From NCBI GenBank assembly GCA_911728435.2, contig OU452198.1:1860001-1924000 (forward strand): a DNA stretch of 64,000 bases. The letters run 5' to 3'. This DNA is from Apoderus coryli. Its lineage: Eukaryota > Arthropoda > Insecta > Coleoptera > Attelabidae. Each line of letters begins with the position of its first letter. Positions within the stretch are counted from its first letter, which is position 1. This document shows positions 1-64,000 of this stretch, piece by piece. The translations under genes were made by a program, and so were the position numbers. The notes under the pieces are model-generated. The model searched no databases, had not been told where the DNA came from, and saw nothing but the letters and a program-made list of their open reading frames with translations.

Positions 1-355
1 TTATTCTATAAATTTTTGTCCAAAAGGGAGAAAAATATTACTTCCAGTGGCCTATTCTTGAAACCAAATCGTTTCTGGAAATCCGAAAGTGACACATGGT
101 TTGACAATATACCGGTAGGCAAGAACACAATTAATATGTGGACCAAATCATCCGCTCAAGCTATTGGTTTGGACACTAAGTGTAAAAAGATATCCAATCA
201 TTCGAACAGATCAACTGCAGTTAGCCATTTGGCAAATAAAGGAATTCCTGACCCGCAATTAAAATAAAAATAACAGGACATAGCAGCTCTAATTCAATTA
301 AACCATACTTGAATATTAACCAAGAACGCCATGGTGAAATAATCAACACCATGCG
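1..355 (+). pseudogene. Crypton-like tyrosine recombinase, C-terminal part (copy A)
   Basis: Carries the C-terminal catalytic half of a DUF3504/Crypton-type tyrosine recombinase, which would cut and rejoin DNA through a tyrosine. Visible: the segment with WFDNIPVGKNT, then the HxxR box in NHSNRSTAVSHLANKGIP. Two extra bases near 260 put a stop just after that box; in the other frame the next box (TGHSS) and the catalytic-tyrosine region (IKPYLNI) follow. The 5' part is cut off by the window edge. Homology to copy C (57.2-58.2 kb, minus strand) stops at about 355, so this copy is truncated or interrupted there. The family call rests on the motif order R..HxxR..H..Y read across the three copies. 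Inactive as it stands. Confidence 0.7.
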
Positions 356-954
356 AGTGTCTATGTTTCTTCTACGATATATCTTGTAATTATGTTTTCA
401 CCCTCGGCTAAAATGACAGGGCCTTATCGGCTCATTATCGGCTGAAATTTCATAGTTTGGTCCACTCGGTATATCATTTCCATCGTTTAATTTCAAAGAA
501 GAAAAGAATCGTACCATACCGCCAAAACTTCCCAAACATATTTCATAGCATATTACAATAACTTTGGAAGTAGCATGAAACTTTGCCAACTCCACACGAC
601 AACAACTGAGAGGCAAGTATTATTATTATGCACATTGTAGTAATACTCATACTGGATTCTGGACAATTTGTAATGCCTTGGTCTTAGCGCCCATGGTGCA
701 TGGAATGAGATTAGGTTGCATAAAATTATGTGGACCAGTTTCCAGTTTTGGACGACACAAAAGCACTTCTCATCATTAATTACTACGAATTGCACTGGGG
801 CTCGATGTTTGTTGTGTCTTGGCCGGAGACACCAGACAGGGGAGGTGTATATCAGTAGACGGGTGGAGATCGTTTGTATTTCCGTAACGACAACTACTGT
901 GACGGATGAATTTGGTGAAGATGCAACTAATGTGTCTTTGGTTTTGTTTTGCGT
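356..954. other. No recognisable gene
   Basis: About 600 bases between the Crypton-like tail and the mariner. Somewhat richer in GC than its surroundings. Long frames are open on both strands but none resembles a known protein, and no element ends are seen. Confidence 0.5.
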
Positions 955-956
955 TA

Positions 957-1288
957 TACAGGGTGGTCCAACGAAAAGTTTGCACCTAGCTTTTCTCTTT
1001 TTTTTGTAGTCGAATGCGAAAATGCTCGGACACGTCGATTTTGCTTTTGAGGGGGACACATTTTAAACATATTTTTCGATCTGCGCCTTTAACCCCCTAG
1101 CGGGGGTGAGTAACAACCCTAAAATTTTAAATGGAAAGAGGGGTCTAATGACATATCATTTGAAAGGACACAAAATTGTCTTTCTAATGATACCCTATTT
1201 GTCGAATTTTACTAAAACAGTTAATACGAAAACGACTTTAAAGACATTAAGCCGATAATTTTGGTATTAATGAGAAATACAAATAAGT
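957..1288 (+). repeat. Left terminal inverted repeat of the mariner
   Basis: 332 bases, reverse complement of 2705-3036. Includes a small C/G-run hairpin (CCCCCTAGCGGGGG) and a near-palindromic inner segment. Confidence 0.9.
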
Positions 1289-1527
1289 GTTAATAATTAC
1301 GACTGAAAACAACTACAATCATTTCTAAATTATTTACTTTGAAGAAAAACGGGATTTTAAAAACACTATCTTATTTATCAGAACTAAATTCCTCACTAAT
1401 CGTTTGCGTTTTTTGTTGAAATAAAAACTGCAGATACGTGTAGGAAAAGAATTTACACCGTTTATTTTAGTCTTTTCATTGATTCAGTTTGGTTGCTTCT
1501 CAAGTTATTTTACTTTTACCGTACAAA

Positions 1528-2590
1528 ATGATTTATTCCATTCTAGAACGAGTTGAAATTGTTAAACTTTATTTTCAAAATAATAGTAGTGCTAGACTTA
1601 CGGCTCGCTTATTTAATGAGAGACATCCCGATAAAAATGTGAATGATGTGTACGTTGGCAAGTTAGTTAAAAAGTTTGTAGATACCGGATCTGTCTGTAA
1701 TGTAAAACACCAGCCGCAGAAACCGATCAGAAATGAAGCTGTGGAAGTCGCTGTTTTAGGGCATGTTGAAATGGATCATAGTCAAAGTACCCGTCAACTA
1801 GCTGAAGCCTCAGGTGTCTCCCGTTCGTCCATAATACGAATTTTAAAAGCGTACAAATTTCATCCGTACAAAATCAAATTAGTACAGGAACTAAATGAGG
1901 ATGATCCTGATAGAAGGCTGCAATTTTGTGAAGCAATGAGCCAGCGTTTAATTGAAGATCCGCAATTATTATTTAACATTTGTTTTTCCGACGAATGCAC
2001 ATTTTATTTGAATGGAGCTGTAAATAGGCACAATTGCCGTTACTGGGATGACAGTAACCCACATTTATTCCGTGAGGTTCATACCCAGTATCCTCAAAAA
2101 ATAAACGTCTGGTGTGGCATATTAGGAAATCATATTATAGGACCACTTTTTATTCCTGGAAATTTAACTGGTGAAGTGTACCTAAACATGCTTGAAGACA
2201 CAATTGATCCTTTAATAACACAAATAATAGAAGATGACCAAAATCATACTGCTGATCGGCTTTATTTCCAGCAAGATGGAGCACCTCCGCACTATGTGGC
2301 TCCTGTAAGACAGTTCTTAGATGACCGGTTCCCTGGACGGTGGATTGGAAGGACGGGCCCAATTGAATTTATTGGATTTATCGCCTTTAGACTTTTTTCT
2401 TTGGGGGCACTTAAAAAATAAATGTTTTGCCACGAAGCCCGAGTCCATAGAAGATCTTCGCCAGCGCATTACAGAAGAGTGCAGAAACATAACACCTGAT
2501 ATGCTACAAAATGTTAGAAATAGATTTGAACAAAATCTGTATTATTGTATGGAATCAAATGGGTCACATTTTCAACATTTGTTAATGTAA
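1528..2590 (+). pseudogene. Mariner transposase (DD41D type), frameshifted
   Basis: Would bind the element ends and move the element by cut and paste. Residues from MIYSILERVEIV onward form the DUF4817-like helix-turn-helix (FNERHPDKN..TGSV), a second helix-turn-helix follows (TRQLAEASGVSRSSIIRIL), then the catalytic core: first Asp in FSDECTF, second in QQDGAPPHY, third in SPLDFFLWGHLK. The first 298 codons or so are open; a small deletion near 2360-2385 loses the usual WPPRSPD stretch and shifts the frame, and the last part (LDLSPLDFFLW.. to LLM) continues in another frame to 2590. An ATG 39 bases upstream is in frame, but conservation begins at 1528. The spacing of 41 residues is inferred from intact relatives, since here it is shortened. 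No introns. Confidence 0.85.
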
Positions 2591-2704
2591 CGTTTTAATA
2601 AATCAATTTAACAGCTTGTTTACTTTTTTTACAAAGCAATGTTAAAACTAACAAACATTGGAATGTACTAACGATTGCAGGTGTTTTCACTCGCAATAAT
2701 TAAA

Positions 2705-3036
2705 ACTTATTTGTATTTCTCATTAATACCAAAATTATCGGCTTAATGTCTTTAAAGTCGTTTTCGTATTAACTGTTTTAGTAAAATTCGACAAATAGGG
2801 TATCATTAGAAAGACAATTTTGTGTCCTTTCAAATGATATGTCATTAGACCCCTCTTTCCATTTAAAATTTTAGGGTTGTTACTCACCCCCGCTAGGGGG
2901 TTAAAGGCGCAGATCGAAAAATATGTTTAAAATGTGTCCCCCTCAAAAGCAAAATCGACGTGTCCGAGCATTTTCGCATTCGACTACAAAAAAAAGAGAA
3001 AAGCTAGGTGCAAACTTTTCGTTGGACCACCCTGTA
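2705..3036 (-). repeat. Right terminal inverted repeat of the mariner
   Basis: Mirror of 957-1288; ends in CCACCCTGTA followed by TA. Just downstream, at about 3079, a CAGTGGCGGCTTGTC sequence resembles a hAT-type end. Confidence 0.9.
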
Positions 3037-3214
3037 TACGGCGTGGTACACAATTGGTGGTATGCCTACCTTAGATGCAGTGGCGGCTTGTCCTATGAAG
3101 CAAGTGAAGCAAATAATCAGTAAAATTAATAATATTTAAGTATTTAATTTTATTTTATTGTGTAATTATTTTTCTCCATAAATAATTTAAACTATAAATT
3201 AATGTATACTTAGT

Positions 3215-4265
3215 TTGCAACCTGCTTTACCGTTTGATGCAGTCGATTTTTTAAAGGGTGTGCAAAGTCCCAGCGCTAGCTTTTTTCTTACTCCAGTCAC
3301 AGAGCATGAGGTTTATTCAGTTATAAATAGTATTAAATCGTCAACTGCAAATGACGTGTATGACTTGAATTCTGTTTTGATTAAAAATTCTGTGGATATC
3401 CTTGTTGTGCCTATGACCAATTTGGCAAACTTATGTTTTACTACCGGTACTTTTCCCGAAAGATTTAAACTAAGTAGAATAACGCTTGTGTCCAAGAAGG
3501 GCGATTGCTCGGGTAATTACAGACCAATATCAATTACTGTAATCTTCTCTAAAGTCATTGAGGTACTCCTGAAAAATAGCCTAATAGAATATTTTGAAGA
3601 ACATGACCTGTTTGACTCTGCTCAGTTTGGTTTTCGATCCGGACGGAGCACGGTCAAAGCAGTGTCGGATATTGTGGCACGCATAGTTGATGCCTTTGAG
3701 CGGGGGGAGCACGCATCGTTGATGGTGTGTGACCTTGCCAAGGCGTTCGACTGTGTCTCGCATACTATTCTTTTGGAAAAGTTGCATTTTTACGGTGTGA
3801 GAGGTGTTCCTTGGAATCTTATAAACTCCTACCTCACTCGTAGACAACAGTGTGTTAAAGTGGGAAATATTGAGTCCATCGAGGTTGACGTCAAGCACGG
3901 TGTGCCCCAGGGGTCGGTACTGGGTCCCCTGTTTTTCGTAATATACATAAACGATATATGTTCTTACATGAACGACAACTGTCGCTGTGTATTGTTTGCT
4001 GATGACACGTCCTTTTTAAGCACATCGGGTGTGTTTGAGAATCTCAACATTTTGTCTCGGGATGTCCTGGAAGCAGCCGAAATCTGGTTCTCAACAAATA
4101 ATTTACAATTAAATTGCAACAAAACTAAACAAATTTGTTTTTCTAGTAACCCTAAATTTGCTAGTAACGACTCTTGCAAAATACTTGGGATTGTTGTTGA
4201 TGGCGGTTTGAATTGGGCTGAACACGTGAGTCGAGGGGCAAGTTACGTCATTACTAGCACTCTTT
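3215..4265 (+). pseudogene. Non-LTR retrotransposon reverse transcriptase (jockey/CR1 group), truncated
   Basis: Central part of a retrotransposon ORF2 that would copy element RNA into DNA. In order: finger region with NYRPISI, palm motif A in VCDLAKAFDCVSH, motif B in HGVPQGSVLGPLFF, the catalytic FADDT box, and the start of the thumb with ILGIVVDGGLNWAEHV. The frame is open for about 350 codons. The endonuclease and the first part of the reverse transcriptase are missing at the 5' side, and at about 4266 the sequence passes directly into a pogo transposase C-terminus, so the 3' end was lost too. Clade placement is from motif style only. Confidence 0.85.
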
Positions 4266-4267
4266 AT

Positions 4268-4654
4268 AAGGACGACCTTGAAACTAGCTTAAAGGAAAAG
4301 GAAAGAAAGGAGTCGTTAAAAAATTAAAAAGGTGTTAAGAGCTTAAAGGCTTAAGCCAGTGTAAAACAAAGAGCACAGGTAAAGCTACAATAAAAAAGTT
4401 TAAAACAGTGAAAAAGCACACTTTGGTTGATGATTCATCCAGAGATTCCGGCGATCATCCTGTATTTGATGACGATTCTGACATGGACGCCAATGATGTG
4501 GATGTAGAGTGTTTCTTTTGTAATGGTCTATTTTCGGAGGATGTCAGAGGAGAACAATAGATCAGATGTAGAAAATGCTCCCGATGGGTGCACGAGGAGT
4601 GTGCTAATAGTGATAAAAAGAAAGAATACATTTGCGACATTTGTTTGAAGTAAA
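4268..4654 (+). pseudogene. Pogo-type transposase C-terminus with zinc finger
   Basis: A Lys/Glu-rich segment (EKERKESLKN), a Lys-rich stretch, an acidic Ser/Asp stretch, and a C-terminal PHD-like cysteine/histidine module: CFFC, CRKCSRWVHEEC, CDIC. This tail is typical of insect pogo/Tigger DDE transposases. Stops interrupt it: one at about 4326, others in the Lys-rich part, and a TAG inside the finger where relatives usually have Trp. It is fused upstream to a reverse transcriptase fragment and lies 260 bases before a second pogo element that has the opposite, N-terminal part of such a protein; the two may be remains of one family. Confidence 0.65.
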
Positions 4655-4912
4655 ACTTTTTTTTGTGAGCCATGTATTTTTATATCCGAAATTAGGAACC
4701 GGCTCACCCGAAATTAGGATACCATTTTTTAAAACATAAAAAATTCAAATTTTCGGTTTTTAGTTTTTAGTGTGTTAATCTTTAAGAATAAAAATTGTGT
4801 TGCTATATATTTTGTTTTTCTATACCCTATAGAGTTACAAGACTTAAATACTAACTTAAAATATAGGTTCGTTTTCGAAAAAAAAAAAAATAAAAATAAA
4901 AAGCTATACCTA

Positions 4913-6551
4913 TAACGGGGCTATTTTAGAACCGCGGGGTTATTTTGGGAATCGTGCTCTTTAGTTAAATATGGCACCCGTGTGCAACATAAAGTGAATT
5001 GTGGCAACCTCGTAGGTCTTGTATCGTTCACTGGACCGGTACGACTAATTTGGCGCGTAAACAGGCGTTATTAGCCTCTTGTGTGTCTTCGTGAGAGGGT
5101 GTGCATAAACGGGTAAGAAGGTAAGCGTTTTTCATAAGCGTCAAACTTTTATATGTGGAAGCTTTTGCTATTGTAGTAGAGATATAGTTAATAATTAAAT
5201 TAAAAGTATGCACTATGGCCGCTATCATTGCCAATTTCATTAGTTTTGCTTAAACAGAAACAAACTTATAAGGCTTTTTCGAACAGGGGGCTATTTTGTA
5301 CGAAATTGTACAAAATAGCCCCGCTGTCCAAAATATCCCCGACTCTCTGAAAATGTGTACATTTTAGGCATCTACCTCTTATCGTAACGCAATGGTTCGC
5401 AATTATAAAAGAACATTGGGTCACAGTAGACATGGAAATTATTTTATGCCGTACAATAGCTACACTGAGGAAAATTTACAAAATGCCATACACTCATATC
5501 AAAGCCAACAAATGACTTTAAGTGCTGCGTCAAAAAAATATGGGATACCGAAATCCACACTTGCACTAAAAGCGAAACGTAGAAGCACCTACAAACAAGC
5601 AGGCAGACCTCATATTTTATCTGAAGGAGAAGAGAGAGTTATAATTGACCACCTCAATTTAGTCGATTCCTGCGGCTTTCCCTTTGATACCTACGACCTC
5701 AGATTGTTAGGAAAAAATTATCTGGATAAGAAAGACGACTGAGAAATAATTTTCAGGGTCCAGATTGGACCAGCGCTTTTTTGAAAAGATATAAACATAC
5801 CTCTCGGCAAACATTTCAACCAAAAGAGCAAAGACTACAGCCAGTAAATTGGACGATTTTTTTAACAATGCTAGAGAAATATTGCGTAATACTGACCCTT
5901 GGCTAATGATAAATTTCGACGAAACCAACCTGACAGACAATTCTGGTGCAAAAAAGTTTATTTTTAAACGAGGCAGTAAATATCCTGAACGGGTAGTCAA
6001 TTCCACCAAAGCTGCCGTCAGTTTAATGTACTCAGGAACGGCTGATGGACAGCTCCTGCCCGTGTATGTAGTGTATAAGGCTGAAAATATGTGGAACACG
6101 TGGACTGTCTAGTCTGTCTAGTTCTTATGTTCTGTTCTTATCAGTTTCAGAAAGTATGTTTTATTGTTTTGTTAAGATGTTGTGTTATACTTGGTAAAAG
6201 AAAATACATACCTTACAATATTATAATGTTTTTAACAAAAAAGTGTGTATTTTTGCTACTGAACCTTTTTTAAAAACATTTTTGGTGTCCATAAAAACCT
6301 CCATGAAGAGGAGATTTAGTTTGCTAATGAAATAACCCGTTGTCCAAAATAACCCCGACCCACGGGGTTATTGTGGACACCCTTTTAAAAAAATGTATTT
6401 GTGCCCGCGCAATGTAGAGGGTCTGTCTTTCCTACGCATAATGTAGCTTTCATAGGGCACTATCCAAACCGCAAATAATTCAAAATATTCTTGCGACCAG
6501 TTTTAAGGTATAAGTGAAACACTATGAAAAATTTCCAAAATAACCCCGTTA
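4913..6551 (+). mobile_element. Internally deleted pogo/Tigger-like element
   Basis: Bounded by 19-bp inverted repeats (TAACGGGGCTATTTTAGAA, with two mismatches to the right end) and TA on each side (4911-4912, 6552-6553). Subterminal copies of a CCAAAATAACCCCG-type motif lie near 4930, 5315, 6340 and 6535, partly inverted, a layout expected of transposase binding sites. The transposase inside lacks most of its catalytic core. Confidence 0.7.
5392..6105 (+). pseudogene. Pogo transposase N-terminal half
   Basis: Begins with a psq/CENP-B type helix-turn-helix (LSAASKKYGIPKSTLALK) at residues 40-60 of the first frame, followed by a second DNA-binding segment (DWTSAFLKRYKH) in a shifted frame near 5765-5800, then the start of the DDE_1 catalytic domain with the first Asp in MINFDETNLTD and the conserved LPVYVVYKAENMWNTW. 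At least two frame changes occur (about 5742 and 5845). After 6105 homology stops; the remaining two thirds of the catalytic domain are deleted. Non-functional. Confidence 0.75.
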
Positions 6552-6553
6552 TA

Positions 6554-7514
6554 CGGTACGAAATTAGGTGACTTTCCTCTAACTTGATTGACAGTCTCAT
6601 AAAATGTGTTTTATTTAGTATCATTATGAAGTAGGTAATTATATTCTAGATACTAATTACACTTTTTAAAGAAAACAATAAGTACTTAGGTGAGGTACCT
6701 ACTTATAAACATAACCTATATTTTATGCAGTTCTTCCCTTTTTCTTGAAAATATTCATTTAGCCACATAGGTAGGCTCTTAAACTCGAGTGGACAGGACA
6801 GCCCATGTGTTGAAAATACGAAGATAATATTAGTTCGTAAGGAAAATATCCCAATATGAATCCTGATTCAACAAACTATGACACAACAGCACCAAAATGA
6901 TACGAAATCGCACATCAAATTTAATTTATTTATGCCGAAAGTTCAGATGACGAGTCGTTCTAGGTGGCAATTGTTAAAATGAAAGAACTGTATATACGAG
7001 TACAACTATGTACAATAATTATTGTACAAATTTATTCAGTCTAATACGGGATTCAGAACGGGCTACATGGAATAATTAAATTAAGTTTGTTTTTGGAGGG
7101 TAGAACTGACTAAATTACGCAAGAGTTATTGTGCATAATTGGTCGAAAGAGAATAACGGTTCGTAGGAAAATTTCTGCAAAAAAAAAATAAATAAATACA
7201 ATGGATGAGAATGTTAGTCTGTTACGAATTACTTGAGTCTGTGCAGCGAGAAAAAATTTCGTTGGTTTCATTAAAAGATTCAAATATTTTAAACTAAATA
7301 TTTTGTATTTTGAATGTTTTATGTGTTATTTTGCTAAACTCGTGTTCAGGGGCGTAGTGATGCCGTTACGGGCCTGCGTTCCAAGGAATTTGGAAATGGA
7401 CTTAGTCTTTATACTGGTGTACCTTAAAACAAAAAAATTAGAAAATAATTCTTAATTGTGAAAAAATCTACTAAGAGAAAATATCTATATAAAAAACCCA
7501 ACTAGCATCCATAA
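6554..7514. other. No gene; scattered element ends
   Basis: Contains a perfect 20-base palindrome (TGTACAATAATTATTGTACA) at 7009-7028 and, just before it, TTAAAATGAAAGAACTGTATA at about 6974-6994, an end sequence shared with mariner remnants at 34.9, 48.9 and 50.5 kb. Otherwise AT-rich without coding signal. Confidence 0.5.
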
Positions 7515-7761
7515 TACCACTGGCGTGATGTCTTGTTACATGTTCATGTAAAATGGTAAAACCACTACCATCTGATATCTAAACAATGTCAGCTAGCTCG
7601 TGCATCTTCAATTTGCGATCGTTCATAACCAATTTGTGATTTTGTTTGACGTTTTCTGTAAGAACAGCCTGATTTGGGCGGCCACTGCGTTTGTGCTGGT
7701 ACGGCCAAGTTCGAATCATGTTTATGAAGCCATTGTTTGGTTTCCACTGTATTTTTTTCAC
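7515..7761 (-). pseudogene. Mariner transposase helix-turn-helix fragment
   Basis: Reads SGRPNQAVLTENVKQNHKLV, NDRKLKMHELADIV, a stop, then ISDGSGFTILHEHV. This is the linker between the two N-terminal helix-turn-helix domains of a DD34D mariner (SETMAR-like) transposase and the second helix. The catalytic domain is absent and the 3' part degrades after the HEH segment. A similar but different mariner fragment is at 55.2 kb. Confidence 0.65.
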
Positions 7762-8990
7762 GAATGAAAAGTCAGATTGCTGTCAAATTTATACACGTAT
7801 CGTTTGAAGATAAGTACTAAATAAAAATCATATGGAAAAAATTCTAGTAACGCCATGAATGGACTAATAAATTCGCGATTAATCATCAATGACAATGGCT
7901 GTTCACGTTTTCAGAATTCCTGCGTTTTTTAATACCCTAGCTGCTTTCTGTTGTTCGGTTAACAGATACAATAACATTTTTGAATTCACGTGTTTGCCGT
8001 CTTCACATCATCGGTATTTTTCCGAGTGATTGCTGCTTTTTGTGTAACGAGCTTTGGTTCGTCTCTACGGCTCATCCGATTACCTTACAATGCTTCATTG
8101 TCGAAAATAGAAACCAGCTCGGCAGAGCATTCATGTTGCGGTAATAATTGTCATGGAAAGCAAATTTATCGGATTCATCAACGAAAGTGTTTTAACCAAA
8201 GTTAAAAAAATTTACCATGTCCAATCATCAAATCAAAATTTTTGTACCCTGACTAGACTACAGTTCTCGTGACATCACTTAGTCCGGAAACAAAAAAAAT
8301 CTATAAAGAAATCAATTGTTGATTATTAGCGAACCAAAACAAGGCCGCAAATCAGTTAACCAGGCAAATCCAGACAGTCTATCACCCATACGAAAATCCA
8401 GTTATATTTTAATTAACGTATTGGCATAGCCTGCCAATTATTGTTATTATAGGGTTGGTGAATAGCAATGGCTCAGCTCAATACACATCATACGGGTATA
8501 CTCGGATATTTTGTGGATTTGGTTGAACAATTATTTGTTCTGGCATGAACGATCCTACCTACAGGGTGTGTCCGCAAAAGCCTCCTTGAGGAGTTAGTTT
8601 AATTGACTCTTTTGTAATTTGTTGAGAACCGTTAATAATAAATTAGCGAAATTTTGTCTACATGAATGTTTTTTTATAAGAAAAAATATTCTAATTTTTG
8701 TATTTTTTTCTTTGGGTTTGTTTCTCGAAACAATTTTTTTTTTAATTTTTAGCGCTTGTCCAATTTTCTTGTTTTCTTCTTTACAACGTTTTGACGTTGG
8801 TTTTTGGTCTTCTTCAAAAGTTGCAAAGAACTAGCACGCGAGCGACTCACTTGAGTCATCAACAGCAGTGTAAACTGAACACAGACGCATACACCAAATA
8901 CTCTTAAAATATAATAAAGCTATCTTAAAAATATCCTGTTCTTTTTGCCGTTATAACTATCAAAAAAATAATATTACATTTTTTTAAAAA
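7762..8990. other. No recognisable gene
   Basis: AT-rich. A TACAGGGTGTGTCC element end occurs near 8562. Open frames here are short and composed of AT-rich low-complexity codons. Confidence 0.45.
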
Positions 8991-8999
8991 GTACCCAAC

Positions 9000-9760
9000 C
9001 AAAACAACACAAGAACAAAAAAAAACAGAAGAAAGAAAAATAAAATAAATAAATAAATAAATGTTGCATGTCAGCAAAAAAGTTTCTATTTTTAGATTTT
9101 ATCCATATCATTGATTGAAGTTTGAATTTCTTAAAATTATTTTCAATTGCTGTATCGACTGTCATAATATTCATTAGTTTTGGTCCCAGGTATGTTACAT
9201 ATCTTTGTCTAATTGTCCTTGTCATTTTCGGTACTTTGAGCTGTCCTTGCGTCTTTTGTCTTGTCTTATACACATGATACATATTATTGCTCATATCTTT
9301 TCTATTCTTGTGTTGATATAAAAGAGCACAATGACAATACAGCCACCTAATGTCAAGAAGGCCACACTCTTCGAAAAGCTGGTCACTTGGGGATGTCGGT
9401 GGCTTTTTAAAAATTGTCTTTATAATTCTCTTTTAAGTACTGTTCACGAATCTTAAGTGATTGTCCCTTATTCCTCCCGAAATCAATAGAACGTATCTCA
9501 AGATAGACTCAACTAGCGCCTTATATACTGAATATTTAACACTTGAGACAATTTTTTGAAGTTAAACATTAAGCCACGCATTTTTTTAATAACTGACTTG
9601 GTTTGATGATCCCAACTTAGATGACAATCTAAGTAAAATCACAGATACTTAAATTTTTGCACACCGGATATTTCGTTAACATCACTGTTTGTTGAAATAT
9701 TTAATTTGTTATAATTAGGCAAATTTCATTTTTGTGACGCCAATGGTAAAAAATATTTTT
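9000..9760 (-). pseudogene. Non-LTR reverse transcriptase C-terminal tail
   Basis: Translating the minus strand with two frame changes gives the thumb and C-terminal region of a jockey-like ORF2: ISGVQKFKYL*FYLDCHLSW, then KSVIKKMRGLMFNFKKL, LVESILRYVLLISGGI, LFEECGLLDIRWLYCHCALL and finally YKTRQKTQGQLKVPK. These match the usual order (LG..D..L.W..H, then the s.L.Y..  segment, then the TR..  segment). A run of AAAT units at about 9041-9062 is the element's 3' tail on this strand. Stops and frameshifts make it inactive; the catalytic palm is missing. Confidence 0.65.
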
Positions 9761-9971
9761 GGTGAAGTAGAGGAATTTTTTCGTAAAAAAAAAAGATTTT
9801 AGTTTATGAAATGCAATTTTAAAAATGTAATTTTATATTGTTATCTTTGAAAAGTGGTTCAAGAACAAAAAAAAAAAAAGAAATAAAAAATATATTTTAG
9901 ACCGAACGGTCAATTTTGTCCAAGGGCGTACACACGGGAGAAGCAATGAGGTTTATTTACCCTATTGTTTA

Positions 9972-11808
9972 ACTCTCCATATCATATAGTATGTAATTTA
10001 TTATGTACCTGGAGGCTATTTGTTTTATGATTTTTTTTATATTATCGAAAATACCTACGTGTTTAAAAAAATGTCTGTCTGTATCGCGTGTTTTCCAAAT
10101 TATTTCTCAAAAATGTTCAAATATTCTATATTTTTAGATTTGTCAAAAAAAGTTTTTGAACATCACTGGCGTAGATAGATAACATACTGCGGGTTCCAGC
10201 TCATTATTTATATATTTTGCCACTATTTAAAATTCTGAGTAGTATGTTTTTAAACTTTTTCTACCTTGGAAACATGCGGCAAAAATTTAAACTTTAATGT
10301 ATCAATGTCATATAAATTTGAAAATTACAACGCGAATTTTTTTTTATATACTGAAACTTTGTCACCCTGTATATCGGACAAGGAGCCGTAAAATGGAAAA
10401 TGACATAAGCAACGTGAATTATTCATTTATCTCAAAGAAATAGTAGGCTAATGGATTGACTCATTTATTGGGACACCCTATATAAACTTATTCGATCCTA
10501 AAAAATGTCACATATTTTCTTCAAACTTACCTGGCTAATTATATACAGTGTTGATATAAGATACACTACAAAATGCAGCATAAAAATCTTTTTTACATAG
10601 GTGTTCATAAATAGTAGGAAAAGGGTCAAAAAATTAAGCTATAAAAATGATATACTTAGCCTTTTAAGTAGTTGAATTGGTGTTAAAATACACGACAAAA
10701 AATTTATAAACCATAGGCGTCCGCGAAAAAAAGAAATTGCATTTGATTTTGATTTTTTCTTGTTGGTATTTCAAATTGTTTTTGAAAAGTAAATCCCTAA
10801 ACTATACAGCGTTTTTCAAGAAGTCCGCATCATATGCTGGTATTTTTTTATTATTAATATTAAATAAAATTTGAATGGTTTCTGTTAAAATCTGGCATTA
10901 TTTAGGGGAATATCAAAAAAAATTGCGTTGCAACAGTGTATTTGGATTAACTTTTTTAAATAAGTTTTTTGAAACTCCCGTAAACAATGGCATTTTTGCC
11001 ATATTTTTGAAAAAAAAAAGTGAATTTTGACAGATAACCATATTCAAATTTTATTTAAATTTAACAACAAAAAAATTTCCCTTTGATGCGGACTTTTTGA
11101 ACAACGCTGGTACTATATGTTTTAATAACATAAGGTCAAAGGTCAAAGGTATTTTTTGGGTTGTTTTAGATGTAAATATTGATTTGATTTTAAAAAATGT
11201 CTGTCATTCTGTCGGCTTGCCAATCTGTATACACGATAACTAAAAAACAACTCAACGAAATTTAACCAAATTTGCTTCAAAAATACTATTGTATATGGCA
11301 AGGAACTCAATAGATTTTGAGACTCCTAGGGCGTAGCTTAGGGGTATAAAAAAGGGTCAAAACTAGAAAAAATTAAATATTTACTAAAATAAATGCAAAA
11401 ATGACGTTATTTTCTTTTTGTTAATAGATTATGGCATAGAAAAGACTGCGCTGTATAATTTATGTGTACAGGGTATGCGAATTTGATTTGTAAAAGGAAC
11501 TGAAATCTAACTATGTGTAAATAAAATTAAAGAAGAATTACATTAAATTCCAGTATAGAATTCCTCACTAATAACATCCGAGAAAAAAAATTGAGACTCA
11601 TAGGGCGTAGGCGAAGGGTATAAAAGGAGGGTCAAAACTTAAAAAAAAAATCATATGTATTGAACTAAACGAAATTAAGCAATTTTTGATTTGCCAAAAG
11701 CTCTTGGCCTAAAAAAGACTCCGATGAACAAATAATATGTATTATTATGTCCGTTAATAATTTGCAAAAATAAACTGGTGCCCTTGAGGCACGATCAGCT
11801 CTCCATAC
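9972..11808 (+). repeat. Unclassified interspersed repeat, locus 1
   Basis: Begins ACTCTCCATATCATATA and ends near a GGCACGATCAGCTCTCCATA segment that is the reverse complement of the end of locus 2 (23.3-25.2 kb). Inside are recurring phrases such as CATAGGCGTCCG, ACGACAAAAAATT and GGGTCAAAA, shared with 23.3-25.2 kb and 36.5-37.3 kb. No protein is encoded. A hAT-like MITE sits inside it. Confidence 0.6.
10807..11109 (+). mobile_element. hAT-like MITE
   Basis: A 303-bp element with inverted repeats of roughly 90 bases starting CAGCGTTTTTCAAGAAGTCC. The flanking octamers AAACTATA and GTACTATA agree at six of eight positions, in keeping with an aged 8-bp hAT target duplication. Non-coding; inserted within the repeat of locus 1. 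Confidence 0.65.
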
Positions 11809-12925
11809 TGAATTTTACTGTATTAAACAATGTACTGTATGTATAATATAAATTCAAAAATTAGTCTATTTTTGTCGGATATCCTAAACTGAATTCCTAC
11901 CAAATTCCAATCAATATCTTGTTTTCTCAATCTAAACATTAACCGTGTGTACTAAACAAATATAAACAAAAGCTAAGGAAACACAAATTTGTCATTGAAC
12001 AACACAGCGAGCGCCAGGATAATCATCTCATCAATATCAATCCAATTAGTGCTTTAAACAAAACGTACAATAATCGAGCGTATGCCCGAATACACAAGAC
12101 TGACAAGAGACACACAATAATTATCTACATCGATCTCAATTATAGTTATTCTATTTTTGAGGTATATCCATCTATATATGCCTCTATATTATGATGTAAG
12201 GATATACAATCACTCATTTGTTCACTTAAAGCTCTATATAATGTCTCCAAACATTGTGATAGAGCGAGCTGATGTGCTCCAACCAAAATTAAGTCGTTAA
12301 AGCGTGAACGTTAATTACCGGTTTCGAGCCCTTGTGTAGTATCATCCTCTATTATAGATATTTCGGGAAATTGTCTATTAGATTCGGAATATAATATTGC
12401 TTACGCTATAATGTACACACTTGCTTCTAGGGTATGAACACTGAGATGAACACTTATTAACGTTATACTCCATGTAATAATTTTCGCGTTGATATAATTC
12501 ATGATTTTTATTTATTTTACATTCCTATAATTAAACACGAGAATAAACATCATAAATATTAATTAACATCAACAATGTGTGTAAAGTGCAAATATATTTT
12601 GTGGGGTTGCTATGGACAAAGTGCTGGAATACGTTTGTGAGCAGAGCTATAATATGTCAATGTTACTATGTTAAATAGGCGATCAATTTCCTTTAAACAA
12701 ACTATATCTTCCAAAATTATTTATTGTAAATAGAAACTTACCAATAATTATTCCACCAGTGTTTCTAATTTGGTGTTGATAAATCTGGAAATAGACAAAA
12801 AAAAATATTACAAGATGTTTTTGGCGACATCTAGTGTGAGCAGGCAAAATGCCCAGAGAAACAAAGTTCACAAACGATGGCACGACAATAAGTAACAACT
12901 CCATTAAATCCTATTGCCAATACTA
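11809..12925. other. No recognisable gene
   Basis: AT-rich, no inverted repeats or coding frames that I can support. Confidence 0.45.
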
Positions 12926-13046
12926 GATCGCACCCAATTCGTATTACTTAATAATAACATGTCTTCCTGTAAATCAGTTATTTTCGGTGTTCCCCAGGGC
13001 TCAGTTCTAGGCCCATAACTATTTTTAATTTACACGACTGATAATA
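12926..13046 (+). pseudogene. Short reverse transcriptase fragment (motif B region)
   Basis: Forty codons: DRTQFVLLNNNMSSCKSVIF then GVPQGSVLGP, a stop, and LFLIYTTD. This is palm motif B of a jockey-like reverse transcriptase. It ends in AAT repeats where the 3' end of the oppositely oriented retrotransposon (13.03-14.70 kb) begins, so that element probably inserted here. Confidence 0.7.
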
Positions 13047-14700
13047 ATAATAATTATAGCATTTATTGTCCAACAGCGAAGCCAATTACAGGACAAAATA
13101 ATAATAATTCCAAACGGCGAAACCACAAAAAAATAAACTTAAATTAAAATAAAAAGAAAACTAGCTCTTAATGGTAATACTAATCAGTAACATGAGACAT
13201 GGCACAATCCATAATTTCTTTAACGCTACACGAAAAAATATCACAATATTTACACATAAGATTGTAGTTTCTGGTACAAATAGAAATTGGAGATCTCAAC
13301 ATAAGATTCGTCCTAGCATAACCACAATAAAATGTTGTACTGGACCTTATATGCTGGAACGTTGAAATTAATTTTTGAAAGCAAGTGCGAACAATCTATA
13401 TTGGAGTGAACTAAACTGTAAAGAAATCGCAAAGAATTTATTTTCCTTCTAAGTTCAAGACTTGGTATCTCAAATCGATCTGTCATTAATTGGTAGTCAG
13501 TACCCCTTAAAGGATAATGACCATCCTCTTTATACAGTACTTCAAAAATCTACGTTGCACTTTTTCGTCCGTATTTTGATGAGTCACATAATATGGATAC
13601 CCATATTCCAGTTTAGAGCGCACGTAGTTAAAGTACAGCGTTTGAAGGGTATCTGTGTTTCTAAATCCCCTGCAATTCCTAACCAGAAAACCGTATGTCC
13701 TACCTGCCTCTAGTGTCTTATAATTGATATGCTCAGCAAACGTAAATTTCGCATCAAATATAATTCCTAAATCAGTGATAGATTCACATCGTGAGATTTA
13801 CACCTGATCAATGGAATAAACGTAATCAATGATCACCCTCTTGCGCGTAAAACTGATATATTTGCACTTCGACGGATAAGTGAAAGTTTATTTAGTACGC
13901 ATTATTGATGCACCAGCTCCAAATTGTTCTGTAGGTTAGCACAGTCAACGATACTATCAATAGAACTGTACAATTTAAGATCATCCGCAAACATCAGCCG
14001 ATCACAATTCATTCCATTCTCCAGGTCATTGATAAATAATATAAAAAAGGGGTCCAAGGTTCGATCTCTGAGGCACTCCCGAAGAAGCTGTATATGTATG
14101 AGACTGGTAGCCATTGTCAGAAACATACTGAGGTCTATTTTTCAATTATGACTGAAGAAACAATTTTAGGTTTAAAACAAAACGAAACTGGTCAAATTTT
14201 CGTATCAAAATGCCTGTATATATTACATGAATTTGGCCTCCACGATCTAAAACCTCAGAAACATGTTCAGAAAGAACGGCTAGATTAGACACAGTAGATC
14301 TATGGGAAAAGAAACCATGTTGTACAGTGGAAATCTGATTTCTAACAAAACTATAAATACGATCATATAGTACAGACTAAAAAATGTTTTTCAAAATTCA
14401 ACAGAATGGAAATCGGGCGATAGTTATCAATCACAGATCTGTCACCCGACTTCAGAATAGGAACAACCTTGGACATCTTCCACTCCTGCGGAAATACCTT
14501 ATTTTCAAGGGCCAAGTTAAATATTAAGCACAGCGGCCCAACCAGAACCGGCATACAGTCTTTTACAAACAAAGATGTCATCCTGTTACTGAGCCTTCTG
14601 CATGCTTTCAATATTTCATCTTCAGTAACTGATTCAATCGAAAACGAATCAACATAAGGACAATCATGACCAGAATCCGCGACTAATGCTGCATCCTCGG
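13035..14700 (-). pseudogene. Non-LTR reverse transcriptase, 5'-truncated, decayed
   Basis: On the minus strand the order is: finger region (ESVTEDEILKACRRLS, FPQEWKMSKVVPILKSGD, NYRPISIL), QHGFFSHRSTVSNLAVL, a degraded motif A region, FILFINDLENG, the catalytic FADDLKLYSSID, then thumb pieces (ITDLGIIFDAKFTFAEHINY, SKLEYGYPYY). Several frameshifts separate these. The 3' untranslated part has GTTGGACAATAAATG and ends in a run of ATT units at about 13040. It flanks or interrupts other reverse transcriptase fragments on both sides. Jockey-like by motif style. Confidence 0.75.
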
Positions 14701-15000
14701 TGACTCATTATCATTTACAATTCTACGGTGATGATACTCATCTTTTGCACTACTTTGATAATAAAAATGTTCGTTTAGCTTCAGCCAAAATCAATCAAGA
14801 TCTCAAAGGTATTCATAAATATTCTTTGGCCCATAACTTGATAATCAATCCAGGGAAAACTACGGTCACGGTATTTTGCTCAAAAAACCATAGAGCTCAC
14901 ATTGAGTCCAACCTAGATATCAAAATAAATGATACACAATTACCTTTCACAAATCGAGCTAAATATTTGGGCTTGATTTTTGTTTTTTTTTATGTTAATT
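14701..15000 (+). pseudogene. Reverse transcriptase fragment (catalytic box to thumb)
   Basis: Reads LQFYGDDTHLLH, AKINQDLKGIHKYSLAHNL, INPGKTTVTVFCS and RAKYLGLIFVF. Glycine replaces alanine in the usual YADD box. Homology ends at about 15000 and the same retrotransposon family appears directly afterwards on the opposite strand. Confidence 0.7.
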
Positions 15001-15077
15001 TAAGTTTGAACCTGTGGGGGGAGGTTCAAACTTGTTATGAACAAATATCATATAACTTTTCTGTTTTTTAATGGAAT

Positions 15078-15530
15078 TCAACTAACTTGCTGTCCTATTA
15101 TATTATTCTTAGTCCGATAATCGAGGCCAGGATAGTATGCTAAATGGCAATAGAAAAATATCGGCATAATCAGTGATTTGCAAAGTTTTTCCCTCATTTT
15201 ATAATTCCCAATATTTCTGTTGGCATAAAGCATTTTCATTTGAACATAAGATCTCTGAGGTAAGCTTTTACAGTGTTTCTTAAATCTTAAATTAACATCA
15301 AAAAAACAAAAATCAAGCACAAATATTTAGCTTGATTTGTGAAAGGTTGGACTCAATGATGTGAGCTCTATGGTTTTTTGCAGAGTAAGAACAAAAAGTC
15401 CTAAATTAAAATTATGTAAAATTGTTGTAGTATTCAAAATAAGACCATTTTCGTGTACCTTTCCTATGTCGTTTTTTTGAGACAATAGCATTTTTAAACT
15501 TTCGAATGTCACTTTACTAATAAACTTTTT
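15078..15530 (-). pseudogene. Reverse transcriptase thumb/C-terminal fragment, opposite orientation
   Basis: Reads (F)VLTLQKTIELTSLSPTFH then DVNLRFKKHCKSLPQRSY, ANRNIGNYKMREKLCKSLIM and PIFFYCHLAYYPGLDYRTKN. The overlap region (about 15310-15400) is the inverted counterpart of 14880-14990 with an internal deletion, so the two fragments are related copies lying tail to tail. Inactive. Confidence 0.65.
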
Positions 15531-16534
15531 GCTGCTGCTTACCTCAATTTAGTTGCCCACCCTGTACAATGTACCTCGTATATTTGAACCAAAAATAAAC
15601 CAGTGATACCCCTATAGGGAGACGTTTTGTATCGTGTCGAACCACATTATGCAGATACTTACAGCACATACAGATAGTATAGTAGTTCAGTTCAATTGTG
15701 TAACTTTATTATAATAAACTCCCTTTTGTGTTTCGGAACTCACAGCTCTATCATATGCTCTATTACAACACAGTTGTAGTAGAGTCATATATACATGGAT
15801 ACCAGCATTCAATTTAATCAACCGTAACCAGATGAGGATTAGAATTTAAATGAGATCTCATCTGGGGATTACGATATTTATGTGATAATATTTGAATGTA
15901 TCTGCTGCACATGGGGGTGATATTGGGTCGAGATCGAGACAATAGGGCAATGTGAAAGAGCAAATGCATATATTATACTATGGAATTGGGAATTTTATCA
16001 ATGTTGCTGACATACATATTGGTTTTGCTCATTGATTGTTTTATTTGATTTGTAAATATGTGACAGAATAATAACAAGAACGTGTGATGCATTTGGTGCT
16101 CTGTCACATTCTCCATGAATAATAAACAAATTTGGATAGTCTTCGTTAGTATAATTTATATGCTTTGTCATGATTATTAGGTACTACTAATTAGTATCTA
16201 AAATTGTCAAAATTGTTGATTATTTTTGAGAAGTGTCATATTTATTTAATTCGTAGATATTATCCATATCAACTCAGCGTGGATCCGTAATTTATTCTAG
16301 AAATAAAACACGTGAAACTCAAAGTCAAATCCACATATAATGAAAAACAACAAAAGTAGGAACTAGTTTCATCAAACAGCCATCATCAGCCCAAAATAAT
16401 ACAAAATACCTAAATGTTAGTCTAAAGACAGAAGAGTAAAAGTAAAGCAAAAGAAAATACCCAGGAAAACTGGCATAAACCTAACTTGAGTCAGTAAAAA
16501 TAACAAACAAATTTTAACACTAAATACAAATAAT
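15531..16534. other. No gene; repeat with ribozyme-like motif
   Basis: 16230-16340 shares ATTCGTAGATATTATCCATATCAAC and AAAGTCAAATCCACATATAA-type phrases (in part inverted) with 42640-42745. No coding signal. Confidence 0.45.
16357..16393 (-). other. Hammerhead-like motif, degenerate copy
   Basis: On the minus strand CTGATGAT, a weak hairpin, then GAAAC. Flanks TGGG before and CCTA after the TT can pair (stem I, one G-U pair). The stem III palindrome is CTAG instead of the CATG of other copies. Confidence 0.4.
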
Positions 16535-16978
16535 GTATCCGGATACAATTTCTCTACTTTCCAACGCACTCTATTCGATATCCGCCTCATTTCCTATGTA
16601 TCCGGATACTCCAAATGTATCTGATCTGATCTGATCTATTCAGATACAATTCCTAAGTCGCTACCGCTAGAACTAGGCATTCTAGATCATCGGATACACG
16701 GATACGGATACTGTATAATGGGATAGGGTAATATAGTGCACTAGGCGGAGGCGGTAATGATCTGCCCGTCAAAAATTGGCAACATTTATGAAATATCGAA
16801 AAACTGCAGTAAAGCTCGTTTATAACGTAGGCGCCTAATGCATAATTACCGTGTACATTTATGCAATACTCGTATCCGTGTATTTGAAGAAAGTATCCGG
16901 ATACTTGTGTTGTATCCAGCTTAATGTATCCGTATTCCCTACTCGAGTACGATTAACCTGTATCCGAACTCAGCTCTG
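16535..16978 (-). mobile_element. hAT-like non-autonomous remnant
   Basis: Right end reads GTATCCGAACTCAGCTCTG, i.e. a CAGAGCTGAGTTCGG-type hAT terminus. Three exact copies of the 12-bp palindrome GTATCCGGATAC (16535-16546, 16598-16609, 16893-16904) and several partial ones lie inside, a typical subterminal arrangement. The left terminus is not recognisable, so it is truncated. Confidence 0.55.
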
Positions 16979-18569
16979 ATCCCTAGCCTTTCCTTAAAAT
17001 ACTTTTACTTATACCCTATGCACAAATTTTAATGTAAGCACACAAGTTGTCTCCTACATGACTTTATCAACAATTATTTACCTCGCAATTTACATAGACG
17101 TGTAATAATATTGTACTCGCATGGGAATAGAACAAGTTCCAACTTTACCAGTTTTATGTGTTTCATTTAAGCCATGCATCGTGTATTATTTGAAGTTGTG
17201 GACAAATTGGGCCAAGTGTTTAAGTTTATTAATTGGCAAAGTCATTAGACGTTTTGGCATTATATACTTAGTTTCCAGCTCGGTCAATACTCTAAGTTTA
17301 TGTCGATTATAAACAGGAAACTGCTTATATACAGGGTGGGCCGGAAGGACGGGCCAAACTATGTAGAGGTGTAATCCAGACGTCAAAAAATAAGGAGAAA
17401 CTCAAATGTTGTTATCCGATTTGCATTTGTTTTCAAGTTATAGCGTAAACACAACACTTTTTACATTAACAGCAAGCTGGTGGACTGACATTTAAAAGTG
17501 TATTTACCCTATACAGGGTGATTCAGAATGGTTGCAACAAAAGAAAACTGGAGATTTCTGAAAGTAATTTAAGCATTTTTTGCCATTGAACCCATGTCCG
17601 CAAATGCTTCCTTATCGAGATACAGGGTGTCCAAATTTAGTTGTCAAGTTAACTTTTTTGACTGAGGCATTGCTAAATTATACTAAATCCCTTGTGTAAG
17701 TAAAAGCAGTCATTTTGTCGGCTGTGCCACGAAATTATTTTTCCATAGCTTTGACGTGAAGCTACTTTCGACATGCCGGATATGCCTCAGGTACGTTTGA
17801 AGTCGGTGACCAACATGTCGAGATGATAACTATATACTGAGAAAAAACAAAGAATTCCAAACTATACCCGAGTGCAGAGGTTCACCTAGGCACTTCTATG
17901 GCGGTAAACCATGGAATAAAGTCCGCGGTTTAATAGCAGAGAATATAAATTTAATTTATTAGTTTATCCAAATTTATATTTTCCACACATTCTGTCCCAA
18001 AAATAAAACGAATTATTGTTACCATTATTTAGCTGACCAACAATCTATTAAACAACAAAAGAGAGTCATTCCATTTTATCGCAGAGCTTGTATCAGTATA
18101 GAGCGTATATAACGGTTTTAAATTACTTTCCCATATAGTACGGTATTGAACCAAAACATCATATATTATACTCAGAATAACGAACAAAAAAATCCGCAAC
18201 GAGGACAATATGGCACTACCGTTTCTGAATTGCTCTATACTGGACTTTTATAGTTATGGCCATGGACGCCGGCAAAGGAGAGAATAAGTCTATTCAATAA
18301 TAATATCACTATTACACAGCTCGATTGGAGCCAGATCTGTTATCAACACTCATAATTGTGCTCGTGTGGATAATTTTCTGTATGATTAGTTTGAAAGTTA
18401 TTGAATAGTCAGCGAATAATAGACCTTGGGTTTGCCACACCACTAAATATTGCAAGAAGCATTTCGATCGCTTTCCAGCATTTACAGAATCTTGATGAGA
18501 GTTGGTAAATGTTTGGAGGTAAGCTTGGGCTAATTTATATGGAATAGTTGATTATACTTTGTTTGACTG
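16979..18569. other. No gene; several TACAGGGTG element ends
   Basis: A TACAGGGTGGGCC end is at about 17331, another at 17512, and one inside the latter repeat near 17622. The rest is AT-rich and non-coding. Confidence 0.45.
17512..17690 (+). repeat. Solo mariner end (family of 63.3 kb)
   Basis: Matches the first about 180 bases of the mariner that begins at 63285 and the inverted copy ending at 56613: TACAGGGTGATTCAGAATGG and onward. Truncated after about 17690. Confidence 0.7.
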
Positions 18570-20345
18570 CCATACCTGGTGTTAAATTCAATTTTACTCT
18601 GATTGATTGTAAAGATGTCGAAAGTATGGTGAATTCTATTAAGTCGGACGCAGTCGGAAGTGATGAAATTTCATTAAAGATTATTAAACTGTGTTTACCT
18701 CATATCAGTAAATACATTGTACATATTGTTAATATTTGTTTAGAGCAGAATTATTTTCCAGGGTCATGGCGCACAGCATTTGTGAAACCTTTGCCAAAGG
18801 TTACTAATCCTACTACGCTGAATGAGCTGAAGCCAATAAGTATAATGCCTGTACTCTCAAAAATATTAGAAAAGGTTATTTACAAACAGCTTTCTGATTT
18901 TGTTATCTCGCATGGCATTCTGCCACAAGAACAGTCCGGTTTGAGAAGGGCACATGCACTGCTTTGGTTAATATCTCGGATGCAATTTTTGCAGCATTGG
19001 ACAGAGGGCAGGCGGCAATTTTGACTCCGTTGGATTTCTCAAGCGCGTTCGATACTGTGGATCACGGTATGCTGTTGGCAAAGTTGGGTTAAATTGGCTG
19101 TGATGTGCAAGTGGTTCGTTTTTTTGAATTGTATCTATCAGATCGATATCAGCAGGTAATTTTCAATGGAAACATATCCAGTCTAAGTCCAATTACAACA
19201 GGAATGCCCCAAGGCTCAGTGCTCTCTCCTACCTTTGATATGTTCTCTAAAGTTGGATTTTCCAGATTGCAAGGGTATGCAGATGATACGCAGGTCCTGA
19301 GTGTTTTTCCACCGAATAACGCTGTGGAGGCCACTGAGTTTTTGAATAATGATTTAAATATAATATACAAGTACACTCTAGATCACAATTTGACATTAAA
19401 TACTAGTAAGACATATTCCATGCTGTTCGCTAAACCTAACGAAACTGAAGTACTGAAAAATCAAATTAATGTTTCTATGAATGAAGTGCCCGTTCCTTTT
19501 ACAGAGGAGCACAGGAATTTAGGCTTAGTTTTTGATAGAACTTTGAGGTTTAAATAAATAAATTAAATTAGATACTTTATGCGAATAGACATTCACTTAA
19601 ATTAAGAAAGACACTCTATGAATCTCTTGTTTTGTCGTTATTTGGATATGGAGACTATATTTATGACCCGTGTCTGGATCAGAGAACTATTGCTCGAATA
19701 CAGGGAGTCCAAAATGCTTGCTGTCGATTGATTTATGGTTTGCGCAAATTTGACAGAATCTCACATAAGTTGAATGAGCTTGCTTGGTTGGCTATGAGGT
19801 ATATGTGGAAAATCCACCTCTGGACTTTTGTTATGATATTATAAAAACCAATGAACCGACTTATTTACGCAAGAAACTAAGACACAGATACTCATTGATG
19901 CACAGAGAAATTCGTGGAGTACAATATTCGCACCTCAACATCCCGAGGCATGGTACTGCGCTGTTCGAGCGCAGTTTTGCTTATACTGCGGTACATTTGT
20001 AGAACTCCCTAAATAGCGAATTCTTGGCATTGAGCTCCAACCTTTTTAAAAAACGTATAAAGCAGTTTTATCTGAACAAATATTTGGGAAATTGATTGTC
20101 ATTGCTGGATGTCTATTATAGTAAATTGATACTCTGCCGTGTTTGTGTGTTTGCATTTTATTGTCCTCCAATAAGTGCTGTATTATTATTGTATGTCAAA
20201 TTTGTAACGCTATCATGGTTAGCCATAAGAGTGATTATTCGTTGTTTGTTCATTGTACCTTAGGTTAAGCATAAATAACTATTGCTTTTCCTTTTGTACT
20301 ATTTATTGAATAAAGTCGTTTTTATTTATTTATTTATTTACCAAA
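18570..20345 (+). pseudogene. Non-LTR retrotransposon 3' half (jockey/CR1-like)
   Basis: Across at least three frames: finger region (VESMVNSIKSDAVGSDEISL, PLPKVTNPTTLNELKPISIM), FVISHGILPQEQSG, motif A in LDFSSAFDTVDHGML, motif B in TGMPQGSVLSP, YADDTQVLSVF, NLGLVFDRTLRFK, and C-terminal RLIYGLRKFDRISHKLNEL and NIPRHGTALFERSFAYTA. A deletion shortens the part between motif B and YADD. After the last codons near 20090 there is a 3' untranslated region ending AATAAAGTCG and a TTTA-repeat tail (about 20318-20345). The 5' part is missing. Confidence 0.8.
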
Positions 20346-20368
20346 GGAACATACATTACGCATGTATG

Positions 20369-20394
20369 GATGCATATTATTAATAATATGCATC
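20369..20394. repeat. Perfect 26-base palindrome
   Basis: Two 13-base half sites, GATGCATATTATT and its reverse complement, meet without a spacer. Confidence 0.9.
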
Positions 20395-20410
20395 GATATA
20401 TAATAATAAT

Positions 20411-20475
20411 AAAATAACTTTTGCATCTTTCCAACTCAAGAGTTAACTTTTTTGGAAAGATGCAAAAGTTATTTT
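20411..20475. repeat. Hairpin with perfect 24-bp stem
   Basis: Arms 20411-20434 and 20452-20475 are exact reverse complements (core TTTTGCATCTTTCCAA); loop of 17 bases. May be a tiny MITE or a microRNA-like hairpin; the sequence alone does not decide. Confidence 0.85.
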
Positions 20476-21506
20476 ACTCCCGAGAGATATGGGATCCGCA
20501 GGAATTTTCTGACCTTCGTGCCATAAATTTTGCAAATTATACTTACATAACTGGTCTGAAGTGTCTTGAATCTTGAACCTCGATCGCACCCCACTGAGTT
20601 GTCAAACACAAATAATACCAAAAAGCGCTTTTGATTAATTACAGGAAAGGACAAATACACACATATAAACAAACAAAGAGACAGAAATGAGTTAAAACCA
20701 TATATATAGTAGGTAATAGTAATTTGGGTCTGCAAAGGCGACCTTGTCGCTGTTTTTCCTCTTTTTTTTTTGTTGTTTCCCAGCAATTTTCGTGTTTAAC
20801 AAAATGCATGTACGAACACAAACATACTAGTCGTACATACCCAATCAATTGGATGCAACAAATTATGTTATATACCCAAAACCAAAAACCCTATGGTGAT
20901 ACACTAAATTGTTGTTTGAATGCGATAAAAGTTGTGGCTAATTTTTCTTTTAAACTTCCGTTTTGTGTTTATTTATCAGTCTATTACTATTAAAAATATT
21001 GGAATTATTTTCTTACTATTTTAACTTAGATATTCCTATAGTCAACATAAAACCTATATTGTTGTTTTTATTAGTGAATAATAGTTAATATCACTAAAAT
21101 AAAATATTTTCTTTTGGTTTTCCAAAAAAAATTTTTAATATACGGATTGGACAAAAAGTGGTGTACTACATGTAGTACATCAGGAATATATAACATTGTA
21201 ACTACAACTTAGAATTAACATGAATTTTTGTATATGATACGCTACAAAACATAGAATGTGAACAGCCAGATTGCATTTCATGCATTTTGAAGTTGCTCGG
21301 TGGTGACATTCGCCACATCTGGTTTGCTTGCCTTGTTTGACAACATAATGATCATCATATCAATATTTTCATTTCCTCACGGTCGACCAGTTTGATATGT
21401 GTAGGTTTTTCTCTTTTGAGATAGGCTGGCTGTAGCTATTCTACGGAATGCAAGTTGATCCATATCTCCACCATATGCCATAAACTCCTTATTTTTTATA
21501 TTAAAT

Positions 21507-22223
21507 ATGGCGGATGTTAGTTGAACGTTCTGCTTTATTTGTAAAGAAATCATTGAAGAAGTGAAGTATTTAAAATGTTGTGGTGTGTGCAACTTTGTGT
21601 GTCACTTGGAATGTGCACCATTGAAGAAGAACGAAGTAAAAACCCTTGAAAACACAAATTTTGCATGGTTTTGTGACGAATGTAAAATAGTAGGGTTAAA
21701 TATAAGTGAATTGCTACTATCAATAAAAAATGCCCTTTTGAGTTGCCAAAACCAAATAGTGGCACAAAACAGGATAATCGAAGACCAAAATGGTAATATT
21801 AAACAGTTAACGCAAGAGGTAAGAAACCTTAAACAAGAAAATGTGAAAAATAAAAATCAACTACCTAAAAATTCTGAAATAAATGTAAACAAACCAGAAA
21901 TCCGTGTAGATATACAGGAATCTAACAAAATGTCAACAAATAAAACTGAACAGAATCAGAATTTACAGGTACCTTCTTTCCAACAATATGAGAACACTGT
22001 ACTACATACTGAAAAAGATAACGACGGATTTAAGACGGTATTTCGCAAAATAAAGTTTTCTGCAAAGAAACCACCTGTCGTTGGTCAAAAACATACAGAA
22101 AACAGTAAATTTACCGGACTGAATAAAAAAGTATGGCTTTTTTGTAAAGCAGGACAACATACAGATGAAAAGGATATACTCGAATATATAAAATCTCAGC
22201 TGCCAGTGGCAAGGTGCAAATAA
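21507..22223 (+). pseudogene. PHD-finger ORF1-type retrotransposon protein
   Basis: ATG at 21507 starts MADVS, then an in-frame TGA, then TFCFICKEIIEEVKYLKCCG. A PHD-type finger is complete: CFIC, CCGVC, CHLEC, WFCDEC (residues about 8-55). A Gln/Asn-rich coiled coil follows (QNQIVAQNRIIEDQNGNIKQ), then a polar linker with DGFKTVFRK and a C-terminal segment (KKVWLFCKAGQHTDEKDILEYI) that in relatives begins an RRM-like fold. This architecture is typical of ORF1 proteins of CR1/L2-like non-LTR elements, which bind element RNA. Homology stops at 22223 with no ORF2 behind it, so the element is truncated. Confidence 0.65.
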
Positions 22224-22329
22224 GATAGGTCTTACTTTTGCAAATCTGTCGCTAGTATCTTAATGGTTATTGTCCTGAAAATGGATATTTTTCATGATGA
22301 AGTCAAATCTATCTCGGGAAATTGATTGA

Positions 22330-22868
22330 CATATTAGGTCATTATCAGCATCACGTTCTCGTTCCCAAAACATTTTTCGTCTCGGTAGAGAAACATAGCC
22401 ACTAGGACTCCGATAAAGGTTCTCATTTCACAGTCACTAACTATTTGTGTTTGGTTTTTTTGCATAGCGTATTTATTTGTTTCTGTTACTATAAGATCTA
22501 TTAGTCTGATCAAAAAAAATAATAAAAATATTCCAATGGACTTTTTGGTTGGCCACTGGTAGTCCAATGATGATAGTCTCTTTTCTCTTTTAGTTGCGGT
22601 TTTTTTTTTGATTTCTATGTTATAGCAAAGTACGACAATATTAAATCATCTGCTAATAAAAAGTCTTCATCATCATCTTCATCAAGTTGCCGTCTTTACA
22701 CTTGTATTTCCGCCGGAGCTGCAAGTTGTGAAGCCGGAAGATTGTCGATTCGTACCGAGTCTTTGTCCGTAATTTCTTCGCAAGCGTTTGTAGGAGGAAA
22801 CACAGTAATATATCTAGTATTTTTTATCTCATCATTGTCTTCTAACATGCAAAGGGCATAGACGTCTA
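22330..22868 (-). pseudogene. PiggyBac-like transposase N-terminal fragment
   Basis: Minus strand: ITVFPPTNACEEITDKDSVR, IDNLPASQLAAPAEIQV, a stop, an acidic stretch (DEDDDEDFLLADD), then PLEYFYYFFDQ and, after a frame change, LIDLIVTETNKYAMQKNQT and CEMRTFIGVLVAMFLYRDEK. The PP..TD.DS and NLP.SQL boxes and the FFD..LIDLIV.ETN.YA segment are the N-terminal parts of piggyBac-derived transposases. The catalytic core is gone. At least two stops. Confidence 0.7.
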
Positions 22869-23019
22869 ATAACTGAGGCTTTAATAGCTGTCAGCAGTAT
22901 GAGTAAAAGCGATTTGAATGGCTGGAACATATTCAGTACATCATGCGTATCTGCTTTAATAAAAAAATATATCGATACATTTCTAGCATCTCTATGATCC
23001 AGTTCATTAAACTTGTTTT

Positions 23020-23125
23020 ATTATTATTGAAATTGTAGCCCGCATGGTTTATAATTGAAATTGTAGCCCGTCTGCACATATTGGGGTCATTGACCTTTTT
23101 TATTATTATTGAAATTGTAGCCTGG
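23020..23125 (+). repeat. Short local repeats
   Basis: ATTGAAATTGTAGCCYG occurs three times within about 100 bases, twice preceded by TTATTATT. Confidence 0.7.
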
Positions 23126-23252
23126 TGAGGACGGTAAAAAATTAATACTCGAATGCCAAATGTGTCAACATGTGTCATTTAAAAACAATTCTGCCAGATT
23201 TAGTTCATGTGGATAGTAGTAAAATAAAAATAGGTATAAATTAGTAGTTTTT

Positions 23253-23385
23253 AGCTCTCCATATCATATATGTAATATATGTATATATGGAGACTATTAG
23301 TTTCATGAAAAAAAAATTTTTTTTAATTTCACCGGAAATACTTGTTTTTGGTCATTTTATACATAAATAAGTAGTTTAAAAAAAA

Positions 23386-23428
<43 letters not shown>

Positions 23429-23429
23429 A

Positions 23430-23460
<31 letters not shown>

Positions 23461-25150
23461 ATCCACGAAAACGCAAAAACCGCTTAACAGATTTTAACCA
23501 AATTTGGTACAAAAATACTATTGGACATGGCAAGGAACTGATTAGATTTTGGGAAACATTGAGCGTAGGCAAAGGGTTTAAAAGAGGGTTCAAAAATTAA
23601 AAAAATTCATAGTTCTTAAACTTATCCGACATACTGCATAATTTTTTACGCATTTAATTGAATATAACCTAAAATATTGAACATAAAATATTAGACCACA
23701 TTGGCGTTCGAAAATAGTGTAAAATAGGGTAAAAAAGTTTAAAAAAAAAACGTATTTCTTAAAAATAGCAGAAATATTAACTAGTTATTTATAGTTTTGA
23801 TAGAATATAACCTATAAAATGTGTCATGAATAACTTACTTTCATAGGCGTTCGTAAATAGTGGAAAAGGGGTCAAAACATAAAAAATATATATTTCCTAA
23901 ACTTATTCGAAATATGGAATAATTTTTCATAGTTGTGATACAACATAAGCTAAAAAATATTCCATAAAAGAATTGGTTCACACAGGCGTTCGAAAATAGT
24001 TTAAAAAAAGGGTCAAAAACGAAAAAAAAATGTTTCTCAAATATACGAGAAAAATTGGCTAATTATATATAGCTTTGATATAAGATAACCTAAAAAATGC
24101 AGCATAAAATTTTTATTTACATAGGCGTTCGTAAATAGTAGAAAAAGGGGTAAAATAAAAAAAAAATAAAATGTAAAATTTTTTATATTTAACTAGATGA
24201 ATTGGTATTAAAAATACACGACAAAAATTAATGTACCATAGGCGTCCGTGAAAATTCTATAAAAGGGTCAGAAAAAATTTGTATCCGTGATAACTCAAAA
24301 ACCACTTAACGGATTTTAATTACATTTGGTACGAAAATACTACAGGATATTTATAGGTGGTGATTAACATTGAGCGTAGGCAAGGGGTTTAAAAGAGGGT
24401 TAAAAATTTTTAAATATCATAGTTTTTAAACTTATCCGAAATATTGAATAATTTTTTATAGTTGTGATAGAATATAACCTAAAAAATGTTACATAAAAGA
24501 ATTAGTTCACACAGGCGTTCGAAAATAGTCTTAAAAAAGGGTCAAAAACGAAAAAAAAATGTTACCCAAATATACCAGAAAAATTGGCTAATTATATATA
24601 GCTTTCATATAAGATAACCTAAAAAATGCAGCATAAAATTTTTATTTACATAGGCGTTCGTAAATAGTAAAAAAAGGGGTAAAATAAAAAAAAAAATTAA
24701 AATGTAAAAAATTTTATATTTAACTAGTTCAATTGGTGTTAAAAATACACGACAAAAATTAATGTTCCATAGGCGTCCGTGAAAATTCTATAAAAGGGTC
24801 AGGAAAAAATTGTATCCGTGATAACTCAAAAACCACTTAACGGATACCCTACAACATGCAGCATAACAATTTTGTTTACATAGGCGTTCGTAAATAGTAG
24901 AAAAGGGGGCAAAATAAATTTTATAATAAAACTAAAAAAAATCAATTAATTTGCATTCAAGAACTTTTCCTAGATCTGAAATATAAAATATCTGCGTATA
25001 AATAGTGCCTCCAAAGAGAAGAAAAAGGCACAAAACCCGATACTTAAAAAAAAATAGCTGATGTCTAAAACAAAACAAAAATTTATTAAATTTAGATAAA
25101 TGACAAAAAGGTCATAAAATTATTACTTTTACACTTAAATATGGAGAGCT
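23253..25150 (+). repeat. Unclassified interspersed repeat, locus 2
   Basis: Bounded by a perfect 12-base inverted repeat: AGCTCTCCATAT (23253-23264) and ATATGGAGAGCT (25139-25150). Inside, blocks recur: GTATCCRYGATAACTCAAAA, TTGAGCGTAGGCAAGGGGTT and CATAGGCGTTCGTAAATAGT with variants; the stretch 24009-24310 is repeated about 530 bases further on (24539-24840). Non-coding. Related copies at 9.97-11.8 and 36.5-37.3 kb. Confidence 0.65.
23385..23462 (+). repeat. GTCT tetranucleotide microsatellite
   Basis: About 19 units of TGTC with a single substitution, inside repeat locus 2. It creates spurious open frames on both strands. Confidence 0.95.
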
Positions 25151-26119
25151 ATTCGTGCCTCGAGGGCAACAGCTAGTTTGAGATAAAATAATGTTTTAAT
25201 ATTTGTTATATTATTGTGGGAGTTGACTAAATTAAATTTGTAGGAAAATCAAGTATCTAATAATGTTCTATGTGTAAATCTATTGTGTAACGTGTGGATT
25301 TATTGAGGCAAATGTGCTGGAATATGTTTATGGTGAAAATCTTCAAATAAAGTGTGGCATCACCGAATTTCTCATCTTTTCTTGATTGTTGTCAGATTTT
25401 GAATGAATTGAATTGAATGAAATAAACATAAGATGGAATTTTCACAATAAACAAATTATTTTAACAAAAATATAAAAACAAAACCCAAGACATCTTAAAA
25501 GAAATAAAATGTATGCAAATTTGCATAGAATATTCTATTTAACAGTAGGTTGGATAAAAAAAGTATCTAATAAAAGAATAACGACTGTAGCAAAATGTAT
25601 GCATTATATTTGCATTTAAAATTAACTTTTAAAAGCTCGGAAGATATGCAACTTTGACGTAATATTTATATAAAGATAAAAGTGAAATATAGTGTTACAA
25701 ATGGAAATTAAGTGGTTATGCAAGTGGTCGGTTGGGAGATTTATTTTTTCCCCAGGATTATTTTGCTATTATCAAGTAGGTATTTAGCTGATACCGAGGT
25801 ACGTTGAAATATATTTTTTGCAGTACCTACTTAGTGTAGTTCTCTGAGTTAGCAAAACGAAACAAACCAAAATTCCTACCAGCTTTTTACATATCGCCCC
25901 AAAGAGGCTTACTCTCGGGCATACCTGTGTGGAGCATTTAGAGATGTTAATAATCTAGCGTCTTAGAAAACATCACTTTGTAGACCAGCCTATTTATTTC
26001 TTTCCCTAATTAGTACTTAAGTAGTATATCATTGAGGAACCATAAATAATTTCATGTTAGAAAATACTAATGAAGAACCGGTATATCGCTTCAAATCTAA
26101 TGATCTAATTCTATTGGTT
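25151..26119. other. No recognisable gene
   Basis: AT-rich; no element ends or conserved frames seen. Confidence 0.45.
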
Positions 26120-27850
26120 ATCTAGGATGATTCCTAGATATTTTACCTCAGACTATTGTGCAATGGCCACACCATTCAGGGTAATTGGTCTCATACTTAG
26201 TTTCCTCTATGATGTGAATGGTATGCCGCGAGTTGTTCTGATAGTAGTGGTTTGGTCTCTTACTGTTGTCTCAGCTGTTCTTGTAGTAAGCATCTCGCAC
26301 ATCCATCTCGTGATGGTATTGTTCACCCCTCTTCTCTCCAAAGTACCCTCGACATGCGATTGTTTTGTGTTGTCGAATGTGCCAGAGATGTCCAAGACGG
26401 TGCAGTTTGCTGTTTCTTTGTTTTCTAAAGACCTATCTTTGGCTTTAGCCCCCAAGTCCTACCGAGTAGCCTGTGACACGTCCATATGGCCGCTGTGGCT
26501 TTCGATATGATTTTCTCTATATGCTGATTTCAGATTAGTCGTTTATGCAGGATTACTCCCAGGTATTTGACTTTATCCGAAAGGCAAATTCGCTCACGGC
26601 TGAGAGTGGGGTTAATAATGTCCACCTTTCTCTTTCTCGTGAATGGTATCAACACTGTTTTTTTCGGATTTATATTCAATCCCTCAGCGTCGCACCAGTT
26701 TTTAATTTTGTTTAATGCAATTTGCATGCGGTTGGATATAACCGATGTGTGTTTTCCCTTAACTGTGAGAACAATGTCGTCGGCGTAGCTTTGCAGAGTA
26801 ACGCCTGCCCTATCCATTTTTGAAATGAGATGATCCAGCACTAGTGACCATAGAAGAGAGGACAATACACCGCCTTGTGGGCATCCCCTAGCCGCTGTCA
26901 CTGTTACAGACACTTCTCCAGTTTCAGCCGTAATGACACGGTCTTTCAAAATTTCACCAGTGAGGAGTCGACACTCCTCTCTTCTAGTGCTCTACTGATG
27001 GATTCATGTAAGGTATTGTCAAAAGCACCCTCTATATCGATAAAGGCACATTAGAATACTTCTTTTGTCTTAAATGACTTCTCGATGGCTTTTACTAAGC
27101 AGTGCAGGGTATTAATCGTAGATTTTCCCGCTTGGTAGGCGAATTGCCTTTTGTGAAGCGGTTTCCTATTTAAAGTTTCGCTTCTTAGGTATTCGTCTAT
27201 TATCTTTTCCATAGTTTTCAGTAGGAAGGAGGTTAAACTAATAGGCCTGTAGGACTTAGGGTCATCTTCTGGACGGCGTCCTGTTTTCGGTATAAAGGCT
27301 ACTCTAGTTTCCCTCCAAGCTTTGGGAATATGGCCAAGGATTGCTTTGAAAAGCCTTTGCAACGATGGTTGCAGTATTTCCAGACCTTTCTGGAGGAGGT
27401 CCGGAAAAATTCCGTTATGCGATTTTTTGTGAATATTTTCCCCGCTAGTTTTTTACCAGAGCGGTTGGGTCTATATGGTGCCCTTGCCGTTCCGGTAGCT
27501 GCTGGAGTTCGTTCACAGATTCGCGACCCTGGAAAGTGAGTTTGTAATAGGACTCTAGGACTTTCCGACCGATCATTAGTAAATTGGCCATTTGGATCTT
27601 TGAGTAATCCTATGCCATTGGAGTGATCCTTCGATAGGACTTTCTGCAGTCGCTGTGCGGGGGCAAGTTCGTTGACCCCTTCACGAAACTGTCTCCAAGA
27701 TTTCCTCTTCGCTTTCCGTAGTTCTTTATTGTATTCTGTAAGGAGTCTCTTATACTCCTCTCGGTTTCCAGATTGCCTTGCTCGGTTTTCAGGTTTACGA
27801 GCTTCGGGTTTCAGCTTAGCTAACTCCCTACATCTAATCAAAATGGCGAC
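26120..27850 (-). pseudogene. LOA/R1-like reverse transcriptase, rearranged
   Basis: Minus strand, in order: an Arg/Lys-rich linker (YNKELRKAKRKSWRQFREGV) that follows the endonuclease in this group, then HIPKAWRETRVAFIPKTG, YRPISLTSFLLKTMEKIID, QFAYQAGKSTINTLHCLV, motif B in GCPQGGVLSSLLWSLVLD, YADDIVLTVKG, INPKKTVLIPFTRKRK and VKYLGVILHKRL. Then comes AIWTCHRLLGRTWGLKPKI of the thumb, after which at about 26440 the sequence jumps back to a second copy of motif A (VLDISGTFDNT) and then, by deletion, to EVKYLGIILDNQ. So two copies are fused. The cDNA-copying function is lost through frameshifts and a missing motif A in copy one. Confidence 0.75.
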
Positions 27851-28635
27851 AATACTCCCTTACACGGGTGCGGCCTTAGTACCAATTGTTCCACGGAAAT
27901 TCTAACAATCCACGCCGTAAAATACCTCAAAAACTCTACCACAGGACTCCGCTAATAATAAACTTGCAGTCATAATCCCCTTCACAAACTTGGGGTAGAA
28001 AACAGCTTTTCTACATTTAAGTACAAATTTGTTTGCCAAAATTAGATGCGCTCTTTTTGACTAATTCACCAATAACTGCGTTGTGGATGTTCCAAATCGA
28101 CATATACAAACTCCTCAACCAATAACGTGCGAGCTTCGGCATTTCTACCGCCTAAAGTCGGCTTTAACCAATCATATCTCACAAACTAGGCGCTAAACCG
28201 TTATTAAATTCACAATGCAAATCAACTGCCACTCAAGAAATGTCAAGCAACACAGCCTGTGGCTAGACAGAGTAACATCCAAACAGAAAAGCCACTGTTC
28301 TGTCAATCTGAGGGACCTGACCGATGCATTGCGAAATACAACGTCTGTAAGTTGAGAGCCTTTTCTAGGTAGGTAGCAATTCTTTTATCACATTGGAAAA
28401 GGCACAAGAGATAATAAATTTATTACTTGCAGATATTGTATAATCTTCGTAAAAGATAAAAATTTAAAACTTTTACAATCATGTGGTAACAATCTGTTTA
28501 AAATAGTCATCAAATATTAGATTTTTCAGATTCGTTAGGTATTTATAATATCCCTATAAAAACTAAGAGAAAATATCATAAACTACCCAAATACATATAC
28601 AGGGTAAGACAAAAGTATATTCTATTGCAAGTATG
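27851..28635. other. No recognisable gene
   Basis: Upstream flank of the LOA/R1-like fragment. A TACAGGGTAAGACAAAAG end is at about 28599. Confidence 0.45.
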
Positions 28636-28869
28636 TCTTTGCTTTGTTACAAGTGGTACAAGAATGTTCTTAACTGGGAGCAGATCGCACACGACAGACC
28701 GAGATGGAGGTGTGCCATTTACGAGGGTCATCAAGTTTTTGAGGAGCAGCATCGACGACACGAGGATGTGAAGAGACAGCATCGAAAGGAGAGAGAACGC
28801 ATCGATGGGGCAGCACATCTAACAACAGCCGGTAAATGGTGGCGTATGTATTATGACACATTGATATAG
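28636..28869 (+). pseudogene. Possible retrotransposon polyprotein C-terminus
   Basis: Reads WEQIAHDRPRWRCAIYEG followed by a long charged helix (HRRHEDVKRQHRKERERI). The pattern W..IA.DR..WR.... and a basic tail is common at the C-terminus of RTE/R4-like non-LTR ORF2 proteins. No catalytic part is present and the match is short, so the call is tentative; a chance frame cannot be excluded. Confidence 0.35.
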
Positions 28870-31869
28870 GTGATAGAACAATCAGTTTTAGGAAGATAGA
28901 AAAGCGTTCGCAAATGCTTCATAACTCATTTTGCCCCTGAGGATGGTTTTTGGTGAATGCCCAATAATTTGTTGTCTCTGTTGTATTGCACATTTGAGGG
29001 ACAAAAAATAATGTCAACCAAATATATTGTTGGCATAATAACAGGTCAATAGTAATCAGATCAGACTTGATGGTTCATGATTTCTAGTAACCGAAATTCA
29101 AGTTTCAAACTGAAATACCTCAAAAACGGCTGAACTTATACATTTTCGAAATCAGAACAAAAAGATCTTTCATTTGAGATAAGCTTATAATATACTTATA
29201 GGATGGTCCATTTAAAATATAAGCCTATTATTTTTTCAATTTTGGAAAATAATTTTTTTAATTCCAATAATAATTCTGAAAGTTGCTACCAACCCTAAAA
29301 GTTTTATATCTAATTTATTTTTCTATCATCCATAATACCGACTTTAGGGTAGGTAGGTGTCAAAATATAATGAATGACCCTGTACATGTTTCTGTTGAAA
29401 ATCCCTCTTTAAATCCGTGTTGGCGTTTACTCAAAACGCTATTAGCATTCAAAAAACGAAAAATTCTGTCCGGTACTAAGTTATCAATAATTTTAGACAG
29501 AATGCACAAAAATGCCAATTCATATTATTATTAATCTTTAAGAAACAATTATTGTATCTTTGTTCTCAAAAAAATCTTCTCTTCTTTTACTCTCTTTATA
29601 CAATATCCACAACATGCCACTCTATCACAACATATACATATATATTAAGCTAGCTAAGCCATAGTTTAGAAAAATTTGCAAACTAATATATCTTGATGTC
29701 GTAATAATGTACCAAAATGATTTATGATATGCGAGCTAGAACTAAGAATTACTACAGACCGTTTCGGTTGAATAATAACCATTCTAACACACTATACTCG
29801 GCAAAAGTGCATTTAGGAAATAATTTATATTCCTTATTTTTGTCGGATGTGTATCCTGGAAATTTATTTATAGCGTTCGGTATTAAAAAGGTATCCTGAT
29901 GTTTATATATTATTTTTGTAATTCTAAAAGTTTACAACAATGCCAGCTTCAATATCTTTTTCATTCAGCAAATATGTGCAATTTGCCATCAAGTCGAACA
30001 ATAATTAAATTTGTATTCATCCTGCGACCACGCACTTAAACAATATAATTGTAAGTGCCTACGAAAATAGCTGCCCTGTAAAACAAAAGGAAACTAAACG
30101 AGAGGTACCTTGGTGCCTAAACTAGGTAAGGAGGAAATTTAATTACTGAATATACCGATATTGACTGGTACTTTGATGATTTTTTAGTCACCAATGCCGC
30201 AACACAATGTAATAGAAAATTCCACCTAGTTTGCCAAAATAAGACAATGTGCCTCGGGAGCACCCTGTAAGTATATACAGGGTGATTCAGGTTTTTGTAG
30301 CAGGACTTTAACAACTTCTAAAATATAATTTTTGGAGACGAAAATCTTATACAGATGTATATCCGTGGAAGTTTTGTTTCTGAGATACAGGTTGTCAAAG
30401 TTTCAGGATTTGTTCGGTTTTTGTTAGATTCCTCGAAAAGTTTTAGTAATAATTTGGGAACGCCTGCTTTAGGTAGACGTAAAGAGAGGTTAAAGCACTT
30501 ATCAAGGTAGTCCTGTGCTATCACAGAACTTTTTCATGCACAAAAGTTGATGTAAAATACGGCATATGCGTTCAGTAGTCTCAACTAGTTGGAAATTCAA
30601 ATTTCAAACACCTAATTTTACTTGAACATAATTTTGTAACCGAATATCTAATTAAATTCTTAACAGTAAGTAAGCAAAAGCTTTCAGCTCAAGATAAAAC
30701 ATGAAGCTGGCGTGACCCACTATAGATAGCAAACGTAAGTATATAAGGCGACTTTAGAATAGTTGCCGCTCATGAAATGCAATGTCGCATTAGAGAGAAA
30801 ACAGAAATCTAGATAATTTTAAGGGTCACCATCGATTTTTAGGCGTGGTAGATACATAGTGTCGTCCTATATTATTCTGCTATAATAATAATATACTGAA
30901 CTGCGAGAATGTATAGATAAGGGTAGATACGACGCGTCAACATAACAACAAACTCCACTCAAACTTTGAACTTTCATAAGTTGGTAGAAAAATGGTTAGA
31001 GGCGAACATATTATCTCGTATTCTACAGAGTGGAAATGAATACGTATCAAAAATTCAAGAGTGAAACTTTGTTGAAAAATACAAGATGGGGCAAGTAGTA
31101 AAGTTCATGTAAAGTTATTTCAACGGTAGGATGAAAAAGGATGAATATAGGAAGCTTAAACACTATTAGAAATGTAACTTAAATTTAAATTGTTGTCACA
31201 TTATTTAAAATTGGATATTTTTCTCTACATCTAGGTAAAATTTTTGTACTGAGTGATAGTTAACCCTGTATATAAATTTGCTTTTATTTTCACTAAAATA
31301 ATGATACGCCCATGGCTCCAAACTGATAGGTGTATGACGCCGAAAGTTTGCTACACCGTCTGTGTTCAGAATAAATTAAACAAGATAATCAAGAATAATA
31401 ATGTTAGCATTGGCTAAAGGTAGAGCACTGCGTAGCAAAATGTGCCTGCTAGCTCATAAATGCAAAAAAAGTATCAGCCGAGACTCAATCTGAGGGTGAA
31501 GGTTCTCAAAATGCACAACAACAAAAAGTGGCTCTCAGCAGATATCTCCGAATGCCACTGACTTAACAGCGCGGTCCAAAAGTCAGAAACATACTGATAT
31601 CCTGTATACCCTTAGCCGAATCCGAAGAATTTACCTATATTTTCTGCAAGGAAAGTCGGAAGAAAAAAAAATTAACGCAAAAAAACGTGAAATTTTTACA
31701 ATTAGATAATTAGAATTTAATAGCTAAATTTAAAATATTTAAAAACATTATTTTTGCGAATATAATAATATAATATTGCTAAAGTAACGTGGTCTATTGT
31801 CAACGATCTGAGAAATAGGGCTTCTCCGTCCAGTATAATCTCCACTTCACCTGAGATCTTGAACAATTA
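28870..31869. other. No gene; a few element ends
   Basis: Three kilobases without supported coding sequence. Two element ends face each other at about 30251-30288 (CACCCTGTAAG and TACAGGGTGATTC). 31213-31274 is a solo copy, reverse-oriented, of the 60.2-63.3 kb element's end (TTTTTGTACTGAGTGATAGT). Confidence 0.5.
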
Positions 31870-33000
31870 TTTTGTTAATGGATCCTATTTTGTTTTTGCT
31901 ATTTATCAATGACATTACATGCCTAGACATCAGCAGTAAAGTATGTCTCTTTGCTGATGATACTAGTTTCACTTGGTGCGGCTCGGATAGTGTGGATCTT
32001 CATAGTACCATATCCAAAGACTTAATCACCATCAAATCATGGTGTGACTCTAACCTGTTGTGCTTGAACACTGCGAAAACAAAATCTGTGTCATATAAAG
32101 GTGCGCTGCAGTCTTTTGAACTTAATAATTCCACTATTCACGTCTTTTCTTCTGTGAAGTTTCTGGACCTTGTTGACAGCTCCCTAAAGTTGAAGTGGAA
32201 CATTGACGCGTTATCAAAAAAATTAAGCTCTGCCTGTTTTGCGTTAAGATCAGTTTCCAAAGAACTTAACTTGGCAACTTCCATAACAGTCTACTTTTCA
32301 CTCTTCAAATCCCATCTTCGATACGCCCTTCCATTCTGGGGTACATGCTGTGCAACGCAATTTGGGTGTATTTTTAGATTACAAAAAAGAGCTATTCGGT
32401 ACTCTCGGAGTATAGAGCCCATTACCAGGACTTCTTCAGAAAATTTAAAATACTAACACTACCTGCCTTATTCATATTGGAATCGGTCTGCTTAATCCGC
32501 AAACACCTGTCAGATGTCTCAGAAAGACCATTCCATAACTATCTCCTTAGAAACGCTGAACATGGTATTTATCTGCCAGCCCCATCCTCCGAATTAATCA
32601 AAAGCTCGATCCTATACAAGGCAAAAAAAATGGACAACCATCTGCCAATCGAAATCAAATTGCATCATCCCTTGCTCGATTCCGTAAAGCTCTAAAAACG
32701 TATTTGTTAGACAAAGCTTTTTATACAGTAGGTGACTTTTTTAATGTGCATCAATTTTTGAGCGATTCACACACTGGATAGTAGTTTGTATTGTGTGTTT
32801 TGTATTTATATTGAACTGTAGAATATTTACTTAATTAATTTACTTTAAGTATCTTAATTGATTTATTTATTTATTTGACGATGTACCTGTATGTATTAAT
32901 TATTATTCTTATGTTTTATATGTTTTGTTTGTTGATGTATGCCTACTAATTATATTTAATTTTTTGACAAATATATATTTTATTTATGAATAAAATTGGA
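31870..33000 (+). pseudogene. Non-LTR reverse transcriptase 3' half
   Basis: Starts abruptly in motif B (DPILFLLFINDITCL), with FADDTSFTWCGSD as the catalytic box, then LCLNTAKTKSVSYKGAL, VKFLDLVDSSLKLKWNIDAL, SHLRYALPFWGTCC and LQKRAIRYSRSIEP. A frame change near 32450 leads to CLIRKHLSDVSERPFHNY and a C-terminal IYLPAPSSELIKSS. A short 3' untranslated region ends near 33000 with AATAAAATTGG. 5'-truncated; the loss of Gly in the usual LG..D box and the frameshift point to decay. Confidence 0.75.
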
Positions 33001-33283
33001 TTAAATAAATGTTACAGCTTGAAAACTTTATCGACCTGAAATTCAGCTAAATCTAAATTTATAAAATAAACCAGAACCAAATATAACCCAAATGTGATCA
33101 CATACGTGGTATACTATTACATATTTGGCCCACTCTGTATATATTTCCTGTAAATTTTTACATTTATTTGTTCGAAAGAAGTAGTCCATATCGAAGTGGA
33201 GTAGAATAGTTAAATATTCTTGAAATAAAAGTCGACCTCCACACAATAAATTTAATAAATATCTTCAACAAATTACATTTGTC

Positions 33284-33324
33284 ACCATACATGTTTCGCA
33301 GCTCCGGGCCGCATCATCAGTGGT
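33284..33324 (-). other. Hammerhead-like motif (left arm)
   Basis: Minus strand: ACCA, CTGATGA, T, stem II GCGGC/GCTGC with a 5-base loop, GAAA, CATG, TA, then TGGT. ACCA and TGGT pair as stem I. The extra T after CTGATGA is unlike canonical ribozymes. Confidence 0.5.
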
Positions 33325-33642
33325 TATATGAGATTCTTACGAAAAGCTATGTTATACTAGTTAGTACGTATTATTTTTGGGAAATTTATTTATTAACTCA
33401 TTGCGTGAAAAAATTTTAACTTAACAATATTATCGAAGAGAAATTTAATCTTCGATGATTTACAAAAAGAAATATAGCATGAAACTTACATTAGAAATAA
33501 TGTGAGTTTTAGATTTTTTAGTTTTATTTTTAAATGTTTAGTAACACAAACTTAATTTCACAAAAAACTTTTTATTTTATTTTTTAAATAAATTTCCCAA
33601 AAATAACATGTACTAACTAGCTTTTCGTAAGAATCTCATATA

Positions 33643-33683
33643 ACCACTGATGATGCGGCCCGGAGCTGCGAAACATGTATGGT
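33643..33683 (+). other. Hammerhead-like motif (right arm)
   Basis: Same sequence as the left-arm copy on the plus strand: ACCA-CTGATGA, stem II, GAAACATGTA, TGGT. Confidence 0.5.
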
Positions 33684-33754
33684 GACAAATGTAATTTGTT
33701 GAAGATATTTATTAAATTTATTGTGTGGAGGTCGACTTTTATTTCAAGAATATT

Positions 33755-36469
33755 ATACATTTATTTGTTGTTTGTTTTATTTCCTTTTCTTAATTTTCCA
33801 ATAAAAACTTATATTTATTTTAGTTTATGTAAATAGTTATGAATAGTAAGGGTATAATTAACCCATAGGAATAATGTTAATTATAATAAAATAATCAAAC
33901 AATAAATAATAGCAATACGTTCATTTAAATTTAAATTTTGTACCTGCGTACAAACATAAGTGCGTGAGAGACAGCAACAATTATTATTTAGACCTATATG
34001 AATATGAGAGAGTATCAGAATATATTTTATTATTTGTCAAAGAGAGTTTGTTGAAAATAAAACACCTTTTTCCCTATAAACATATTTGACGGTTATATAA
34101 ATCCTTCAACCCCGACACAAGCTATAAAATAAGTATCTGATCGACATCAATGTCACATTGTACATAAAGCTGAACAATGATAGGTATAAAGTTTAATTTT
34201 TTACTTGTTTTTTGCTTCGTGGCATGGAAAATGAGATTTGAAATCTGACAGCGGAAAAATAACTTCTGCAAATGTGGTCTCGTCAGTGTCGTGTAACTTA
34301 ATAGTAAATTAAGAGTAGATATTTTGCTGTTAGCCGTATGAAAAAAATCAAGAATACTGTTTTCCTCACAAACGCCGCTGGTTTTTGGATTGTATCACCA
34401 TATTCCTTAAATCGTGAAGGATCATTTTGCATGGCAATTTTTACATTAAGTGTACTGCCATTGATTTAACGTTATCTATCATTTGGCGAAGCCCTGCCGT
34501 TCTAAATTAGACTACTCCGTATAATTCTGACTGCGCCATGTTTGTATTGAAACCTCCTTATAAATTCTCCACTGTGCAAACACGGAAAAGAGATAAAATA
34601 CATTGCATATTGAAATGTATGACAACATGAACCAAATCTAATACAAATACAAACGGTTTTCAATACAACAACATAACTCAATCCTATATATATCTTCCAT
34701 ATACCTAATAGAATGTACATAGTATAGAAAAGATCTATCATCTATAAATCTTTACCTGATACATACAGGTCTTTCATTTTAAAACTGAAGTAGACACGAT
34801 TTTCGGAAAAAACAAGTTGATTTTGAAACATAATATGCAGACATTGGGCTAATGAAAATCCACATGTGTTTCGGGAGGACAGTAGATGTCGAGTGGGTGA
34901 CAAATTTTAAAATGAAAGCACTGTATACTATGTATTAGTGCAGGCAAATTTGTATCGTCCTTGTCTCTAAAACCCAACAGAAAATCTGCTGCATCTATTC
35001 ATACATATCTATATGTATGATATTCTCTTATAGAATTGCATAAGCAATATAAATGCAATTCATGCATTACAAGTCGCAGTTGCAATTTCATTGTGCCGAT
35101 ATAAATTTATTTGGATTTATTGGATGGAACCTGTACTGTATCAGGTTTATTTACTTAGACAATGTATTATTTTGAAAAAATACGATCTCGTTCAATCTAG
35201 AAACCAATTGTAAAATATAAACTGTGTCCAATATAACAATGAGATAGCATAGGAATCTTGGAAACGGTACGAGTTACAATGTCGGTTATATTAGAGAAAA
35301 GTTGTACAATTTAAATACTTTTTAAATGGTGTTTTCAAAAGTAAACTAACTTTTGCCGTTTTCGGGAATTTTTGAAAAAACGATCTTTTGCGATTTTAGA
35401 TTTTATTTATTTCTGGCATTATTTTTACAGATAAAAAAAAATGAAAAGCACTTTCTCATTCTTACTTTTTGTGGAGAATAAGATAGCGTTAACAAATATT
35501 CACTACGACGTTTCATTCTTGAAAAACCATCATCAACTTGGTTTTTCGGCGCTGATAATTTTAATTTAATAATTGAAGTTAATTAAGAGAGTTGTATTCA
35601 AATGAGTCACGCCTTAATTTTGTCTAATCCTAGACATTATTTAAAATAAATAATATTACCTATGTTAAATAGTTGTATACGATAAAGCCTGCTTCAGATG
35701 AAGACGAAATTCAAAATTACAGTTGAATGGTAAAGTAGGTTGAAAATTAATAATAATTTTCAGCATTATTTTGTATATAAATAGTCGATTAACTTTTTAA
35801 TAAAATCAAATTCAATCAAACATTGTCTCTCAATTTAAATCGTCGTAAAACCACCACTGTTGCACAAGTCACCTTTATACCTAGTAGGGGAGTGAGACTG
35901 CTCTTCCTAACAGTGGTTCCTAACTAAAAAACCAACACTGCTGCACAAGCACACACAATGCTGCTTAACTATCACCGCTGCTCTCAGCCACCCAAGCGAG
36001 AGCAAAGTAATCTTCGGAGGGACTAAAACTATTCCACCCTTCGAACAAATTTTTCTTCCAAGTTTTTCACAATAATTGATTTTTCACAGCTTATAATAAC
36101 ATACAAGTTTAATTATGAGTTTTTGATTAAAAAAAAAAGTGGGAGCAAATAAAAAACGGCGAATATACAAACAAAATCTATAACGACCAAATTGACAGCA
36201 TCCAAATTAAAATTTTATTTAAAAAAGGTCTATACATATACCGTACCGAATTACGTTGCAACAACAAACAACTCTATATTAAAAAAATTTCATTCAAATT
36301 TTCTCCAATTGCAATTTGAAATGTTTTCCGTTTATAATTTTCGACTATTAAATAAATTTAATACAAACACAGTTGTATGAAAATTGGTTACAGCGAGACA
36401 AGCTCAAAACTTTATTTGACTCATAATTATTTTACTGTTTAGATCAAAATCCACTCACCGGCAAAATTA
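33755..36469. other. No gene; small MITE and a degenerate motif
   Basis: Includes the element at 34764-34925. A degenerate TTGATGA-hairpin-GAAAC copy lies at 35510-35536 (minus strand). No coding signal otherwise. Confidence 0.45.
34764..34925. mobile_element. Mariner-derived MITE
   Basis: About 160 bases between TACAGGTCTTTCATTTTAAA and the inverted TTTTAAAATGAAAGCACTGTA. The same end occurs at 6.97, 48.85 and 50.52 kb. Confidence 0.6.
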
Positions 36470-37330
36470 GCCGAACGGTCAAAATTTAAGTTAAGTTTAA
36501 CGATTTTTTTCTGTGTATGATGAATTTTTCGGAATCATTGAGCGTAGGCAAGGGGTTTAGAAAGGGTTTAAACATTTAAAAATAATAATAATTTTTCATT
36601 AGTTTAATAGAGTATATTCTAGCACATTAACCATATAAAATTAGATCGCATTGGCGTTCGAGAAGAATATAAAAAAGGGGGTTAATTTTGTTTTTTTAAG
36701 TTACATATTTCCTAAACATAGAAGAAATATTAACTAGTTATTTATAGCTTTGATTGAATATAAGCTATGAAATGTATGGTAAAAAACTTGCTTCCATAGG
36801 CGTTCGTAAATAGTGGGAAACGGGTGAAAATAAAAAAAAATATTTCCTATATAAACTTATTCGAAATATGGAATAATTTTTCTTAGTTGTGATAGAAAAT
36901 AACCTAAAAAATGTCACAGAGAAAAATTGGTAGACACAGGCGTTCACAAAAAGGGGTCAAAAATGAAAAAATATATTTTACCCAAACATACTAGAAAAAT
37001 TGGCTTTGATATAAGATAAACTACAACTTGTTTACATAGGCGTTTATAAATAGTAGAAAAAGGCTCAAAAAATTAAATTGTAAAAATGATATATTTACCC
37101 CTATAAGTAGTTGATTGGTCATAAAAATACACGACAAAAAATTTCTGTATCATAGGCGTCCGTGAAATGTCTAAAAAAGGGTCAGGAAAATCTGTATCCA
37201 CGATAACTTAACAGATTTTTAACAACTTTGGTACTAAAATACTTCAGGATATTTCTAGGTGCTGATTAACTTTTGGAAAACATGGAGCGTAGACAAGAGG
37301 TTTAACAAAGGGCTCTAAAAAAAAATCGTT
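36470..37330 (+). repeat. Unclassified interspersed repeat, locus 3
   Basis: Partial copy of the family at 23.3-25.2 kb: TTGAGCGTAGGCAAGGGGTT, CATAGGCGTTCGTAAATAGT and GTATCCACGATAACTT occur in the same order. Neither CTCTCC end is present. Confidence 0.6.
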
Positions 37331-37609
37331 AATATTTTGCATGTTGGTTTTTAGTGTTAAAAAAAATTAAAACTAATTTGATAACATCGGAGTATTTTGA
37401 ACATGTGGGCATCTCCCGCCTTGTATATCATCCGATTCAAATTGATCAAATATTAATTTTCATATAAACTGCGCAGTATTAGCATTTCAAAGAGCAGCCT
37501 TAATCAACTCTCAGGTTGCTCGATATAATGAACAAATTGAGCGGCACAAAATTGTTATTATTAATATTTTTTTATTCACTTATTAAGATTTGAAACTAAT
37601 TGCTATTGC

Positions 37610-38053
37610 AGATAGAGTTACTAGTATACCCAACGAAGTTACTGAATTGTATTTTCATTGTCTGTCTCAGCCGACTCAAACACAACCAGCAGCACCGCAG
37701 GAGTCAATTAACTATCAACAAATAATAAATCTTCGACAACGGCATCATCATCACCTAACTAACGTAATGCCGGCCAGTTTTCAACAATTGGGCGATCTAC
37801 TATATCCGAAGGTGTATAACTTGCACCCAACATTTGCCGGACGCACGACTTGGAATTGTCACCAGCAAAGTTATTGGTTATTGGTAATGGCGTCCGAGGA
37901 CTCACTGCGAGAAAAAGTTGAGGAGGCCGTAGAATTGATTTTGGCTCATACACATTCACAAACAGAACATAGATTTGATGCTCCACGAGCTGAAGAAGAT
38001 AATGCACCATTGTTTTACTGTCCTGGCCAATGTTTTCAGAAATTCATAGTAAG
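37610..38053 (+). CDS. Probable internal exon of an unrecognised host gene
   Basis: An open stretch of about 148 codons bounded by a good acceptor (TTGCTATTGCAG) and a good donor (GTAAGT after ..CATAGTAAG). The protein starts RVTSIPNEVTELYFHCLSQ, has a Gln/Pro/His-rich middle, then NLHPTFAGRTTWNCHQQSYW, an amphipathic helix (EDSLREKVEEAVELILAHTH) and DNAPLFYCPGQCFQKFIV. The mixed, non-repetitive composition and codon use differ from the element debris around it. I do not recognise the family and see no neighbouring exons on this strand within the window, so introns would be long. It might also be a retained fragment of a duplicated gene. Confidence 0.55.
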
Positions 38054-39854
38054 GTAAGTTATTTGAGAATTGATTTTAGCACTGGTGTACTCTAGATGAG
38101 AGAGAGATAAAGAGAGAATCAAAAATTCACAATTTTTAGTGAATAGACAAAAAGCGGTATAATTTTTTAATTAAAATTCCGGATCAAAGAACGTGTATGT
38201 GAAAAACATAAATGGAAATCATTTTTGGAATTTATTGTAGGTACATAGGGCGAAATATAACGCCGGTATATAACGCAACAGTCAGCAATAAAGTAGTGGC
38301 TTTTATCGATCTTTTTTTTTATACATAATATTCCTATCTTGTACCATATGCTTCGGGAAAATAAATATTTTATCTATCTAAACTTTTTTTTAATATACAA
38401 GGTGAACAAACTTAGTCGGAACTATGATGGCTATAACTTCTTTATTATTGAAGCTACGAGGTCATTTAATTTAGTGATCTTGTAGCAAGTATTTTCGCGC
38501 GGATTAACGTGATTCTAACAGAAAAACAATTGAACAATACGTTTGTGGTTTATTTAAAATGTTTTTATTTTTTACAGGACATCCTATATGTTTATACGCG
38601 AATCAATTGCTAACTATTTTCTGAACATAAAAGGTTATTACCCATTTTATCCTTAAACAAGGCATAACAGAGTTATGAGGCTATTTCGCCTTTCGTCTAG
38701 GTTGCCATGAAATTTAAAATAAAAACAAATTATATCAAATCGGTTGCTTGATTTATTGTTAAGTTGTAAGAGATTGTGTTCAAGGATTTTTGTTTGTTAC
38801 TCATGTAGGGACGCGTTACTCACGTAGGGACGCGTGCGACAATCAAACCAATTAATAAAATATTTCCCTCACTCAATATTGATTTCCTAGAACGAATTCT
38901 GTCTATTACAGGCAAAATTATCATTACTGGCCTAAGGGGGACCTTGTACGAAATATTCCATGTAATCCATAGATACGTTTCGGGGATGATTAACGTTACT
39001 TAATACCATTTTCTTATTATGTTTCCTAAACTGCACTTTTTTGCATTTTTCTGATTAAAAAAAAGGTCAAAAATCAAAGTACCTTGGCCTAGGATTTTGA
39101 AATTTTACACACCTACTCAACCTTCCATTCTGAACTTTTCTTAATGACATTTTTGCATATCTCGTCTGAAAAGGTCACAGAAAATGTTTTTTGAAAATTT
39201 CTCTTTTTTACGTCACAAATTACATTCAAACCAAGCAGGAGCGTAAATTCCGACTCAAATATTTTTTTGGCATTTATAAGAGTCTCAATGAGATTGAGAT
39301 GCCTATGACTTCTGTAAATGGGCCCCACATACCCTGTCGGCAACTTAGTCCTTCAAGAGTATGTCCCTATATCAAAATACGTGAATTAGCGAGAGCTTTC
39401 TGGGGTTGGTCTTCAAAATGCCATGTACGTAGGTAGACTTTAATTAATACATACCCGAAGAAGGCAAAACTATGCCGAAACGTTGTAGAATACAAAAAAA
39501 AAATGAAAAATCGACAACATGTTTTAATGTAAAACATTTCAAATCGAGTTTTGCATTTTTAATATGGAACCAACACCCAAAGAAATTTAATAAATTGATT
39601 TGATGGTCCGAGGTTCAAAAAATTAAAATTGAGAATTAAAAAAAAGGAATCAAATGTCCTAAAATATACTTGGTGTTCCATTTAAACAGTTTGTACCATA
39701 TAGTCTAAACGAAGCCTCTCAACAAATTTCGAAGGACGACACTGTATGCGTATTTGCCGTACCTATTAAAAGTTTCTTTAGCATGTTTTTAAAATTTACT
39801 GAAATAAGGAAGTTATTTGATAAAGTAAATTTCGATGATATTCAAAAATCACCA
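38054..39854. other. No gene; short repeats
   Basis: Contains a tandem pair ACTCAYGTAGGGACGCGT at 38799-38835 and, at 39455-39481, CCGAAGA-A, stem GGCA/TGCC, GAAAC, a diverged member of the ribozyme-like motif family on the plus strand. Stretches resembling mariner ends lie near 38400 and 38590. Confidence 0.5.
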
Positions 39855-39875
39855 CACACAAAAAAATCTATGGTC
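39855..39875 (+). repeat. Left terminal inverted repeat of the SAMD3-like unit
   Basis: 21 bases, matching the reverse complement of 47375-47395 at 19 positions. Confidence 0.7.
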
Positions 39876-40450
39876 CAATTGAACCTATTAGAGTCAATCT
39901 GAACCTTGCTTAGTCATGAATAGGAGCAAACCAAAGGTAGTGTCAAACTGAACCTAAGCTTATGGTCACAATATAATCATATGTTAGTTTTAGTTTGAGC
40001 TTATCATTATAGTCAGTTTGAAAATACTGATTGCTTCATTTTGATTCTATGTATAGATTCGAATTGACATTAAGATTATGGTTAAATTGCTAATACTGAT
40101 ACATCAATTTAAAACTCAATAAGTTCAAAATGAGAATATATTAGGTCCAATTTGATGTTAACTTCTAATCATTTTGATAATAAATATATGTTAACTGACA
40201 TTAGTTTATAGTTAAATTGATAAAGTGATATACTCAATTTGAACTTATTTATTATCAAATTGATTACAGGTTAATATCAAATCGAAACTAATAATTTCCC
40301 AATTTGGTTTTAAATTGATTCTAGCTTATGATCAAATTGAAAATAGGTAGTTTTAATTTGATAATAACTTATAGGTAAATTGACTATAGTGAAATGTCAT
40401 GTTGATAATAGATTGAATAATTCGAAACATATATTATATTCAATTTGAAT
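39876..40450. repeat. Left subterminal motif array
   Basis: About 19 near-copies, in both orientations, of TCAATTTGAAC or its complement, e.g. CTCAATTTGAACTT near 40230, ATCAAATTGATTAC near 40255 and TTCAATTTGAATC near 40437. Confidence 0.65.
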
Positions 40451-40811
40451 CTAATGATTTTTAAAATAACTCTTGGATATTAGTACCCGAATTAAAACGA
40501 GTGAAATATTTTCTTTTTGAGTATTTTTCTATTAGAATTATACGAACCAATATCAAATCAACCAATTTTTTTGTATTGGTTTTTATAATTATAATACAAG
40601 AAATGAACTCAAAAAATAAATATATCACTAGTCTTAATTATTTGTATATAACCAAGAATTAATTTTAAAATCATAGGATTATAGACAAGCACTAAAAGTT
40701 AATGAAATGCTGTTATTAGGTACTACCTACCATACTTATTCAATCAAATCAACATTTAGTATAGCATGACCGTTATTAAGTTTTTTTTATATTTCATATA
40801 TTTACTTTATT

Positions 40812-43800
40812 TTAAATATAAAATAAAACAAAAATATAACTTAAATACGTATATTTCAAAATAATAAAAATTAACATATATATAATATATATAGGTACAT
40901 AAGTATATATCACTTTTTGTATAAGTGTCCATATATATTCCGACTGAACCGGATATCTTGCGGATACCACATGAAAAAACTTGAACAATATATCGAATGC
41001 TTTCTTGCCACTTGAAAATTGGTACCTAACAGTATCCACTACTACAAAAAAGGTTTGAGGTTCCTTGATATTTTCGGCAACTACTAATAAGTATGGTTGA
41101 ACACTTTGTTTTTTAGCTGCCGCCCTTTCACGTATTGTATCAACCACACTGTTAATTTCTGCAGCACTCTAAAATATAAAAATCACAACGCAATTTTACA
41201 TAATATATAATAACAAATGAGCAGAAAGTAAGAACTACATTTGAATTTTGATTGATATTAGTAGTAAAAGTGTTATACCGGGTGTTGCAGAACAAATGCA
41301 AACCATTTTAAGGTGTGATTCTTTATTGGAAATAAAGGGTAGTTTGTCTTATAAATGTCACTTCAAACTTCACCCTTATGGAGTTATCGGACCGCAAAAA
41401 TGGCGGCAAATTTCAGTTTTTAATTTTTTTTAAATTAAAGAAAAACAAGAGAATGCTAGAGGTGAGTTATCAGTATATAAACTATACCTTTGCTTGCACT
41501 ATTAACCCTTCCTGAGCTTCTAAAATGGAAAATTTCCACACTTCCTTTGCTTCCTTGTTTACTACACGTCCTTTTGGTGGAATTAAATAAGGAATTAAAC
41601 ACAATTCTGCGACAAATCTACCGTCTGAAAAAGAAAACAAATTTAGAATTATTTTTTAAATCAAAATGTCTAAATATCGTAGAATTATGATTTAATAATC
41701 ATCACTGGAAAAGGATTTATATTATGCAATATACCTGCATATTACTAGACTCACCTTCATTAGATATGGTACTTAAACTGTCGATTTCAGTCAATGTCGA
41801 TTGATTGGTTATATTGCCAATTCGATTAAAAATTAATTTTTCTACAAACTTAGGCCACTTCTGATACAATGCCAGAACCGAATCTGGATACAGGGATTCA
41901 AAATCAGATGTAATCTGAAATGTAAAAACTATATAAATATAGAATTTTTATTTTATTACTATTGGCTTTATTTACTAAATTTATAACTATTCTTATTAAG
42001 TGACAGTCAAATGCAGTAACTAACAATATTATGTAATCACGGCGTTTGCACCACAAGATACTTAAGTATACAATATGTTTAAATCAAAAAATCATGTCAG
42101 ACATGTTTCGAGACAAATAAGCCTAATCATCAGTGACACAGGTACATCAAATAATCCGTGTTTAAAATTGAAAATAGAATATATTCACCCTTTGAAAAAA
42201 AAATAGAGAGGGTTAAGAAATCATTAAAAACTAAGACCATTATTAACTTCGTCGTTCATATCATGACAGCTCTGCCATGATATAGTAAGTTATAGTTTAT
42301 TTCAGAAAGAATAACTATATAGGTATGATGTATGATTGCGACATAAGCAAAAATACATATAAAAAGGCATGGCGTTGAAGTAATATATTGAAATTCTGAA
42401 TTCTGAGTATTGGTATAGATAAAAACTGCAATGTGTATAGAAGTCATCAAAATAAACAACACGCTCAAATAAGTATACCTTGACTTTCATTTGTTACAAA
42501 ATTTGTCTGAGATCATCATCTTTAACTTAAAAAATAATAATAAATTTTTAGGAAATAGTCCATACTACTGTGGATGTCCAATTACTCGGAAAGCGACAGC
42601 ATTTTTTTTTCCGAATAATAGATAATAAATATTTTAGAAATAAAACACACGTGAGAATCAAAGTCAAATCCACATATAATATAAATATATTACGGATCTA
42701 CTTTGAGTTGATATGGATAATATCTATGAATTAAATTATAAATATGTTCAAAATAATTGTCTTCAAACTTTAATGCTAGAGACACATAAGAACAATTAAA
42801 ATTTAAGAATTAATTCTAACCAATCAGAGCAGTATAGCATTTGTTTATATACCGTACTGCATTCTGATTGATTAAAATTAATTCTTAAATTTTAATTTTT
42901 CTTATGTAGTATCCCTAGCATAACACAAGGAGACAACTTTGAACATATATTATTACTTTTGTTGGACAGGACCATCTTAGACACATTTTGCAATAAATAC
43001 ATATATTTAATGTACTTATTTCAAAATGTTGATTTTTATGCATGGTTAAAAAAAGATCAACCTAAGGTCAATCTCTAGTTTGATATATACCATACCAGAA
43101 ATTCAGCACGTAGAGTATACAATATTGGCCAATATTCCATAAATTGGTCGATGGAACTAGTCCTGGTCTTTCTTCGTATACTAAATGTCTTCTTCCACTT
43201 GTCGAGAACCTCTGTCCAAGGTTCGGTGTTTATTTTTAGCCTTAAGATATCATTATCGAAGTCCGTTTCTACAAGTGCAAGTCAGGATTAATAAATTTTG
43301 ATTTTTGTATATGAGATATATAATAATCACCATAGCCTCTTTCAACTTTTCAAAAAATGAAATTATGAACCTTAGTGCATGCATTTATTGGTTGTATAAC
43401 CTAATTTTAACAAATTGACCTTGAAAACACATGCCAAGTTTCATAACAAATTCCTGTTTTGAAAAGTTGAAAATGATTTGGTTACATTGTTTTACCTGTT
43501 TTATCACTGACTACATTTGGATCTTTGTTGTCATCATTAATCTCGGAAGTATAGTTAATTTTCCGTTTTTTTCTTAACGGAGTAGCCTCATCGCACCTTT
43601 TAACTACGTTACGCACTTTATTTACCAATCTACCTTGTTGGTAAACAGATTGTGAGCTTGTTCCACCTCTCTTACGTGCAGAACAAAAATATTCCGCTGC
43701 ATTCTCATTTGGGAATAATTCTACGATTTTTTGCGTTATCCGTTCGTATTCAAAAGGCCTTAACCTGCTAAATATATTAAAAAAAAAGATCATTATATAA

Positions 43801-46800
43801 TACATATTATGTACTTTCTATACAATATTTAGTGACTGTATGTTGTATGTTTATATATACTGAGTATTGTATGAGCGATGTATGTTACTTACTGAATAAA
43901 GATTATTATTATATAAGGATAAGTGAGATATATATCATATTATAACTTGATAATATACAATTTAATATTAATATTGGAAAACTCGTTTTACCACTTCACC
44001 AAAACACTTTTTTAAATTTCGATACGTGTTTAGCCACTACGAAACAAATTTAACAACGTGTTTTGGTGAAGTGAAGACTTTTTCAATATTACTCTACGAT
44101 AAAGCTTCTACTCATCGACTAAAATTCAAGTTTAAAATAAACTATAATTAAATATAAATATAAATATAAATCAACCGACGCGACGTCTACTCCACAAAAG
44201 CATTTATGTATATGTCAAATCGTGATCGGGATATAAGTGCTAGACATGTTTCGGAATATCATTCCATCATCAGTGGCTCAATATACATAGTTACGCAATA
44301 TATATAACAATTAAAGTCAAACTGGGCATGGAATTCAAACATCTATACACATCCTGTGGAAATGTTTAATAATGTAATATACTAAACATTTTTAAAATTA
44401 AAACAAATTATTCAATGAATTTAAGAATAGGTATTGAAAAATTTTTTTCGTAATTCAATGAATAACATGTTTTAATTTTCAAAATTTTTAGTACATTACA
44501 TTCATAAAATTTCCACATAATGTCTGTATATATATGATTGAATTCCATGCCCAGTTTGATAATGAAAACAAATAATTATTATTCGACATTGGATATAAAA
44601 ATAGTAGTTGACGTATAGAGATAGATAGAGAAAGATAAGTAGGTATTTCTTACTATTTTATGATACGATGGTATATGTGTCGCACGATTATTTCCACTAG
44701 CCTCTTGCTATGAGTATCGTTTAGGACGTTATTTTTTTCATAATAATTTAAAACAGCTTTGCCCATGGGTGAATTTTCCAGAATACTTCTTAAATCAAAC
44801 TCAGGATAACTGGAAGTATTCAGAATATCCGATATAGATATGTCGAAAAGCTGATCGCTCTGATTATCAACATATTCAATTTCAGTGACTGTGCTGGCCA
44901 CAGACGTAGAAGGTGATGACAGTCCTCCTACATCGGTATTCAATTCATTAATTTCCTAAAAAATACAAATGTTGCTCGTTTTATAGGAAGCAGATCTGTT
45001 AAGATAAGAGATAACCATACAGGGTGATTGCGGGTCGATGGTACATGAAAAGTTTTGGAAAAAGTAAGCATAAGATTGTTTTGAATATGTAAGTGGTTAC
45101 TTAGGTCAACCTACTCTATCAGTCTATAATATTGCCATATTTGTAAGATTTTGAATATTTTGTTTTAACCCTTCCCTATAACTATCTTCAACTATTTTTG
45201 AATAAATAATTTATTTTGAATTTTGTGACCCAAAACAGATCTCCGAAAAATATTCGTCATTTCGTCATCTGAATGAAGACAACCCCAAAATTTTAAAGGT
45301 AGTTCAAGGACATCTAAGGAAAGTCAACTATCTTGACAGATTGACCCATGAGATTACAGGGTAGTCGCAAGTTACTGTAGTAGTATCTACTACTAAAAAT
45401 AGAAACAAGTCAAGTTTATCAAATGGAACACCCTGTATATTATTTAATATTCTGAAGGACAAACAAATTGCGTTTCAAATAATATGGCATGTTCCTATCC
45501 CTGAATAGAAATATTTCTGAAATGAAAGCAAGTTTATAGAAAAATTGGATTATTTTGATATATTTTAAGTAGGTAACACGACAACATTTCACAATAAGCC
45601 CATCAGGCTGCACTGAAACCGGGGACTCATGTCGCACGGACCCTTATACAAAAAAAAAGTAGGTAACAAGTCACATTTAAAATCTAACTATTAAATCGAT
45701 TTTTTTTATTAACGAAGAAAACGTCTTGAGAATAATTACTCGAATGAAGTTTTAATGAACTTGTATATTATACACTTTGTAACGTGACAAAATTGTAGAA
45801 AAATCAACGTATCTTTATTAACAGTGTTAAAAAAACATTAAGTTTTCTTCATCTGAGGTCATAGCCTTCGCTAAATATCGCTTTTTGTTCAGTTTTCACC
45901 CTTTATTCAGAAATTATTTTGTATTCGTGCAAATTTCCTCATGTTCATTGGTTAATTTTGTCACAATTCCAACAAATAATAAATACATAAGTTCAATAAA
46001 ACTTAATTTGAGTAATTATTTTCTTCTATTTTAATCAATTTCACGACAATTTTCGTCAATAAACAACAAACGTTTTATTTGCTATGAACGAAATGTTAGG
46101 TTATTCTAATGTTTCGTGACGTTTAATGACATTTCATTGCTACATAATTATATAATACACCTACCAAAATAATAAAAATTTTCTAAAAACTTGCTTTTAA
46201 TCGAAAACTTTTTTTTGCGAAAAACAGAAGCTTTTATCAAAGTGAATTTTTAGCCTATTATTTGTTCTCGTGGGACATACTGTATACAAAGCATGTTTCT
46301 GTTTAACACTTTAAGTAAGTAGGTAGATATAATTTTATTACATAGCGATAACATTAAAAAATTTCAACATACCAAATAAATTTTCTGTCGCAGTCTTACT
46401 CTCGCGCCAACAGAAGGAACCAATTCTTTTAGGAAGTTTTCGTTTAAGTCTTGCAGAATATCCGGCGTAATATCATTGTCTTAAAAAAAGAAGTATGTAC
46501 TTCATTACTTTACCAGCTAGGTACCTCTAAGTATAGTTAGTTTTACGAAAAGAATATAATAGAAATCAAAAAGCGGGGGACGCGGGACCATGCCGGTACT
46601 TTGCACCCTTCGCACTTGCTAATAAAATTCAATACTAATATTAATATTATTTTCTATCATATTAATATTATACCACCATGCCTTTTTAATATAAAATATA
46701 TCAAAAATTATTTAGAAAAAGAAATCGTATTGTAGGTAGGTACTTACCCAAGAATCTCGAGATAATTTCTTCTGTACAATTCCAAGCTCTCAGAAGTGCC

Positions 46801-46805
46801 TCCAT
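40812..46805 (-). CDS. SAM-domain protein, SAMD3-like; intact eight-exon gene
   Basis: Exons (minus strand order): 46805-46748, 46479-46373, 44955-44654, 43767-43496, 43268-43096, 41914-41755, 41624-41488, 41168-40812. All introns are GT..AG and every phase agrees, giving 521 residues without a stop. Residues 1-55 are a SAM-like protein-interaction domain (TEEIISRFLDNDITPDILQD, LKELVPSVGARVRLRQ). Then a Ser/Thr-rich linker, a helical segment (FDLRSILENSPMGKAVLNYY), YERITQKIVELFPNENAAEYF, a basic stretch PLRKKRKINY (possible nuclear signal), EPWTEVLDKWKKTFSIRRKT, a WP-containing segment, and a C-terminal domain (FFVVVDTVRYQFSSGKKAFD..FFHVVSARYPV). This order resembles vertebrate SAMD3 and the many SAMD3-like proteins of arthropods; role unknown. 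The last about 30 residues are Ile/Tyr-rich, read from AT repeats, so the true stop may have been lost. Confidence 0.75.
42095..42138 (-). other. Hammerhead-like motif in an intron, best copy
   Basis: Minus strand: TGTCA, CTGATGA, TT, stem II AGGC/GTCT, C, GAAA, CATG, TC, TGACA. Stem I (TGTCA/TGACA) is five perfect pairs and the predicted cleavage site follows GTC. CCAC lies 54 bases to the left of the GAAAC complement. Confidence 0.5.
42774..42920. mobile_element. Foldback MITE in intron
   Basis: Ends TGCTAG and CTAGCA; arms of about 60 bases (AATTAAAATTTAAGAATTAA) are inverted around a 20-base centre. Inserted in the intron between the fifth and sixth exons of the SAMD3-like gene. Confidence 0.7.
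43992..44073. repeat. Inverted repeat, 16-bp arms
   Basis: CACTTCACCAAAACAC at 43992-44007 is exactly reversed at 44058-44073; 50-base spacer. In an intron. Confidence 0.8.
44240..44277 (-). other. Hammerhead-like motif in an intron
   Basis: Minus strand CTGATGA, T, stem II GGAAT/ATTCC with a 3-base loop, GAAACATGTC. Stem I pairing is weak here. CCAC 56 bases to the left. Confidence 0.45.
44317..44559. mobile_element. Foldback element in intron
   Basis: Ends TCAAACTGGGCATGGAATTC and its inverse; arms of about 100 bases, AT-rich centre. Between the third and fourth exons of the SAMD3-like gene. Confidence 0.7.
45018..45437. mobile_element. TACAGGGTG-ended MITE in intron
   Basis: Starts TACAGGGTGATTGCGG and ends GGAACACCCTGTA followed by TA; 420 bases, non-coding, in the large second intron of the SAMD3-like gene. 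Confidence 0.6.
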
Positions 46806-47059
46806 AAGTATTATAGGTATATGGATAATTAGTTTATTATAATCCAATTTAACACAATCACTTGCACTTACTACACAAAATATCCAGGGTAATAAAATAT
46901 AAAAATCTCACTCTAAAACACCTGTAATCCCTAAACTTGTAACCTGTGACCTATGACCTGTGACTACGAACTGCGAATCGCAAATCGAAACGCAAGGAAT
47001 AAAGCCGCCGAAACCAAAATATTGTAAAGTCCCGATAATGACGTCACTGCATTAGTTTC

Positions 47060-47370
47060 AATTTGAAAATATTTTAGGATCACAATGTACAGGTATCGTC
47101 AGTGTGACAATAAATATGCTTTTATCTGGTCAGATTGAACACAATTTTTCAATTTATCGTTGAATTGACTTTATTTTTTAATGATAGCCATATGCTCAAT
47201 TTGAGCATTTAATATTTTCATTTAAATATTATGATGTGATTGAATTGAACTTAATATATAATTGATCAGTGACTATAACGCTGTGTTTGTTCAGATAATA
47301 TCTAAGCGGTAAAATGAAACTTAGTGTCGTCTATTTGATGTTATTTTTTTGAACATACTGGTATTATCAT
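47060..47370. repeat. Right subterminal motif array
   Basis: Six or seven near-copies of TCAATTTGA or TGAATTGA, e.g. TTTCAATTTGAAAATA near 47067 and GCTCAATTTGAGCA near 47192. Confidence 0.6.
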
Positions 47371-47374
47371 TTTT

Positions 47375-47395
47375 GACTATAGACTTTTTTGTGTG
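47375..47395 (-). repeat. Right terminal inverted repeat of the SAMD3-like unit
   Basis: GACTATAGACTTTTTTGTGTG on the plus strand; counterpart of 39855-39875. Confidence 0.7.
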
Positions 47396-48038
47396 CATGT
47401 ATCTCGAAAAATAAACAAATCCTCAAAATAATCGAATTTGGGACACCCTTTATTGATCAAGATTATCATAATATCACAGCATAAAAACAGCATTCTGATT
47501 CTCCGGTCACGAGGCGTCATGCGCATCTAATCGCGCATGATGACGATCTCTCCTATAATGGCAGCATGCGCGACGAGATGCGCATGACGCCTCGCAATCG
47601 GAGAGTTAAAATGCATGCAATGCAGAGTTTATTGTCGGCGTGTAAGAGATAATAGATAAAAAATTCATAAAAACAATTTAATTATATGGTGAAATTTGTA
47701 ATGTTTATATTAGATTAGTGTCCTACGCCAAAGATTCTACTCATCGATTATTTATTTTAGGTAGTTTATTTATATATTAATATAACCAAATTTATTTGTT
47801 AATTTTTTGACAGTCTTAACTGCCTATAAAACTCTGCTATTCTGTATCATGTGACAAAAATCACTCAATCATATCAATGATAATTTTTTACTAAATATAG
47901 TAACCAATCAAATTACATAATTTTTAGTCATGTGTCAAATTTCATCCAATCACCTCTGGATTACAGCGATAATACCCTACATGTGGTGTTTTTTTTATTA
48001 AAAATTAATTAAACGTCAAACTGACAACTGGTTTAAAA
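47396..48038. other. No gene; contains a GC-rich hairpin
   Basis: Apart from the hairpin at 47499-47605, AT-rich with no coding signal. Confidence 0.45.
47499..47605. repeat. GC-rich inverted repeat
   Basis: Perfect 19-bp arms CGAGGCGTCATGCGCATCT at 47510-47528 and 47576-47594, extended by CTCTCCG complements; inner part also holds TCGCGCATG and CATGCGCGA. The flank ATATCACAGCATAA..AACAGCATTC recurs at 49225-49262, so it belongs to a dispersed element. Confidence 0.75.
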
Positions 48039-48690
48039 ATGTCGCAAAGATTTGGTATTGCATATAACGATGCAATTAATTAATATCATTAATTGCATCG
48101 TTCTAATAATATACCAAAAAATACAATCAAATCAAAAAAATATGTATGGAAAATATTTCTCGAGTTTTGTGCGACCAGAGAATACGAACTGAATGCTGAA
48201 ACGATTTTGCATAATTTGGCTAATATATTGAAAGATTATGTGGTAAATATGAGAAAAGTTGACGGAACTGAATATAAAGAAGCAACTGTAAAAACAATTT
48301 GGAATTCTACGAGTAGGCTACTCCAGGAAAAATACTTCAATGACTTCAAAATTGTATTCGACCCGTTTACCAGTGTGATATTCAAAAATTCGCGAGATGC
48401 AAGAAATGCAAAACGTAAAAGATTACAGCAGGATCCAAACAAACGAAAATGCAGTTCATCAAATTTGAGTTCAAGTGATTTGGCTAGTATCATTGGATTA
48501 TGGGATGAATGTACACCAGAAGGTTTACAAAAAAATTTTACCATATTGTAGCTGTTGAGTTAGCTTGGCGAGGTGGTGAACCAGCTGATTGCCTTATAGA
48601 TTATTTCACGATTAAGAAAAATAATGATGAAACGCCAACCAACAGAATTGAATACAATCCTATATTCAGTAAAACATGCCAAGGAGGATC
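48039..48690 (+). pseudogene. Crypton-like tyrosine recombinase, N-terminal part (copy B)
   Basis: ATG at 48039 gives MSQRFGIAYNDAIN; a 37-base hairpin (48066-48102) then interrupts, after which SNNIPKNTIKSKKYVWKIFL continues into the N-terminal DNA-binding helices (CATREYELNAETILHNLANI, ATVKTIWNSTSRLLQEKYF). A basic linker (NAKRKRLQQDPNKRK) leads to the catalytic domain start: after a frame shift in a poly-A run at about 48530, HIVAVELAWRGGEPADCLID holds the first catalytic Arg (WRGGE). Homology to copy C stops in the GGSKS segment at about 48690. Parts with HxxR and Tyr are missing; copy A at the window start has them. Confidence 0.7.
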
Positions 48691-50109
48691 GAAAAGCCTG
48701 TGGCCTTGGGCTATTATCAAGCAACACGCTTTCGGCATTCTCTATGACAAAATTATCTCGGTATTATCAAGACCCTAGGGTATTACTACTGATAATACCA
48801 CTCAAGGATGTTTTCAACAACTATAACGCGGTATTCAGGGTATCAAGTTTTAAAATGAAAGCACTGTATAATAGCAGAAAATAAAACAAATAAATAAATT
48901 AAAATTAAAATAATGGTTTTGTTAAATGGAAAAGCAAATGTAGTGTTGTCAACGTAATGGACAAAAAATGTTTTTCAGTTTCGACTACAGTTTGAATTTT
49001 GTTTTTCCATTAGTAAACACGGTAAAAGTTAACAATATCGAAAGTATAATTAAATAGTTTGTTAAAAAAAGTTTCTGTCCTAGGTACAACTTTTATGGTT
49101 TATTAGCTAATTTTAGAGTTTAGTTTTGTTCGAGCTCTCTCCATCCTGAGTTGGATCAGAGAAAGCCAATTAAATCGTCATACTAGAAACATTTGCTCAC
49201 AAGATAAAATTTTGAACATAATATTATCACAGCATAACAAAAATAACAAAAACAGCATTCCGACTCCACGTGCGTTGACACTTTGACCTAAATAATTTTA
49301 AACTTTGACGTATGACGCCGCCATTTCAGGAGAGAAGTCAGGTCGTGACTAAAAATAATTATATTTTTCAGGTACGAACCACAGTACTGCATTTTTATTT
49401 GCGTAAAAATATTTAAGTACATAATAAGCTCAATTCTTTAACATTTCATCATTTGACAGCCAATGTACTTTCTCACCTCAAATTTGCCTACCCGTTACAC
49501 AGGGTGGTCTAGGTTAAATGTCATTAACTTTGACAGGTGATAGAACAGAAGAAAAAAGTAGACTTTTATAAGAAAATTTTGTTAAGAAATGTTTCCTAAC
49601 AAAGATACAGAGTGTTAAATTTGTGGTAAAAAAACTAGTTTTCTCGTCATAACTTTTAAACCATTTGATCGATTTCCGTCCAATTTCGCATACAGACTAA
49701 TGCAGTACATCTCTAAGTAATGCTTGACATAATTTGAGAAAATTCCACAGTGGCGTAGATACTGGGGGTCGGCACGCCATTCTGCCCTCCTAATCTTCGC
49801 CACCACTAGATATTTTACCAAGAAGATTACATTTTTGGATTGCTCATTTTATTTGAGGAAAAAAATTACCCTTGCAATTTTTCAGTTTATGGCTTTGTTT
49901 TTCAGATACCTATGATAATTTAAAGTATTGTAAGCAGGCCAACAGTTCTGGCTACTAAACTACCAAACAAATACGATATGAGCGGCCAAAATCTTTTTAA
50001 ACATATTATTTGTTACTAAACGTATGTTTTTCGACGACTTAATGCTAACTTTTTTTTAAACTTCTTGACCGATCATCTTTTTGATGTGTTCGATGAGGTG
50101 CCTCTCGCT
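48691..50109. other. No gene; mariner end and repeats
   Basis: TTTTAAAATGAAAGCACTGTATA at about 48850-48872 is a mariner end. 49215-49270 repeats the flank of the 47.5-kb hairpin. ACAGGGTGGTCTAGG near 49500 is another element end. Confidence 0.45.
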
Positions 50110-50540
50110 ACACGAATAGCTTGTTCCAAATGAATGGCGCATCTGCCCATTTTGGAAGAATGTGAGGGCATGGATGAATGTAAACTATCAAGAGAGAGAC
50201 GGTTGACACAAAATGATCCACCAGAACCTGGAAGGGGGCCAGTGGTGTGGCCTCCAAGATCACCAGATATTACGACTATGGATTTTCATGTGCGTGGAGA
50301 TATTTCATTTAAAAGACATTGTTTACGAAACCACAGTGGAAACACGAGAAGGGCTGGTGAAACGTAGCGAAGAGGCCTGCCGCCAACTGAAGGGAAATCG
50401 TCCATAAGTCCTAGCAGCAATAAATTCCGTGACCAAAAGAGTTCGTTTGTGAACAATACAACTGTAGTGACAAATGACACATAATTCAACCAACAGATGC
50501 ATCTCCATTAAGTTTTAAAATGAAAGCAGTGTATAACATC
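50110..50540 (+). pseudogene. Mariner (DD41D type) transposase 3' part
   Basis: Pieces in three frames: NGASAHFGRM (second catalytic box, Asp changed to Asn), PVVWPPRSPDITTMDFHV (third catalytic Asp), then VYETTVETREGLVKRSEEAC and VLAAINSVTKRVRL of the C-terminal helix. Ends in TTTTAAAATGAAAGCAGTGTATA, a terminus shared with the remnants at 6.97, 34.9 and 48.85 kb. Inactive. Confidence 0.65.
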
Positions 50541-51430
50541 AAGTCAAGTAGTAAATAAAGTAAGTTATTTTATTCCATTAGCTGGAAGCTGTGAGAATTT
50601 TAATAAAATTCTTTTATTTCTATGTTTAATGCTAGTTTCTCCGCACTATAATATCACTATCTGGGCAATAAAACTGCACTTTCCTATAAAAATCACTATT
50701 CTAGCACCATGACATGTTATTTGCTATAATGCAAATGCATTGTACAGGGTACATTTTTATAGAAAAATCGTTTCATTTAAGAAATATAAAAAAAATGGTG
50801 TCTGGAGCTCAAATTTCATCATCACTCGACCCCTACTACTATATGAAAATTTGCGATTTCAACCAAAAACTAATTGGTTCATCCTAGGACACTCCCAAAC
50901 TCATACACCAACATTTAGCTCAATTGATTACAGCGATTTGGCGCTATCGTGGAAGAGTACATACAGACACACAGACACTTCAAATCTCCACGTTCGTTAT
51001 GAAGACATCTCTGTGTTTAGGTTTATTTTTAAATACTTTCTACAACTCGCTATATCTTTTTATTACGAATGTGAAACCTGTATAAAAATCTTGAAAACAA
51101 TCATTTTATTTTTAACACTTCTATTTCTATTAGAAAAGGGAATTTTCCGTTGAAATATTTTTTATTTTATGTCAGTACAAAGGTACAACGTTTTGACTTC
51201 TTAAGGTACATCTCCTCTCAACATCGCAGTTTTGCCTGGACCAATAGCTTGGTATAAAAATACCCACTAAATTGTTGACTAATGTGACAAACATATTAAT
51301 TATATTTGACATTGACATTAACTTCGTTGCCATAATAACATGAGTATTTCTTCATTACAGCCCACTATTCATAGTGTATCCTAATAGTACCATTCCATTT
51401 GATTTTTCTAAGAAAATCGACAAATTCGTA
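50541..51430. other. No supported gene
   Basis: A 137-codon frame from 50740 starts in a TACAGGGT end and has no recognisable domain; composition and position suggest non-coding element sequence. Confidence 0.4.
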
Positions 51431-53179
51431 AACACACATACGTTTTTTAAACGTAAAATCAACGTGTCACCGGTTGATTAAACGTGTATGTTTAAAAAAT
51501 AACCGTTTTATTTTGGTACAAAATAAGACCGTTTTAATTCAACGTTTTTAATACGAACATTTCTGGCCAAAATCTAACTTAAGAAAACTTTTAGGTTAAT
51601 ATCACGTTATTTTCAATGTTAAATTTATTATAATGCAATACATTTTTTTAACATACTGTCTAACCATATTTAGCTATTCACACGTTTTTTTAACGTTTTA
51701 ATAGTATATTAATAGGTCTAATAAAGTTAACGTTTTTTATACGATAAAACCAACGCATAATAAATTAATCTTAAGTAATAGAAATAAAAAAACGTCTTCT
51801 TGTCGTATTTTCCTAACGAAAATATAACAGTCATTATCTTTATGATAAAATAACGTACTAAGCGGATCGCATGTTTGACGTTTATTAATATGGGTTTTTA
51901 ACGTTTCGCGAAACCAATAAATAAAACGTGTAAGAACAAACCTTTTACTAGTGTACTTAACTTTCCAAATTCGACAGCGTAGGTGACTGTCACTGTCAGA
52001 ACCAATACGATGGTTTCCCACCTTTTAAAAAACGCCGATTTATTAACAGTGGGAAGAACGTGTTAGAAAAAACCTACCTACATTGGTCATTTTTAATAGT
52101 GTAAAAAACGTATTTTTAAAACGTTATTTTTACTAATAAAAATGTGGGAAATACCTATTTTTGTGCATTAAACTAAACGAATGTAATCCCCCTTTTACAA
52201 TAGTAGCGCGATGACCATTATTAGTAGACCATAACCTTTAATAAACTTTGCCTTTGCTAAATCGTAACTCGAACACAAATTTGAAGCTTTAATATATACA
52301 TATTTTGTGCAATTCCTCTAATCTAAATTAAAACTTGAAATTAAATATTAAATTAAATGTAAACAATAGATATTAAATTGCAAACATAATTAAAATAGTG
52401 ATCAAAATACGAATTACTGATACTGTCATTCATCCACTCAAATTTAGTTTATTAAATTACAGGTGATCTTCAACATACAAAAGCAGACATGTTTCAATTC
52501 TATAAGGAATCATCTTCAGTGCTAATAACTTAAAACTGTTTATATTTCAATATGTTGGCCAGGTATATTGTGGTCTTACACCTTAATACAGAACCTGGGT
52601 GGAAAAAATATTTTATTTTAACTTATGTTATTAAAATAAAGCTAATTAATTCGAATTTGTTTTACGTTTTTTCACCATAATTAAGAAAAAGTAAGTAAAT
52701 ATTTGATAGAACTTGTTAATAAATATTTAGTATTATAACGAGCATTTACCTAAAAATAGATTTAATCAAACTTTTACATGCTGCACTAACCAAACTTTAA
52801 AAAATCTTTACAATATACGTCAATATTACGTTAATAAACGTATTGTTTTAAAAATACAAGTACACGTTTATTCAATGTTCTTTAGAAACGTTGTTTAAAA
52901 ATAAATATCTAACAATAAAATTCGTCTATGTATCGTTTATTTTCTACGTGTATTCGACGTATTCTGGAAACGTTTTAAAAATATTATTCTCAACGTAGTT
53001 ATGACGTGTTTTGAACACCACACAAAGTTGTTATTTATTCATCAATATAAAACGTTTTTGTTTACACGTTGTACGTAACGTTCAATAGGGCGACATTTTT
53101 GAGTAGATTCTACGTAATCAAAACACGATTTTAATAAAACGTTATTAGTAAATTTAAACGTTTTTTACGTACGTGTGTT
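51431..53179. mobile_element. Non-autonomous TA-flanked element packed with AACGTTTT motifs
   Basis: Ends AACACACATACG.. and, inverted, AACACACGTACG.. are flanked by TA (51429-51430 and 53180-53181). From 51440 to 52150 and from 52800 to 53179 the sequence has dozens of AACGTTTT, AAACGT and ACGTTTTTA motifs in both orientations; the centre (52200-52780) lacks them and holds a hammerhead-like motif. No convincing coding sequence. Lay-out parallels the SAMD3-like unit, with different motifs. Confidence 0.6.
52482..52523 (-). other. Hammerhead-like motif
   Basis: Minus strand: AGCA, CTGAAGA, TG, stem II ATTC/GAAT, T, GAAA, CATG, TC, TGCT. AGCA and TGCT pair as stem I. The variable base of the core is A here, as hammerheads allow. 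CCAC 57 bases to the left. Confidence 0.5.
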
Positions 53180-53181
53180 TA

Positions 53182-53761
53182 TTGGGAGTAGACTGGTTTA
53201 CTAATCGTATTGCAGTGTTGCCATTATCTGTTCATGCCTCCTGTAGAGAAGGCTGTGATAGCGTCCCAACCTGTATACCGATTATAATAGAAATAATGTC
53301 CAGATTCGCAATTATTGTAATAATATATCACACGACATTTCGATGAATCAACCATATTATCCAGAAATTTATGTTTCAAGTTTTCGCTATTATTAACACA
53401 AACAAAATCAATGTCAATTTTCATGTATTATTATAAAATGATAATAATTAGTAATTAATAAAACCGTATGTTTAAAATATTTGAATTAAACATTTATATC
53501 TTTCAAAATATATAATAATAATAGATAATAATAGCCATTGTATAATACAAATTATTATGTGCACTTGTATTATTTATGTTTGATTGAAATGAATATTTTA
53601 CACATAAATAGTGAATATTAAATTTTATGACAATAAATGTTTTATTTTTTATTATCACGATGTCCCGGAAATAGGTAAACATAGAGCAGCCAAAAATGGA
53701 TGGGATCGCATTGGAGGGGACTCCATATCATGTGAATTGTGGTTCCGCAAAAAACTGCGAC
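53182..53761. other. No supported gene
   Basis: AT-rich; a 66-codon frame on the minus strand (53224-53424) has no recognisable feature. Confidence 0.4.
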
Positions 53762-53764
53762 TTA

Positions 53765-54512
53765 AGGTCTCTGCCCACTATACCGTGCCGTACTGTGACC
53801 GTGCTATAAACGTATCAGGCAGAAAAAAGCACTGCGAACTCTGCTAACGCCCACTAGACGGATCACCACCGTTCCGTGCCCGTTCTGTACCCGTTCTAAC
53901 GCGTTTGATGACCGGATCCTACACGGTCCATAAGTTCAGGTTGTGCGGTTGTAGCAACAACTATTTTTGTTATTACTTCGTTCGGTTTTGGCAAAACATA
54001 CTTATATTTATTTTATAAATACACGATGGCTATTAGCAAATTGTATGTAAGGGAATTAGCAATGATTGCCATAATTTTAGACGAGGAGGAAGAGGCAAGC
54101 CGAAAAAATGATGTCAGACGTTACTGGATTCAATATTCTTTAAGAAAGCGAAAAACTGAGGGCGAATTTTGGACGTTATATAGGTACCTAGTGGATGACG
54201 AAGAAAAATTTCGCTCTTGCGTTCAGTAATTAAAGAACAAAAACAATACGTCAACTCGTTTCAAACGGTGAGTATGTGCGACTACAATGCGAATGTACAC
54301 GTGGTTTGGTAACGTCGCGTGTCATGCACGGAACATGCAAAATATGCTTGTCGAGAATTTGTTGACGGTCCGCTTCTAGAACGCTATGGTGTCGGTAGGT
54401 GACGGAACGGTCTAGTGGACGTTGTCTCATAATTACCTATATAAAGAATACTTTTTTGCATGGCCGAAACGGATACGGTCATACTACGGCCCGGTGTAGT
54501 GGGCGGAGACCT
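53765..54512 (+). mobile_element. PIF/Harbinger element, internally deleted
   Basis: 748 bp with inverted ends AGGTCTCTGCCCACTATACC (about 40 bases, several mismatches) and TTA on both sides (53762-53764, 54513-54515), the target duplication typical of PIF/Harbinger. Inside the ends a second inverted pair around CCACTAGACGG/CCGTCTAGTGG-like sequence occurs. Encodes only an N-terminal transposase piece. Confidence 0.8.
54026..54238 (+). pseudogene. PIF/Harbinger transposase N-terminus
   Basis: Reads MAISKLYVRELAMIAIILDE, then VRRYWIQYSLRKRKTEGEFW and TLYRYLVDDEEKFRSC. The R.YWI......R...GEF.TL...L..DE..F pattern is the conserved N-terminus of PIF/Harbinger DDE transposases; the catalytic triad is deleted. 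A stop follows at once. Confidence 0.7.
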
Positions 54513-54515
54513 TTA

Positions 54516-55150
54516 AAGGATGCGCCAAGCTGGCGGGGACGTTTGTTATAAGAACGCTGACTGTATTTTCAATTCGGTCAATAAGAAAAAAAAAATAGCC
54601 CACAACTTTCCATTGAGATTGAAGCATGGGTTTTTGTCTGAAGCATAAAATTCTTGATCTGGTCTCTACTGGGGACCATCAGAGTGCACAATTTATTTCC
54701 AAAACCAACACTTTGTTCTCCTCCCTATTATGTGCCTCTCATGAAAGATCGTCAATCTCTCAAGATAGTTGATAATCAGAAGTGTCAAATTAATTTGTCA
54801 AGTTTTTCCTGTGAATTTTTTCAAATTTTATAGTCTAATTTTTATTAGTGTTCTAAAAGCAAAATATCGAGTGGTGTGGTTGCCTGATGAGTATAAACGA
54901 GTACGAAATATGCGCATAAAGTAGTCTCTACTTGATATTTTGAAACAACAAACTTCAATAGTAAGTAGTGTATTTTATTTTTTCTTCTAAATATTTTAAA
55001 AGTTAAGAAATTAAATTTTTAACATCTGCGGATATTTTTTGATTGCATTTCAATGTTTTATTTGGTTTTTTGTTGTACTTGTATAATCAGTTAATTTGAT
55101 GCGAAAAAGCTAAATAAAATATTCATTTTAGTATTTATTTAGAAAAGTTG
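54516..55150. other. No recognisable gene
   Basis: AT-rich sequence between the Harbinger and a mariner fragment; no element ends seen. Confidence 0.45.
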
Positions 55151-55154
55151 TGCT

Positions 55155-55520
55155 TCACGATGTCAGAGACGTGTTTCGAAGCACCGCAATCGTATTTTTT
55201 GAGGATTTCTTTCGACCAATCGACACGAGCCTTTTTTGAGCGATTAACAAATTGTGTGGGAACCAACGCGAACAAATTTTTTTGACAGTCAAATGTTTAT
55301 GCAGTATTGAATGTATGCTGGTCCCACTAATGCCTAAGGTTGTCTCAATCTCTTGATAGGTCACATGATGATCTTGCAATATCATTTCGCGCATAGCATC
55401 AATGGTTTTCGGAACAACAACTGATTTTGGACGAACGACCTTCACGAAATTCGTCTTGGAGTGAACTACGATCAGGATTGAATTCACCATACCATCGATA
55501 AACACTGGTCCTTATAAATG
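55155..55520 (-). pseudogene. Mariner (DD34D, SETMAR-like) transposase N-terminal fragment
   Basis: Minus strand: VYRWYGEFNPDRSSLQDEF in one frame, then RPKSVVVPKTIDAMREMILQ, TYQEIETTLGISGTSIHSIL, ICSRWFPHNL, and after a second shift RVDWSKEILKKYDCGASKHV. These are the two helix-turn-helix domains and the linker before the catalytic core (the first DD34D Asp would follow directly but is absent). Two frameshifts; homology ends at about 55155. Confidence 0.75.
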
Positions 55521-55589
55521 TGACTGATCTACATAATATATAATCGTATAAAATTTAAAAAATATATGCACAAAAAAAAGGCGCTCTTA

Positions 55590-56613
55590 AATTAATGAAT
55601 TTAAATTTGTTGCTGTCGAAGTTTTTTTTTATAGGAATAAAACTCCGTCACATCCACTAAATTGTTTAATTAAATTAAACATGTTTCAACCTCAGCTAAG
55701 GTCATCATCAGTATAACTAGAATACATAAAAGAATATAAGAATTCATCTTACTGCAACACAAGAACTTTTTACCTTAGTGGAAAAGAACACATAACAAAA
55801 TTATGAACATTGAAAATGATACATTACATAGTAGCTAGTGCCTTAGGCATAGCGAAAATTTTTCTTTTTCTTTTATTCATCGGTCAAGTATAAAATTTTT
55901 AATATTATAACAACTCAATTATCTTCTTTACAACCATAAGAATTGTTAAAAATGAGGGAATGTCAAGCACAAATTTCATTTGTCATTCGTAATCAATTAT
56001 AATTTTTATTTTTAAGTTAGTGAGCTGAGTGTGAAATAGAGTTTTATGTTGTATCCACATTGCTTAATAAGTCGGCTTGGTGAAGTGAGTTAGATCATTT
56101 ATACTGGCTGATTTTATATTATTTTTTTTTATTGTTGCGACATTCGTTTTCCATGGCAACAATGAATTTTCATTTGGTTTTAAATCTACCATTAACTTGC
56201 CATTTATCGGTATCCGTAAAAATGGTAGAAATCACAACATCGACGTAATTAAAGTTTTTGTAGCTTATAAGTTGCTCTTTTTAAAAAAGTAATAATTTCA
56301 AATAATGAAGCTTGTCAACGCTGTTTTTAATTAATTTATGTGTAAAATTTACCCAATTGCCCCCTATATCTACGCCAATGAACAGTTAGTGAAAGCCAAA
56401 ATAATGCAGATTATTTTCGGTTATCAGTCCCCAAAGACATGTAAAATTTTGTCAAAATCGGTTAGCTAGTTTTTGAGAAATGAACAAAAAAGTTAATTTG
56501 ACCACTAAATTTGGACACCCTGTATCTCGATAACGAAGCATTGGCGGACATGAGTTCAATGGCAAAAAACGCTTAAATTATTTCCAGGAATCTCCAGTTT
56601 ATTTCACCCTGTA
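55590..56613 (-). repeat. Mariner end region (family of 63.3 kb), interrupted by another repeat
   Basis: From 56613 (CACCCTGTA) inward to about 56130 and again at 55595-55630 the sequence matches the first 500 bases of the mariner at 63285 in reverse (e.g. GACAGCAACAAATTTAAAT). The stretch 55632-56130, which contains a hammerhead-like motif, is an insertion absent from the other copy. Unlike the 63.3-kb copy, this one retains a segment with GTCCGCCAATGCTTCGTTAT (read on the minus strand). Confidence 0.7.
55683..55711 (-). other. Hammerhead-like motif in an inserted repeat
   Basis: Minus strand CTGATGA, T, stem II GACCT/AGGTT, GAAACATGTT. Stem I pairing is only two bases. CCAC 29 bases to the left. 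Confidence 0.4.
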
Positions 56614-57198
56614 TTTCGCTATAAAATTCTTAACAAAAAGAACTTTTTTTTTTGAAAGAACAATGGCAAACAAAATGCAATTTTTAATGCTGCATTTACG
56701 TGTATACAGACAAAACTCTAAAGCATTCGATAAAATAAAATAGGAAAGAGCCGTGAGATAAAAAAAAATATATTTCTATATGCGAAAGAACGTACTAACA
56801 CACTTTGACGTTATCTGAATTTTCCCCGTTCGTTTTAAAACTTTCAACGTTGATGTGTTGGTTGTGTCGTCGTCGTCGTCGGTCGACGCCAAAAATGTAT
56901 TGCACGTACGTGATAAAGAACATCACTCAAATCTAATCCGTGGGTTAATAAATCCACCGAAAGCCAATCTCAATTCAAATCTGGTGTGAAAAGTTTCCTT
57001 TTGTTGATTTTCTATACAGTGGCAGTCCGCAATACGTCTGTAATCTTTTTTTTATGCAGTCAAATTTTATTTAGGTGATTTTCATGGCACAGTGCCCCGT
57101 GAAAACAACATGTTCCGGTTTAGAAATATATTCCAGTGGCGGCTCGTGGGTAATTTAATTAGGCAGACACTAATATAAAAATATATATGAAGAAATTT
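56614..57198. other. No gene; hAT-type end
   Basis: CAGTGGCGGCTCGTG at 57134-57148 resembles a hAT terminus and also lies close to the 3' end of the Crypton-like copy C; a related sequence is at 3079. A short CGT run is at about 56868-56880. Confidence 0.45.
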
Positions 57199-58215
57199 TT
57201 ATTTAAAACTACAGTTGTGAAAAGTACAATTGGTAAATGTTAAATTGGAAGAAGAGTTTGCTGAAGTTGACGGATTGTTAATTTCCACTGTGGAAGAAAT
57301 TCCTCGCATGGTGTTGATTATTTCACCATGGCGTTCTTGGTTAATATTCAAGTACGGTTTAATTGAATTAGAGCTGCTATGTCCTGTTATTTTTATTAAT
57401 TGCTGTTCAGGAATTCCTTTATTTGCCAAATGGCTAACTGCAGTTGATCTGTTCGAATGATTGGATATCTTTTTACACTTAGTGTCCAAACCAATAGCTT
57501 GCGATGATCATTTGGTCGACATATTAATTGTGTTCTTGCCTACCGGTATATTGTCAAACCATGTGTCACTTTCGGATTTCCAGAAACGATTTGGTCTCAA
57601 GAATAGGCGACTGGAAGTAATATTTTTCCCCCGTTTGGACAATAATTTATGGAATAACCGAACAGGACATGCACTTTCGTTTGCAATATTTGGAACAAGC
57701 CACTTACTATTTTACAACTTTTCGATCCTCCTTGGCATGTTTTACTGAATATTGGATTGTATTCAATTCTGTTGGTTGGCGTTCCATCATTATTTTTCTC
57801 AATCGTGAAATAATATATAAGGCAATCAGCTGGTTCACCACCTCGCCAAGCTAACTCAACAGCTACAATATGGTAATTTTTTTTTTGTAAACCTTCTGGA
57901 GTACATTCATCTCATAATCCAATGATTCTATCCAAATCACTTGAACTCAAATTTGATGAACTGCATTTTCGTTTGTTTGGATCCTGCTGTAATCTTTTAC
58001 GTTTTGCATTTCTTGCATCTCGCGCATTTTTGAATATTTACCAGTGTGATATTCAACGGATCGAATACAATTTTGAAGTCATTGAAGTATTTTTCCTAGA
58101 GTAGCCTACTCGTAGTATTCCAAATTGTTTTTACAGTTGCTTCTTTATATTCAGTTCCGTCAGCTCATATTTACCACATAATCTTTCAATATATTAGCCA
58201 AATTATGCAAACTTC
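57199..58215 (-). pseudogene. Crypton-like tyrosine recombinase, both halves (copy C)
   Basis: The most complete of three copies. From the 5' side: truncated N-terminal helices (HNLANILKDY), the basic linker, VELAWRGGEPADCLIYYF with the first catalytic Arg, NRIEYNPIFSKTCQGGSKS, then CKIVSGLFQILQTK, and in the last open frame NHSNRSTAVSHLANKGIPEQ (HxxR), IKITGHSSSNSIKPYLNI (His and presumed catalytic Tyr) and a short Asn/Ser-rich tail ending CTFHNCSFK. Frameshifts break it in at least three places, and an inverted 18-base segment (58037-58054) disrupts the linker. Upstream it abuts a GC-rich island at about 58216. Confidence 0.75.
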
Positions 58216-58490
58216 CTTTTATTCGTGAGCCGACCTTAAGCTGTGAATAACGTGGCAAGGCCATCCCAGCTGGTGCCTGCCAATCATCGCCTCAATGCTA
58301 GTTGATTCAGCTTTCAGAGGCCTGTCCAGACAGCTAATCCGGTCTGTCGTTTCCCTCTATTCCCGAATAGCCCTGGGCCCATATCAGGCTAACCCCTGGT
58401 CCGCCAAGCTGCACACTGCAAAATTGCAAACCTGTCCGTTTGAATTTAACGCTATAGTGTCGGTTGAATAGGCAACAGGCACTAGGAGGT
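58216..58490. other. GC-rich island of unknown origin
   Basis: About 270 bases at roughly 50 percent GC in a window near 32 percent, e.g. GGCAAGGCCATCCCAGCTGG and CCCTGGGCCCATATCAGGC. No coding frame of note, no clear tRNA or rRNA features, no visible repeats. One border coincides with the truncation of the Crypton-like gene. Confidence 0.5.
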
Positions 58491-58549
58491 TTTCAAGATT
58501 TCATCAATTACAAGGGTCACTGTTATATTTTCACATGTGCAAAGTCGGT

Positions 58550-59229
58550 CAACTTTTATAATACAAGAAACATCTACTGGGGTAGAATATTCTGCAACAG
58601 TAAGTGATAGTCATGAAACACCTAAAGAGCCGAAGAACCTTCTGTTATAACTGAAGTGCCAATACGGAACAATCAACGGATATTGCAGAATCTGAATTAT
58701 CAAAGGAAACTAAACCGTCAGTTACAGAAATGAGTAAACAGAAACGATCAGTTACTGAGATCCTAACCACTGAAATATCCACGGAACCTAGTGTTGAATT
58801 TTCGGCAACTGAAAACAATGAAATTGCTAAGGAATCTCAAGGAGCAGCTCGTACTGAACCCTCAATAAGTGAACTGTACAACATTTGCCTGGCGTTGAAA
58901 TATCTAAGGAGAAACTGTGTCACCACTTGCTGACCCCACTGCAACTGAAAAAATTGAGAAACCCACCTCCTAAATAGACTAGTTCTGAAGCTCCAACAGA
59001 ATCTTCTACTAAAGATACGGAATCAGCATTAAACGAAAGTTCCAAACCATCATTCACGGATTGAATTATTTTGCAGCCACCAACAGCTTCAGAAATATCA
59101 GTTAAAGAAGCAGAACCAGGTCTAACCGAAAGCAGACAACCGTTTAGAGAGCCAGAACTTATTTTCTTACGTGCAACTTTAATTGCAAGTTTCTCTATTT
59201 CTGTAGTAATATTAGTAAAATTATTTCAC
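58550..59229 (+). pseudogene. Thr/Ser/Glu-rich protein with C-terminal membrane segment, decayed
   Basis: Across three frames the strand reads a low-complexity acidic repeat region: SELSKETKPSVTEM, KRSVTEILTTEISTEPSVEF, ESQGAARTEPSISEL, ADPTATEKIEKPTS, APTESSTKDTESALNESS, SEISVKEAEPGLTESRQPF, then FLRATLIASFSISVVILVKL as a probable membrane helix and a stop. The T-E-x-S/P spacing of roughly 10-12 residues suggests a mucin-like or cell-surface protein. Several stops and two frame changes. I do not recognise the parent gene. Confidence 0.45.
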
Positions 59230-60229
59230 TAAATCTTTCGTGTGTCAATTGTATATTAAACTTAAACTAACTTCGTTCCAACTTCTGTTTAATATAATAT
59301 AGAAGCGTTTATCCTGGTTATTCTTTAATTTAAATTTCGCAACTCTATAGAAACTTTTAATCATTTTAAAAGCAATTTACTCCATTGAATGAAGCACAGT
59401 ATCTAATTTCCATTGTTTACCATACACTTTTCCATAAGATTATTAACCCGGCTAGGCGAGCTCGCACACAACTTAAATTTGAGTCTATCTTTCAAATCTA
59501 GAAGGAACGGAAGAGATTTTCAATCGTACAACGACAATTTCTGGATGCTTAAAACAAAAAGTTACCACCGAGTGCAACTTATTGCGTTATTAAGTTTTGG
59601 AAAAGACAGTTTCTGTGTAACGTCTACTAAGTAATTCGTAAATCTAATTAATTCCTGGGGCAATTACAATATTCACAAGATATGTGCAGCAAAAATATCC
59701 AGATTGGTTTGTTAGATGTACAGGGTGTTCTATGGTGACGACCCATTAGAATATTTGAGAGACTACCTTGAATTGAATTTTGAAAATTTCAGTATCTGTG
59801 TTGCTTAATATGGTCTACTCAAATAACATAATAGCAACCACATAACACTTCCGGTTATACCGGAAGTTGATGGCGGCTTTGTTATTTTAAATAGAACACC
59901 CTACATATTATTACATTTTTGGATTCTACGTAATATTTTAGACATGTTTCATGTATCATGTCCTATCTTCAAGTCCAGCCGTTTTGTGAAGTATATTAAG
60001 ATTTATGTCAAAATTGACATTTTAAGCATAAATATTAAAGACATTTTTTTCTCATAATGAAGTCTTTGTTAATTATTTTGCATGCGTTTTACTGTAAAGT
60101 AAGGTGTCCGTTTTCCGATTCCATAAAATATTTTTAGATTTATTCATACAGGATGGTCAAAAAACTGTACTGAAAACGATGTTAGAAAAACAGTTAAAAG
60201 TGAATTTTTTCACAAGGAACAGGTAGGTA
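59230..60229. other. No gene; small MITE
   Basis: Contains the element at 59719-59905 and otherwise AT-rich non-coding sequence. Confidence 0.45.
59719..59905. mobile_element. TACAGGGTG-ended MITE
   Basis: Starts TACAGGGTGTTCTAT and ends with the inverted ATAGAACACCCTACA; 187 bases, non-coding. Confidence 0.65.
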
Positions 60230-62140
60230 TACAGGGTGAACTATCACTCAGTACAAAAATTTTAACTGGAAGTAGAGAAAAATAAGATTTAACAGAATCG
60301 CCTTTCAAAAAATTTCCAACATTTTTATTAAGGCTGAAAACTATTTTTTTGTAAATTATATTAAACTCTCTTTTGACGACGCCTATGACCGCCTGCCCAA
60401 CTAAGTTTAAATTTGACATTAGTTTAAAGGTTATTATATAGCGACATGTTGCCAAGTGTATCGATTTATCGAGCATTTATAGTAAAAAATTTATTTAGAA
60501 AATGTAGATGATTATGTGACTTCAATCATGCGAAATATTAAATATGATGTTAGCACCTACGTTTTCGATATGTCTAACAAGCCATAGAATGATTTTTGAC
60601 TTTCCTGGGGACCGCTTGGTTTACCTCGTTCACTCTTCTTATTTAATGTTAGGTACTCAGCGCGACGACCACGACAAGGTGGATCCCCTCTGTCAGGAAA
60701 ACCTCAAAGGGTAACAAAAACACACAAATGCAAATAACTTTAGCACTTCAAGGCACTACAACAGCAAATGTTCAACTTTATTTACGCACTTAATCACTGA
60801 ACTTCGGCTACATGCAAAAACATTATTGCGGATTTGATTTGATTCGCTGCCCCTCAATTTGTAGACGTAACTGCCGTTAATCACCAATCTCGTTTCATAC
60901 ACAATAGTCTTCATGTTGATCCAAAATTATTATTATTTTACATTCATAGGAACTTCTTGCTCATCACTCATCACAATAATAATATGTAGGCCTACAATCT
61001 ATACCGTAAATTGTTGTGAAAACGATAATCCATGCTTCAAATTGATTCTTAAAGATACGCTAATTCGGCAGTTCACTTTCATCACAAAATTTAAACAAAC
61101 AAATAAAAAATACAGTTAATAATTTTACGGTATAAACCTGCATTAGAATCTGATAAATATTTTGGGAATTTGTTTTTGCAAAGCAGCAATTTTATTATTA
61201 ACAAAATCTTTACTGTTAATAGCAAAAAATAACAACAACCAACTTGTGTAAATGAAATGAAATGAAAACTAAAACAAGTCAAATTCACGCCATGACCGAT
61301 TATAACCGGTTTAACTTGTTACATTCACGCGACCCCCGTTATTGGCGGTTCCACTATGATGACGTCACGAAAAAGACCATCATGACATTATAACAGCTAA
61401 CATACACATGTTAGCTGTGACATTATATTTTCTTTGCGGTTTCAGGTTTCACAAGAGTCCGAAACCGTCAGAAACAGTCGGGATTCTGCGCAAACCAATG
61501 ATGTGACATGATCACCTACGGCTCATCTCACTTGATTTTTTTTTTTTTTGTAAAAGGAACCTGAAACTCAACATTGTCATTCGCTAATTTGCGCTTAATT
61601 TTTCACGTAACTAGATTTGTTTTCATAGGCTTCGAAACTGTCAGAAACAGTATGGGTTCTGCGCATAACGTTGTTGACACGCGGTGTAGTTGATTTGCGC
61701 AGAACAGAGACTTTTTCTGACGATTTCAAAAGCCTGTGAAAACAAACCTAGTTACCTGAAAAATGAAGCGCAAATTAGCTAATGATAATGTTCATGAAAG
61801 GCTTTTTCGTGACGACACCATAGTGAACCCGGCAATAACCGGGGTCGCGTGAATGCAAAAAGTTAAACCGTTTATAACCGGTTATAATCGATCATGGCGT
61901 GAATTCGACTGATGTTTTAGTTTTCAGGAAATTGTGAACTGTCAAATATCTTTTGTATGCACTAGTTAGTTGTTGTTATTTTTTGCTTTAAGATTTCGTT
62001 AATAATAAAATTGCCGCTTTGCAAGTGTAAGATTATTAACCGTATTTTTTATTTGTTTCAATAGGTAAACACTTATCTATGATTTGTTTGTGATGAAAGT
62101 GAACGGCGGAAACATTTTACGGTTGGAGGCCTACATATTA

Positions 62141-62842
62141 GAGAGTTCTTTTGACGCCTACTCCGCTATTACCGGAACGTTATCTGTCAAAATTGTTCAC
62201 GCTAACGCTATTTCGGTTACCGTATTCCGTTATGTAGCGAAAGTTACCGTATAATTTACCGTAACTCTATTTAGTGTCAATACTGTCAAAACTGACAAAA
62301 ATGTGTAAATTTCATAACCCCAAACAACAAATTGTGATATTAATAAAATTCAATTACATATTATAAGTTTATAACTGCCTAAAAACATTCATTCAGGAAA
62401 ATAAAAAACCGAACCCCTACGAGGATACATCCAGGTGGGTAGTCTTGAAACAAACGTAAATGAGAAATGCAGAAAAAATTTTTACTATAAGAGCAAGAGC
62501 AATAAAGAAGCATATAGATTTAACCTACACCTTCTGCACCATGATTTAATATATTGAGTATAACAACATCCTCAAACTCGTCCATGTTTAGGCCTTCCAA
62601 AATTGCCACGTCCAATATTTCTTCCATTATTTAAAAATATGTATAAATGATAAAACATAAATCACAACCTTTCTATTTTATATAAATCACTCTTGTTGCA
62701 GAAATTATAAAAGTGAGGTTACCATTTCCTTTACGTAGGGTTACGACGTTGTTTACTAAAGAACTCTTCCGATAGTCCGACTTTACCGTATAGTGCCCGT
62801 AACGGAACCGTATTTTTCCGTGAACAAATCAAAAGAACTCTC
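62141..62842. mobile_element. Nested TA-flanked element
   Basis: Ends GAGAGTTCTTTTGA and its exact inverse, flanked by TA. Both subterminal regions hold several TTACCGTA-type motifs. It splits the right arm of the palindrome: TAATATGTAGGCCT lies on one side and ATTATTATTGTGATGAG on the other, and these are contiguous in the left arm near 60970. Confidence 0.75.
62520..62627 (-). CDS. Small open frame, possible transposase N-terminus
   Basis: 35 codons: MEEILDVAILEGLNMDEFED then VVILNILNHGAEGVG. An acidic start of this type occurs at the N-terminus of some PIF/Harbinger transposases, but it is too short for a firm call. It lies in the nested element and may be its only coding remnant. Confidence 0.3.
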   Translation of the reverse strand: MEEILDVAILEGLNMDEFEDVVILNILNHGAEGVG

Positions 62843-63284
62843 TATTATTATTGTGATGAGCGAGAAGTTTCTGTTGTAAAACATGAACGGTTTATGTAAA
62901 ATAATAATAATTTTAGTGATTAAGTGCGTAAATAAAGTGAAGTTAACGGTGGCTTATTCGAACATTTGGTTCTCTCCCTACGCGATATGTCGTTGTAAAA
63001 ATAACCGATTTGTGTTTGCGGCTTTTGTTATTAGTGTAGTTGTTCAATATGCGAAAATATCCTTTTAGGAAGTATTTTAATTATTATTATTAACAATACT
63101 GTTCATTTTCCTATTGAAAAATGGTTGTCATAGGCGCCGATTTACCGGGGAAAAACGTGGATTTGCCCCATTTTGTAAACATCGAATAAAAATTCCGAAC
63201 CAAATTTTTTATAGTTTTTCATGCTTCTCTGAGCACATGGTTAAAATTTTTGTACTGAGTGATAATTCACCCTGTATATACCTA

Positions 63285-64000
63285 TACAGGGTGATTCATT
63301 ATGGTTGCAACAAACGAAAACTGGAGATTGCTTAAAGTGATTTAAGCATTTTTTGCCAAATTTAGTAGTCAAATTAACTTTCTTGTTCATTTCTCAAAAA
63401 GCTAACCGATTTCGACAAAATTTGACATGCATTTGGGGACCGATAATCTAAAATAATCTGTATTATTTTGGCTTTCATGAACTGTTCATTGGCAATAGGG
63501 GGCATTTGGGTAAATTTTACACATAAATTAATTAAAGACAGCTTTGACAAGCTTCATTATTTTAAATTATTACTTTTTTAAAAAGAGCAACTTATAAGCT
63601 ACAAAAAAGTGAATTACGTCGATGTTGTGATTTCTACCATTTTTATGGAAACCGATAAATTGCAAGTTAATGGTAGATTTAAATCAAAATAAGGTTTACC
63701 AGAAAACCAAATGAAAAATCAAAGTTGCCATGGAAAACGAATGCCGCAAGAATAAAAAAACTTTGACAGCAACAAATTTAAATTATTTAAAATTGTTTTA
63801 TTATTTCGTAGTTGTTTTTAATATTGCGAATGTTTTTTTCTAAATTAAAATGACCTTTTCAATTGAAGAATGTTTGTGTAATGCAAATGCAAGAGCAGCG
63901 GCCAGAGAATACCAAATTAGTTATCCTAATAGACGTCATCCTTATCACAAAACATGGACGGCTACATTTTACAGGCTTAGAACGGTAAAGAGCATTTTAC
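63285..64000 (+). mobile_element. Mariner element, 5' part (runs off the window)
   Basis: Starts TACAGGGTGATTCATTATGG, eight bases after the end of the previous element. About 560 bases of untranslated sequence, matching 56613-56130 in reverse, precede the transposase gene. Lacks a segment present in the copies at 17.5 and 56.5 kb. Confidence 0.8.
63850..64000 (+). CDS. Mariner transposase, N-terminus (partial)
   Basis: Reads MTFSIEECLCNANARAAARE then YQISYPNRRHPYHKTWTATF, open to the window end. N.RAA...Y...YPNRR.P is the DUF4817-type helix-turn-helix found at the N-terminus of DD41D mariner transposases. Relatives usually have some ten more residues between IEE and the NA box, so this copy may carry a small deletion. 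Cannot tell whether the rest is intact. Confidence 0.75.
   Translation, partial: MTFSIEECLCNANARAAAREYQISYPNRRHPYHKTWTATFYRLRTVKSIL

What the first reader, a model, noticed from the sequence alone, without database searches (positions are those of the whole stretch)
39855..47395. Intact SAMD3-like gene inside a transposon-shaped 7.5-kb unit
Seen: 21-bp inverted ends with two mismatches, motif arrays inside both ends, and one eight-exon gene whose splice phases all agree (521 residues, no stop), while nearly all other coding sequence in the window is broken. Known: SAMD3-like proteins are numerous and erratic in arthropod and fish genomes, which is odd for a host gene. Inference: the protein may be the transposase or an accessory protein of an undescribed DNA transposon group, or the gene was captured by a non-autonomous element.
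Basis: partly seen in the sequence, partly recalled or inferred. Interest (0 to 1): 0.88.

Follow-up and report, generated by a model that had tools for sequence, protein, structure and literature searches.

The report
SAM-domain helper gene in insect transposon
The "host-like" SAMD3-type gene belongs to a recently active cut-and-paste transposon, as the partner of a separate RAG1-fold transposase that this copy has lost, so such genes in insects may be transposon parts rather than host genes.

The parts
39853..39854 (.). left copy of the 2-bp target-site duplication (CA)
   Evidence: a 2-bp duplication in 22 of 23 elements
39855..39875 (+). left terminal inverted repeat, 5'-CACAC...; its inner part overlaps the first unit of the motif array
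39869..40453 (.). left subterminal array: 18 palindromic TATNNTCAAATTGANNATA-like sites (>=11 of 15); 16 of 17 spacings are 1-3 times 21-23.3 bp
40812..41168 (-). exon 8 of the SAMD3-like gene; the part below ~40905 is a new 3' tail of ~30 codons
40904..40906 (.). deletion junction: 2.75 kb with the transposase gene present in L025 are absent here
41488..41624 (-). exon 7
41755..41914 (-). exon 6
43096..43268 (-). exon 5
43496..43767 (-). exon 4
44654..44955 (-). exon 3
46373..46479 (-). exon 2 (second part of the SAM domain, by alignment to relatives)
46748..46805 (-). exon 1 with the start codon (first part of the SAM domain, by alignment to relatives)
47053..47343 (.). right subterminal array: 7 sites (>=11 of 15), irregular spacing
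47375..47395 (-). right terminal inverted repeat
47396..47397 (.). right copy of the target-site duplication (CA)

Best explanation
The unit is a young internal-deletion derivative of a two-gene cut-and-paste transposon of the CACTA/EnSpm-Mirage-Chapaev-Transib assemblage. The full element carries, in one orientation, the SAMD3-like gene followed after ~0.2 kb by a transposase gene (C2H2 fingers, RAG1/Transib-type DDE core, BAH-like C-terminus). Shown: ends, 2-bp Y-R duplication, recent multi-copy spread, absence of the transposase gene from this copy, conservation of the gene pair. Inferred: the SAMD3-like protein binds the palindromic array (~22-bp spacing on the left) inside both ends, oligomerises through its SAM domain, and brings the ends and the transposase together, as TNPA does with TNPD in maize Spm. 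The window copy supplies this partner but needs transposase in trans from longer copies.
Against: No binding, expression or transposition data. 7 of 31 transposase matches lack a detected SAMD3-like exon within 1.5 kb upstream, and 8 of 52 SAMD3-like last exons are neither beside a transposase match nor copies of this element. Recent copies show no clear purifying selection on the SAMD3-like frame (e.g. L025: 4 synonymous, 9 non-synonymous). The right array is not evenly spaced, and the left spacing had no shuffle control. Outside the SAM domain the model matched nothing convincing in PDB, so no DNA-binding fold is identified. SAM domains of Eph receptors, not known to me as filament formers (recalled), score almost as high as BICC1, so the SAM fold alone does not show oligomerisation. 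The miniature L059 has no 2-bp duplication.
Confidence: 0.78

Rival explanations
1. The SAMD3-like protein is the transposase.
For: It is the only intact gene I found in the 7.5-kb copies, and 12 of 12 near-identical copies keep the 521-codon frame.
Against: A separate RAG1-fold DDE protein lies in longer copies. The SAMD3-like model gives a SAM domain and no transposase match, though regions outside the SAM domain are poorly tested by that search. The burst is so young that an intact frame needs no selection.
Confidence: 0.03
2. The SAMD3-like protein is a passenger or self-regulator (repressor, or silencing-escape factor, as proposed for TET/JBP genes in fungal elements) and not needed for transposition.
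For: TET/JBP dioxygenases carried by EnSpm, Plavaka and other fungal elements are proposed to help escape methylation-based silencing (PMC12730594, passages); TNPA itself also acts on promoter methylation and repression (PMC1636069, passages). Seven of 31 transposase matches lack a detected partner.
Against: Tight, same-strand pairing in divergent families, and arrays at both ends, the first unit overlapping the terminal repeat itself, fit a structural role better.
Confidence: 0.2
3. A host SAMD3-like gene was captured by a non-autonomous element.
Against: The same gene order beside divergent relatives of the transposase in this genome, and in weevil and wasp gene models, points to an old transposon gene.
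Confidence: 0.05

Closest known systems
Maize En/Spm (CACTA) with TNPA and TNPD
   Same: Two-protein cut-and-paste element with CAC ends (TNPA/TNPD facts from passages of PMC1636069); motif arrays inside both ends and deletion derivatives mobilised in trans are recalled for Spm
   Different: The partner here is a SAM-domain protein encoded upstream of the transposase; CACAC not CACTA ends; 2-bp not 3-bp duplication
TRC elements (SmTRC1 and animal relatives)
   Same: Animal CACTA-type elements with a 2-bp duplication (7 of 14 SmTRC1 copies) and a second protein without the transposase domain (PMC1636069, passages)
   Different: TRC ends begin CCC; SmTRC-PrA was reported there without detectable similarity to other sequences; not compared here
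Plavaka
   Same: Weak PF18759 match (own protein E 0.0025; 11 of 52 relatives at E<=0.01); 2- or 3-bp duplication
   Different: Ends are TGT..ACA or CATCA..TGATG in Plavaka (PMC12730594, passages), CACAC..GTGTG here; own match below Pfam's cut-off
RAG1/RAG2 and Transib
   Different: Transib makes 5-bp duplications (recalled); the partner here is a SAM protein, not RAG2

Membership tests
[quoted passage not shown] as given in PMC12730594 passages) | DDD/E catalytic triad | tested here: met
   D311 79 of 80; D407 and E650 80 of 80, in a RAG1-like model; by conservation and predicted fold, not by assay
CMCT assemblage | C(2)C and H(3-4)H motifs between second D and last E | tested here: met
   C427xxC430 and H626xxxH630, 80 of 80 rows
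[quoted passage not shown]
   CACAC..GTGTG; 2 bp in 22 of 23 elements
EnSpm/CACTA proper | 5'-CAC..GTG-3' termini (PMC12730594 passage) | tested here: met
   CACAC..GTGTG
EnSpm/CACTA proper | 3-bp TSD (same passage) and CACTA/CACTG motif (recalled) | tested here: not met
   2-bp TSD, CACAC
EnSpm/CACTA proper | Transposase_21 (tnp2) domain PF02992 | tested here: inconclusive
   no match in the own protein up to E 10; 3 of 52 relatives at E<=0.01, best 0.0022; DUF4218 6 of 52
Plavaka | Plavaka domain PF18759 above cut-off | tested here: inconclusive
   17.6 bits against cut-off 26.3; 11 of 52 relatives at E<=0.01, best 1.2e-5
Plavaka | TGT..ACA or CATCA..TGATG termini | tested here: not met
   CACAC..GTGTG
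TRC | CCC ends | tested here: not met
   CACAC (definition)
TRC | 2-bp TSD | tested here: met
TNPA-like accessory protein | binds subterminal motifs and is needed for transposition | not testable with these tools
   only the arrays and the gene pairing were shown
Vertebrate SAMD3 | homology over the whole protein | not tested
SAM domain proteins | SAM fold | tested here: met
   [not shown]

The most novel reading that the evidence does not exclude
SAMD3-like proteins are the end-assembly subunit of a large animal transposon group: a SAM-polymerising protein coats ~22-bp-phased palindromes at the transposon ends and, through a SAM exon that can also be spliced onto the transposase, builds a filament-like synaptic complex around a RAG1-fold, BAH-bearing transposase. 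Vertebrate SAMD3 would then be a domesticated transposon subunit.
Probability: 0.3. Interest if true: 0.88.

Novelty: new variant of a known kind. Interest (0 to 1): 0.72.

Why it matters
The authors of SmTRC1 proposed that an animal CACTA element needs a TNPA-like DNA-binding partner but found no relatives of their candidate (PMC1636069, passages). If SAMD3-like proteins fill that role in insects, many genes annotated as uncharacterised or SAM-domain proteins are transposon genes, and a RAG-fold transposase with a SAM co-factor gives a new system for studying how transposon ends are brought together. The near-identical copies imply very recent activity, so it can be tested directly.

Tried and rejected
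SAMD3-like protein as DDE enzyme: the whole-protein model matched PDB only at the SAM domain; the remainder is barely tested by that search, so no claim of a new fold is made.

Sequence searches that found little or nothing: Pfam for the 521-residue protein (only DUF4358, E 0.01, below cut-off), PDB sequences for it (0 matches) and for the transposase (7 matches up to E 1, best a YY1 zinc finger at 0.012), viral contigs with P0016, A3 and A2, prokaryote genome contigs with A2.

Literature: SAMD3 + transposon gave 6 papers, none about this by title and start of abstract. EnSpm + sterile alpha motif gave 2, unrelated by title and start of abstract. SAMD3-like gave 1, unrelated by title. EnSpm/CACTA/SAM domain/sterile alpha motif/transposase, at least 3 terms, gave 32, of which 15 were listed; none of the 15 pairs EnSpm or CACTA with a SAM term. 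BAH domain + CACTA + transposase gave 0. Searches gave background. Passages, not whole texts, were seen of PMC12730594, PMC1636069, PMC4298943 and PMC9783078. Only openly licensed PMC text was searched and no Repbase was available, so an earlier description may exist.

Selection: substitution counts among recent copies were too few, and too balanced, to show constraint.

Empty site: a joined-flank search against held loci found no spanning match; the genome search for it did not complete.

Counts: I entered 65 of the 68 transposase rows (three fragments of C1:22508090-22509250 left out; none reaches the N-terminus) and 55 of the 85 SAMD3-like rows (52 of them last exons; the other 30 rows do not reach the last exon). 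The opposite-strand count therefore covers those 55 rows only. Both searches score only their best candidates, so absences are soft.

Full report
1. Check of the observation. The ends at 39855-39875 and 47375-47395 are inverted repeats with two mismatches. The first 546 bp match 26 places over 545-546 bp at >=99%, 12 of them (window included) at 100%. I fetched 20 copies. Twelve align from end to end at 99.67-99.95%, two more at 98.7%, and six are rearranged inside. In one search all 19 elements whose two ends I could see have the same breakpoints and a 2-bp duplication, TA (13), CA (3) or TG (3). Three longer copies read from loci also have one (TA, TA, CA), and a 357-bp miniature element, L059, has none (TG/GT).

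2. The gene. Eight exons on the minus strand (46805 to 40812) join with GT-AG introns and consistent phases into 521 codons. In 12 of 12 near-identical copies the frame is intact; of the other eight, L021 and L026 read 530 codons, L022 and L023 504, L024 514, and L025, L027 and L028 were incomplete or deleted. The 12 differ from the window by 3-7 substitutions in 7.5 kb, so the spread is very recent and intactness alone proves nothing.

3. What is missing from the window copy. Copies L024, L025, L027 and L028 carry 0.75-2.75 kb of extra DNA at window position ~40905, inside the last exon. In L025 the SAMD3-like gene ends differently, with 21 residues resembling the beetle homologues, and ~0.2 kb further, on the same strand, a long second frame begins (junction). 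The 521-residue reading thus ends in ~30 residues read across a deletion. In the copy at C10:21755209-21765701 the second gene is open over 814 codons. L025 has one stop and a later frame break; L027 and L028 keep only parts. Seven elements bounded by these ends contain transposase matches of 84-100% identity (C10, C11, C18, C13:13610073, C7:20628962, C5:36181674, C7:39985119; searches compared by coordinates).

6. The pair is conserved. I read 1.06 kb upstream of four transposase loci that are 39-45% identical to ours. All four hold the last exon of a SAMD3-like gene on the transposase strand (E 1.4e-53, 1.4e-40, 2.2e-40, 4.6e-39); the opposite strand had no match at E<=0.01. Genome-wide, 24 of 31 transposase matches that reach the N-terminus have a SAMD3-like last exon 14-418 bp upstream on the same strand, and none has one of the 55 entered SAMD3-like matches on the opposite strand within 3 kb. 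Many are copies of one family, and a few matches are pieces of one locus, so the independent number is smaller: the gaps 14, 21, 53, 116, 119, 165, 176, 214-216 and 418 suggest about nine groups. Of 52 SAMD3-like last exons, 25 precede a transposase match, 19 are deletion derivatives of this element, and 8 stand alone (the 19 and 8 are my count from its listing, using the ends). In other insects, P0036 (weevil) joins SAMD3-like protein (46% identity to P0001 over 315 residues) to nearly a whole transposase (39% over 786 residues), and P0060 and P0042 (two Microplitis wasps) begin with the SAM segment and continue into the transposase (3 of 120 proteins; reversed-sequence control best E 0.024). 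These may be annotation joins or real alternative transcripts. Either way they place the genes side by side in the same order.

7. The ends. A motif close to TATNNTCAAATTGANNATA, a palindrome, fills the left 600 bp (34 half-site hits against a shuffle mean of 2.0) and the right 300 bp (14 against 1.2); the interior is near background (19 against 13.8). On the left there are 18 full sites, and 16 of 17 spacings are 1-3 times 21-23.3 bp; on the right, 7 sites are irregular; the interior has 13 sites, 2.2 per kb against 28.1 on the left and 17.0 on the right. I ran no shuffle control for the spacing. The first site overlaps the inner part of the terminal repeat.

8. Mechanism. In maize Spm, TNPA and TNPD are both required, TNPD stabilises TNPA on DNA, and both come from one transcription unit (PMC1636069, passages). 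The present element resembles that plan with different parts. The simplest reading is that the SAMD3-like protein coats the arrays, oligomerises by SAM contacts and recruits the RAG1-fold transposase. A SAM exon shared by both products, as the wasp models hint, would give a direct contact. DNA binding, oligomerisation and requirement are inferred. The window copy makes only the partner protein and must be moved in trans.

9. Known or new. The transposase meets the CMCT features I could test. It has the CAC..GTG ends of EnSpm but not its 3-bp duplication or the CACTA motif (recalled), and it lacks the end sequences given for TRC and Plavaka, so I do not file it in any of these. A SAM-domain partner did not appear in the paper searches, but Repbase, preprints and subscription papers were not searched. 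The relation to vertebrate SAMD3 is untested.

Noticed in passing
[not shown]
   Followed up: partly
C16:13525966, C16:14546494, C1:2194107, C22:9691888, C16:11582871, C7:2935355, C7:22464122, C16:15344859 (genome G000): Eight SAMD3-like last exons stand without a transposase match within 1.5 kb and are not copies of this element: other derivatives or possible host genes.
   Followed up: no
L059 (C16:5722054-5722410): A 357-bp miniature element with the same terminal repeats but no 2-bp duplication.
   Followed up: partly
relative P0013 (Brassicogethes): A gene model joins SAMD3-like sequence to a hAT-type DUF4371 protein, perhaps a nested insertion or an annotation join.
   Followed up: no
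window 37587-38057 +: Open frame with an MLLE domain (PF00658, E 6e-8), like the end of a poly(A)-binding protein; possibly a processed copy.
   Followed up: no
window 1483-2421 + and 3203-4327 +: Tc1/mariner-like open frame (DUF4817 and a weak Tc3-type HTH) and a reverse transcriptase frame (RVT_1).
   Followed up: no
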